Positions 1-64,000 of a stretch of DNA of 64,000 bases are shown here, piece after piece. How positions within the stretch are numbered: position 1 is the stretch's first letter; the number at the start of each line of letters is the position of its first letter. This stretch comes from Daucus carota subsp. sativus. Lineage: Eukaryota; Streptophyta; Magnoliopsida; Apiales; Apiaceae. Below the pieces are notes generated by a model. It did no database searches. It was not told the origin of the DNA and saw nothing but the letters and a program-made list of their open reading frames with translations. The stretch spans positions 40,332,796-40,396,795 of the forward strand of contig NC_030386.2 in NCBI RefSeq assembly GCF_001625215.2. Direction: 5' to 3'. A program made the translations under genes and the position numbers.

Positions 1-896
1 AATTATAACCCACCCATACACACAAACAGCCTACTGCTCTCTCTCTCTTGGTCGTCAACTGGGGTTGTCTCCCAACACCACCTCCGGCCGCCATCACTTT
101 CCCCAGCCGCCATCATCCTTGCCCACAGCCCAGCCCCCTACGTCCTTCTTCCCCGCTCCTTTATCTCTCATCCTCCAATCGCTTCACACCGTCGTCAAAC
201 TAGAGCATTCGGTGTTGTCGATCACAAGGCCTCCGAGTCTGTACCACATTCTCAAAGTGAGCAAAGATGCGTCGACGATGGAGGTTAAGTCGGCGAGAGG
301 GCTTTACGATCTCTCGCGGCGTTTCAGAACGACGATTGTTTAACTATATAGTGGTGTATAGTAATCAGATTAGTGGTGGTAGTTAAGTGCTGATAGTTTG
401 GTGCTAAAGGAAAAGCCACACATGTGTAGATGGCAGTGATGGTTAGATGGTGGTGGTGATGATACGGTGGTGGTGATTTTATTTTGTTGTAATGCTTTAT
501 TTTTAGATCTGGTGATTTGTTTTTATAATGTTGGTGGTCGGAGTTGATGAACGGAGCTGGTGATCGGATCTAGTGAGCATGAATACCGGCTGGGTGTAGT
601 GATTTTCATTTTCTGATGGTGATTTTTATTTTTCCGGTGGTGATTTTTGGTTTTCCAGTGATGATTTTCGGTTTGACGGTGGTGATTTTATGTTTGCCGG
701 TGGTGATTTCCTGGTGGTCGCCGGAGGTAGTGGTGGCCGGAAATAATGGTCAGCGGTGGGGTGAGGTGGTAGGTGGTGATAAAATATTTAAATATTAAAA
801 TTAATGTGTGGTGAGAGATTGATGTAAGGTATAAAATGAATGGTTATGATTAGATCTCATATCTCACTAAAAGAGTGGTTCTCACTAGAGCATGAC
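1..896 (-). mobile_element. TIR element, copy 1 (left end outside window)
   Basis: The right terminus at about 840-896 is the inverse of the left terminus of the next element. Both read, from the outside inwards, GAGTCAT..CT..TGAGAACCACTCT followed by GTGAGATATGAGATCTAATC. Internal sequence at about 540-800 is dense in GGTGGTGATTTT motifs that reappear in reverse complement at about 1070-1290. No transposase is visible. The type is a non-autonomous DNA element; I cannot assign the superfamily because the flanks are TA repeats that hide any target duplication. Confidence 0.6.
65..343 (+). pseudogene. DnaJ-like gene fragment carried in a repeat
   Basis: An open frame without an ATG whose residues about 57-76 (SLYHILKVSKDASTMEVKSA) look like helices I-II of a J-domain of the small plant DnaJ type. 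The match fades before the HPD motif, which is absent, and the frame ends soon after. A CT-rich stretch that looks like a 5' leader precedes it. It sits on the outer side of an inverted-repeat element, so I infer a captured gene fragment and not a working co-chaperone. The similarity rests on about 20 residues, so chance resemblance is possible. Confidence 0.4.
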
Positions 897-929
897 TCTA
901 TATATATATATAATATATATATATATATA
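897..929. repeat. TA microsatellite between the two TIR elements
   Basis: A run of TA dinucleotides forms the centre of the large palindrome. A second TA run at about 1949-1986 closes the right side of copy 2. TA-rich sites are common insertion targets for plant DNA elements. Confidence 0.9.
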
Positions 930-1946
930 GGGTCATACTCAAATGAGAACCACTCTTGTTGTGAGATATGAGATCTAATCTCAGCCACACATTTTATACC
1001 CTATATCAATATCTCACCATATATTAATTTTTAATATTTAAATATTTTATCACCACATCTTCATACTAATTCCACCTCCTGCCACCTCCAACCACCACGG
1101 ACCACCATTTCCGGCCACTACCACTTCCGGCGATCACCGTAAAATCACCACCGGCAAACCGAAAATCACCACCGGAAAACTAAAAATCACCACTGAAAAA
1201 ATGAAAATCACTGTCAGAAAACAAAAATCACCACATCATCACCTACTACAGACTACCACCACCATCTACAGACCCCCGAATCTGAAAAATCACCAACTAC
1301 AAAGCAAAATCAACGCCTGAAAACAAAAATCACCACCGTAAAAACAAAAATCACCACATCATTTCACTTTCATAGCCACCTACAAGTCAATGTATTAAAC
1401 CTATACCACCACCGCCACACTGATACCACCACCACCAACATCAATAAACAAAAACTAATTGATGCATTTTGACAAACACATGAGCGACCCCAATTTGATT
1501 AACCAGAACTAATAGACTCGTGCTGCGACTTGTTCTGCCAAGGAGAGTATATAACATTCGACTGTTGGCGATTGTAAACATCTTAATCACCGCAAAATCA
1601 GAAGCTTTGCAAGTAGAAGATCGAAGCAGAGACAAAAGAAAGATCGAAATCGATCGGAGATGGCAGGGGAAGATTGAAATCGGCAAATATAGTGGAGAGA
1701 GGTGAAGAAGAAAGAAACTATGAAGAGGTAGAAATCGGTGGAAGAGGAGATCTGAAGTGGAGAAGGTGGTTCGATGTGAAGGTGTCGGTGCAAGAGTGTA
1801 GCAGTGAAGGTGAGAACCTGGGGTTGTGAATGAAGAATATAAAGTTAGGATGGGACATATGAATGGACGTACGTGATTAAAAGGTTTTATATAAAATGGA
1901 GGGTTGAGATTAGATCTAATATCTCATATTATTTGGGGTTCTCATT

Positions 1947-1950
<4 letters not shown>
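930..1950 (+). mobile_element. TIR element, copy 2
   Basis: The left end reads TCAAATGAGAACC then GATATGAGATCTAATCTCAG. The right end, at about 1905-1950, is its inverse (GAGATTAGATCTAATATCTC then GGTTCTCATTTGA). Both ends abut TA dinucleotide runs. The interior carries AAAATCACCACCGG-type short repeats and, at 1441-1860, a segment unrelated to the DnaJ-like piece of copy 1. No transposase frame is present, so it is non-autonomous. Confidence 0.65.
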
Positions 1951-1986
<36 letters not shown>

Positions 1987-1988
<2 letters not shown>

Positions 1989-3021
1989 ATTGTTGTTGAA
2001 ATCAAGCTGATTATAAGTTCTTGCATAATATTCAAGTGGAAAGACCGAATGATGTGTAATTTAGAATGTCAAAGGTTGGTTAAGAATTTTTTTATATTTT
2101 TTGGTTCAAACTACGAGAGTGTCTTGATTTATTGTTTTTCGCTTATTTTATTTTTTAGTAAATGACATAAATGGCACATTTGTGATCTTATACATCCATC
2201 TAGAATAAGTTTGTTTAAGGGTTGTTCCGAGGTTCTTTTGTTATATGTGCCTTTGTGTTTGTAACTATAGCACAGCACAAACCTTAACACGCCTCTGTTT
2301 TTTACTGTTGTGGTCCTAAGTATATACTATTAAGTATTAAATCCAAGTGTCTGCAATACTTAACATCTCAAACCTGTTGCTATCATTATACTTTTGTAAA
2401 TGGAAGTGTATTTATAATTGATTTAACTCTATAAGAAACAATCTTATTGACACAAGAGTTTCGTATCTTTCATGAAGGATATAATAACTCTTGGTTTTTT
2501 GGGATTTAATCAAAGGTAATACTGTGAGCATCATTAGCACCCTGTATTAAAGAAGACGTTGTATTTTTATAGACTTGAAGCTTTACGATGCTTGTAATAA
2601 ACATGTTACAATTGGGGAGTATATTTATCAGGAAAGTTTATATGAAATAATTTCTGCATGCTGCATGCAAAGAATATGTTGCACGATGGAAAATCCTGTT
2701 TTCTAGATAAGGATTATGCTCAGCTGTATGAACTCATCTTGGACACAACCAGTTTTTCTATTGTCTGTAGGCTCACTAATTTTCCCAACTTCCACATCAT
2801 GTTTCGTTATTGAATTTATCTCATGTTCATGTTATCTAATATATTCTTGCATGGTTTGTCTTATTCATGTCAGTATAACGAGCTAATATAATCTATGTTT
2901 CAGCATTATATACGTACTTAAAGGCCTTATTTACTGTGAATCATATGTTTAATCATACATGTATGAATGTGATCTTTGGTTATGAGTCCACCCACTCTTG
3001 CTAAATTGGTTTGGTTTGCAG
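1987..3021. other. Probable long first intron of the CCR4 gene
   Basis: AT-rich sequence without coding potential that ends in a TTTGCAG acceptor at 3015-3021. The first exon of a plant CCR4 (about 50 residues ending in a tryptophan codon split TG|G) cannot be found anywhere from 1 to 3021. The intron therefore probably also contains both repeat elements upstream. Confidence 0.6.
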
Positions 3022-6000
3022 GTATCGCATACAAAGTGACAAGAAAGTTGCTATTTGTAGTGTACACCCATCTGAGCAAGCCACATTGCAGTGCTTAGGA
3101 TGTGTGAAGGCCAAAATTCCAGTTGCCAAAAGCTATCATTGCTCTCCCAAGTGTTTTTCTGATGCATGGCAACACCATCGTGTACTGCATGAGCGTGCTG
3201 CTAGTGCTTTAAATGAAAATGGAAATGAGGAGGAAGAAATATTTGGCCGCGGACTAGCTAGTTCACAATCTAATTCTAATCTGACCAGTGGTGCAGCACC
3301 ATTATATCCTGCTGCTGTTGCACAAAGAAGTGGTGGTGAAACTTGGTTCGAAGTTGGCCGTGCAAAAACTTATACTCCTACTGCTGATGACATAGGCAAT
3401 GTCCTTAAGTTTGAATGTGTTGTGGTAGACGCTGAAACAAAAGCACCTGTGGGACATGTCAATACAATATTAACTTCTCGTGTCATCCCAGCTCCATCGC
3501 CTAGTCCACGTCGCTTAATTTCCGTCAGTGGAGTTGATGTGACGGGGCATCTTGATTTAGATGGTCGTACAGCATCTGTGGGAAATTTCACCGTGCTGTC
3601 TTACAACATCCTATCTGACATTTATGCTACAAACGAAGTTTACAATTACTGCCCCACCTGGGCTCTGTCTTGGCCTTACCGCAGGCAGAATTTATTGCGA
3701 GAAATAGTCGGATATCGTGCAGATATTGTCTGTCTTCAAGAGGTAAATCAGCAAAAAAATTGTATAATAATATATCGGATTTGTTGGTTTGCATAGCAAT
3801 CTAGCTCTCGTAAGTGTGTTTTGAGTCATACCGCATTTCATAATTTTATAGCACGTTAGTACTTCTGCTATCAAGTTTTCCAGTGTAGATTTTATGAAGA
3901 ATTTGATTTTGTGTAGTTTCATGCAACTGTGTTTTATGTCATGGTAAGCTCTTCTGCGGGTCAACTTACATCATGATAGATACAGTTGGGTTTTGATGGA
4001 AATATGTTTTTGTATTCTTCCTTGAAGGTGCAAAGCGACCATTTTGAGGAATTTTTTTCCCCTGAGCTGGATAAACATGGGTATCAAGCTCTCTTTAAAA
4101 AGAAAACTGCTGAGGTTTGCTAACCTGCTAGTGTTATTATGCTAGTCTTCACAAATTATTTTTACTTATCATGTCGTTGCTCTTTTTTGCAGGTGTTCAC
4201 AGGTAATGTCAATGCCATCGATGGCTGTGCTACTTTTTTCCGTAGAGATCGTTTTGCACATGTCAAAAAATATGAGGTGAGGATGTGTGTTTATGTTTAT
4301 CAGTGTATGTTTTGGTGTGTAGTAGTTCTTTGATGATAAAATCTATGCCTTCTTACAGGTTGAGTTTAATAAAGCTGCACAATCTTTAACTGATGCGGTG
4401 GTTCCAACTGCTCAAAGGAAAACTGCCTTAAATCGATTGGTTAAGGTAAGATGGTTAAGGTAGAGTTAAAAAGTAGACGCGTATTGAAAATTGATATTGA
4501 CTGTATGAAATTTCCCTTTTTAGGATAATGTCGCACTGATTGTGGTTCTAGAAGCAAAGTTTGGAAATCAGGGGATTGATAATCCTGGAAAGCGGCAACT
4601 TGTATGTGTGGTAAGAAATTTTTTGCTCTTGCTTTAATTTTTTTTCCCTTTTCATCACATTGTGTTTTAAAATATCTGTAAGTTTGTAGTCTTGTAGAGA
4701 AGACCAGTATACTTGGTGTCTCTTAAAAACTGAGGCTGCTTTTTATTAAGTTAGGCAATAAGTAAGTCAACAAATATATTTACTTTTCAAAGCTGATATT
4801 GTTTTTTAGTTTATGAGTACATGTGGACTGTTTCACTAGTATATGTCCTCTCAAACATTATAACGATTGATGTTAATTTAAGAATATATAAGCTAAAACT
4901 GGCATGACCAAATTATGATTTTGAACAGTTAGTAAGGGCTCTATATTTATGCACGCACCCGTTTTTACTGTCTGAAAGAGTTAAGAGGTAGAAAGATATT
5001 GCCAAATTATGAGCAACATTGTTTCCAATTGATTGTGGTAGAATCTGGCATTCATCTGCAGAGCATGCAGAGATTTTTATAACACCATAGGCCTATAGCA
5101 TTTAATTATACGGTGCATCTGTACCACCTTTTGCCTGTAATGACCACTAAATCCCTCTTTAATTTCGAGTAGTTTTTAACTGTGTGATTCTATTTCTATA
5201 TTTGATATATTAGTGTATGATGGAATTCAAGTAATCACATTACTCTTTTGTATATGTCATTTTAACTTCTTTAATCACAGGCCAACACACATGTGAATAT
5301 TCACCAAGACTTGAAGGATGTCAAGATTTGGCAGGTTTTATTCACACTCCTTATCTACTTCACTTGAGTAATTTATCTCTCTGTTTATAGGACTCAACAT
5401 TGATGTGCAGGTCCACACTCTCCTGAAAGGACTGGAAAAGATAGCTGCTAGTGCTGACATCCCCATGTTGGTGTGTGGGGATTTTAATTCAGTACCCGGA
5501 AGGTGTGGGTTTTTTTCCTAGATAACAAGCTGCTAAATAGTCCAGATCATATCGTATGTAGAAGTTAAAATATTATATTAGTAATGTACTGAGCTGATAT
5601 ATATGCTTCATTCCAGTGCTCCTCATGCACTTCTTGCATTGGGTAAAGTTGATCCTATGCATCCAGAGTTGGCAGTAGATCCTCTGAATATCCTGCGCCC
5701 TGCCACCAAGCTGACACATCAGTTGCCATTGGTAACAACATAACTTTCATAATTTGATGCTTTTACAAATTGTTGATTGCATTTATTATACCTATAAATA
5801 ACATAATGGAGGTATTATCTGAATAAGGTGGCCTTTAATATTGAAGTCCATGCGTAAATGTCCCACTGTTTACAGGTTAGTGCATATTCTTCCTTTGCGA
5901 GAATTGGGGCAGGTCTTGGTTTTGAGCAACAGAGGAGGAGAATGGATCCTAATACGAATGAACCTTTATTTACAAACTGCACCAGGGATTTTATTGGTAC

Positions 6001-6410
6001 CCTTGATTACATATTTTACTCGGGTATATTTGCTATTCTTATATGTTTTTTTTTAAAATTTATTGATTCAGTAGTCACATCCTCTTTCGCTTCGTCTTAG
6101 ATTTTTATTCTAAAGCTTAGTACCTCGCGCTTACTCCCCCAATTTTCTTTAGATCACAAAAATTCATGCTTAGATCTCGTTTTACACGAAGATGATGCTA
6201 GATTTTCATTAAACCAAAGTCTAATACACATGAAATATTAATGATGATTGTTGTGTTGTTTCAGCGGACTCTTTAACCGTGGAATCTTTATTAGAGCTTC
6301 TGGATGAGGATAGCTTGAGAAAAGACACAGCACTTCCTTCTCCAGAGTGGTCCTCAGATCACATAGCACTTCTAGCTGAATTCCGCTGCAAGCCTCGGAC
6401 TAGACGATGA
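3022..6410 (+). CDS. CCR4: CCR4-type poly(A) deadenylase, 5' partial
   Basis: Catalytic subunit of the CCR4-NOT complex, which shortens mRNA poly(A) tails in the cytoplasm. Ten exons are visible: 3022-3742, 4028-4114, 4193-4276, 4359-4445, 4524-4610, 5281-5334, 5411-5502, 5617-5731, 5876-6023 and 6265-6410 (TGA), giving 540 residues in one continuous frame. Near the start is a MYND-like cysteine/histidine cluster (CLGC, CSPKC, HHRVLH). The endonuclease-exonuclease-phosphatase domain begins at FTVLSYNILSD and shows CLQEV, GDFNS and a terminal SSDH, the usual metal and catalytic positions. The first base completes a TGG codon whose TG lies in a missing exon; plant CCR4-1/2 proteins are about 600 residues, so about 55-60 are missing upstream. 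All introns are GT-AG. Arabidopsis CCR4-1 and CCR4-2 are the closest proteins I remember. Confidence 0.95.
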
Positions 6411-6738
6411 CGACGAAGATTAGGCAAGTTTCTTCTAGACTCTGAAAACCGTTGACGCTTTTAGTTTATTGCTGTCAGGTTCCCACTTTCCTGCTGTAAA
6501 TTAGATGGGTGTAAACTATAACACCCGAAAATCTTTGCATCGTACTCTATAATTATATCACTTGTCTTGTAATTTCTAGAAACATTTTTTTTGCATATAC
6601 AATTCATGGTTATGCCTTATATGGTGTTGAGATGTTGTAAGATCCAAGGTTTGATGGTGGAGATCAATGCAAAAGATGCATGTGATTTTAGGATTTAAGA
6701 CGTCTCTTTAGTCCAAATTCAATGTTCATGGATGAGAA
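6411..6738 (+). other. 3' flank of the CCR4 gene
   Basis: Non-coding sequence after the CCR4 stop, presumably the 3' UTR. TTGTAATTTC-type and AT-rich stretches near 6540-6600 could serve in polyadenylation; no strong signal is decisive. Confidence 0.4.
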
Positions 6739-7042
6739 TGTACATCCCAAAACTAAGACGTTCTTGTAGAGTTGTTATTGTTGTATGTGATGTCAGGACA
6801 TACCAGTTTTTCAAAAACATGCGTCTTCTGCTGTTATTTCTATAGTTTAAATACTTTATTTGTTGCAGATATGTAAATGCCATGGTCCGATGTACATCCC
6901 TAAACTAAGACGTTCTCATAGAGTCATTATTATTGTTGTATGCCATGTCAGGACATGCCAGTTTTTCAAAAACATGGGTATTCTGCTGTTATTTCTGTAG
7001 TTTAAATACTTTATTTGTGGCGGATATGTAAATGCCATGGTC
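6739..7042. repeat. Two-copy tandem repeat, 152-bp unit
   Basis: 6739-6890 and 6891-7042 are the same sequence with scattered substitutions. Both begin TGTACATCCC and share AACTAAGACGTTCT, TTTTTCAAAAACATG and GATATGTAAATGCCATGGTC at the same spacing. It lies just past the likely 3' end of the CCR4 gene and has no coding capacity. Confidence 0.85.
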
Positions 7043-9377
7043 TGTATTATCTTGTTAACAATTAGTATGTTCTGCAGGTCAGATGTTCATATGGAACCAC
7101 AGTCAGATTGTACAAGCATAGAGAACCAATCGATAAAGATAGTCAATGTAAGAATGGTAGATTATGATCTACTTTGTATTATGCTTCCCTTGTCTGATAG
7201 AAAGAGACTAGTTTTTCTTGTTCAATGGCGTTCACTTTTTACTTAAAATAGGAATATAATATCAGCAATACCTATGGTGCAAGTATATTCTTCACACTAG
7301 CGTGGTCTAGTTTTCCACCACAAAAAGGTCTTTCTTTCTTTGCAGTCATTAGATTTGTTTTTTTTTTCTGGGTCATTGTACAATACCAAATCTTAGCTAT
7401 TGAACAACCAAAGGCTTATAGTGGTAGTGTATCATGTCTTTAGATGATGGGTTTGTTTTAAATGGAAATGGAGTTCTGATATGTTATTTTTTTTTATTTT
7501 TTTTGTGTGTGATTACATTTGTTAGGAAAATATCTGCGAAATAACATTATAATCATCCGCGTGTACTATTTGTTTTTTGTATTTGGTAGTTGGAGTACAT
7601 TGCAAACGGGTGGCCGAATTTAAATATCCCAGCCACCAATTATTGACAGATGGATTCTGATACAATAAAAAGCGAGCGCACACACACACACACACATATG
7701 GGAATGTGTATATATAGGACTGAAGTGTGTGTCGGGAGGATTGTTTCCTAACTACAATAATTCTTCTGATGTGGTGAGTTTGAAATTTTGATTAGTGGGG
7801 AAGTAGAATGAATATAATTGAAATGAGGGGAATTGAGAATGTGTACAAGTCATCTGATTTGTGGGTAATGGATGAGGTTGGTTTGTGACCCAAGCATGTT
7901 GACCATATCAGCCTCTGGGTCCTCATGGACCGTGTCTCATAAAATCAGCGCATATCTTATCATCTGGTGTTTTTTTGCCACTAAATGAGCTCTAAGATTC
8001 GAACTAGCCTTCAAGTTTGAAAACCTGGCATGCTTAAATAGTTCTATAGTGATGGTCATTTGGTCAACATGAAACGGCAAAAAGAACCCTTTGTACTTTG
8101 TACTTAGTAGTAGTAAAGATTGATAACTCAAGTGTTTTGTATGATAAGTTGGTGGCTCATTGCGTGAAAGAAACAATAAATTACGAGAGTTAAGGTCCAA
8201 ACTCTAGAGTATAGAAGAAACAAGTGTCAACTTTTCGGCAAATAAATGGGAAATCTCGTTCTTGTTTGCTATATGAATGACTGATCTCTCCTCTTTTATG
8301 AATCTAAGTTTCATTCTATCCGAGGAAAGTCGTCTTTTTCTCAAAGATGTTGAACACGCCAGAAATAACTTCAAATATAATCATTCATGGTTGATTCTCT
8401 ATTTACCGGTAAAGGCATATACCAAGAGAAGTTCTAATTCAATTTGTCGATCCTCTACTTTACCATTAAATGCATACTAAGATCAGTACCAATTAATAGT
8501 GCTAAGATGAAAACTTGTTCAGATGGCTTGAAATTACCATTATCTGAAATTTAGAACAGTTGCATTATTTGCATATGATTGCCAGATAAATCTGGAAGTT
8601 TATAGTTATGAATGGCTCTCAAATTTTGCAACTCAAATTTCACTTGAAGAAGGTGAAATTACATGTAAATCATTTGTTTTGCCAGAAGCGAGATATCAAC
8701 AACATATAGTTATGTTTATACAAATAGTTAGGTTTATGATTTGGACAGTCGCGTTGGAATGTAAAACCTCAACCTCATGGAAAAATTTGGGTACTTGGAT
8801 TTCCAGTAGATTTCAAGTTGGAGCATCTCCAACCATACAAAACCCTCCATTGGAGATAAAGTATAATTCTACTCCAGTATTACTTCCACCCTTCTGCCAT
8901 TTGTATACTTTTGCCTAAAGATCACTATGTTAGAATCCATAGGTCCTCAGCTTGATCAAAAAAGCAGTCTAACAAATACATCCCCAGTATTATGGAAGAA
9001 GTGTACAACAAATCAGTATAGTCGTCCAATAAAATATTTGACCCTCACTACTTCTCTTAGGTCAGCGATGCTGTAGTATGCATCATAAAAACATGGCAAA
9101 CTGCGAGCGGAAGAGTCAAGAGACCATATTTGTGCGCGAAAATTCTTCGAGTATATCCTTTGTGAGTTAGCTGCTGTGAAGGTGGCTTCCCTCAATGAGG
9201 AAGCAACAATATGCTGTCAAATCTGCATAGGACATCCATAGGTTCAACCAAAATCAAAGGCATTATCAAAATGTTTGTCAGTGCACTCATATTATTAGAA
9301 AAATGATTCGACAACAGTGATTGATGATTTTTGCACTTACTATCAGCAAGATATTCTGCAACCTTCTGCCCATAAAC
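7043..9377. other. Intergenic spacer between convergent genes
   Basis: It separates the 3' ends of the CCR4 gene (+) and the F-box gene (-). A CA microsatellite lies at about 7678-7696. The short open frames here match no family I recognise and lack splice context. I see no gene. Confidence 0.6.
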
Positions 9378-12300
9378 TTAGCTGTGTACTTTGAAGCATA
9401 TTAGACGCGGGAACAATTGTAGCAGTTCCTCGCGGCTCCGTCTCTACATGCCATAATATTCAAAATTTAGAGGAACAGATAAATAGTTGAAAGAACTGGT
9501 ATGCTTCCTTAAAGAAAATAACAGACCGGGTCCACAAACTCAAGATCCTATCACATCTAACACTTTAAAGAATAGCGATATTTGCAATTAATGGGACTTT
9601 TAGACCAAGGCCAATAGCCACAGAAACCTAAACTAAAACCATTTCAAATTGGGTTGTTGTCAGGTGTGTGCCTATTGACACGTGGATACAAGGGGTAATT
9701 ACTAATTACCTTGATGCCAACACAGCCATTCACATCGAGGGTCGTGATTGTGTTTGAGCAGGACGTTGATAGGGCCTCCAGGCACTTATCAGTGACTCCA
9801 ACAATTCCAAACAAGCTGCATCATTTGAAGTAACAATAGTTGAAGCTTACATCAATATGGAAAGGGGTACATTTTTAAAGCAAAATAAAAATACAGAATG
9901 TCACAATTATTTGGAAATGGGTAGATTTTTAAAGTATAACTAAAAATACAGAATATTAAACATAATAATTCATGTAACAGTCCAGTTACCGAGTTGTCCT
10001 AGATGAAGTAAGCACTAGGCCATTACATATACGAGATCTGCTCGGCTCAAATAACTCTAACATGTGACTTGATCATATTAATTTGAAGGTACTGTTTTTC
10101 ATTTTTAATGTGAAAATTAAACTACAATGGATCATTCTTACAACAAAAGGATTAAAACTATTACTGAGGTTGCAAACAGTGATCTGCTTTCTTTGGTGTA
10201 TCATTCAAGAGAAATGATGTTTTACATAACAGTATATCACTTGAGGCAATAATATAATAAACCAGGATTTATTCACCTGAGAAATTCAAGAGAGGTACAT
10301 CCTTGTGCAACAGAAATAACCCCCGCATCAGTCAGACGCACACACCTAACGAATAAGAAAATAGATACAAACTATTATAATAAGTTCTTTTCATAATATA
10401 TCGAGATGCAGGCTTATATTTTTTACCATGTCAAGTTGAGAGACACTAGATTCTTGCATTTAGCTACACAAGAGAGTCCTTCATCGGAGAGATTCTGGCA
10501 ATCAGACACATTTCAATATCAATGGTCTTACTAAAGAAAGTGTAAAACATTTACATTGAACCATTTACAGTTATTAGATAATACCTGGGCACCACAGAGA
10601 TCCAAGAATCTGAGACCAACCAAAAGACTGAACTTCTTGTAAGCTACATCTGTAAAGCTGAAAAACATAATTGCAGGCCCATATATATCAGATTTTAAAC
10701 ATTAAAATAACAAATGAGGTGTACGGCAATAGAGTGTTTTTGATCTGTGATTAATAGTTCAAGGCTTTAAGTTGATGAAGACAAGCGGAGGAGAAAACTA
10801 CAAAATATTCAATATGACTCGGTTTATTGATCAGAATAGGTTGCACATAGAATAGAGTGAAATGTGTGGGAGCAGACTCGTTTACCAACTAACTCAATTA
10901 TCTTCTGTACAATATATATGGCATTTCTGCATATAGAATTTTTCATTAAGTAATTTAACTCTAAGATGCTAATCAATACTTCATAATGGGAATGTAAAAC
11001 GGAAACGGGAACGGGAATGCAAATGGAAATGATATGAAATCCCTAAGGTGTAGTTAAGGAATGATTTGCCCATCTAATGGGAATGAGGTCCGAATCCAAG
11101 CAACTAAATTCCTAATCCAAACACTTACACATGGCATAAAGGTTCCGATTCTGTTAATCGGACTCATTAACCGTGAACGAAACAGGCCCATAAAATACTT
11201 CCAACCAGCATCTGGTTAAATATATAGAGTCCTACAGAGCTAAACTGATAACAAACTCTATAAATGACCAAAATAGTGTTTTTCCTAGCAGCTTTTGCCA
11301 ATTTATGGAAGAATATTAAGAATCTAGTGCGCACACACGTCACGCAGGGCATGGCTGTGGTGCTGAGATTCGCTGGCCAGTCTCAGAAAAAGATAAGAAC
11401 CCTTTTACTAAAGAGAACAGCAATCATAAGGCTCAGCTTGACTAAGGCTCTGTTCGACATTATTGTCACAGGCCAAGAAACAGCTTTACCAGCTTGTCTG
11501 CTTAAAAGCCACGTCTGGTAAAAGTTAAAACCAGAACTACTTTCTCTATAAGCAGAAACCTGTCTTCGGGATAAAAGGCCAAATTGTAAATTGTGCAAAG
11601 AAGTGTTTACAACTTATTTGACAAATTATTTCTACTTTTTAATAAATTAAATAACATTAATCTTCAACCTAGGTTGAAATTAATTTTTATTAAAAGAATC
11701 ATAAAAATAAATTAAGTTGATCGAAAAAGTACATCCTCCTAACTTCCGGCTTTAAGTCAGTTTCCGGTTTATTTCTAACTTTAAGCCAATTCTTGACTTA
11801 CTACACAAACAAACATTTTTCATCTTAAAGTCGAAAATGGCAAAAGCTAGGATATAAGCCTAGACAAACATGCTCCTAATTTATTTAGTACATAACAGCA
11901 ATGTGTTTTGGGCTTATATCTACTCCAACCATCTAGGTTTATACTGAATTACACAATGACCACAAAAGAAATTTTTTATCGATTTTAACTATATTAGTAT
12001 GACAATTTTACATCCCCGCCAAAAATCCAGTGAACATAATTAAATGCATTACAATTTCCGGTAAAAGAGATTGTTATGCATAGCTTAATATATCAAACAA
12101 ACACAACCCATTTACCCATTCATACCTCTCTCTTTCATCTGCAAGTCACCAACACTCATTATTTCTCAACTCTCTCACCCAAAACACCTTAATTTCTTGC
12201 GCAAGAACTCACTTAGTAATATCAGCTGGTGCATATTTTTTTTAGTGGGTCTTTCTTTCAGGCTTCTTTCTTCTCGATCCAATAATTTACAAATATCATG

Positions 12301-15300
12301 GTAATCCCTTCTGTTGGAAAATCTAAAGCTCAATCTTCTTTGAATCTACCTGGATTCTGAGATCAATTTCACCAAAAAGGTACTGGAATTTAAATTTTTA
12401 CTTATGGGGTTTTTAGTTTGTAGCTTTTACTTCAGTTTTCGATTTAGTTACCGGTGATTTTTCGTGTTTTGTTTGAGAACTGAAATTAGGAGTTTCATGT
12501 GTATGATTTCGTTCTGTACTGAAATGCTGTTGTTTTTCAGGTAATTTGTAGATAATTTAGTAAAAGAATATTCTTTCTGCTGCGTCCTCGAAAGTCAAAT
12601 CTGATTTGTGGGTATTCTAATTGGCAACTACTGCTTAAATTATTTAATGGATTTCAAATTGTAGATTATCTTGCACTTCATTTGCATATGAAAAAGGAAC
12701 TATAATGCAGGACAGTCTATAAACTATAGAGAGCCTAAAGTAACAATTTGGGAGCAATGCCACAGGCTTTGGAGGCCCAATAAATAGAAAACTGAAGAAT
12801 ATATGTATTAATTATTATCAAGTATAAATGTATAATGTATATCTTTTACTTTTAGAATCAAGTATAATGTATAAACGATCAGCTATCTTGTTTATGATAG
12901 GGCGGATTTTGATTGATTATTAAAAAACAGACATTGTCTTCTATTTTTCTTTCATGAGAATCATCCCTGCTATTGTCCCCAAAATCCTAATGCAGCCAGG
13001 TTTTCTTCATATTAGGGAAATTTCCCAAGCAGGGCATCGTTTTATATGCTAATTTTTGATGCAAAATTTGGCAATTATATTTGTTATTTTTTTTAATTTA
13101 TTTTAAGCTTGGATATTACTTTAGTTTAATGCTCTTTTATTATAAAATTCCAAAAAAAAAAAGTATTTAACTTGTATTGCTTAAAAAACTATGATAAGAA
13201 GTTAGATATAAATACTTGAAAGTAATATGCCTTTATACCCAATTACTCCCTTTGATCGGCAAGTGAACTCCACTATGGTTAAAAGGTTTTAATGGTGAGA
13301 GTGTCCATGGGGTCATACCTGAATGGTCGGGTGGATTTAAGCCTATGTTTTGACCTCCAAACTATAACTTCCATATTTTATTTGCCAAGTGTTTATCAAC
13401 TTATCCCCGCAATTCTAAATCCTATAGTAATTTTCCCCACGTCAATGACAACTGGCCTTGAGATTATATAATTTGCTACAGCCTAGACTTTGAGTAAAAC
13501 AAACCTTAAAATTAAATTAAAATACACACGCTTGGACGGGGGGGGGGGGGGGTGACCAGGTCTGGCGAATATCTTTCGAGCCAGTACAGTGACACTAGAT
13601 ATGGTCGAACATATTCCAAACAGTTCCCTTTTTACTTCAAGAAAAAAAACATGTAGATTTCTAGAATTTACCTTGAATCGGCATAAAGATTTAGAGTCCG
13701 CAGAGCACAACATTTGCATAATATCTGTTGCAAACCCCCATCTGTTAGCTTGACGCACCTAATATATTACCCACAAAATGATCAGGTGAGATGAGGATTC
13801 AAAAAGTTTAACACTGCATATATTTTTTTTATGCACAAGCCTAGGCTAAATGTAATGGAAAATGCCATATTTGTCCCTATACTAAGCTATATCTTTAATA
13901 TTCATCATTATATCTATAGAAAATTGATATTTTCAAGGTATCCAAACTAATTTCAAAGTTTGTGCACTTGCTAAATGAAATAATATACAGAACAAGATAC
14001 AAAAAGGAAAGATGCAACAACTAGCGGGTTAAGGAAGTTACTAGACCAATCAGTATAAATTAATGTCGATCATGATTCAACTAAGAATAATTACTATTTC
14101 ACCAATTTTGCAATTCCAAATAACATGGATACTTGCCTAGTAAGATTTAAGGACTCCAAAAGCTGATAATTGCTGGCAATCAACTCCAAACTTTTATCTG
14201 AGATATTCTGTAACACCCAAGCAGTAAACTTCTCTATCAGTACAAATAATTCAACATCTGAATAAGTGAAAGTGATATTGTACAGCAATCAAAAGAAATC
14301 AGATGTATAGATAAATTTAGTTAGTGACTTAGTTCATATATTAAGATCACAATAAGAAAGAGATGTTTCCATTTACACATTTTGTGAGAAAAAAGGCAAT
14401 TCACAGATACTCAACCAAAAAAAAGGGATAAGAAACTTGGAGATGGAACTTAAAATTTATCAAATATAAGGATTCAAATATTAGGAGAAATAATATAAAG
14501 AAAACATATATTATATCATGCTAAAAAGAAGTGTATAAACTATAAAACAAGTGGTCTACTACCTATCTATTTACAGAACTTGAATATGATCTCCTTTTGA
14601 TTTCAACTCCCTTTTGATTTAAACTCTAATAGCATCCTACTGTTGAACCTTCTTTTTTGATTCTTGTCATCCATCAGTGTCTACACATTGCTATAAATAA
14701 AGCATAACTCTCTTAAGACAGATTACATATCAGAAAAGCTTACACATTGCTAAACAGCATAAATAAAGTCTAAACTCTCCAAAGTCTGAATAAATATCAG
14801 AAAAGGTGGGTAATAAAAGAAGCTATAGTCGAAAGAAAGAGATCCTGGCATGTAACTGGAATTCCTTTTCAGTTAGAGATCATATATACCTTGCAGCCAC
14901 TCAAGTTCAAATCAACTATGTTCTTGCAGTTCTTCACCAAATAGGTCATACTAAGATCAGAGACCCTGAAGAATGTATCACAAATAACCAGCTTATAGTC
15001 TAACTAGGTCCACTGTATAAACACAAAAACCAAATAAACATAAAAAATTTATTACCTTACATTCCAATAGATGGAGAAACTTTTCAATTTAGGACAAGCA
15101 TCGGTTATTGCTTCAACTCCCTTATCAGTGATTTTCTGGCAGCCATTTAAATTCAAATGCTCCAAATTTTGTACAGAACTGTTGAACTGTAAAATGAAAA
15201 AGAGAGTAAATTAATCGATTACCTAAACTCACTAGCTCACGTCATACAAATATCATTAGATCATACTTGGGGGACCAGGGGTGAAGAAAGTGTAGACTAC

Positions 15301-16360
15301 AAAAATGTCTAGTACAAATTCTTTGGCTATAATGAAATAATTATTCTAGGGTTACTTCATTACACCCACTTTCACATGTTTAACAGGTTCCTTGATCAAT
15401 ATGCAAATTACCTTTTTCTTAAGGAGCTCCATATGTTTATCTTCAACACCTTGTGCAAATTCAAGGCTTATTTGATTAACATTTTGATATCTAGCCTGTA
15501 GCACACACATAGAGAAAACATTAAACAGGCACATATACACAATATACAACCCATGAGCCATCCTAATTCAGTTTATTCCTAGTCAATATGCAAAAGTTTA
15601 CTATTGCATTATATATAAATTTCATTTAACTACATACACACATACATATATCATAATATCGCAATTCTGATTTTAACAACATAAATAGAACTTGTAATCA
15701 TATGAGAATGTACAGTCTTGTATTAGCAGATTAGATAGCCAGAGAACACTATTATTTGAATAGAAAGAAAACGTGAACTTCATTAAATGCGCTCAAAAAC
15801 CAGTAAACTGGGGATAAGCTTAGCGCAATCTTTAAACCAGTAAAATGTGAGCTGCTTCTAAGCTTATGCTAAAAAGTGAGGTTTAAGCCAAGAATTCAAC
15901 ATATTCACGGAAGGATAGCGACATTGTCTGAGCTGCTTCTAAGCTTATGCGAAAAAGTGATGTTTAATCTAAGCAACTCAACGTATTCACAGAAGAGCAG
16001 CGAAGGCAAACCAGTGAAAGAGCAGCTAGAAGACGATCTCCAGCATTACTGTACTCGCGAAGATCAATTACCTAAAAAATAAGAATCAATTCACGAAAAT
16101 AAATTCGCGACGAAATAATTAAAAATGTCGAATCCTCAAGAAAAAAGAAAGCGAGAGGGGATACGTACAGGCCAGAGAGAGGAATAGGAGTTGAGAGAAC
16201 GGCGAAGTGAGGGAGAAACAAGTAATAAAGAGATTAGGTCTTTATGAGGAAGCATGGATCTGGAACACACGATCTTCATTACTTCCGGTAATATTGTGTC
16301 TCTCCTCCATTCCTCCTCTTCCTCTATTACTGTGTTGCTTTCAATCATCTCCGACGCCAT
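9378..16360 (-). CDS. F-box/LRR protein (At3g58530-like)
   Basis: Substrate-recognition subunit of an SCF ubiquitin ligase, judged by an N-terminal F-box followed by leucine-rich repeats. Twelve exons, in transcript order: 16360-16169, 16071-16012, 15495-15412, 15186-15056, 14965-14890, 14207-14137, 13758-13672, 10657-10585, 10494-10427, 10345-10277, 9815-9710 and 9443-9378 (TAA), giving 360 residues with phases that join throughout. The F-box region has WRRDTILPEV and DLISLLLVSPSLRRSL; repeats such as LEHLNLNGCQKITDKG and LVSLNLTWC follow, ending CFKVHS. The start is the first ATG in frame; the open frame extends upstream without an ATG. Arabidopsis At3g58530 is close to the same length. The intron after exon 6 starts with GC and not GT. 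The target protein cannot be inferred. Confidence 0.93.
10658..13671 (-). other. 3-kb intron of the F-box gene
   Basis: The other introns of this gene are far shorter (about 80-680 bases). It holds unrelated material: a purine-rich repeat-like patch at about 10985-11030, a CT-rich stretch at 12115-12200 that resembles a gene leader, and a G homopolymer at about 13538-13552. No open frame is recognisable. Mobile insertions are likely, but I found no clean termini. Confidence 0.5.
15849..16010. repeat. Tandem duplication, 81-bp unit, in F-box intron 2
   Basis: GAGCTGCTTCTAAGCTTATG starts at 15849 and again at 15930. Similarity continues through AAAAAGTGA.GTTTAA and ATATTCACGGAAG / GTATTCACAGAAG. 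The second copy ends near the 3' edge of exon 2 (16012), so it may include the splice-donor region. Confidence 0.75.
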
Positions 16361-16572
16361 TGTTGCCGTTGATTCAGAGCTTGATGAGTGTGCAACTTCG
16401 TTGAGAGTTTTGGGTTTCAAGAAAGAATTTTTGGGTTAACCCGTTCTGTTTTATATTCGGGCTTTTGGCCCAGGAATAATATAATGTCCAGTGATCAAGT
16501 TAACCGGGCCTTGAATTGCGACTCATCCTGTGTACCCGGGTTTCTTCGATTCAAAATTCATTAGAACAAATA
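16361..16572. other. Upstream region of the F-box gene
   Basis: 5' flank, including an in-frame open stretch without ATG up to about 16420. It probably contains the leader and core promoter; no clear TATA box was identified. Confidence 0.35.
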
Positions 16573-16859
16573 CTCCTTCCGTTCCTTCCATTTCTTTACA
16601 CTTTCCTCTTTGGGCTGTCCCAACTCCCATTCAATTCTTTACATTTCAAAACTTACCAAAAATAGTTAATGGGTTCCACCACTTTTCCACTTTTCTTTCC
16701 TTTTCACACTACTTTTACTCCACTATCTTCTTTTTATACATTAAAAATCAATGGTCCCATCACTTCACCCACTTTTCTTACTCTTTTCCACTATTTTATA
16801 CATATTTCTTAACCTCCGTGCCCAACCCATTTGATAAGAAATGGGAGGGACGGAGGGAG
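16573..16859. mobile_element. Stowaway-type MITE
   Basis: The ends CTCCTTCCGTTCCTTCC.. and ..GGGAGGGACGGAGGGAG are inverted repeats matching the Stowaway (Tc1/mariner) consensus. TA dinucleotides flank both sides at 16571-16572 and 16860-16861. It has no coding capacity and lies upstream of the F-box gene. Confidence 0.9.
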
Positions 16860-16861
16860 TA

Positions 16862-17648
16862 ATAATTAGTAAATTATTATAAAAAATGACAGCAATGTGG
16901 ACGACGATTTTGGTTACGTAATTTTAGTTTTGAACAAAGCAACTAGAAATTTCAAAATATCTGGGATTAATTTATTGAGAGATTAAATAGGGTAACTTGG
17001 TCTTAAACAAGTCTTTTTTTTTTTTTTTTTTGCCAAGGGTCTTAAACAAGTTTTAGTTCTTTTGGTAATTATAAAGTTAACGAAGTAAACTAGATTTGTA
17101 TGATTTGAGTAATACTATATTTATTTCAAAAAATTTCTCCAATATTGAGTTGATCGAGTTTAAGTTTAAAAAAAAAAATCCAAGAATTTTTCATAATATT
17201 TAACATTTTCCGTATATCTTTCCATAGCAAAACATATACTTTGTTCTTATCAGTGTACCAATGATCTTATATCTTATGCCCTGATCATTTATGGCAAAAT
17301 CGGTTTATATTTGCAATCTGATTGAATTGCAGTCATTCTGTAGACTGCAAGTTATGGGTATGTTGAATGAATCATGCAAGAAAAATAACAATGGATAATG
17401 CATTTTCTTACAATATTGTACAAATTACAATACAGTTGAAAATAGTGTACATTTTTCGATGATTTTCTGAGAGATCTCAAGCTATCTTTAACGCTAACAT
17501 ATGACGTTGCTACGTATTCAGAATGAAATTATCATGGGGAGGCAGTCGTGTAACTTCACCGGACTTTGTTTACCATTGTGGTTCTCAGATGTTGATTTCA
17601 CATTGCAACATTTTTGTAAGTTACACAGTTCATTGGTAGTGTACATTT
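16862..17648. other. Spacer with kinase 3' flank
   Basis: AT-rich sequence with a T homopolymer near 17014-17030. The part nearest 17649 should be the 3' UTR of the PTI1-like kinase. I see no gene. Confidence 0.5.
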
Positions 17649-19692
17649 CTATGCATTAGACTCTTGGCCTGCTGGTTTCGAGTTCAGAAGTGGTTGTAGA
17701 GCCTTAACAACAATTGTCATGTTTGGTCGAAAATCAGCTTCATATTGAACACAAAGTGCTGCAACTGCTCCCATCTGAAACAAATCACAAATATGAGTTA
17801 TAATAAAGATATGCTATACCGCAGATTTTTTTTTCAAGAACAGGAAGTCATAAGCGCACAGTTTATTCAATTTTTATGATCCCGTCATCTGAGAACTATA
17901 CAAGCGGATCAAACTTCGCTTTTTTCAGTCAACTGCGGATATCATACTGAATCAACTATAACAATGCCTGAAGAAGGGTGTGTAAAAGAACCTTAGCAAT
18001 TGCCTTTGGTGGAAAATCGTTTTCCAGCTTGGGATCCACACACTGCCTTACTTTATCTTCACTCAGTCTCGGAGTTGCCTACAAATGAAAATGACTTCTT
18101 GTTATTACTACCTGAAAATATTTAGAGAAGGAAGATAGTAAAATTGTTAGCCTAAAAAAAATATATATGCACCCAAGTAACAAGACTCTGCTGTCCCTTG
18201 GGCATTGTGTGATCAACTGGCTTCCTTCCTGTTAAAAGCTCGAGAAGAACCACCCCGAAACTGTAAACATCACTTTTCTGGGTTATCTGCCCTGTCATGG
18301 CATACCTGAACCAGATCACAAGGACAAGAAAATCAAAATATATTCTGTTTATGAAATACAAGACTCTAAACTCAACAGAGACTGAGTAGCTTGTGTAACA
18401 AGTGCAAGCTTTGTTTGCAGAGCTCATAATTGTCCTTACATGGCTATTTTTTAAGAAATGACTGCAGGGTACAATGATATTACCAAATAACAAACTAGAT
18501 AGTCAATTAATTCGAAACTAATGTTGTTTTAATTTTTAAAGACCAATTAAAAGTATATCACTAGATAAAGTGAAGACGGAGAAATAGTTCATACTCTGGA
18601 GCATGATAGCCGAATGTTCCCAAGACTCTAGTTGAATGCAGTCGAGCAGCTGTGTCAGATGACTGACTTGTTAAACTGAAATCGGCAATCTTAGCTACAA
18701 AATCATCAAACAGAAGGACGTTGCTGGATCTGACATCACGATGTACAATTGGAGGCTGAACCTTTTCATGTAGAAACTCAAGGCCTCTCGCTGCACCATA
18801 AGCAATTTTAACTCTTTGGCTCCAACTAAGAACAGGACCCGGTTCAGCTCCTTGTACACCCTTCCTCCCTGTATCAGTGTAATTAAAAACAGTGAACCAC
18901 TCGTTATAAATCTAATATATATACTACAGTGAAATCTTGTCGTACCATGTAATACATCATGTAGGGATCCCATAGTGGCATACTGATATGCCACAATTTT
19001 ATTATTGTTCTCTAAGCAATAACCAATCAACTCTGTGAAATGATCATTCTTGAGTCTCGATACCATGGAAAGCTGTACAAGGCCATATCATATTAACAAA
19101 AGTTAAATGACATGACAATACCAACTACATCCAGTATTACACAATAAAAATGGTATTGCATTCACCTGCGCTGTAAAATCAGAGTCTGTCTCTTGGGAAG
19201 AACCAGTATCAAGCTTCTTAATTGCAGCACTTGTTCCATTGTTCAACTTTGCATAGAAAACACGTCCATAGGAACCTTCTCCGATCAAAGATTTTGTGCC
19301 AAAGTTACCAGTTATCTTATTCAACTCATCTAGCGACAAAGCTGGTGTTTCAATAGGTAAAACTTTGTTTGCACCTCCACCTCTTACCATCCCAGAACCT
19401 CTTGGTTCTCCTCTATTACTGCCTAAAGAATAATTAGACATCAATAAGTACTATCAAATAGAAAGTGAAAACTCATAGACCATAGTAAAGACCAAATCAT
19501 AGTTGTAATAGTTGCTGATGAATGCGGCCTTGAACATAAAGCAAAATCTATATCTGAATACCAATTAAACAAAGGGTAACGGTAAATTTTACCTCCTGTC
19601 CCCCCTCTAGGAGGTCCTCCTCTAGGAGGCGCGGTATATTGATTAGAAGGTGGACCACCGCTCTCCTCTTCTGCATCTCCACAGCAGAACAT
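17649..19692 (-). CDS. PTI1: PTI1-like protein kinase
   Basis: Receptor-like cytoplasmic Ser/Thr kinase of the PTI1 family, which acts downstream of receptor or AGC kinases in defence and stress signalling. Seven exons: 19692-19593, 19422-19166, 19072-18946, 18868-18595, 18305-18173, 18078-17992 and 17774-17649 (TAG), giving 367 residues, the usual family length. The N-terminus MFCCGDAEE has the cysteine pair typical of membrane-anchored (S-acylated) members. The glycine loop reads [11 protein letters not shown], the lysine is in AAIKKLD, the catalytic loop is HRDVRSSN, and [15 protein letters not shown] is the activation-segment end. The DFG position reads DFS; PTI1 relatives often vary the third residue. 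The start is fixed by the conserved MFCC. Arabidopsis At3g59350-type proteins match best from memory. Confidence 0.95.
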
Positions 19693-20396
19693 GCTTCAAA
19701 TCACGGGAACGTCCTCAAGCAGAAACCTCAGAGTTTCTTATTTGAAAATCATATGCTGCGGTGCTTTTATTTAAATCCTTCAAATATCTTTCTTCAGCAT
19801 CAATAAATCAACCTATAATATATCGTATAAAAGCCTGATTACAAAACAAACTTCAACTCTCCATTAAGCAATTTACAATCATTATAATTCCATCTGATTG
19901 AATAATAAGCAAATAGTTAAACAATGATTGTCAAGAAAATTTACCCGGACAACTAAAATTTTAAAAACATGTATGGAATGATCAAGCTAGCTAAATATCG
20001 AAAAATTCAGCAGGGAGTGATATTCAAGAAGAAAACATATTATTGCATGCAAAGAATTAACATCGAAAAGATCAAGTAAGAACATACCAGCTAATACGAA
20101 ATTAGTAATTCAAATATATCCGGAATATGATACAGAAAATGAAAATGGAGAGATATATGAATGCGGAAATTTGAAGGAAGGAAGAGGAAGAACAGGGATT
20201 TTGTCTTTCTCTCTTCCCGTGTCTGCGCTTTTGTGTTTTTTGGGGGGATTAACTATTAAGGTTAAGCAATTCATTAGCGGGAAATACGGTTGGGACCTTG
20301 TTTTAACCACTCATGAAGATGTCTATCATTTTTCATATGCCTATCCAACGGTCTGTAAAGTAGATTCATTTTATGTTACAATTTTTTATCCTCTTA
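19693..20396 (-). other. Upstream region of the PTI1-like kinase
   Basis: Probable leader and promoter. CT/AG-rich leader-like sequence at about 20165-20250, read on the minus strand, suggests a transcription start there with a 5' UTR intron, but I could not fix the splice sites. Confidence 0.35.
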
Positions 20397-20783
20397 GAGC
20401 AAGTCCAATGCTAGATGCTATATATCTATTGCTATTGATATAATATAGCATCAAAAAGTGTTTTTTGGTGTTAAAATAGAACTTGCACTCCAATGCTAAG
20501 TTCTATAACTACTTTCAAATTTAACTAAATTATTAACTTTTACCTAACTTTTATATAGAACCAACTCATTAACTTTTACCTAACTCATTAACTAGTTTCC
20601 AATTTCTAGCTATTGATGATGTGGCAACATGGATGGATCCATCCTTGGTTTCAAATATAGAACCAAGGATGCATCTATGCATGGATGCATCCAAATATAG
20701 CACCCCTTTGGAGTTGAGTTTTTTTACTTTTGATGCTATAATATAGCAATAGAACCAAGTATAGCATTGCATTGGAGTTGCTC
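20397..20783. mobile_element. Tourist-like (PIF/Harbinger) MITE
   Basis: The left end GAGCAAGTCCAATGCTA and right end GCATTGGAGTTGCTC are inverted repeats. TTA is duplicated at 20394-20396 and 20784-20786, as expected for PIF/Harbinger elements. The interior is AT-rich and non-coding. Confidence 0.85.
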
Positions 20784-20786
20784 TTA

Positions 20787-21691
20787 ACTGTCAGAAACTA
20801 TGCGGGACGTAGTCCAGCGACTTGAACTAGAATATGACAAGTCCATATATCTTGTCTATGCAATTTTTTTGAAATTGTATCCTTATTTCTATGCCTTTCC
20901 GCTACTTCATCACATTTAAAATTTAAAAATGAATTTTGAACGGATTTCTAAAAACATAAAATATCATGAAAAACTCGCAAAATTCATTATTCACTAAAAT
21001 TAAAAAGAAAATCAATAATTTTTGAATATCATTACATTTTAATGAGTTTTAAATAATGTCAGTTGAATACCAAACACAATTTTAAATTCTTATGAATATC
21101 ATCAAAAATTTTAGGATAATTTAAGATTCTAACTAAATATTTCAATATTCTATTTACATTTTTTTTAAATCTGAACGGACAAGAATGAATTTTTTTAAAA
21201 AAAATCTTAACTCAATAAAATTCTTTGAACTCATGAGGGATAAAATTGGTCCTTTCAATGTTTTTAACATGCTCCCTTGGTCCTAAAAATAGTGACACTC
21301 TATCTATTTACCCATGTGAATCTGCTTGGAAAAATTACTATACATATCATTTTTCAATCCTCTTTTTTTTTGTCTAAAAAATAAATAAATAGAAACACAG
21401 GAATTTTCACTAGAGAAATGATGTTTTTCTCAACCAAAAACATTAATATAAATATTCGATGTAACCTACATTGGCTTCCACAGTTCCAGTTGTAACTTTC
21501 TCTAGATCATCAAAGCTCAATGACAAGAACATTAATCGACTGAATTTGAATAAGAGCCCGGAGGATATGGGCGTTTTAATCCTAGACCCGAGTCACATGC
21601 ACCATGTATGCACAAAAAGCATGACCCTAATAAGGCGTTTCAGCATGTCTTGGGGAGCCACAAGGACAGAAACTATACAAATAGAAGACTT
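20787..21691. other. AT-rich spacer
   Basis: Very AT-rich sequence with no coding features. The side next to 21691 should include the 3' UTR of the SINA gene. Confidence 0.55.
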
Positions 21692-24600
21692 TTACTGCTC
21701 TTTCCATATGCGCCCGGTGACCCTTAACTTAAGCTCTTCCCTGTCCCCACCAGAAAAAAAGAGTGCTAAATTTCTCGGAATGATGAGACCATCAAGGCTG
21801 TCACGAACTTTTCGATGACTGTCACGAATACTCCTCGGAACCCCTTGCCATGTTAACTTCCGCCCATACCCACCAACTTCCAGAGAATAGCTAAACTTTT
21901 TGGCCTCGCTATCTTCTCCCATAAATCTCAAGAAAGATATGTAAACAGGTGCCATACCTAGCTGGAAAGCTTCAAAATGCAAGCAAAACTGTCTTCCATA
22001 GCAATTGAAGACCTGTATTGGATACAAAAAAGTCAAGGTCAGGTATAAGAGTGTATTAGTCATATATAGACTTTCAACAACTAGTTATTGTTAAAGCAAT
22101 TCAAAGTGAAAGATTGTACTAAAATATTGGGTAATTTACATCTCACACAGACAAACACATACATACGTATGTTACTAGGTTACTTATAATATTTAAAGCT
22201 ACAATCTACACTTAATTTTGACTTTATTAAGCCGATGAGTTTAGTAATGCCAGAAAAAAAACCCTCAAAATAAAGCTTAGATGGGTTTTTCAATCTCTAC
22301 TATTTAATAAACTAGTTTTGTTTAGCTCAAATTGGTCAAGTTTAATATATTGGACTATCACTACCTGAAGCTCAACATATACTATTCAACTTCAACTAAT
22401 TTATGTAAACAAACTCGTGATCTTATTTAAGCTTAATGTGTTTGCTAGAGTTCAGTTCAGAAACTACCTAATGTTTTTAATGAGTTGAAGTCCTGATGCA
22501 CAGTACATATAATTTAGTCAAGTCTATAAAACCCATAGATACCCAGTGCCTTGTAGTCTTGCAATTCTGCTGATACTACGCACACTAGAGGTTGAGGGTT
22601 CAAACTAAGTGAAAAAATTGTGTGCATGAGTATTTGGATTTATGTGTGATTGAGCAATTCCAATTTGTTTTATATGTAACTACAGAGCCTAGTCCCTAGA
22701 TGCTTCCCATTAAAACTAAAATAATAACTTGACCATGATAATCAATGCATGGACTACAAATGAGCAGAAAACTAAAACTTCTGAATTTTTCGATACTTGA
22801 TTCACAGTGGTGTCTACATTGCTAACTACTGTTGTTGTATACCTCAAGTATAGAATCATGTAATAGTGGTAGATTAGTAGTGGACAGCAATACAACAACA
22901 CATCACAAAAGAAATGTGTGGTTTAATATAGAAACATATATTAACCAAATGATCATAATTTCATGTAAAAACAACTTACAGTTAGCATCCAGGTAGCATT
23001 TTCCACTTCGTGAGGATTTGCTTTAACATAGCGATGATTGAATGTACATCCATCATGCATGTCAACATTGTGATCATCTTTGAGATGGGTAACAAGGGTC
23101 GGAATGTCACTGGAGATAGAGCACTCAGATCCAGCATAAGGACAACTGTAAGGACGAAATCGACAGTGTTGTTCATGCTTGAGTTTGCTGTAGTACGGAA
23201 AAATATCATCACAACCAAGACTTCGGTATCTGCAGGGGAGCTCCAATGATTCAGCTACTTTCTCCAAAGCCAAACACCTAATATTTCCAAGTTCAAGGCG
23301 GCAAGTTGGACAACAATTGTGCACTCTGATTTTGCAGTCTGAGCATAGTGTGTGGCCATTTGGGCACTAAAACAAATTAAAGAAAAAGAAAAGGGATGTC
23401 AAGTCAAAACTGCGGAACTGACGTGTTATAACAGAGTGAATTATCTCCACTCGAAAAGAATAAAAATGATGGGGAGAATGGATAGCAAGATGCAAATATG
23501 CAGATGTAATCTTCTCCTGACACATAATATCAATTCAAGGAAAAGACAACAGATGACTAAGAAATCAATCAATCCTCAAATACGGCTTCCGGCCTACAGG
23601 GTCAAAAGAAACTAGTTTTCCAAAAAGAACCAGCCCTTGCTCTGTTGGAGCTTCTTGTACCAACTCTTGCACAGCACCAAATTTCATCACAGCCAACACC
23701 AGTAAACTGAATCTAGCCTGTACTTTCTTAGAGGAGATATAGACTGATATCTCCCAAAATATATTGTAAAGTTCTATACATTAATCTAATTATGATGGCT
23801 TGAGTTGTCAATATAAACTATTACCCACTTTAAGAAGATATTTATTTGTTAAAAGTGTCTACTGTACAATAGAAGACAGCCACAGGTATAAATGGTATGC
23901 TCACTAAAATGATCATTTAAAGACTAGTCCAATTAGATTATGAAGCATGTGCTTATTTAGAAATTTTATTGTCTGAAAAGGGAGTTAGCTGTGACAAAGC
24001 TTATTCGTGTTTCCGCTTAAAAAAATCAATAAATAGATGATTGCCACAAGAATAAAGGGGGGAAAAATCCTCTCAGATCGAAATTGATAAACAAAATGAT
24101 GTGTAAAGATGCCAAAATTGAAAACGTGAATTCATAGACATCTTATCATTATTTTACGTGATCTTTACAGTCATTCTGATTTTGGAAGTTCTATATATCC
24201 AAACAACGTGGTTCACCAGATTACAACAAGAAAATTTGTTAGGTATTAGGAATTTATTGACAAATAAAATATGATGTCTCAGAAGGTAGCTACAAACCAT
24301 ATCTATTTATTTTATCTTTAGACATATGTATTACTTCTCCGTTGCACCTAAAATTAATGCATAGATTTCCCTCTTTTCCTCCTAACAACTAGTGCTAACA
24401 AACATCTAGCTCCCAACTTTTACTTTGTACTTGCCACCATCGATTGGCTATGGATAAGAAAACAATTTCATGATTCAAAAATTAGTAAAAAGCAAAGTAC
24501 ATGCTGCAGTTAAATGTTATAACATATTTATATCCACGTACAAAAAAAAAAGCATAACATGAATAAAATTCAAATGTTAAAGCAATTCCATCTCCAAATA

Positions 24601-24938
24601 TGGGTAACAAGCTACGTAAGGCTCATAAATATGATGCAAGAAAATTAACAATTACATGCAGCACCAAAGAAGGAAAGTTAGACTTTTACACCTACATGTC
24701 TGAGCATAGAAGTGTCACAGACCTGATATATGGGAGGATACATTAAACTCGTACAGACAGCACATTCAAGCAGCTCGTGCACGCCATTGGTTGAAGGCAT
24801 TCCATGCTTATCACCCAATCCAATGCCAGTCTTCGCAGGAGTATTACTTTTCTCTGCCTTTGCTGTTACAACATCATACTTCACATACTTGTTGTGGGAG
24901 TCAACAACTTCTTTGCAAACACCACCACCTGGAGCCAT
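21692..24938 (-). CDS. SINAT: SINA-type RING E3 ubiquitin ligase
   Basis: Seven-in-absentia family E3 ligase that pairs an E2-binding RING with a substrate-binding domain. Three exons: 24938-24723, 23366-22980 and 22012-21692, giving 307 residues, the usual plant SINAT length. The RING starts at ECAVCTSLMYPPIYQ and continues across the intron with CPNGHTLCSDCK and CCPTC. The SIAH zinc finger follows (CRYRSLGCDDIFPYYSKLKH, then CPYAGSEC and HLKDDH). The C-terminal TRAF-like domain contains CLHFEAFQLGMAPVY and FSYSLEVGGYGRKLTWQG and ends RVTGRIWKEQ. Arabidopsis SINAT5 is the closest I remember. The ATG begins a conserved MAPGG start. RING ligands I can see are complete. Confidence 0.96.
23367..24722 (-). 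other. Intron 1 of the SINA gene
   Basis: A 1.36-kb AT-rich intron that interrupts the RING domain between the second and third pairs of zinc ligands. No internal gene or clear mobile element was seen. Confidence 0.7.
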
Positions 24939-26508
24939 ATATACTTGCTGGAAGATATTGCTGATCAGCGGCTACTGTTCAATTCCACCTACAGGCTATA
25001 ATACTGTGCGGATTATGTTGGCTCTCTATGGTCTGCAAACAATTCAGGACCAGATTATGTAAGTTGATCAATGAGAAACATGTGAAACATGACTACCACA
25101 GATGCTTATTGTACTACTCTTCTATTACGTACAATCATAATGAGAAACAAAAAAGGTCTCTTGCTAATATCAATACGAGTGTAAAATACTATTATTTTCT
25201 TAGCTTCTATGAAACCATTAGTTAGTATAGTTGAACTTGGCAAATCTCTGGACACCAGGACTCAAGTACTTAATAGGTTCTAGTACCAACATCGATAAAG
25301 AATGCACCTAAGGGATAATTTCCAATTCTAGTATATGTATTAATCATCTAGTTATCACAAATAATAATATAAAAAAACCCAAAATCAATCTAAATTTTTC
25401 CATCTCTTTGACAATTAATGCCAGTCATCACTTCCAATTCATTTCCACATCCTTTGAAAATGACATATACTATAAATACACGTTTCAATCTGCAAGTCGT
25501 AAGTCTTGCATAGATATCATAACTTTCCTAATGCAAAGCCAAGATGTCAAGAATTGACATGTGACTCTGTGAGAGCAAATCACCCCATATCTGCAATCTA
25601 ACCACCCGATTTTTACAAAATAACAGGATGGAGTAACCACCTTGAACCGAAAACCCCAAGTACCCAATCAGATGAAAACAACATTGCAAAGATCAAACTT
25701 CAAACATGCTTCATATCACAAATCAAACCACCACTTTCAATTTTTCCAGCAACAAAACACATATAAAATCAAACACCCCATCTTCCAAAATTACCAAAAT
25801 TGCAAAATGTCAACATTAAAGACCCAACCTTTCATTTCAAGAACACAGAAATTACCAAATATAGCAAAATGTCAACATTAAAAACCTAACCTTTCATGTC
25901 AAAAACACAAAAACCAACCAATCCAAGTCCAGGGCAAGCAATATGTCAACATATAAAAGATCCCCTTTTCACATAATTTCACAAGAATCAGAATTAACAA
26001 CAAAGAAAATGACTTTTTACCGGCACAAGATTCCCAAAAAACAATAACCCTAGTAATCAAAATGCAAAACAACAAATAGCCCAGATGAAAAAATCAACAG
26101 CATTGTCTAGTACCTTGTTGAATAAATCCAAAGAAAAAAAAAACATAAAAACAGCATAGAGACTAGAGAGAAATATAGAGGAAAAAACAAAAGGGAAAAA
26201 CGTGTGTACGAGAGCTCCGGCAAAAAAGCGTATTACCCGGAAAAATAGGAGCAAGACAAGAACAATAATATTACTTACTGGTGAGATGGGCATGCACCAA
26301 GATTTGTCTCTACCCCTTTCTTTTCGCCCATTAGTTTCTCATTGTGTTGTCAGTTGTGCACAGATGAGATGATGTGAAATTGATAAATATGTAAAGGGTG
26401 CCCTTGGAACTGTACAAAATTTTGATCCGAAATTTTGATCCGATCAGTATTAAGCGGTATGGTTTAATCAAAATTGGAATCTTTATCTGATTTGTTAATG
26501 TTTGAATG
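24939..26508 (-). other. Upstream region of the SINA gene
   Basis: Likely leader, 5' UTR intron and promoter. A possible donor CCA|GTAAGT lies on the minus strand near 26278, with CT-rich sequence further upstream, so a non-coding first exon around 26280-26330 is plausible. I cannot prove it. Confidence 0.35.
25790..25913. repeat. Two-copy tandem repeat, 62-bp unit
   Basis: GCAAAATGTCAACATTAAA occurs at 25802 and again at 25864, with AAATTACCAAA before it and CCTTTCAT.TCAA after it in both copies. It lies within the putative SINA upstream region. Confidence 0.75.
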
Positions 26509-26670
26509 CAGTGTTCTAAAAATCCCCGATTTAACCGATAAATCTCCGATTAATCCTCTGCAAGATTGGCCACCGATCCAATTTTTGAAATCCGATTAAT
26601 CCTTACATATATTTCATAATCGAAGTATATGTGATAAATTATTAAAATTAAAATACTGTATTACTTTAAA

Positions 26671-27852
26671 GAGCTATTAACCAAAAAACCCAATCAACTT
26701 TTTATATTTTTGCCAAAAAACCTTTAAACTTTTCTTTTCACTAGCAACCCCAATAAACTTTACTAAATTCATGAAAAAATTTAATCGGAGTTACTTATCT
26801 TTTACATAGACTAATCATGATTAACACATCTTATGTGGCAACATGACTAAAATTAATCAAAAAACTAAAAAAAATTATTTTTGTGAAGATTTAACTACAA
26901 GATCTAAAATAAATATAGCTTATGATTTTGATACAAACTTTCGTGTCCGTGAATTTTAACAAATAATCATGATGATTAAGCATCTGTTTGGGAGTGCTGT
27001 TAAAAATTGATGTGCTGTCAGAAAAAGTGCGGGTAAAAAAGTGCTGTTATATAAATCTGATAATTATTTGCTAATTTTTTTTGATATTTGCTTATTTTGA
27101 GTTCTAATATAAAAAAAGAATTTTTTTTTGGTGAATTTTGATAGTGAAATTTATAACAGCTTCCTGCAAAAGCTGAAAACAGCTTTTTTCAAAAGCATGT
27201 GAGGATTTGTTTTTTCTAAAAGCAATTTTTCAGCTAAAAGCTGCTTTTAGATTTAACAAACAGTTTTACACCTGTTTTTTAGCAAAAAACTGTTGTTGCT
27301 GTCTGCAGACAAAATATAACAATTCAAATAATAGAAGAAAAAACAAAGGGGTGAAAAATCTGATATGTGACAAGTACATCTTCACTTATTTTCATATTAT
27401 TTTTAAATCAAAATTATAAAAATATCATACTATAAAATCATAATCCACCAATTATCCTTAAGTAGAATATATATACATATGACTCGTAGAAGTTAGACAC
27501 TTAAGTAGAATAATTAATATAAATTAAGTTTAAATAAATTATAAAACGGTCAAAATAATATATTATTTGGTACAAACGATGAAAACACTTAGATCTTCCT
27601 TGTAGCGTGGGTTTATAAAATTATAATATTATAAAATATTAAAGAAAAAATTTATATTTATTAATGAATAGATAACATGTGGCACATACATGTATAAAGA
27701 AATGCAAATAAGGGAAACATACTTAAATTTAACCATGGTTTATATTTTTATATAATTTAATAAAGTTTATTGGGGTTGTTAGTGAAAATAAAAGTTCAAA
27801 GGTTTTTTGGCAAAAAAATGATAAGTTGATTGGGTTTTTTGGTTAATAGCTC
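26671..27852. mobile_element. Mutator-type element (MULE-MITE), nested
   Basis: The terminal inverted repeats are about 100 bp. The left end begins GAGCTATTAACCAAAAAACC and the right end is its inverse, GGTTTTTTGGTTAATAGCTC. A 9-bp target duplication TACTTTAAA lies at 26662-26670 and 27853-27861, diagnostic for Mutator-like elements. No transposase is present. It lies inside the hAT element, so it is the younger insertion. Confidence 0.92.
26990..27270. mobile_element. Possible third nested MITE
   Basis: Inside the Mutator-type element, CTGTTTGGGAGTGCTG on the left and AGATTTAACAAACAG on the right are loosely inverted. The interior is rich in AAAAGCTG / CAGCTTTT motifs, a style seen in plant hAT MITEs. 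I found no target duplication. Confidence 0.3.
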
Positions 27853-28067
27853 TACTTTAAATATGAATAATTATAGAGTTTATGAATATAGTAAATATAT
27901 CAGTTACCAAATAGCTAATATAATAATAACTAAATATTAAATAATATTTTAATATTAAAATAAACCCGATTTATCCTTCCGATTAATCCCCGATTTCCGA
28001 TTAATCCTTGAATCGGTAGCTCAACCGATTAGGTCCGATTCCCGATGTCTGTAAAACTGTTTGAATG

Positions 28068-29414
28068 AGTTAATTTCTGTGAAGTGCGCTTGTGCTACCA
28101 TTCAGAGTTATTTTAATTTAATCATAAAAAATATTTAATTAATTAAATTTATATATAGTAATTTATTATTTATAAAATAATTTTGAATATTAATATATTC
28201 ATTATTATTTTTCAACTTTAACTATTATTGATTCGTTATTTCTTCGTTAGATATATTGAAAGACTCTTTCGTAGTATTCATATGACTTTTCTTATATTTG
28301 AATTAGTTATTGGAATGAGAATCTTATATTCAAATTTCATCTTATTTTTCATTCTTGTTAATCTTATTTTTCATATTATCCGATCAAATATCTTGATTTT
28401 AACATGACTCGGAAATCAAAATTGGCTAGTGACGACAGGTAATCAAATAAATTTATTAAAGGAAAACATTATAATTTTAATAGTTTAAAGCTAATTTTAA
28501 CATTATATCAAAACTATAAATTCTAACAATTAAATGATTGAATTGGGATAATTTTATATTCAATTGTGAGATATGATGCTTTAAAGCTATTGGATGGGCA
28601 TTGGTCCGCCTCCCACGTTTGAAGGCTATCATGGACACGGAGCCATGTCCGATTCGAAAGTTTGAATTGGATTCGGGTTAGATCTGTTTTTTATTTTGAA
28701 TTCTGTGGAGTTCAAATGTGATCAGAACTAAGAGGTGACTTGTTTACACGACAACTTGAGCTAAATTCTAATTGAAATATTTAGGCATGTTTCAACAATT
28801 GGAAGTTTCTCGCTGAATATGTGATTCGAATGTTTTACGAAATTTGTCAGGTGATTTAGTAAAATTATAATTGGAGTGCATCTCATAAATAAATGCAAGT
28901 ATATGAATAATAGATTTATTAAAATTTACAACATATATGCTACGACTAAAACGTGAGGTGAGAAAATATGATCTTAAATGATTCTTTCAAATAATAATTA
29001 TAGAATCGGTTGTAATATAATAGATTACACCTTTCTCTCAGCAATATTGCAAAACGAGATCAATTTTATTTTTTTGTTTTAAAATGGTCCGAATAGTTTT
29101 TTTTATATCTGATGATGTTGTCTTGATTTCGCTTCCTAACAATTGGATATTGTTATGAAAAAATGTGTGACGGTGTTTATGTATTAAAAAAAGTATTCAA
29201 TTCCATTACAATTTTGTTCATATGAAGCATAGGTATTATTAAATTACTAAAATGTAAGTAGGTCATGTAAGGGATCAATGTAAATTAGTGTCCTCAAATA
29301 TTATCAGAGATCAATTAATTATAGTAATATTTACGTCTATCTCTGATTATTTGGTGGAGGATTTGTTTGCTTGATTCTGAATTGGCTGTTTATCTTCGAA
29401 CAAATAACTTACTA
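28068..29414. other. AT-rich intergenic sequence
   Basis: No open frame, splice context or repeat terminus could be supported in this stretch. Confidence 0.6.
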
Positions 29415-29487
29415 CTCCCTCCGTCCCATTTTAACTGCTTTTAACTTTTTTACACGTATTTTAAGAGTTAAAATGGGACAGAGGAAG
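29415..29487. mobile_element. Miniature 73-bp Stowaway hairpin
   Basis: CTCCCTCCGTCCCATTTTAA on the left and TTAAAATGGGACAGAGGAAG on the right are almost the whole element, flanked by TA on both sides. It is essentially two Stowaway termini with a very short loop. Confidence 0.8.
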
Positions 29488-29787
29488 TACAGTACATGAG
29501 TAGTTTAATTTAAGAGTCAAAGTCAGTCGACAGGTTCCAGAAATCTTCATTCGGGGGGAGTATCTTGCTGCAGACGGCTGGACTTTTGTTTGTCAATGCA
29601 TGCACTTGTCTCGTTCTTTCGTCATTTATTCCATCACGGAGATTTCATAGTAAATGCAAATTTTAATTTATAAACCAATATTTTTAGTTAAAATCTAGCA
29701 TGTCATTTAACTTCCAATCATGATTAATTATAAAATTTAAAATTTTATTATTTTGCCGTCAGAATTTTTGGAGCCGATACTGCTTAC

Positions 29788-30338
29788 TAGGATTGTCAGA
29801 TGAATTATTCGGATGAGGATTTGTTTTTATCTATATCCGGATTTGAATCAGGAAATTCGTATCTACATTCATATTCATATCCGAATGTGAAATTTTCCAA
29901 AGAATAATATGTCACGGATAATATCCGGATCGAATCTGATTTTTAACCAGATTTTTTTATTTTTATATAAAAAATTCAAAGAAAAAATAGTAGAATTATT
30001 TTTTTAAAGTTGAGTTAAGAGTTAAAGTTTTTATTTATCTTTCAATATAAATTTGTTATCTTTAAAATATTAAACTCAATGATTTATAATATATGTTTAT
30101 TACATTTTTACAATTATATAAAATTTGAATAAATATATTATTTTTTGAATGCAAAAGTAAATATACACATTATATAATATTATATAAATTATATAATATT
30201 TAAATATCATATATATTTAATTTTAGATTCTGATATTATTTGAAACAAATAATTCTATATTCATATTCGCACTCGAAATTATGGGATTCAAATAGTTTGG
30301 GCGAATATCAAACTATGGCGAATTTATTTTACAACCTA
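29788..30338. mobile_element. Degenerate TIR element with ATTCGGAT repeats
   Basis: TAGGATTGTCAGATGAATTA at the left and the inverse of TTTATTTTACAACCTA at the right are similar. The interior repeats ATCCGGAT / ATTCGGATG / CATATTCATATCC motifs at both ends around an AT-rich middle. The style matches plant non-autonomous hAT-like repeats. No target duplication was recognised. Confidence 0.5.
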
Positions 30339-30582
30339 GGACCGCTCTTTTATCGTAAATCTCCAATCATGAAGATTGTGGCGAGTCTAGATGAGAAAAT
30401 GTAGCAATGAATAAAAGTAAAAACTATGGGCCGGTCCAGCTAAAAATAAGGTACCGACTTTAAGATCATAAGCCCACAATAGATCATCCTTTCATTGTAT
30501 TAGAAATTAGAAATATACCTTCTGCTGACATCATTCAAGAAGAGAGAATACAGTTAGCAATACAGCTGGCAATACAGCTGGC

Positions 30583-30763
30583 TGTTGGGCCTGCTAAGCG
30601 AGCCTAACTCCACAAGAGTATGATATTGTCCGCTTTGGGCCTAGCCCGCACGGTTTTGTTTTTTTGGCACCTCCCAAAAGGTCTCGTTCTATTGGAGTTG
30701 TTCTAGCGGCTTATATTCTAGCTTTCGGCCCCTCCCACAACCGATGTGGGACAACTCCTAACA
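30583..30763 (-). repeat. TRIM LTR, inverted copy
   Basis: 181-bp copy, in reverse orientation, of the LTR at 31098-31277 and 31481-31662. It ends TG...CA in either reading. The 5-bp CTGGC directly before it is repeated directly after the last LTR at 31663-31667. Confidence 0.85.
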
Positions 30764-31097
30764 ATCTCCCCCTTCACACATCGGGCTCGACACCTGTCGA
30801 ATTCTGCCTCCTAACGTGTGATCGGGCTCCCCTAAGCCCAAAGCGGACAATATCGTACTCTTGTGGAGTTAGGCTCGCTTAGCAGGCCCAACAAAGTGGT
30901 ATCAGAGCGAGGTTGGAACGGTCCGTAACAATCTAAAGTGGGCTCCAGAACGGGCCTAGGAAAAGGCAGATGGGCTACCCAGAATGAGTTTAAGGATAAA
31001 GGCAGGTGGGTCTTCCAGTTTGGGCCTAGGGGAGCCCGATCACACAACAGGAGGTAGAATTCGACAGGTGTCGAGCCCGATGTGTGAAGGGGGAGAT

Positions 31098-31277
31098 TGT
31101 TAGGAGTTGTCCCACATCGGTTGTGGGAGGGGCAGAAAGCTAGAATATAAGGAGGCAGAACAACTCCAATAATACGAGGCCTTTTGGGAGGTGTCCAAAA
31201 ACAAAGCCGTGCGGGTTAGGCCCAAAGCGGACAATATCGTACTATTGTAGAGTTAGGTTCGCTTAGCTGGCCCAACA
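31098..31277 (+). repeat. TRIM LTR, middle copy
   Basis: 180 bp, from TGTTAGGAGTTGTCCCACAT to GGCCCAACA, followed after two bases by the primer-binding site TGGTATCAGAGC. It differs from the right LTR by several substitutions and small indels. Confidence 0.9.
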
Positions 31278-31480
31278 AGTGGTATCAGAGCGAGGTTGGA
31301 ACGGTCCGTAACAATCTAAAGTGGGCTCCAGAACGGGCCTAGGAAAAGGCAGATGGGCTACCCAGAATGGGTTTAAGGATAAAGGCAGGTGGGCCTTCCA
31401 GTTTGGGCCTAGGGGAGCCCGATCACACGTTAGGAGGCAGAATTCGACAGGTGTCGAGCCCGATGTGTGAAGGGGGAGAT

Positions 31481-31662
31481 TGTTAGGAGTTGTCCCACAT
31501 CGGTTGTGGGAAGGGAAGAAAGCTATAATATAAGCAACCAGAACAACTCCAATAGAACGAGGCCTTTTGGGAGGTGCCCAAAAAAACAAAACCGTGCGGG
31601 CTAGACCCAAAGCGGACAATATCGTACTCTTGTGGAGTTAGGTTCGCTTAGCAGGCCCAACA
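31481..31662 (+). repeat. TRIM LTR, right copy
   Basis: 182 bp, with the same TGTTAGGAGTTGTCCCACAT start and CCCAACA end. The target duplication CTGGC follows immediately. Confidence 0.9.
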
Positions 31663-32191
31663 CTGGCAATGCAAGTTGAGCATAGATACAAGCTGGCAAT
31701 ACAGCTGGCAAGTTAGTTACATAGATACGGAGTTGTGTTGGTATTATGCATAGGTAGCTTCTCTATATATATATATATACAGTGTAATCAAGTTTGTACA
31801 GAAGACATTTTCTCAATATACAGTTTTATCATCTCCTTCACATTGCTTTGCCTGGTGGCCCTGTGCAGGAACCTTTTTTTTCCCTCCTCTTTACGGGATA
31901 TTGAGGATTCGAATGGCTAGTTTTTTATTATCTTCCTCTTATTTGTAGTTGTAGCCTTGTAAGCATACATGGAGATCAAGAGAATGTTCAAATCGTTCCG
32001 CTTATAAGTGCAATTTATAGAGCAAAGCCCAAACATTACCATAACACATTCTTAGTATTTGCATGTTGTAGTTAAAAGTTCAAACCAAGTATTCGAACAC
32101 CACTCTTCTTTCTTAGTGTAATAAGAAAACAATATGCATTGAAATATAATAAAACATACGAAACAAATAAAGGTCTGATTCAGTTTCATCA
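31663..32191. other. Spacer before the tandem triplication
   Basis: It contains further copies of the CTGGCAATACAG-like motif seen left of the TRIM array, and a short TA run near 31765-31780. I see no gene. Confidence 0.6.
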
Positions 32192-33821
32192 TCTATTTAA
32201 ATTATAAATCCTACTACATATTTCAGTATGTTTTTACTACTTTGTCCCTCAACATTTTATGTATCTTCAAAGTATTGCCATTATATACGGAATATTTATA
32301 CGGTATAAACAGGTGTTCAAATCTCAGCCACACATTCTTCTTTCTGGGCTTCTCCAAGATAACTAGGGTTTTCAAATTTGAAAACATTTGGTCTAAACTC
32401 TCGCGCCTGAGCTTCATCTCCCTCCGCCATTTCGCCCTTTCATATCACACTAATCATCTTCTCTGACATTTGGTTCTTGATTTTATTCAAATTTGAATTC
32501 CTCTGTGTGTATCTATCTGTATCTCTCCTTCTTACTCTCATATATTCGTCTCTCTCATATTATAATATATTGCCATTGATGATTGATTGTTCTTGCAGAA
32601 GCTTGATTCAAGGATATTTTGAGGAGTATTGATTTATGATTTGAAGTGCAGCTGGTAAATCAATTCTCCGATTAAATCTCTCTCGCCGCAGTTGGTAATC
32701 GGTCTACCCCTCTCTGTTTCTTGATTTACTTTAGTTACAGTTGATGCATATTTGTTAGTATTTGTTCGAATATATATTTTTTGCTTTTTTTTTTCTTTTT
32801 CAGTTTCACAGCTTGAGATGGATGTTGTTTGATATGGCCAGTTTGTTTTGGAGATGGATTATTGTGTTTTATTTGTGCAGTACAACTATTTGATATAAGT
32901 TCTGAGAGAAATTTTAACTGTTTTTTCTAAATTTCAGATTCTGAGTTATATAGAGATATGTTGCTTTTGTACACATAGATTTTGTGACGCTTTACTCATT
33001 ATATATCGGGTAATTATCTAATATATGATGATGCATTCAATTTAATATATTTGCTGGTGAGTTTTGTTTGTGTGTCAAACCCTAAGTTATAAACATAACA
33101 CTATTGATGATACAAGTTCGAAAGATAAATACTAAAGGTGATAGAAGACGAAGAGTTTTAATTAAGCTTAAATTGCATCTGGAAGCTATTTCAACGTATA
33201 ATACTGTCAGTTTGTCAAAACACAATCTTCTCTTTTTACAAAATATATAATTAAGACCATGCTTTTCAGCATGTTTTGCTTACTAACGTATTTTGTTACT
33301 TAATTATATTGAGGACTTAAGTACCGGAAAAAGACACACACACATATATGGTAAAGTATTAGGTTGTTTATCATTAGAGAGACTGGGACATGCTACAAAA
33401 ATTAAGTTACACCTTTTTGATGGTTTTGTTCTATACATGACAAACTGACGATATTGTTGAAATGGTTATGAATTTGTTATAATATCTTAACTGATTTACA
33501 TTTGAGTTTCATGTTTTGGAGTATTTTAATTATGCGAGTTAGAGTTTCAACTCTTTAAGTTCTAAAAAGGAGACTCTTGAACCTGGTCTGGGACTGTGTT
33601 TGAAATTGAACTGAATTAATACTGGACAGAATAACACATACTGGACTGAATTGATATTGAATGCTAATATTTGCACAGTTTTAGTCCCAAATATTCCTTT
33701 TATATTGTTACTCATCTTCACTTAACATCACCTGCAGATAGTCATAAGCAACGGATAATCAATCGGCTTGACGGGGCAGGGCAGCATTCGGATGCCTTTG
33801 ATTTCGCAACGGAAAGAAATT
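32192..33821 (+). repeat. Tandem unit 1 of 3 (1630 bp)
   Basis: First of three consecutive units. It holds a CT-rich leader-like segment, several intron-like boundaries (TTCTTGCAG, TTTGTGCAG, CACCTGCAG) and, at its right end, the start of a small exon encoding DSHKQRIINRLDG and SDAFDFATERNF. In units 1 and 2 that exon is cut by the next unit and runs into unrelated codons. I do not recognise the protein. Confidence 0.95.
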
Positions 33822-35451
33822 TCTATTTAAATTATAAATCCTACTACATATTTCAGTATGTTTTTACTACTTTGTCCCTCAACATTTTATGTATCTTCAA
33901 AGTATTGCCATTATATACGGAATATTTATACGGTATAAACAGGTGTTCAAATCTCAGCCACACATTCTTCTTTCTGGGCTTCTCCAAGATAACTAGGGTT
34001 TTCAAATTTGAAAACATTTGGTCTAAACTCTCGCGCCTGAGCTTCATCTCCCTCCGCCATTTCGCCCTTTCATATCACACTAATCATCTTCTCTGACATT
34101 TGGTTCTTGATTTTATTCAAATTTGAATTCCTCTGTGTGTATCTATCTGTATCTCTCCTTCTTACTCTCATATATTCGTCTCTCTCATATTATAATATAT
34201 TGCCATTGATGATTGATTGTTCTTGCAGAAGCTTGATTCAAGGATATTTTGAGGAGTATTGATTTATGATTTGAAGTGCAGCTGGTAAATCAATTCTCCG
34301 ATTAAATCTCTCTCGCCGCAGTTGGTAATCGGTCTACCCCTCTCTGTTTCTTGATTTACTTTAGTTACAGTTGATGCATATTTGTTAGTATTTGTTCGAA
34401 TATATATTTTTTGCTTTTTTTTTTCTTTTTCAGTTTCACAGCTTGAGATGGATGTTGTTTGATATGGCCAGTTTGTTTTGGAGATGGATTATTGTGTTTT
34501 ATTTGTGCAGTACAACTATTTGATATAAGTTCTGAGAGAAATTTTAACTGTTTTTTCTAAATTTCAGATTCTGAGTTATATAGAGATATGTTGCTTTTGT
34601 ACACATAGATTTTGTGACGCTTTACTCATTATATATCGGGTAATTATCTAATATATGATGATGCATTCAATTTAATATATTTGCTGGTGAGTTTTGTTTG
34701 TGTGTCAAACCCTAAGTTATAAACATAACACTATTGATGATACAAGTTCGAAAGATAAATACTAAAGGTGATAGAAGACGAAGAGTTTTAATTAAGCTTA
34801 AATTGCATCTGGAAGCTATTTCAACGTATAATACTGTCAGTTTGTCAAAACACAATCTTCTCTTTTTACAAAATATATAATTAAGACCATGCTTTTCAGC
34901 ATGTTTTGCTTACTAACGTATTTTGTTACTTAATTATATTGAGGACTTAAGTACCGGAAAAAGACACACACACATATATGGTAAAGTATTAGGTTGTTTA
35001 TCATTAGAGAGACTGGGACATGCTACAAAAATTAAGTTACACCTTTTTGATGGTTTTGTTCTATACATGACAAACTGACGATATTGTTGAAATGGTTATG
35101 AATTTGTTATAATATCTTAACTGATTTACATTTGAGTTTCATGTTTTGGAGTATTTTAATTATGCGAGTTAGAGTTTCAACTCTTTAAGTTCTAAAAAGG
35201 AGACTCTTGAACCTGGTCTGGGACTGTGTTTGAAATTGAACTGAATTAATACTGGACAGAATAACACATACTGGACTGAATTGATATTGAATGCTAATAT
35301 TTGCACAGTTTTAGTCCCAAATATTCCTTTTATATTGTTACTCATCTTCACTTAACATCACCTGCAGATAGTCATAAGCAACGGATAATCAATCGGCTTG
35401 ACGGGGCAGGGCAGCATTCGGATGCCTTTGATTTCGCAACGGAAAGAAATT
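33822..35451 (+). repeat. Tandem unit 2 of 3 (1630 bp)
   Basis: By eye indistinguishable from unit 1 across its length. It joins unit 1 at GAAAT|TCTATTTAAATT inside the small exon. Confidence 0.95.
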
Positions 35452-37082
35452 TCTATTTAAATTATAAATCCTACTACATATTTCAGTATGTTTTTACTAC
35501 TTTGTCCCTCAACATTTTATGTATCTTCAAAGTATTGCCATTATATACGGAATATTTATACGGTATAAACAGGTGTTCAAATCTCAGCCACACATTCTTC
35601 TTTCTGGGCTTCTCCAAGATAACTAGGGTTTTCAAATTTGAAAACATTTGGTCTAAACTCTCGCGCCTGAGCTTCATCTCCCTCCGCCATTTCGCCCTTT
35701 CATATCACACTAATCATCTTCTCTGACATTTGGTTCTTGATTTTATTCAAATTTGAATTCCTCTGTGTGTATCTATCTGTATCTCTCCTTCTTACTCTCA
35801 TATATTCGTCTCTCTCATATTATAATATATTGCCATTGATGATTGATTGTTCTTGCAGAAGCTTGATTCAAGGATATTTTGAGGAGTATTGATTTATGAT
35901 TTGAAGTGCAGCTGGTAAATCAATTCTCCGATTAAATCTCTCTCGCCACAGTTGGTAATCGGTCTACCCCTCTCTGTTTCTTGATTTACTTTAGTTACAG
36001 TTGATGCATATTTGTTAGTATTTGTTCGAATATATATTTTTTGCTTTTTTTTTTTCTTTTTCAGTTTCACAGCTTGAGATGGATGTTGTTTGATATGGCC
36101 AGTTTGTTTTGGAGATGGATTATTGTGTTTTATTTGTGCAGTACAACTATTTGATATAAGTTCTGAGAGAAATTTTAACTGTTTTTTCTAAATTTCAGAT
36201 TCTGAGTTATATAGAGATATGTTGCTTTTGTACACATAGATTTTGTGACGCTTTACTCATTATATATCGGGTAATTATCTAATATATGATGATGCATTCA
36301 ATTTAATATATTTGCTGGTGAGTTTTGTTTGTGTGTCAAACCCTAAGTTATAAACATAACACTATTGATGATACAAGTTCGAAAGATAAATACTAAAGGT
36401 GATAGAAGACGAAGAGTTTTAATTAAGCTTAAATTGCATCTGGAAGCTATTTCAACGTATAATACTGTCAGTTTGTCAAAACACAATCTTCTCTTTTTAC
36501 AAAATATATAATTAAGACCATGCTTTTCAGCATGTTTTGCTTACTAACGTATTTTGTTACTTAATTATATTGAGGACTTAAGTACCGGAAAAAGACACAC
36601 ACACATATATGGTAAAGTATTAGGTTGTTTATCATTAGAGAGACTGGGACATGCTACAAAAATTAAGTTACACCTTTTTGATGGTTTTGTTCTATACATG
36701 ACAAACTGACGATATTGTTGAAATGGTTATGAATTTGTTATAATATCTTAACTGATTTACATTTGAGTTTCATGTTTTGGAGTATTTTAATTATGCGAGT
36801 TAGAGTTTCAACTCTTTAAGTTCTAAAAAGGAGACTCTTGAACCTGGTCTGGGACTGTGTTTGAAATTGAACTGAATTAATACTGGACAGAATAACACAT
36901 ACTGGACTGAATTGATATTGAATGCTAATATTTGCACAGTTTTAGTCCCAAATATTCCTTTTATATTGTTACTCATCTTCACTTAACATCACCTGCAGAT
37001 AGTCATAAGCAACGGATAATCAATCGGCTTGACGGGGCAGGGCAGCATTCGGATGCCTTTGATTTCGCAACGGAAAGAAATT
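35452..37082 (+). repeat. Tandem unit 3 of 3 (1631 bp)
   Basis: It differs from the other two by one substitution (CGCCACAG for CGCCGCAG near 35947) and one extra T in a homopolymer near 36050. Its right end runs into the undisturbed exon end (FATERNFLG, then AG|GTAAAA at about 37086-37092), so unit 3 keeps the original context. Confidence 0.95.
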
Positions 37083-37088
37083 TTTTAG
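36988..37088 (+). pseudogene. Unrecognised small exon, possible gene fragment
   Basis: It follows a CACCTGCAG acceptor and ends ..TTTTTTAG|GTAAAA, encoding about 30 residues (DSHKQRIINRLDG...FATERNFLG). The frame is open and the splice sites are good. I do not recognise the family, and the flanking exons of a complete gene were not found. It may be the 5' part of the same broken locus as the auxilin-like exons downstream. Confidence 0.4.
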
Positions 37089-37092
37089 GTAA

Positions 37093-37988
37093 AAATTCAG
37101 TCTTTCTAACATGAGCTATGCATGCAGTGTCACATAGAAATCTATCAGAAGCGAATTGTGACGTTTGCGTGATCCTGTGGGGAAGCCACAAGGTGTGATG
37201 GGTTGGTGGCTTATTCGAGCTGTTAAGAATTGATGGATCATGCATATATCTTCAACATATTGGTAAGAATTGAAGGAGAACAGGACACTACTGCATCAAA
37301 TAGGTTCAGATGAAATTTAGTTCACATATTAGAGCAATAGAAATCCTATGATTTTTAACATAGCAATATAAATAATGTTCTTCCTCTCAGATGTTCGTTT
37401 TTCAGAGATTGATTCATGTAGATAGATTTGAGAATGAGTATTATTTTATTATGATAATTATATGTTCTTTAATGAGAGTTTGAGTGTGCTTACTGACACT
37501 ATTTCAGACTGGTGATTGATGATTCAGAAGACAATTAAATAGGTGTAGAGCAATTCAAATGTAGGATATAAACTTGCAGACTTATTTCATTTCTGTTTGA
37601 CGAGTTATAAATGTGATGTAGAGCTAACACCCAAAGTTGTTCCACATCGGATTTTGGACTTGCCAATTTGTTAGGATCTGAAATAAGCCATGTAACTACA
37701 CAAGTGATGTGTACATTTGGGTATGTTCATCTCTTATGTTCTCAATAAAATGCTCAAGTGCGAAAGTTTGTTCTTTGCATCGTGCTCACTGCTGCTTATT
37801 TCTGTAGATATGTTTCACCGGACTATTTAAGTGCAGGGATGCTAAACAAAGGGAGTGATCTTCTTGCACAAAAAGAGGAAGCTGGGAAAAATGTACAAAC
37901 TTTTTTAGTTGATTTCTTTGCACTTGCATTTAGTTAAATTTTATCTGCCCTAATAATAATTTATTAAACTTTTTTAGTTGATTTCCAG
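37093..37988. other. Intron-like sequence between gene fragments
   Basis: Mostly non-coding. A segment at about 37625-37760 contains TTGTTCCACATCGG, resembling TRIM LTR starts, and ends near AATAAAATGCTC, so a degraded LTR-like remnant is possible. A short exon-like piece may lie at about 37810-37895. Confidence 0.4.
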
Positions 37989-38786
37989 TTATTGCACTAG
38001 CAGAATCCCTTGATGCCGAAATCAAAAGATGGTCCACTGGGAAGGAGGGGAACTTGCGTGCATTGCTCTCAACCCTGCAATATGTATGTATAAGGCCTTG
38101 CTTATTATTGCTGCACAATATACATTATGCTTTGCTAAGAAGTTTTTGTTTTGAGTTTACACTCTTTCATCTTTAGAAATAGAGGTCACAGTCAGGCTGA
38201 CACTTCCGGATTGCATGCTCCTTAACTAATTGACGGAAAATCGTCCTTGCTCCCAATTTAGATATACTCTTCTTTTTGTGGATAATTCAGAGAGCTAAAT
38301 ATGAAGCTCTTAACTAGAGCGGGCATATTATTTCAAGCTTTTGACTTTAATATTAAAAGAATTGCATTGCAGTCAGTGAGGATTAGATTCCTTCTGAATT
38401 AAATAATTTTATCCTATAAAAGCTCCTCATGATTACACCGGTTCCTGATCTTTCAGTGTTATACTGTTCTGCATCCCTTAATAGAATATCTAATCAGTTA
38501 GTCATGAAGTTCCTGGACAAAAGATGACTCGGCATTGGTTAACATAGTTCAAGATTAACAAACTAACTAATCGCAGCCAGCATTTGATTTTCTGAACTTC
38601 TGTCTGCAGATCCTTGGTCCTGGTAGTGATTGGCAACCAATATCCCTGACAAATATTATAATGTCTGATGCTGTAAAGAAAGCTTACTGAAAAGCCACTC
38701 TCCATGCACATCCAGACAAGTTGCAGCAGCGAGGGGCAAGCATCCGGGAAAAGTACATTTGCGAGAAGGTTTTTGATCTCCTCAAA
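37989..38786 (+). pseudogene. Auxilin-like J-domain gene, broken
   Basis: Two exons are clear. 37989-38083 encodes [20 protein letters not shown] and RALLSTLQY. 38610-38786 encodes ILGPGSDWQPISLT, then KKAY, a TGA stop at 38688-38690, then [15 protein letters not shown] and [12 protein letters not shown]. This is the C-terminal J-domain of plant auxilin-like (clathrin-uncoating) proteins, with the HPD motif kept. The stop replaces the usual arginine after KKAY, and the last exon (the EAWNKF part) is not found downstream. No intact upstream part is present. It is therefore a gene fragment or pseudogene. Confidence 0.85.
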
Positions 38787-40590
38787 GTATGTATATAGTT
38801 TCCAATATCTGATTCGTTTTTGGCAATTCTACTGGCAATTCTTTAGGTAATTGCCTATAGAAGTTGATTTTGGTCTGGATGCAACTTGCAAGAGCTGCTG
38901 CTATAATTTTTGTTAGTTGTAATTTATTTTGAGACTACTGTTGCTGAGTATTGTACTATTGTTGCAGAGCTTTTTCGAGAAGCTGTTACTTTTTCCCAAA
39001 TGCATCCCAATCCAATTTCAATTTATAATTCAAATTCTAAGTCTCAGCAAGGTAAATTGTACTCTCTCTTTCTCTCATGTATGAAATATAATTTAAATTT
39101 CAGATTTAGTAATCTTTTATATTTTTAATCTTGGCCTTTCTCATTTTTTTGGGTGATAATTTAGTGTTGCTTCGTCTTGCAGATGTAATTATAATTCGAC
39201 TAATATACATGTTTTTAATCCATTAAAAATATATTTTTAATGGAGTTGCTTTGCACTTGAGAAAAATATATTTTTCATACTGTTGGGTATGAATATACAT
39301 GTAGAAAAATACATTCTACACTATCCTTTTTAGCGTTTCTTCTACTGTTTGCTTAGTAGTAAGCGCTATGCAAGTGTAGAAATGAATTAAAACTTATGTC
39401 TTAAAATTTCGCAATGACCTCTCTTGGTGTATCTATCAGTTAAATATCTGGTCTGAATACTTGACTTTGCATGCAGTTGATTATATGAAGTGGCTACAAA
39501 ATGATATAAAATTTATCTTCCATTTTGTGCTGACATATATTAAGTTTCAATCAAATTGTGTGATTTCTTAGTTTTTTGCTCTTGGTTTTTTAACAGTGAG
39601 TCAGTGACAAACTTTGAGCATCTCGAAATGCGTTGTCCAAAGCTTGACGTCTCTGACGAGTTCACACTTGGTATCCCTGGATACACATCTGCATTTTCTC
39701 ACTGTAGTAACAAGGTGACTATTGCCGAAGTTTCTGGGGGGACGGGAGAAATAACTATATTGGAGCAATTCATCCAAGAACATGTAAACCCTTGAGAATT
39801 TTTTTTTTTATTTCATTTAGTTAATTAGGTTTCAAATATTAAGTATTGCACCAGAATTGTTAAACTGTGAGACATAATAATTTTCTTAGATGGATTTGGT
39901 TGCGCTATTATTGCAAATAATCTGTTGCAAGAGCCTTGCATATTTTTTTGAGCACTGTGATTATATAACAGCCAAGACTTGATTTCAGGAATATACTTTA
40001 CACTTCTTTATGTGTACTTTAGTGTAGTTTATGGTTTTACCTTGCTGCTAATATGTTGATTCAATAGTCTTTTTTTTTTATTTTTGCAGAAATAGAAAAA
40101 GTGATCACCTAAGGCTTATTGCTGACAAATTTTCTGCATGTTCGGTAGGAAAGGTGGTCAGATTTTAGGTGTTGTCTAACTTGGTTTCCTTTATTCAGTA
40201 GGGAGGCTGCTCTCAAAACACAGTGATGATGTTGCTTTAGTAAGATGTGTTGTTTTTACTTAACAAAAAGAAAGAAAAAACTGATAATTATGTCTAGGAG
40301 TACAAATATCCTGCATCACTTATTATATACTATTATTTGAAAATTTAAAAATCAAAATTGTTGATAATCATTTTTAGCTTATAATCTTTATGGACTTATA
40401 AGTCGAAAGCAATTAATTGATAAAGTTTGGGTAACTAAATTATAAGTCGATTTTCGACTTATAAATCAGAATGTAAGAAGTTAAAAATTCTAAATTTTTT
40501 AGCACCTTAATTTTAATTTAGGCCAAAATTTATCTTCACTCATACAAATTATAATTTTACTTTTAAACTTAATGGATCTATATAAAATAA
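38787..40590. other. Non-coding stretch with possible exon debris
   Basis: An open segment at about 39597-39795 after a TTTTTAACAG acceptor (encoding CPKLDVSDEFTLGIPGYTSA) could be an exon of an unknown gene, but no partner exons join it. The rest is AT-rich and non-coding. Confidence 0.35.
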
Positions 40591-40599
40591 TTTATGTCT

Positions 40600-40601
40600 A
40601 C

Positions 40602-40640
<39 letters not shown>
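40600..40640. repeat. TA microsatellite
   Basis: Imperfect (TA)n tract interrupted by one TG. Confidence 0.9.
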
Positions 40641-40859
40641 AATTATTTTTGCTAATTCAATGTCAAATAAATTCTGTTTAGGTTGGAGTTGAAGTCAATT
40701 GACATCATAAAGTATCAAATATTGATGGCTACTTTCAAATTTTGAAAACAACTAATATTTGGGTCTTGCCTTCCTATTTTTAAAACACAATTTAAATTTC
40801 TATACTATATTTTGTACAATTTTATTTCTATAAATTATATTTATAGTTATATATATTTG

Positions 40860-41300
40860 GGACACTAACACGCTAACACGAAACGAAAAAAATTATTATG
40901 GGTTCTCATTTTTTATACACGAAAGTACACGAACATGAAAATACACGATAGATTTCGTGTCGAATATAGATTTTCATTTTGGGTACACGAAATACACGAA
41001 AGTAAATGAAAAATTTGTACATGATTATATATTTGTTATATGTTATAATATATTATATATATAATTGTGTAAAATTATACAAGGAAATTTATATTAAAAC
41101 TATTTTTAATTAAAATTATATTAATGTATTTATATACAATCTACATGAAAAATATACGAAAAAAACACAAAACGTTTCGGATCGTGTACGGGTTTCAAAT
41201 TAGGTACACGAAACCAATAACGGGCGGATACGAGTTTCACTTTCGAGTACACCAAACGAAAGTATACGAAACGAAACGATTGCCACCTTTAATCGTACCA
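40860..41300. repeat. TACACGAAA-rich repeat
   Basis: Clusters of ACACGAAA / TACACGAA motifs on both sides of an AT-rich centre, ending in CGAAACGATTGCCACCTTTA. Its build matches the plant hAT-like repeats at 62455-62982 and 29788-30338, but I could not define its termini. Confidence 0.5.
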
Positions 41301-41507
41301 AATATTGGACTAATGAGATTAGCTATATTATCGGATGTTTTTCAGTTTAGAATTTATTTTAGATAAGAACAAAAAATAGAAAAAAATTAAAATAATTTTC
41401 ATCCAAAATCAAAAAACCTCAACTATAATCAAATACAAATTTATTCAAACATATTTTTTTCAAAAACATTATTTTTCAACGCCATGCGGAGCGGGCAAAC
41501 ATACTAG

Positions 41508-42356
41508 TCAAGATAATAATGAGTACTTCTTTCCTGTGAAAGCCTGAAATTTTTTCTCTTCCTTGTCTTCCTTGGTCTCCGGCTTCTTCTTAGCTGCAGA
41601 GCACTCTCCATCCAAACCACAAACCACAGATGTTCCAACATGTTTCTTCGAATCAGGAGCTGCTGCTGTCACTTTGCCATCTAATCGCCTAGAAACGCCG
41701 CTAAAAGGCCTAAAAACAACATCCTTCTCCGCTTCCATAACATCTTGATCAGCTTGCTCATCCCTCGTCTCGATCACTTGAGGCTCTTCATGATAATCCA
41801 GCGGCTTCTCAAACTCTAGCTCACAATCCGTCTCAAACAACGACACAGCATCCTTAGGCATCGCTTCTACAATGTCAATATAATACTCCTGATTTTCATG
41901 ATTCACCATAATCGTATCTCCAATAGTAAGACATGCAAAGTCCCTCAAGAGCCTCTCCATCACTTCCTTGGGATTCTCAAGATTCTTCACAAACTCACTG
42001 CTATGAGGCTGCACCTTCAAGAACCTCCCCTTCGAAAGACCCGTGTACTCAATTTCCACGAGCTGGCCTTGTTCCAAACTCAAATTTCTCATCATCCAAT
42101 CGGGAAGAAACACACTGCCCTCCTCTGCACTAAACTCGAGAACTCCACAGTGCGAGACTTTCTCCAAGAAAGGATTGGTGATCATGAAAGTCAAAGGGTA
42201 CTTGACTTTTCTCGAAAGGAGAACGTCAAGAGCTGAAGCAGGCATTATGATTTTGTTGCCAATTTCGCAGTGTGGCTTGTTGATGTGGGAGAGTGGATGG
42301 CAGAACAAGGTGAAGCCTGGTTTGTTGACCGCATGGGATTTTGAATTTCCAGCCAT
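41508..42356 (-). CDS. UFD1: UFD1-like protein, intronless
   Basis: UFD1 family protein; UFD1 with NPL4 is the cofactor that lets the CDC48/p97 ATPase extract ubiquitinated proteins. One exon, 282 residues, ATG to stop. The N-terminal double-psi-barrel region shows FTLFCHPLSHINKPHCEIGN, KIIMPASALDVLL, SHCGVLEFSAEEG and LPDWMMRNLSL. The second half of the fold has CLTIGDTIMVNH, YYIDIVEAMP and ETDCELEFEKPLDY. The C-terminal part has FSGVSRRLDGK and ends KFQAFTGKKYSLLS. Typical plant UFD1 is about 315-320 residues and, as I recall, split by introns, so a single exon suggests an old retrocopy. The frame is undamaged, so it may function. A broken relative lies about 6.7 kb away in the same orientation. 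Confidence 0.93.
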   Translation of the reverse strand: MAGNSKSHAVNKPGFTLFCHPLSHINKPHCEIGNKIIMPASALDVLLSRKVKYPLTFMITNPFLEKVSHCGVLEFSAEEGSVFLPDWMMRNLSLEQGQLVEIEYTGLSKGRFLKVQPHSSEFVKNLENPKEVMERLLRDFACLTIGDTIMVNHENQEYYIDIVEAMPKDAVSLFETDCELEFEKPLDYHEEPQVIETRDEQADQDVMEAEKDVVFRPFSGVSRRLDGKVTAAAPDSKKHVGTSVVCGLDGECSAAKKKPETKEDKEEKKFQAFTGKKYSLLS

Positions 42357-42985
42357 TGGAAAAAGTTGTTTGTGATTTTCTTAGGGTTTGATTATGATGA
42401 TTTATGCGTGCCAAGTTCGGGAATTTATAATACTGTGTTTATGAAAACCTACTCCTATTAGTCTTCTGCTTTCTTAAGTATTAACCGACAGGCGACAGGA
42501 AACTAAAAAAATATTTCAAGTAACATAAATAAATATCTTGTGTAAACGAATATTTCAGGTAAAAAGAAGAATAATTAAACCTAAGTGAAATATGTACTTA
42601 TTTTCTTCTGTTAAAGTTAGAGTGAAAGAGTAATATTCAACAAAAGTTAAATTTATATAAAATAATAAAATTTTAAAAAAATAAGTATAAATACAAAAAT
42701 ATAATAATATACGAATATTAATATCAACAAATTTGAAATGGCAAATTAAATTATTCGAATACATGTGCTAACCATAATAAATATTTCAGCGACTTTTGTT
42801 CAATGAATTAATCTTATTTTTTTACTATTGAAAGTAAGTTGAAAATTTGTTTTCAAGCCTACACGACTAATGTGATATTTTGCGATGAATAAAATTATAA
42901 AAGTAATCCTATGACTCGCCAGCTGGAGACAGGTACAGGTCATCCTTTCATTGCTTAGCCATTGCAGGAATTTATTTTATGGGTC
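42357..42985 (-). other. Upstream region of the UFD1-like gene
   Basis: AT-rich flank without open frames of note. The promoter is presumably near 42360-42450, but no element is clear. Confidence 0.4.
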
Positions 42986-43170
42986 TTTCTAGTGTGTGCC
43001 AAGGGCACACATTAAGCACTAAATTTGATGAGTTTAGTGGATTTTGATTGGTGGAGTTTGGTGTAAATGCAGGGGGCCATCCATATTTATGATTACATGA
43101 CCAATAAGAATGCACCAAACTCATAAAATTTAGTGCTTAGTGTGTGCCCTTGGGCACACCATAGAAAAAC
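42986..43170. mobile_element. Short TIR element (MITE)
   Basis: The left arm TTTCTAGTGTGTGCCAAGGG... and right arm ...CCCTTGGGCACACCATAGAAA are inverted. The similarity extends about 45 bp through AAGCACTAAATTT / AAATTTAGTGCTTA. The centre is non-coding. The superfamily is unclear because flanking duplications are not obvious. Confidence 0.75.
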
Positions 43171-45581
43171 CGTTATTTTATTGCCCAGATAAAGTTTTTT
43201 CATAAATTTTATCATCCATCTTCTTCCCCATATAATAAGAAATCAATGCATTGAATTATATGAAAACAACGAAAATATTCTGATCAACATATTCTAAATT
43301 TGTGCTAGCATTAGGTTTTACTTTTTACTGAAATTATCCCTCCATTTTATTAGGAGTACACTGCGTTCTTGGGCATTTTAGTATTTTTCTCTTTTTGTGG
43401 ATCTTCAATTACCCATCGGATCTGACCCGGACTTCTCCTATACTATTTGTACGAGAGGTGCAGGTGCTTATCATCGGATTGGTGTTTCTCTACTGGGTTT
43501 TGCCCAGTTCTCTACGGTTTCTTTCACGCTAATTACGAGGAGTTGGGGTAACTGCTGGCGGAAATCATGGGGAGTATACATACTTTCCTTTTCTTCTGGT
43601 GGAATAAACTCACAATTCAAAATTTGAGATCGAATTACCAGGTTTGCACAACCTTCACTTAACAATTTTGAATTTCTTTCTCAGTTCTGTTAGTTTTGTT
43701 CTTGATTGAGGAATTTTATTTTTGTCCCTTTGCTTGCCATTCTGTAGTAGTGTAGTCTGTTTCTGTGTTTCGTTGCAGGTCATGATATATCTACGGCTTT
43801 CAAGTCTTCCGGGAATAGTTGTGTTTTTAATAGTCAATCAATATCTGGTCGTCGTTTACCTTATCTCAATCATTCTTCTCCAGGTTTCTCAATATGCTGA
43901 TGCATCTAAATAATGTACCATGAAGCGTTCTTCTCTCACGTGGTTTAATTTATCTTCACCTGCATATAATCATGATGGTGTAGGGGATTTTGTAGACAGT
44001 ACACCAACTGCAAGAAAGTTGAATTTTGTAGTTCTCTGTATATTGCTCTCCTCGATCTCTGATTCTCGCAAGAAACGTTCGTCAAAAACCTTCACTCTTC
44101 CAGCGTCTAGGATTGATCCTAGCAAAAAAGAGGTGTCTGACAGAGATCAACAACTATTGAGGTCTTTCAATATCGTTACGACTCTTGGTTTATGGGTGTC
44201 TAACATAGGTAAGTTTTGAATTTTATTTGACATTGCTTGATTTATTGATCTAATATACAGACAGAAGATTCTCATGTTGCTGCACTTAGAAAGCTTTTTT
44301 CAGTAGATAACATAGGTGATTGCATCATTTTGTAGATTACATGCATTTACTGCTATTATTACTCTTAAACTTATGCTTTTTAAGCAAGACCTCCACTTAA
44401 CAGTAATAAGCACGCATCCTCTTATATAGTATAATTTCAGGCTTCATGTTATATTGTTATTGTTATCAAGTTGTATTGCCTAAAATTTAGGGACTGGTTG
44501 TGGCAGATCTGTGCTAGAAATGGGTGCTGCATTTGAAAAAGCATCTGGAAAGGTAATCTGCCTTGTGCTTGGGCCCTCTTTCATTCGTATAACAATTATA
44601 ATTTATGCTAGATAGAAAGGAATCAAGAACATACTTTTATATATTGACTCTGGAATATATGATACAGAAATTTCCTCTGAAACAATGTTTGATGAAACTA
44701 TAATATAGACTAATTGCCTGCAATGTCAGGCATCAACCGAAACTTTGGTCAAACAACACCACCTTTGGAACATTCTGGTGAGAGTTTCATATACTTTCAG
44801 TTTGCTAACATGTATTAACATTGTGTATGTTATATGAAATTGATTTATGTTTTTATGTTATCAATTTTGTGTTCCTAATTTTTGACATGATCTGGCCGAA
44901 ATATAACTGCTGTCGGCTCACACTCTTCTTCTTCATCAAAGAAAGGTATAGTTCTATTCTCATTAAAATCACTTCAGATATCTGGGATTATGTATTTTTT
45001 TAATTATGTTTTCCCATTTTGTGATGGGTTTTTGAAACTCAATACTTTCATTCTATTTGATCAAATTAATTTTGATTTCACAAAGTTGAAGTTAATATTG
45101 TTTCTAAGGTACTTGCTATGCCAGTGTATAAGGTAACTGGTAAATTTTTTAGAGCTAGAACCAAGCAGTCATTGCATAAGACTAATTCATTAGATGCCAT
45201 GTTCGACTCTGAAAACAGTTTTGATGTAGAGTAGCCATTGCATAGGACTAGCCCATTGGGTGCCATAAATATGTTGAACTAACTTTTGTTGTAACATTGG
45301 TTTCTCTTCTTATTTATCAAAACCTTTTTTAAGATGCATTTTTCTTAGGGAATCGTATTGAAATGGGTAAACAATAATAATCCTTTAAGGTAACTTTGTT
45401 CACATTATAACAGTTTCAATGGACTAGCTGTAAATTGAACGCGCCCGATAGAAAATGCACTAGCCTACACAAACAAATTGTCACTATCTATAGATTTACT
45501 GTAATTTTTGGTATAGTAATTCCTGTGGACTTGCAGCTTGACACATTTAAAGTTTACATGGCACAAAGCTACTTAACCCAG
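43171..45581. other. Mixed sequence with exon-like debris
   Basis: Several open segments have splice-like edges. Examples are 43920-44219, and about 44495-44555 encoding SVLEMGAAFEKASGK. None assembles into a recognisable gene. It resembles scrambled gene fragments and not a single locus. Confidence 0.4.
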
Positions 45582-45829
45582 GTTATGCTCTAGGTAAAGC
45601 ATTAATTGTTGGAACTTCCGACAAAGTTCAAAAAGTGGATCAAAACTATCAAGTCTCCCAGCAAGTTAATTCGGCAGTTGCCAAATCTGCTGTATTCAGT
45701 AACGAGTATGTATCCATAGGGGCTTTATGGGTGACTGTCACATGTAATTCAATTGCCAAGGCTGCTGCAGAGGTTAGCCAACATGCTAAGGAGAAAGTGG
45801 CACTTGCCGAAGAGGAACAAAGAAGATAA
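45582..45829 (+). pseudogene. BPA1-like (ACD11-partner) C-terminal fragment
   Basis: After an ACCCAG acceptor the frame reads GYALGKALIVGTSDKVQ, VDQNYQVSQQ, ALWVTVTCNSIAKAAAEV and KEKVALAEEEQRR, then TAA. This matches the C-terminal part of the plant RRM proteins related to binding partner of ACD11 (VDQKYQVSE.., GA-WVTG.. and KAA-EVGQ-TKEK patterns). The RRM itself is not found upstream, so this is a fragment. Helitron-like 3' ends follow within 1.5 kb. Confidence 0.6.
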
Positions 45830-46480
45830 ACGACTGGTGAAGAGGAACAGGGAAGAAAAACCATGTAGTACTCTTTAAAATTATGCTTCTAACCCCTACA
45901 TAGGCTCATATAGAATCTAGATTTTAGCGTTTTGTATCCATGCTCCCCTACCAATGTCAAAGGCAACTGGTAAGGTCAATTAAATTAACAGGGTACATTG
46001 TGGAGGTGTCTACTTGCTTGGTTGCGAGTTAGTGTAATATATGTATCTTGCCCAAAAGTAGAGGAAAGAGAGTTTATAAATGATTTTTTTCTATTTTTTG
46101 CATGTATTTTATATTGTTTATCCGATTGTAATATTTCATGCATTAAAAGAATTTTAATCTTCAATAAAAAAAATTAGTAAATTAGTTTATTTTCACTTTG
46201 TATAATTGATAATACACAGATAAGATGAAGAATCTTGCACGATTTATAAGTTGTTGGTTATCTCAGAAATAACATTTTTTATACTTTGTTAAGACTACTT
46301 TAATTGTTTGCTCTTTTTTTTTAATTTATTTTTACGGAGCACAAGTTTCTTTATTTATTTAATTTTATATTTTTTAATTGTTTTCGTGCCCATGGTCAAA
46401 AATACACATTGATGATAAGGCTTTTTTGTTTCAAAACCATGCAATGCACAGCTCTTATGAAAAATTAAATAAAATGATCA
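45830..46480. other. AT-rich sequence, no gene seen
   Basis: 3' flank of the BPA1-like fragment. AATAAAA-like stretches occur near 46160. No other feature is supportable. Confidence 0.5.
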
Positions 46481-46483
46481 ACT

Positions 46484-47270
46484 CCGTGCACGAAACACGG
46501 ACAATATTACATGAGTTTTTTTTGTCTCGACAAAGTTTGAATTACAATTCAAGAGAAGAACTTTAGAATACTCGATGAGACCTTGAAAGTAAAAACAATA
46601 ATAAAATAGTGTCATATATTTTCTCATATACATTTTTTTTATATAGTGCCACACATATATATTTTTTAAAAGAATTATAGTGCACTCCATTAGCATGATT
46701 TATGATATAAATATATTTTCTTAATAATAAAAAAAGACATACTTAAAGAGAAACTAATAATTAATCTTTAAAATGATTTTGTTATTTTGTATGATATCAG
46801 TACTGAAAATAACTTTAAAATTTATGCATAAACATAAACTTCTGGAAATTACAATTTTCTTTTTATAGAATAATTTAGGATAAATTTAGAATTTTTCACA
46901 TTAAATTTCTGTGTGCGAAGCACGGGCAATAATTTAAGGATTTTCGATAAAGTTTGTTTCGGAAATTATTTTCATTGTTTGTTGTACATTGTTCTATCCT
47001 AAATGCATGGATATGTGAAGATCACGATACTTTGAGTAATATGCTTTTGATGTTTAGAAATTAATTATTTACAGGTTGTTACGCGAAGTAGTTTCTAATT
47101 GTAATATCTGTTTAAAAATTAATTATTTACAGGTTAATATGAGAATTAATTTCTAATTATAATATTCGTTAGTGATATATTTTTTTGTCACCATTGAAAA
47201 CCGGTTGAAATTATAAAAATTCAATGGAACATCAACAATTTCCGTGTGCGAAGCACGGGCAAAAAGCTAG
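46484..47270 (+). mobile_element. Helitron-like 3' termini (up to three)
   Basis: The last hairpin, CCGTGTGCGAAGCACGG at 47242-47258, is followed after eight bases by CTAG at 47267-47270 and then T. This fits the Helitron rule of a terminal hairpin shortly before CTRR at an A|T insertion point. Two more diverged hairpins of the same sequence lie at 46484-46500 and 46909-46926 without clear CTRR ends. No Rep/helicase gene is present. A 5' TC end could not be fixed; TCTATACTATAT at 40799 resembles one but is preceded by T and not A. Confidence 0.6.
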
Positions 47271-47282
47271 TTCAGTTTAATA

Positions 47283-47511
47283 CTCCTTCCGTTTTTTAAT
47301 ATTTGACGTTTTGACTTTTGGCACACTTCTTTAGGTGAGTTGACTGGATAGTAAAAATTACGGTATTATTTTGATTGATTTTTTTTGTGAATAGAATTTT
47401 GATCATATATTTTTATTCAGAAAAAGAAAATTTAAAAAATAATAATTTTAACTACTCGGTCAAAGCACTTTACGTGCCAAAAATCAAAGCGTCAAATATT
47501 AAAAAACGAGT
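47283..47511. mobile_element. Stowaway-type MITE, degenerate right end
   Basis: It starts CTCCTTCCGTTTTTTAATAT after TA. Its right arm CAAATATTAAAAAACGAG is the inverse with losses. The subterminal segments TTTGACGTTTTGACTTTTGGCAC and GTGCC..AATCAAAGCGTCAAA pair well. Confidence 0.75.
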
Positions 47512-47540
47512 AGAAAATAATTACATCATCAGCACGATAA

Positions 47541-48094
47541 GGGTTAATTATCTAGTTGGTCACTGAAGTGGGCCTAATGTATCAAGTTGGTCACTGAACT
47601 CAAAACGGTATCAAGATGGTCACTGAAGTGGCCATAAATATCAAACAAGTATCTTAAAATATGAATTCAAGCAGTAAAAATATTATTTATAAAGTTTTAT
47701 ACATTATTTTTAAATGTAACCAAAACCAAGTAAAAGGTTATGAATTCTAATATTTATGATAATATATTTAGATTTTATCAAGTTTATTTATTATTTATTT
47801 TTAATTAAAACAAAGAAAATAACTATATACTATAATATAAATAATAAATAAACTTGATAAAATATAAAATATATTATTTTAAATACTAGAAGTCATAACC
47901 TTTTACTTGGTTTTGGTAACATTCAAAAATAATGTATAAAACTTTATAAATAATATTTTTACTGCTTAAATTCATATTTAAAAGTACTTGTTTGATATTT
48001 ATGGCCACTTCAGTGACCATCTTGATATTGTTTTGAGTTCGGTGACCAACTTGATACATTAAGTCTACTTCAGTGACCAACTTGATAATTAACT
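47541..48094. mobile_element. Fold-back element, 554 bp
   Basis: Two arms of about 260 bp are inverted copies almost to the centre. The left arm carries TTGGTCACTGAAGTGG and GATGGTCACTGAAGTGG; the right arm carries CCACTTCAGTGACCATC and CTTCAGTGACCAACTTG. The 8-bp CACGATAA is repeated at 47533-47540 and 48095-48102. No coding capacity. It sits directly beside the 3' end of the broken UFD1 copy. Confidence 0.88.
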
Positions 48095-48103
48095 CACGAT
48101 AAT

Positions 48104-49357
48104 CATGGGTACTTCATTCCACTGAATGGCTGAAACTTTTTCTCTTCAATGTTGTCTTTTGGCTTCTCTTTCTTCAAATTTACTCTGTTTTCACCTTCAT
48201 CTTAGCTGCTGAGCAGTTTGCTGCAGATACTTGTCCATCCAACCTCCTAGAAACACCGATAAAAGTTCTGAAAACTGCATCATTTTCCAAGTCTGCCGCG
48301 TCTCCAGGTTCATCCCCTGGCTTGATTATTTCAGCCTCTTTAAAATCCAGTGGTTTCTCAAACTCTAGTTCACAGTCCCTCTCAATTAATACAGATACAG
48401 CATCCTTTGGCTTCACTTGAACAATATCAATAAAATAACTCTGAGTTTCATGATTCACCCTAATAGTTTCTCCAATAGTTACACATGCAAAGTCCTTCAA
48501 AATTCTTTCCATGACCTCTTTTGGATCCGAAAGATTCATAATCAATTCAGTACTATGTGGTTGTATCTTTAAGGATGTAGCGACCTGCATAGTCGATGTT
48601 TACAAGCTGGCCAGGTTGTAATGTCAAATGACTCATCATCCAGTTAGGAAGATACACATGACTCTCCTCTCCAGTCTCCACTGAACTCCAGAACCCCGCA
48701 GTGTGAAACTTTTCCTAGGAAAGGGTTTGTGATCGTAAAAGTCATGGGGTATTTGATTTTCTTCATCGATAGGAGTCCATCAAGAGCCGAAGCAGGCATT
48801 ATGATTTTGTTACCATCTTTACATTGATACTTGTTTTTCTGGGAGAATGGATAACATCGATAGGTGAAGCCAGGCTTTGATGCATCATCACCAGATCTTG
48901 ATGCACGTCGAGATCTTGATTTTCTGGCCATAAAGAGAAATTTAGAGATTGACTTTCCAGAATATTTTCTGCCCATAGAAAATATTCGAGAAATCGATTT
49001 TCTAGATTTCTTAGCCATCAAAGAGGATCGAGAAATCGATAGGAGTCCATCAAGAGCGGCAGCAGGGACTATATACTTGTTTATGCAGAAGAATGGATAA
49101 CATTGATAGGTGAAGCCAGGTTTTGATTTATTACCAGCTGTTGATGAAGAAGATGCCATGGACCAGAATCGAGAAAGATGTACTCGTATACGCTTGATTG
49201 TATCAGGGCATTGGATACTTTCCACTGATCTGAGTGCATTAAGAGCCGAAGTTGGCATTGCAATTCTATTGCGAGCTTTTGATGAAGAAGATGCACGTCG
49301 AGAAATCGGTTTTCTAGCCATGGAAGAAAATCGAGAAAGATGTACTGGGATATGCAT
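48104..49357 (-). pseudogene. UFD1-like pseudogene with repeated N-terminus
   Basis: Second UFD1-like copy, broken at least three times. The first frame (49357 to 48644) ends soon after SHCGVLEFSG. The homologous EESHVYLPNWMMSHLTLQPG continues in another frame; then SLKIQPHSTEL to KMKVKTE is in a third; a stop then separates the family-typical tail EEKKFQPFSGMKYP (about 48107-48150). Upstream of the usual start, the open frame carries two extra partial copies of the N-terminal module: NRIAMPTSALNALRS, and KPGFTYQCYPFFCINKYIVP with AALDGLLS. These come before the complete one (KPGFTYRCYPFSQKNKYQC, KIIMPASALDGLLS). Short ISR-x-FSM-type repeats lie between. It is related to the intact copy at 41508-42356. 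Confidence 0.85.
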
Positions 49358-50209
49358 GATTGCAGTTGGGTTTACTTCTTGTCTGAGAACTTTGTGAATT
49401 TATAATCGCAGTTTTCCAAAGGGAAACATAATCCGATTAGTATTTTGTATGCGTACTTGGTATAATTGACCGATAATCTGAAAATAGAACCTATTTGGAT
49501 GGTCTTGCCGCTTAACCAAATCCTAATCTCAACTACTTTTTGATATCATCATCCACCTGATTAAAAAAAAGATACTCGAAAATTTGAGACCATAGTATTA
49601 AATAGTTAGACATAATTAGACAATTTGAAGCCTTACCGGACTCAAGGTCGGTGATTTCGAAAGTCATGGGAGACATAATTAGAATCGTTTTTTTATAGTG
49701 GCGACTGTATACACAGATTAGGTGTAGAACTGCAGATTATGGTGATGCGTTCTTAAATCCGATGAGGAACAAGACATTCTTTCCGAAATCAAGCAGGACT
49801 ACCAAGTTGTACATATACTAATGATAGATTTATCTTGCATTCTGGAAAGATACAGTTTTCCGGAGGAAAAGAACACCGCCATAATGCCTAAGTTACTGTG
49901 ACGAACTTGATTATGTGAGCTAGCTGTTTGAATTACCTCTAATATGATAACGATGAGATTGCAGGCAACGATACTCAGTGTTAACCATATGTTCACCAAA
50001 ATATTAAGCTGTCCTGTCCTACTACCAAAAAATGTATATATAGTAATCTTGTGTCTAAAAACAGCCTTATAGGGATTTGAAGGTAAGAAAGAACGAATTG
50101 ACTCGATATAGGAGGCCAGCAGAGGCCGCTATACAAATATATGAATATTTGCTTTTCAAATATACATTGATTACATATTTTGATGGGGATGATGAGGAAA
50201 GAAAGAACA
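49358..50209. other. Spacer between UFD1-like copy and thioredoxin gene
   Basis: No coding feature is supported. The portion next to 50209 should hold the 3' UTR of the WCRKC thioredoxin gene. Confidence 0.5.
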
Positions 50210-51940
50210 TCATACATACTTTTTGATCATTTCTCGGACTTCTTCAAGAACAAGCCAAGCTTTATGCCCTCCTATGACTTCCTCTTTCATCTCTCCATCC
50301 TTCCATATCTGCAACAAATAGTTTTGTTACATATTAGACCTATAACTCGATCTCTATCTCAAAAACTTTACTTGTTTCAAGATGTCAGCTGTGGTCTAAC
50401 TCACCTGAATTGTTGGCATTTTCTGAGAGAAGAGTCACAAAAAAATTAACTCAGTATTAGAAAGAAATTGACTACTACAATTTGTAAGTGAATTTTTTAG
50501 GAAAGGAAGTACGGAGGGAATACTTACTGAAACGTTGCCACGCTTTACAAGAGATTGAGGGACTTTGTTGACATCCACAAAGTAGAATTTTAATCTGCCC
50601 CAACAAACAAAAAAAAAAATATCAACATATCATACTCATACATTAACAGATACATGTCTTGAAGTTATTAGCTTATGTATGCCAAGATTAGCAATGATCC
50701 CCCATCGGGCAACAGAACTCGAGTTTATATTGGTAAGTTTGATGTGCTAGCTATTAAAAGTGCAATTAGCTTATAGTCTAATACCCAGTGGCGAAACAAG
50801 GATTTCAAAACAGCCGGGGCCGAAACAACAGACCCTTAATTTTTTTAAGTTAGCAAGGGCTCATAATCATTTTCCATCTGATTTTTACACTAAAACTCGT
50901 GACTTATAAACCAAATTCTCTATAAATTTCTGAATGCCATACAGGGCTATAGCCTAGGCTGACCACTCCGGTTCTGCCCCTTTGATATGTTGAGAACCAT
51001 TCCCTCTAAAACCTTAAGGTGTTAGAGGAGGCCCCTTTATGGATCTTATACTTTAACACTCCCCCTCACTCGAAATCCCATTATTTGGGTTGAAGAGTGG
51101 ATCATGGGCGCCCATCTTTGGGGTATAAATTGCCTTCATGTCCATTTTAAATTGTGAGAATATTGGGGGGTGGCAGGGGCTCGAACCCGAGACCTCCCGC
51201 AAACCTGAGCTCTGATACCATGTTGAGAACCATTCCCTCTAAAACCTTAAGGTGTTAGAGGAGGCCCCTTTATGGATCTTATACTTTAACATGATACATA
51301 TGTATCTTCATGAATCATTCATGCAAATGAATACCTAAAGTGTAAACAATTAAAGCAAACATCCACACAATAATTATAGAGACTCTCTGCATGGAGATCG
51401 AAGGATAAACTTACTTAGTATCAAACTCTGCAGCCAATTTTTCGAGTTTAGGCTTTATATAAATGCATTTTCTACACCAAGTAGCCATCCTATGTAAGAA
51501 CCAAATTGAACACCACGTCAATCTCTATCCACCACCAAATCCAAAAAATCAATCCAACAAATTCTTCAACATCAGCAAAATCTTATTATCAACAAAACAA
51601 ACTTACAAATACAGTGAGAGTGAGAAAGTTCATACCAGTCAATGACAATGGGCTGACAATGATCAGTGGCCTTGTCCAAGATTTGGTCCAAGTGATCAGA
51701 ATCAGTAACGGGCTCCATTTCTACAGACTGAGGCCTTGACAAGTCTGGAAAAAAAGAATTGGCTCTGCAATCTCTGTTTGCAATTTTCTTGCAGTCACTG
51801 TCTTTTCTTTGATCAAAACCAAACCTTAAAGACTTTGAAGTATTCAAGAAACTCCCAGCACTCCAGAGCTGTTGGTTCTGGTCTTTAGGACTGTAGGTTT
51901 CTCGGTATAGAATGTGAGAATTTGGTGCTAATATTGACAT
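50210..51940 (-). CDS. WCRKC1: Thioredoxin-like protein, WCRKC type, plastid
   Basis: Atypical plant thioredoxin; the WCRKC group is targeted to plastids. Five exons: 51940-51636, 51489-51415, 50594-50528, 50422-50405 and 50308-50210 (TGA), giving 187 residues in one frame. The first about 85 residues are basic and serine-rich with no acidic start, as for a transit peptide. The thioredoxin fold follows: [20 protein letters not shown] carries the active-site WCRKC in place of WCGPC. Next come [24 protein letters not shown] (with the cis-proline of MPT) and [16 protein letters not shown]. Exon 4 has only 18 bases. Intron 2 holds a small retroelement. It could equally be the WCRKC2 paralogue. 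Confidence 0.92.
50988..51291 (-). mobile_element. SMART-type miniature LTR retrotransposon
   Basis: Two 71-bp direct repeats, identical by eye, at 50988-51058 and 51221-51291. Read on the minus strand each begins TGTTAAAG and ends TCTCAACA. The primer-binding site TGGTATCAGAGC lies at 51220-51209 on the minus strand directly inside the 5' LTR. The 5-bp TGATA flanks the element at 50983-50987 and 51292-51296. The total of 304 bp and LTRs near 70 bp match SMART elements. It has no coding capacity and lies in intron 2 of the thioredoxin gene, in the gene's own direction. Confidence 0.95.
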
Positions 51941-53000
51941 TTCCAGCTTCTTTGTTCTTCAAGAAGTGACAGGAGGAGATAGATATTTATGTGGAAATGA
52001 ACTTTTATCAAGTAAACAAATTTTTATATATATTTTATCTTATTAAATCTTTCTTGGTTTGCTGTATAGAAATTAGAAAGTGAAGAGATAGGGAGTGGGA
52101 GCTTATCCAGAAGCTGAGTTGGAAATTCATCCAAAAATAATAGTAATACAAAAGGAGCATTTTGGAGACTAACAAGGCCAAGTTGCAGCCCAGATCTCAT
52201 TAAGAGTCCAGAAGACAAGTGGGCTGATTGTTAACAGATCCAGTGGATCATAATGTCCAGGCCCAAGACTCAAACATATAGCTACCACGCATAAGAGGAT
52301 AAGTTTTTGTCTAGCTGATCTTTAGGACAGAGGAACATGAATCATGGTCACACAAAGATCTGTGGGTCTGCATATTTCTGAATAATATTGTTTTTTTCTC
52401 TTTAATCTACTAATGTTCTGTAAAAATTATAGGAGCTGAGGTTGTACAGTATGTCGGTGGAAGAAGCTTGTTGACACATTGCATGGTTGGAAGAATTAAA
52501 TGGGAATAATGCAAGCATTCCCCACCCAACTCCCCACTCCATTCAAGTACGAGATATATCTGCAAGCCGCGTGTTTTTCGAGCCGATCAGCTCCTAATTT
52601 TAATATAAAGTTAAAAGAATAAACTGCAGAGTAAAGTTCCCAAGATTAGTCACAAGAGTAAAGGTTACAAAGTATGTGCTGGTTGTAGCTGGTGAAGCTA
52701 AGTGTTGCCACACAATTTGTGTAACATACACGTGGATGCGTGTGGTATAAGTAGTAGTATTCATTTTATAAATTAAATAAAAGAATTATGGTTGGTTTTC
52801 TGCCACTACTGGTTGTCAATAAAACTGAGCTCCTTTAAAAAATAAGTTAAATTTCCACTGATAAGTGGTACCCCTTCTGTGCGGTTCTGGTCTCAGGAGA
52901 GAGTGATCTTTAGGACTTGGGAGTTATTTTACTCTTTTTTTAGTCGGTGTTCACTCGTATTAGCTAGTATTATCCCTTTCTTTTTGGAGGCAAAAAATAT
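51941..53000. other. Divergent intergenic region
   Basis: It lies between the thioredoxin gene (-) and the TBL gene (+) and should hold both promoters. No open frame of interest was found. Confidence 0.5.
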
Positions 53001-53004
53001 TTGT

Positions 53005-53680
53005 TCAGAGAATTTTATTTCCGTCTAATATATTAATATTAGATTTGGTCTTCAAATAATATTTTTTTTCATATTAGTTAAAATCACTTGCTTCAGAGAA
53101 GTTCATGCAATTTTATTTCGGTTTAACATGTTAGATTTGAAGTCCAATTATTATTTCACATCGTTATATTAAAAAATAATTTTATTTCCATCTAGTATGT
53201 TAGATTAGTTTAAATTATATTTTTGTTCATATCAGCTAAAATCACTCTTTATCGTTCGAGACAAGATACCGGTTCAACTAGTTTTATTTCCATGTCACAT
53301 GTTAGATTCAGAATCCAAATATTATTTTATATTACTCCCCCATTTCAATTTACATGTCCACTTTCAAGAATAATTTTGTTTCAAATTAGTTGTCCACTTC
53401 AACTTTCAATGCAAAATCATATTTCCAAAGTCAATTCTACTCCACATATCTCTTATTTATATTTGCTAGATCAATCTCACTCCATATATTTTGATCATTT
53501 AATGCAATTAATTTGTAAACAATCATTTTTCTTAAACTGTGTGATTTTTTTTAAAGTGGACATCTAATTTGAAACGGAGGGAGTATTATATTTGAAAATA
53601 TATGTATAGGATACTGTTTCAAACAACCTATTTCAGTCTAACATATTGGGTTTGGTCCCAAAATAATAATTTAAATATTT
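53005..53680. repeat. Diverged tandem repeat upstream of TBL gene
   Basis: A block reading roughly TTTTATTTC.GTCTAACATGT, then TAGATTTG..TCCAAATAATATT, recurs about five times, starting near 53010, 53112, 53181, 53281 and 53628. The spacing is about 70-100 bp. The fourth copy is interrupted by the Stowaway element at 53335-53583. Confidence 0.65.
53335..53583. mobile_element. Stowaway-type MITE
   Basis: The left arm CTCCCCCATTTCAATTTACA and right arm ..ATTTGAAACGGAGGGAG are inverted, with TGTCCACTTT / AAAGTGGACA inside. TA lies on each side (53333-53334, 53584-53585). It is about 340 bp upstream of the TBL start codon. Confidence 0.9.
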
Positions 53681-53921
53681 ATGTTAAAAAGGAAAACAAC
53701 CAACCGTTATTACCATCTCCAGCCATCCCATGCTGACAAGCATCTTCCACTAGTATTCACTAAAACTGTCATCTTTTAAATTTTGTATAATGCAATTCTA
53801 TTTCTATGTAAAATACACACAAACAAATACTGCTCTCTGTTCTCTCTTTTGTAGAGAAGGCCTTTGAGGAGTTGCTAACACTGAAGCTTGAGGGATCTGC
53901 AGAAGCTGTTCATAATTTCAA

Positions 53922-56470
53922 ATGGCAGATACAGCAAAGCTATATTCACCAAGAAATGAGCTCAAATCTCTATTTTATTTTTCAAGAACCAAAAAATCTG
54001 TGTTTTTAACTTATGTTTTCACTTTTTCTTTCATTCTTTTCACTCTTTTCTTGGCCTTTAATCCCAACCCTGCAAATTCTTACTCTTCTTCTACAATTTG
54101 GTTCAAGAACATCTTTAATGGCCTCACATCTTCATATCAAAATGTAAGTACTTTTTCTGCAAATACTTCACAAATACTTGTCCATAATTCTACTGTTCTT
54201 GAGCAAGAACCATTAATTGTGAAAACCCAGAATCTGAATTTTGAACTTGATGGAAAAGTTGGAAACTTTACACAAAATGTTACTATTGAGCCTTCAGAAG
54301 TTAAAAATGGGACTCAAAATGAAGGGTTGCTTCATAAAGCTGGAATCTTTAAGCCAAATATAACCACAATTGAGGTTCCACAATCTGAGGAAGAGGTGAA
54401 AAATCAGACCCTTAAGAAAGGCTTGGTTGATAGAGCTGCAATCTCGGAGCAAAGCTCAGGAGAGTTGAATAAAAATGTGAGTTCAGCAGAGGAACTTACA
54501 GGGCATGGAGATGAAAGAACTGAAGAAAAAGGGGTGGTCACCAATTTAAGTACTTCTTTATTAGAGAAAGAAAGAAAAGAGGTTCTTTCTGGTGATTCGG
54601 AGAAATCGAAAACTGATAAGATGATGGAGGAGCTGATGAATTGTGATCTTTTTGATGGAGAGTGGGTGAAAGACGATTCATATCCATTGTATAAACCTGG
54701 TTCTTGTTCACTAATTGATGAACAATTCAATTGTTTTCGTAATAGTAGGCCTGATCAAGAATATCAGCAGTACAAATGGAAGCCAAAGGGTTGCACATTA
54801 CCAAGGTTTGTGACTGAAACAATATTACTTTAATTTGTAAATTTGTCATTTTGCTGTCAAAACTCGATATGCCGTGTTCTGTTTTAAGGTATCTGTATAG
54901 GAGTGTGGTACAAATTTTTTTACTCAATAATCTTAAAATAGAACTCATTAGAGAATTAGTATTTGTAATGAGTATGTTAAACGTAAAGATGCTGATCAGT
55001 TTCTTAAAAAAGCATTTATAGATTTACGAGACATGAATGCTGATGAATTATCATGTGTTAGTAGGTTAGATGGAAGAAATATGTTGGAATTGCTGAGAGG
55101 AAAACGATTGGTTTTTGTCGGCGATTCACTCAACAGAAACATGTGGGAGTCTTTGATATGTATCCTGAAAAACTTCGTAAAAGATCCAAGCAAAGTTTAT
55201 GAAGCATCTGGCAAGCGTCAATTCCGATCTGATCCTCATTTTTCCTTTGTATTCAAGGTCAGTTATTTGGTAGATTGACCTTCTCTTGATAATTTCTTGA
55301 GTTATTTCCAATACTACAGCTAAGTGAGCTTTGTGACTGAGTTTTAGTGAAAAATATTATATGTTATTGCCAGGATTATGACTTCACCGTAGAGTTCTTT
55401 GTATCTCCGTTCTTAGTTCAAGAATGGCAACTGCGAGAAAAAAACGGATCAGCGCATGAAACACTTCGGATTGACAGAATGTGGATACCAGCAGTCAGAT
55501 ATAAAACTGCAGACATTATTATCTTTAACACTGGACATTGGTGGACGCATCCAAAAACTTCCCAAGGGTAATCCTAGACCTATTCTTATACAAAGATGTG
55601 TTAGTATTCAGTATTATTCTGATTAGTAATTACTGCAATAAGTTCAAATGTTGAGCTTCAACTGCAAAATTAAGTAAGGATATGAATGTCGCAGGAAAGA
55701 CTACTACCAAGAAGGAACACGTGTTCATCGTGAACTAAATGTTATGGAGGCGTTCCGAAAAGCTTTGACCACATGGTCGAGATGGGTGGATGCTAATGTA
55801 AATCCGGATAAATCGCTAGTTTTCTTCAGAGGCTACTCTGCCTCTCATTTCAGGTAACTACATAACTTCTATTATTATCATAGAAAATGAGAGCTGAAAA
55901 AACTAGGGCCATTGCCGGTTTGCTGCAGTGTCATGTTTCAATTAATATAATTTTGTAAAAGATTGAGAACAAGAAAATGGTAAAAAATAATCATTCCCCA
56001 CAAAATCATTGTTTAACACAAGTGTTTACATTAATTTCATCACATATGATCCCATGTGCAATGTAATGGCATTATTTTTCGACTTAAATAACTGTGATCG
56101 AATGTCTTGTTGCTGCAGCGGGGGGCAATGGAATTCAGGGGGACAGTGTGATAATGAATCAGAGCCGATAAAGAATGACCAATATCTCACAGAGTATCCG
56201 CCAATGATGAAAGTCCTTGAGCAAGTACTGCAAAAAATGAAAACTCCAGTTTCGTACTTGAACATTACAAGATTGACTGATTATAGAAAAGATGGTCATC
56301 CGTCAGTGTATAGGAAGCAACAAATGTCGTCCAAGAACAACCGACAAAATTTGGCAATCCAAGACTGCAGCCACTGGTGCCTCCCGGGCGTACCAGATTT
56401 ATGGAATGAGCTTTTATATGCAGAACTGTTGGTAAAACAATACCAGAAGCAACAACGGAAAACGCCGTAG
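53922..56470 (+). CDS. Trichome birefringence-like (TBL) O-acetyltransferase
   Basis: Golgi type II membrane protein of the TBL/DUF231 family, whose members O-acetylate cell-wall polysaccharides. Five exons: 53922-54805, 55065-55257, 55374-55567, 55695-55853 and 56119-56470 (TAG), giving 593 residues. One membrane segment lies at about residues 26-46 ([20 protein letters not shown]). A long serine/asparagine-rich stem with many N-glycosylation sites follows to about 235. The PMR5N domain runs from about 240 ([20 protein letters not shown]). The GDS motif is in [15 protein letters not shown] and the DxxH motif in [18 protein letters not shown]. The long stem resembles TBR and TBL2 more than short TBLs; substrate is unknown. 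Confidence 0.95.
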
Positions 56471-57346
56471 GTAAAAATATTACAACACATAACATTGCCC
56501 CCGTGTGGAGTCCTTGATAAGTAACTTACAAGTTAAAATACGCGTACATTTTCTTCGTCGTTTTAAAGAGAATTAGCACAAACAGGCATCCTGAAGAAGA
56601 TCAGATTGAAGGGTGTATTTTTTTTCCTTATTACAGAGAAATGACAGCAAATGAAGGTTGTTCTTTGTTTAGTGTACAGTGTAAATCTTCAACCATACAC
56701 TATGTAAGTGATGAAATGTAAACAATTATTGAAATTATTGTGCTCATGTGATGCTACTTTTGTCTGATCATTGTGCTCCTTTTGTTGAAATTATTGAAAT
56801 GTAAAATCCTGAATTTTGTATCAATTAGAGGTTACGAGTGAACTAAATTATAGCCGTGTCCAGGTCTTAGTCGAAATCAAGTATATTTTGTTGATTCTGA
56901 AACTTAGAAATTTTAATTATCTTGTACACAAATCTTGTTTATCTATAGCAAGGACACCCGTTTCATGCATATATGCTGCAAGATGCAACATGGTAAGTGC
57001 AAGACATGAGAGATTGGAGTAAGTTGGAAGCAATGAGAATCTCAATAATTTGACCATCTCCCTTTTCACTTTTTCTTTATTTAAAGAATGTGTTAAAATA
57101 GCTCAGCATTCTCCAAATATACGACTTTTTAGGTGTGACAGGCCGAATGTTATGGATCGTAATACCTTAATTAATTTGCCCTCTTGTGTTGTGGAGTCTT
57201 CTTCCACAAGAGCATTGCAGCGGACTATAAAGTTGTATGACACTCATCATGTGCCCCCAGTCCATTTGTGTATTGCTTCATTATTATATTTAAACATTTA
57301 TTCTATGTGACAAGCATTTTAAATTTAGCAATTATATTAGGAGTTA
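56471..57346. other. TBL 3' flank and spacer
   Basis: The 3' UTR probably runs to about 56720-56810, where AATGTAAAC / AAATGTAAAATCC stretches occur. Beyond it no gene is supported; the open frame at 57050-57310 has no recognisable family or splice context. Confidence 0.5.
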
Positions 57347-57650
57347 CTCCCTCCGTCCCTTTTTATCTGTCCATTTTGTAAAAAAACCCACATACCAAGG
57401 AATAATTGATTGTATGAACTTTTTCATTAAACACCTCTAATTAATATCTTGAAAATGGTGGAATACCACTACTTTATGTCTTGAAAACATGAATTCAACC
57501 AAGTTTTAAATAAGTCAAGTCTTGAAAATTGAAATTATGGAGATATATTTGAAAAACTATCATTAAATTAGTTTTGAAAGTATAAATGGACAGATAAATA
57601 GGGACAAATTTTTACTTCCAAAGTGGACAGATAAATAGGGACGGAGGGAG
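57347..57650. mobile_element. Stowaway-type MITE with duplicated right end
   Basis: The ends CTCCCTCCGTCCCTTTTTAT and ATAAATAGGGACGGAGGGAG are inverted and TA-flanked. TGGACAGATAAATAGGGAC occurs twice near the right end (about 57587 and 57625), so the terminus has been partly duplicated. Confidence 0.9.
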
Positions 57651-57804
57651 TATTTCGGACTACTATAATTAACTCCATGTCCCTATTTACTCCCTCCTTC
57701 CCCGTGTTTTTGAAAAATTAGGTAATTTAAAAAGTTGTTAGTTGCATTTGTTTCTTATCTACCCCGGATAATTATGTTATTATTGAATTAAATTGAATTT
57801 GTGT

Positions 57805-57911
57805 TAAGGGAGTCGTCCCAGGTCCTGGGTTCGACCCTGGCTCACCTCGAGAGTTTAGTAGAACAGATACTCATTTGTAAGGCTATAAGCCATATTTGTC
57901 AAAAAAAAAAA
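57805..57911 (+). mobile_element. SINE, 5'-truncated, with poly(A) tail
   Basis: GGTTCGACCC at about 57829 matches a tRNA-type Pol III B box. The element ends in an A-run at 57899-57911. The 16-bp TAAATTGAATTTGTGT flanks it exactly at 57789-57804 and 57912-57927, the mark of target-primed retroposition. No A box is visible before the B box, so it appears truncated at the 5' end. Confidence 0.88.
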
Positions 57912-57927
57912 TAAATTGAATTTGTGT

Positions 57928-58889
57928 GTATATGGATATTAAACAAGCATTAGAAATTGTAGTTGAAGTTAATTTAGGAAAAAATGTTCAAAAACTTAAT
58001 TTGAAAAAAATAAAGGAACAAGTATTTGGGGATAATTTCTTTTCGAAAAGGGAGAAATGTGAAAGAGGAAAATATAACCCAAACTATTTGTCTTTCTTCT
58101 CAAAATAATTTTTGTATAATTTTTCAAAGAATATACTTGAACTACAATTTCTTATGCTTGGCTAATATGCATGCAACACAATTTAAGTCACCGTAATTAT
58201 TAAAGACAAATAATAACAATTTTTTAACATGAGTTTTTTTTTTTTGAAAAAAAAAACATGAGTGTTTTTTAAAAAATAACTCGTAAAAAGAACAGGAGAG
58301 TTCCCTCCATCCCAAATTAGATGACCTCACTTTAGGCACACAATTTAAAGTTCATTGACCACATAGCTACATGTTTTTTTTTTTAAATTTTAGTTTTTCA
58401 AATAAAAATTAAAATATGAAATTTTCATTTACAAACGAAAAAACAGAAAAATAAATTTTGAAAGTAGACGGTCAATGCATCTAGTGGACAAAGTTAACTA
58501 TCTCATCTAATCTGAGATAGAAGCAGGAATGTCTAGTTTTTGTAGTTATTCCTACTTCCCATATTTCCAAATTCCGTTACTATTTTAGTTTTTCATATGA
58601 TTTAATTCATTATACTACTTGCAATAAAGTCGTGCCCTGGAAAACAAGAGAGGATTAGTGAGTAGGCCGGATTCTGGAACAAATTAAATGCGAACTGTAC
58701 ATGTTATCTCAGCAAGTCCATTTCTCGGGGTGGGCTCTTCGAGTAGATGAGAACTCATATGTTTCACTTTAATGGCCTGCTCCAGTTGCTTTCAATCTCT
58801 ACGTCTTCAGGAATTCATCAGTTTCTATGTATAAAATTTATCAATCTACCAACTCAATTTTTGTACTGGAATAATCGATCGTCCAAATA
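57928..58889. other. AT-rich spacer
   Basis: A decayed MITE-like pair may lie at about 58303-58525 (CCCTCCATCCCAAATTAGATGA and CTCATCTAATCTGAGATAG). No gene is supported. Confidence 0.45.
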
Positions 58890-59119
58890 CTCCCTCTATT
58901 TTGAAATATAGGTCGTTTGATTATTTAGCACGCAATTCTAAATCCTTTGATCGTATAGTTAAAATTATTATTTTTAATTTTTTTTTGAATAAAAATATAT
59001 GATTAATATTATAATTTGAGAAAAGAAAATTTTAAAAATAACAATTTTAATTAAGCGGTCAAAAGACTTAGAATTGTGTGCCATAAAGTCAAGCGACCTA
59101 AATTTCAAAACAAAGGGAG
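58890..59119. mobile_element. Stowaway-type MITE
   Basis: The left arm CTCCCTCTATTTTGAAATAT and right arm AATTTCAAAACAAAGGGAG are inverted, TA on both sides. GGTCGTTTGA / TCAAGCGACC and GCACGCAATTCTAA / TTAGAATTGTGTGC also pair. Confidence 0.88.
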
Positions 59120-59786
59120 TATACAAGTAGAAGATAAATCTAAAATTTACAAACTTTTTTTTTTTTTAAACCAAAATTTACAAACTTATTATTACAATTC
59201 TTATTTTACTCTGCCGATAAATAAACTTAAATTTAAACACTACCGGAGATCACCCCTACCGGGTCTTATGTTAATGGGCTTTTGGGTGATCGTCAAAGCA
59301 ATAGCTAACGGAGAAGTCCATGGTTGTTGGGTTTTGGTGTAAACGGGAGTAAAAAGGACAGGCTCAAATTCAGAAGAGTCCTTTTGGAATTGGAACAAGT
59401 CTCTAACGGGAAAAATAAACACGACCAAACGGGCTGGACGTCGATTCCCAACATAGACCAAATTAAAAATATCTCTGGTGGGAAGGTTGGCTGTGTTTTG
59501 GCTATAAAAATTTATGGGCTTGAATATTTTATTCATAACATTATGTAACATATTTATAAGTTTAATTTTTCGACATAAAAAGTAGAATTTGATAAGTTAA
59601 AAATTCTAATATTTTTTAGTGAATTTTTATTTTTGAAATTTGATTTTAGAGAAATATAAAAAATCACTTAAAAGGTATTCTATAATTTTTTTCATGATAT
59701 TAATATTTATTATAGTACCCAATAAATCATAAATATCAAAGAATATCCAACAAATAAATTTAATAATTTTCTTAAATTCTACTGTA
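59120..59786. other. Spacer without a supported gene
   Basis: An open frame at 59324-59548 shows no recognisable domain. The sequence is otherwise AT-rich. Confidence 0.5.
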
Positions 59787-60086
59787 CTCCCTCCGTCTCA
59801 ATTTATAGGTCCAGTTTGGGAAAAAAAATTGTCCCAAAATACTTGTCCCTCTCTTCTTTCAATACAAATTTATCTACATATTAATTGTGATTTTTTTGAA
59901 ACTCAACATTATTCTCATTTCTCAATGCACTAAATCCCTATATTTATTGTGATTTTTTTGAAATTCAACAATATTCTCACTTATCAATGCACTAATTAAT
60001 ATACATGAGATAAGATTCCATCTAACCAACTTTTTTCTTAATATTGGTGTTTATTCCAAAATGGACCTATAAATTGAGACGGGGAG
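59787..60086. mobile_element. Stowaway-type MITE
   Basis: CTCCCTCCGTCTCAATTTAT at the left and ATAAATTGAGACGGGGAG at the right, flanked by TA, with GGTCCAGTTTGGG / CCAAAATGGACC inside. It contains a short direct repeat of TATTGTGATTTTTTTGAAA. Confidence 0.9.
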
Positions 60087-60324
60087 TAACTTTTAGTAGA
60101 AAATGAGTAACGAAATTTTGACTGTTTCCTAACCGCGGTTCCAAAAGAACATGAATGAGCCATGACATAATGAAATTTAGAAGTCAAAATCTGTCCTCAA
60201 TAAATCTATCTTCTGATTAGAACCAAACTATGACTAATGACTAACAGCCATAATCGGAAAAAAGAATAACCATGAACGATCGATGAACCATGCTGTATTT
60301 ACGTAATCATCAGTGATTAATCTC

Positions 60325-61503
60325 TCATGAAGAAGCGTGGAGGGCATGGCCTTGATCTTGTAAAAATGGATGCAGTCTAGGTTTAGTAGCCGTGGCTGTG
60401 ACGGTGGTCGTGGAAGCCACGCGCTCACAAGAGGGGCACATAGTGAGCGTGGTGGCTGGAAGCTGCATGTAGAAAGGCTTGGAAGATTTAAGAGCTCTTA
60501 ATTCTTGAAGCTCTTTCTGTAACCTCCTGTTCTCTTCTGTCAGTGTCTCGCAACATCTCTTTAAATACTCGCAATCCACCTCTGTTTGCTTCAGCTTTGT
60601 TCTGCACTCGGTAATCAATTGTAATTAATAATTTGTCACCGATGGAATTTATTATTTGACGCTAACAAACCAGGAATCTGGCAAGAAAGACAGATTGTAC
60701 ACACCTCGCTCTTCTGTTCTGGAACCAGACTTCGACTTGGCGTGGGCGGAGATTGAGTTGTTTTGCCAGAGCTTGCTTTTGCTTCTGCATTCAGCACAAC
60801 AGATTAGTATATTTTACATGATTCTGTTTTAATAAAAGAATTGAATGGTACTGTATTGACTTACTGGATTGAGGGTATGATGTTCCTTAAAGCTGTCTTC
60901 AAGAAAAGCAGATTGGTCTTTGGTAAGCCGAAGTTTCTTCCTAGACAAAATGAGTCCGTTGTCTTCATCATCACTTCCACCTCTAGAATTCGAATCTCTT
61001 TCTGTTTCGACATGACCGTCTTCTCTCTTATGGTTATGTCTTCTGTTTCTGTACATATGAAATGATGAGCTGTCCGGAGATGACGAGTCTGTCCCGCCGC
61101 CCTCCGCGTTTATTCTTTCAGATGTCACTGCATGATTATTAGACAAAATTAATATCATGACAATATATATTCATCGAGTAGTTGAAAATATTTGTATTCA
61201 TTTGGGGAGTAGGAAAATGATGAGCTTACAGTTAATTTGGTTATGGGACAGCCATGGAAAAGGGAGTTGATGAGAAGGTTTATGATGAGTAGAAAAAGGG
61301 ACAAGGTGAAGCTCAACTGATGGACTATGATCATCAGTAGTTAATCTGTCAACTCGTTTGCTCGTCATCTCATCGCTGACAGATAGAGCTAATCCCATGC
61401 AAAACCCTAGACCATCATCTAATTTCTTCACCGTTTCATTTGATTTTCCAAATAATCTGAATGGCTGCTTCTGTGTTTCTCCTAAGCTTAAGCCCAACTC
61501 CAT
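60325..61503 (-). CDS. HAT14: HD-Zip class II transcription factor (HAT14-like)
   Basis: Nuclear homeodomain-leucine zipper factor; class II members usually repress transcription in light, shade and auxin responses. Four exons: 61503-61230, 61127-60865, 60784-60705 and 60601-60325 (TGA), giving 297 residues. The start [14 protein letters not shown] carries an EAR-like LxLxL-type motif and the HAT14-type [10 protein letters not shown] follows. The homeodomain begins at [20 protein letters not shown] and has [18 protein letters not shown] in helix III. The leucine zipper follows ([20 protein letters not shown]) and then the CPSCE motif that marks class II. All domain residues I can check look intact. 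Confidence 0.95.
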
Positions 61504-62446
61504 CGAGAGATTTGATATGGTTTTGGGAGCTGAGGAGGAGTTGAAGAGGGGGAGAGGGGGGTTTAATAGGAGGAAGAAAGAAACAAGGTAGTAGTTGGTG
61601 TGTAAATGTAGATTGTAGACACAAGATGCTAGAAAGTCATGCTTGTTTAATTAAGGGAAGATGATTAACAATAATGAAACAAGGGCTGGGGGTAGTAAAG
61701 ATTGACCGACAACGAGAGGTTGACAAAGGCACGTGAATTCATATTAATGTCCCATGCTTCAAACTGTGACTGCCGCTGCCTCATACACCACTCTACACAA
61801 TTATACTGACCACCACCTATTTTATCTGCACCAGTGCCAACATGTTAATTGGATGCATAAACAACTTTAAAAGTGCAGTCCTTTTTTTACTTTTATAAAA
61901 TATAATTTAATAATTTATTTTTAAATTCATTTTATATCAGAATAAAAATTAAAATATTATTACTTTAATAAAAATAAAATTATTTATAAAATATTATATA
62001 TAAAAAGTTATTAAATTTTATTTACTAATTTTATTCTATAATTCACTGGGATGGGAAATTAGGAGGGAGTATCAGGTAACAGTCCAGTGTAACTACTTGT
62101 CTACTGTCTCCAGATTGTCAAATGCAGATATGTTCGAGGGTTCGTGCAGTAGTATCTCTAGATTCTCTACATATCCACGCAGGGGTCAGAATGAAATCTA
62201 CTTGAAATATTGAGGATCATGCTAATTAAGAAGCTGTTGAGAATGTTAGATTCGAGTACTTATTTTGTAAACATTTTATTGACTTATTTATTTATCAATA
62301 TTAATTAAATTTTCTACCTTAAGCGAGAAATCATTTTTTTAAGTTTGCCCAACCAGGATTAATTCTATGTTTTTATTTACAATTAAATAAAATCAGTTAT
62401 AGGAATTTAAGAAGTCAATCCGATTATTAAACAGGATTAATTCTAT
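61504..62446. other. Upstream region of the HD-Zip gene
   Basis: It should contain the promoter and leader (purine-rich sequence just above the ATG at 61504-61590). Beyond about 61870 it is very AT-rich, with a lone Stowaway-like right end (AGGAGGGAGTA near 62060). Confidence 0.45.
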
Positions 62447-62454
62447 GTTTCTAT

Positions 62455-62982
62455 TAGGGGTGTGCACGGGTCGGTTCGGTTCGGTTTCTATCTAAAACCG
62501 TTACCGAACCGTGTATTTCGGTTCGGTTCGGTTTTTAGGTAGAAACCGTAACCGAACCGTTTGAAACGGTTTTTTTCGGTTCGGTTAACCGTCGGTCGGT
62601 TTCGGTTTTTTCCGGTTTTTATTTGATTGGAAACTAGTATATACAAATTTAATACTACATTTAATTTTAGAAAAATATTTATATACTTATAATATCAATT
62701 TCTCTTATTAAACTATATAAATAATATATTGTGTCACACACATATATATAATATGTTATATATAATAATATATAATAAATATTATATTTTTTTATATATT
62801 ATATAAACGGTTCGGTTTTTCGGTTCGGTTTTAGGGGTAAAACCGTAACCGTAACCAAACCGTTATGTCGGTTCGGTTCGGTTACGGTTTTTTTCGGTTT
62901 TTGTCGGTTACGGTTTTTTTCGGTTTGGTTTTTCGGTTTTTCGGCTCGGTTTCGGTTTTTCGGTTTTTTTTGCTCACCCCTA
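62455..62982. mobile_element. hAT-type element built of GGTTCGG repeats
   Basis: The ends TAGGGGTGTGCAC and TGCTCACCCCTA are inverted, and the 8-bp GTTTCTAT is duplicated at 62447-62454 and 62983-62990, as for hAT elements. Both arms are arrays of CGGTTCGGTT and CGGTTTTT motifs around an AT-rich centre (about 62630-62800). No transposase is present. Confidence 0.9.
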
Positions 62983-62990
62983 GTTTCTAT

Positions 62991-63518
62991 TTAAAATTAA
63001 CACGAAAAACTATTAATACTGATTGTAGTGGGTAAAATACAGGGGCATCCAAGCTACTAGATTCGTTGGGTACGGTGGTCTGAGCGACTACCTCATGTTG
63101 TTGAAAGTGAAGCTTTGAAATACACGAGCGAGGTGGAATAGGAGGCTCCCTCGTCTGACCAATATAAAATTGACTCACCAACCAATTTATACGCAGCCAC
63201 TGAAACTTTCAAATAACCACTGCCTTACTAGTAGTAGCTGCTTCTGCTGCTAGCATCATAGCTTAGACAAAGGTCTCAAAAGTGTAGCAGCAGCAGCAGC
63301 AGCAGCAGCATAGAGTTTGACCAAACCACAATCCCCAATTACGACTCCACATTGTCTTGTGCGCGTGCGCACACACAAGACCAGGGTGTTTTGGTTTAAG
63401 CAGACAATGTGGCCACCTTTTACTCCCGCTTTTCGCAGTATACCTGTGTGACAAGATATGAAATGAGTCGAATTATTATAATAGAGATATGATACAAATA
63501 AGTTATGAAATTATATTG
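62991..63518. other. Spacer with CAG microsatellite
   Basis: A (CAG/GCA)n tract of about eight units lies at about 63285-63310 and a short GTGCGCGTGCGCAC palindrome near 63360. No gene is recognisable. Confidence 0.55.
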
Positions 63519-63701
63519 TATTCGCACTTTTAAGTGTTTTGACCGGGTAGTTAAAAACATTATTTTTTAAATTTTCTTTTTCTGAATAAATTTTTATTCA
63601 GAAAAAGAAAATTTCAAAAATAATGTTTTTAACTACCCAATCAAAACATTTAAAAGTGTGTGCCAAAAATCAAAGCGTAATATAAAAAAACAAAGGGAGT
63701 A
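63519..63701. mobile_element. Hairpin MITE, Stowaway-related
   Basis: CACTTTTAAGTGTTTTGACC...GGGTAGTTAAAAACATTATT pairs with AATAATGTTTTTAACTACCC...AAACATTTAAAAGTG, meeting at TTTTTATTCAGAAAAAG. The right side ends ..AAACAAAGGGAGTA, a Stowaway-like terminus; the matching left end CTCCC is lost. Confidence 0.6.
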
Positions 63702-64000
63702 TTAAGCTAAGCTAAAAACCTTAGAATACATATTAAGCCAAGCAAAAAGCTGAAAATAAGGGAGAGGTGAGGATGGAGGCAGTATGTGATACCGGTTGCA
63801 TGAAAAATGAATAGTAAAAAATATTGAAATAGGAATTTAGATTTGTAGTAGGTAGAAGTGTGTGTCTGTGCAGAAACAGGATGCAGAAAGCATTGCTTAT
63901 TTGTCTGTAATAATAGTATAAATGTGAGTATAATATATGCAGTGGATGATTATGGAGTGAAGTGGTGATGTAGAGAAAAGAGAATAAATCATTTAAAAAA
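63702..64000. other. Window end, no feature seen
   Basis: AT- and AG-rich sequence without an open frame or repeat end that I can support. Confidence 0.5.

Follow-up and report, generated by a model that had tools for sequence, protein, structure and literature searches.

A Helitron-like element beside a UFD1-like gene in carrot carries its 5'-terminal 1,630 bp three times in tandem

Introduction

Canonical plant Helitrons open with TC and close with CTRR, carry a subterminal hairpin about 10-12 nt before the 3' end and insert between A and T without a target-site duplication; only their autonomous members encode the RepHel protein. Most truncated tandem Helitron arrays lie in plant centromeres.

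In plants, many Helitron arrays combine several 5' ends with a single 3' end, an arrangement for which Xiong et al. (2016), as relayed in excerpts of PMC12628747, credited rolling-circle replication; the same work is also cited in excerpts of PMC5876387. The arrays are described in the PMC12628747 excerpts as partially decayed, and those of PMC5148889 refer to truncated tandem Helitrons in plant centromeres. Excerpts of the latter source also cover the FoHeli elements of Fusarium, which are Helitron2-like and have multiple 5' termini, typically of <200 bp, that were explained by self-insertion. Helraiser studies describe precise cleavage at the 5' TC (excerpts of PMC5876387 and PMC4778049), a donor site that can be used more than once and junctions that are aberrant, and a replication fork has been proposed to form at the donor after 5'-end cleavage (excerpts of PMC5876387).

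Here, we describe an array on contig C6 of carrot, found in a window of 64,000 nucleotides (the whole stretch of DNA that was analysed; positions are counted from its first base). As in the plant arrays of Xiong et al., multiple 5' ends stand head to tail before a single 3' end. Whereas those arrays are partially decayed and centromeric as portrayed in the excerpts, the C6 array is young (units ~99.9-100% identical), carries gene fragments and lies beside genes, so that the joint between units is legible to the base. The FoHelis likewise have a repeated 5'-terminal part before one element, and FoHeli versions differ between genomes (excerpts of PMC5148889). The FoHeli repeats, however, are typically <200 bp long and belong to Helitron2-like elements, whereas the C6 repeat is 1,630 bp, is present three times and belongs to a canonical TC/CTAG plant Helitron. 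The mechanism proposed below has three features in common with Helraiser: the 5' TC is cleaved, the donor is used again, and replication has been proposed to start from the donor's 5' end. Helraiser, however, is an experimental system in human cells, and 5' partial tandem copies at the donor are not among the outcomes described in the excerpts of those papers. No paper listed in searches of the open-licence literature, most of them not specific to carrot, names the C6 locus itself. The C6 array belongs to the known plant tandem Helitron kind and is notable for its youth, length, cargo and location.

Results

A first-pass annotation of the window had reported a near-identical tandem triplication, and this was confirmed by comparison of the units (Table 1). 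Successive units start 1,630 bp apart in both cases. Unit 2 matches unit 1 at every base (1630/1630), and unit 3 departs from them by a G>A change at 35948 and by a poly-T run near 36045 that is one T longer. The window contains no N. Identity among the repeats begins at base 32192, and both joints have the same sequence, ...GGAAAGAAATT/TCTATTTAAATT... (slashes mark borders throughout), with parent sequences that overlap by 1 bp only (T). The units lie head to tail, so that three 5' ends (32192, 33822 and 35452) are present against one 3' end (41507). On its internal side the joint is an ordinary site, at which no CTRR-like stop signal and no notable hairpin were seen; a terminator-like hairpin at the joint was considered and rejected, as 143/200 and 165/200 shuffles (for the two strands) folded at least as well.

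Table 1. Positions of the C6 element, its parts, the adjacent host gene and the two-ended members of the family. Positions without a contig prefix refer to the window.
Feature	Position	Strand	Remarks
Whole Helitron-like element, non-autonomous, gene-fragment-carrying	32192..41507	+	9,316 bp; 5' part tripled; host A at 32191, host T at 41508; two-ended family element
Unit 1	32192..33821	+	1,630 bp; opens with 5' terminus TC
Joint 1	33816..33827	+	internal ...GAAATT joined to 5' terminal TCTATT
Unit 2	33822..35451	+	1,630 bp; same sequence as unit 1; opens with 5' terminus TC
Joint 2	35446..35457	+	same sequence as joint 1
Unit 3	35452..37082	+	1,631 bp; runs on into the remaining element; derived A at 35948
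Captured auxilin-type J-domain fragment	37994-38083 and 38610-38786	+	in-frame TGA at 38688-38690
3' end of element	41480..41507	+	weak subterminal hairpin (CGCCATGCGGAGCGGGC), then AAACATA, with CTAG at the very end; hairpin lacks one C relative to the family
Host UFD1-like gene	41508..42380	-	UFD1_N1 and UFD1_N2; stop codon 41508-41510 abuts the element 3' end
Two-ended family element	C2		
Two-ended family element	C7:22.35 Mb		2,355 bp
Two-ended family element	C3:60.22 Mb		5,236 bp
Two-ended family element	C5:4.77 Mb		2,257 bp
Two-ended family element	C3:50.78 Mb		6,329 bp

The genome (441,086,747 bases in 11 contigs) was searched with one unit, which gave at least 53 matches. With the best 40 of 50 candidates scored, these comprised the tandem units themselves, a single copy on C2 that is near full-length (99%) and a remainder of partial, more diverged matches. 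When the window was compared with 30 kb of C2, homology began with the opening base of unit 1 and again with that of unit 3, and ended at window 41507, a shared A (on the unit 1 side) and a shared T adding one base each. The C2 copy contains one unit and has identical ends, lies on another chromosome and is 98.9% identical at aligned bases (99.2% for window 35452-38793). It differs from the C6 element at 68/6043 aligned bases, or at 63/6031 when a misaligned patch (window 39298-39308) is dropped. The C2 copy is 7,190 bp long, whereas the corresponding part of the C6 element, counted with one unit, comes to 6,056 bp, and the gap is made up mainly of four C2-only stretches of 202 to 345 bp. These stretches (253, 345, 306 and 202 bp) lie at ~C2:56.683-56.686 Mb, and we take the ends of the first to be Stowaway-like.

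On C6 and C2 alike, the borders read A/TC...CTAG/T within unrelated flanks, which is the Helitron signature; the element thus has both the 5' terminus TC and a 3' terminus of the CTRR type, here CTAG, and sits between A and T with no duplication of the target site. The first base of every unit is exactly the 5' terminus of the transposon, and the tripled part is the 5' 1,630 bp of the element. We regard it as almost certain that the element is a Helitron whose 5' end is repeated. It lies beside genes on C6 (the window spans C6:40,332,796-40,396,795), about 0.5 Mb from the end of this contig of 40,885,772 bases. No unfilled relative of the insertion site was seen, the flanks having been compared with the window only.

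The first-pass annotation had taken the tripled stretch for the leader plus exon of a gene. This reading is incorrect, since the tripled sequence forms the 5' end of a Helitron extending to 41507, and what had looked like an expanded 5' gene region is a transposon 5' terminus together with captured leader-like sequence. The claim that the original end survives in unit 3 alone was borne out, as the single-unit C2 homologue continues across that point without a break. The statement that everything around the repeat is diverged was correct to the left of 32192, which has no C2 counterpart, but not for 37083-41507, which is 97-99% identical to the C2 element when aligned piecewise.

Both family ends were present in six elements among the fetched loci (Table 1), which are independent copies at unrelated sites. 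The base following CTAG was T in 8/8 occurrences in fetched loci (two of the eight from a diverged subfamily). Before the intact 5' TC, A was found at 7/10 fetched loci and T at 3/10, a count that leaves out decayed 5' ends without TC (L012, L016 and L022) as well as 5'-end pattern matches with four or more errors, which represent noise or diverged subfamilies and mostly also have A before TC. A GCCC...GGGC palindrome lies 11 nt from the end in 5/6 two-ended copies and is reduced to GCC...GGGC in the window copy. At window 41480-41496, the palindrome is one C shorter than in the five other two-ended members of the family. With RNA parameters, a 3' hairpin of 6 bp was predicted for both the window and the C2 copies; with DNA parameters, 71/200 shuffles of the last 60 bases of the window copy folded at least as well.

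A genome search with the 5'-terminal 150 bp returned 16 matches, spread over 14 loci. Several 5' ends occur together at 1/14 loci only (C6), so that the event giving multiple 5' ends is not frequent in this Helitron family. A 1.58-kb tandem duplication (91.5% identical) on C8 (L027, C8:5809000-5818999, positions 3309-6451) was considered as a second case but was not counted, because no recognisable Helitron 5' terminus marks its start. This duplication contains a leader-like module in common with the C6 element. Beside the C7 Helitron, an 847-bp direct repeat (95% identical) was observed at positions 987-1828 and 4683-5525 of L014 (C7:22347000-22356900).

The longest open frame in the C6 element is 142 amino acids and no RepHel is encoded, which makes the element non-autonomous. 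A source of transposase is probably present in the genome, since Helitron_like_N (PF14214) is common there: at least 168 matches were obtained with the best 150 of 344 candidates scored, and many of those listed lie in open frames. No RepHel gene with these same element ends was identified.

Judged by its sequence, the coding matter downstream of the units is captured debris. The only such matter recognised within the element is a fragment of an auxilin-type J-domain, which matches PF00226 with E 8e-4, below the curated cut-off, and has 3ag7_A as its best solved relative (E 6e-17). Its in-frame TGA stands at the same place in three copies (C6, C2 and the C3:50.78 Mb element). A genome search with the J-domain gave 21 matches, and the four closest (C6, C2, C3:42.53 Mb and C3:50.77 Mb) each have one TGA. 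Because the copies carry the TGA and the relatives at C6:15.08 Mb (93%) and C6:16.42 Mb (92%) do not, the fragment had been broken before it spread. Other gene readings of the locus were rejected. When nine frames around the unit were scanned against protein families, no Pfam match was obtained for the supposed last exon (the DSHKQRIINRLDGAGQHSDAFDFATERNFL frame), whose relative in L015 carries a stop. An RNA gene or snoRNA host was likewise discarded, as no Rfam match reached the gathering score in the window; the only hit in 31.6-41.5 kb had E 1.4, far below that score. A tRNA search found none.

On the right-hand side, the stop codon of the UFD1-like gene abuts the element 3' end, and for this reason the 3' untranslated region of the gene should now be Helitron-derived. 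A second UFD1-like gene is present on the minus strand at 48180-49399, where it is split over two frames and has an unusual repetitive N-terminal stretch. To the left of the element, an array with a period of 383 bp (2.2 copies) occupies 30832-31662 together with 30741-30763; its TGTTAGGAGTTGTCCCACATCGG end occurs as direct copies at 31098 and 31481 and as an inverted copy at 30741. We take the array at 30832-31662 to be TRIM-like.

For the timing of the triplication, substitutions relative to the C2 copy were compared across the units. All of these (14/14) are common to the three units, and one change, the A at 35948, separates unit 3, which agrees with the earlier description of the expansion as very recent. 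Base 35948 is G in C2 and in 7/7 aligned relatives, so the A is derived in unit 3. Six of the 14 shared changes could be polarised by the majority of relatives (alignments below 85 bits were left out), with three placed on the C6 branch, by votes of 3:2, 2:1 and 4:0, and three on the C2 branch; the other eight have no aligned relative. The C6 branch had, on these sequence votes, probably aged before the triplication. As 14 substitutions are common to the three units, the triplication postdates the C2/C6 split unless the units have been homogenised. Had the array been as old as that split, ~17 differences per unit pair would be expected, compared with 1 seen (probability of 1 or fewer, ~7e-7), a relative age that assumes no gene conversion among the units. 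At a plant substitution rate of 7e-9 per site per year, the C2/C6 split dates roughly to ~0.75 million years and the array roughly to ~30,000 years (95% range 0.7 to 163 thousand). For its part, the insertion at C6 may be recent and derive from a donor that the assembly lacks.

Discussion

Our preferred reading, to which we assign a probability of about 55%, is that a non-autonomous Helitron came to lie beside a UFD1-like gene and that its 5' 1,630 bp were later tripled by 5'-initiated, aborted rolling-circle replication, most likely in place. That the repeats begin exactly at the transposon tip suggests that the copying process of the element stuttered quite recently. A Helitron with gene fragments would have inserted between A and T next to the UFD1-like gene, and RepHel transposase from another element would then have nicked A/TC. 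Leading-strand synthesis would have been primed by the host 3'-OH, and the 5' part copied again until synthesis halted after ~1,630 nt. Rather than reaching CTAG, the new 3' end (...GAAATT) would have been joined to the displaced 5' TC end, the outcome being a partial copy upstream of an intact element. A second firing with the same joint, or unequal crossing-over, may have supplied the third unit; unequal crossing-over accounts for the identity of the two joints no less well than a repeated firing does. We infer the nick, the stop, the strand joining and the in-place occurrence from the anatomy of the locus. Replication that starts at a 5' nick and stops early would leave three 5' ends and one 3' end, which, together with the donor-site findings for Helraiser, favours partial re-replication in place. 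Weighing against this reading, the joint shows neither a CTRR-like stop signal nor a notable hairpin, several 5' ends occur at 1/14 family loci only, and no RepHel gene with the element's ends was identified. The general proposition that a Helitron is able to double its 5' part at the site it already occupies, by rolling-circle replication that stops early and joins its new 3' end to the displaced TC, is advanced more tentatively, at somewhat under even odds.

Alternatively, the array may have been formed before insertion, as a rolling-circle concatemer of truncated 5' parts plus one full element on a circular intermediate that then inserted at C6. Such a route gives the same anatomy, with many 5' ends, one 3' end and one A/TC...CTAG/T pair of host joints; it is the model credited to Xiong et al. 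(2016) in excerpts of PMC12628747, and circles are reported for Helraiser in excerpts of PMC4778049 and PMC5876387. If the C2 copy were the donor, however, the insertion would date back about as far as the C2/C6 split and each unit pair should show ~17 differences, whereas 1 was observed (P ~7e-7). Otherwise a lost or absent donor has to be invoked, with only two near-full-length copies present among the best 40 candidates scored. We consider formation on a circle unlikely, if credible. A conventional tandem duplication (through end joining or slippage during replication) with subsequent unequal crossing-over would be consistent with the 1-bp joint overlap, the identical joints and the near-identical units, and unequal crossing-over is the simplest route from two units to three. 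The start at the terminus would then be a coincidence or the result of a transposase break, but a random break would be unlikely to fall exactly on the 5' terminus, with one random breakpoint within the element expected to hit it at ~3/6056 (~5e-4), and this origin appears to us distinctly unlikely.

Self-insertion, whereby 3'-truncated copies would have entered A/T at the element's own 5' end repeatedly, has been proposed for Fusarium, where multiple 5' termini are reported in FoHelis (excerpts of PMC5148889). The base at the C6 joint is not forbidden under this scheme, as T/TC occurs at 3/10 family 5' ends. The same internal false 3' end would, however, have to be used twice, and that end has neither CTRR nor a notable hairpin, compared with CTAG/T at 8/8 family-like 3' ends. 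No solo truncated copy ending in ...GAAATT was evident among the best 40 of 50 candidates, and we hold repeated self-insertion to be highly improbable. An assembly artefact, with one or two units at the true locus, would be in keeping with units that are only one substitution and one homopolymer base apart. Against this, no collapse or expansion error could create the joint out of a genome with one unit, because the parents of the joint share only 1 bp, and the break coincides with a biological terminus. Furthermore, the likely source of the sequence, carrot DH1 v3, is described in excerpts of PMC10581907 as a doubled haploid with a PacBio and Nanopore assembly, which argues against haplotype duplication. 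The chance of an artefact therefore seems to us very slight; two units may have been miscounted as three.

Because the plant arrays that we found described are partly decayed and reported from centromeres, it is hard to see how they start, and the C6 array offers a small, fresh example together with a single-unit sister copy. It is also a case in which a transposon, not a gene, multiplies a leader-like region and mimics the triplication of a promoter. If duplication in place is true, captured leaders that putatively bear promoters could be multiplied in euchromatin without a new insertion.
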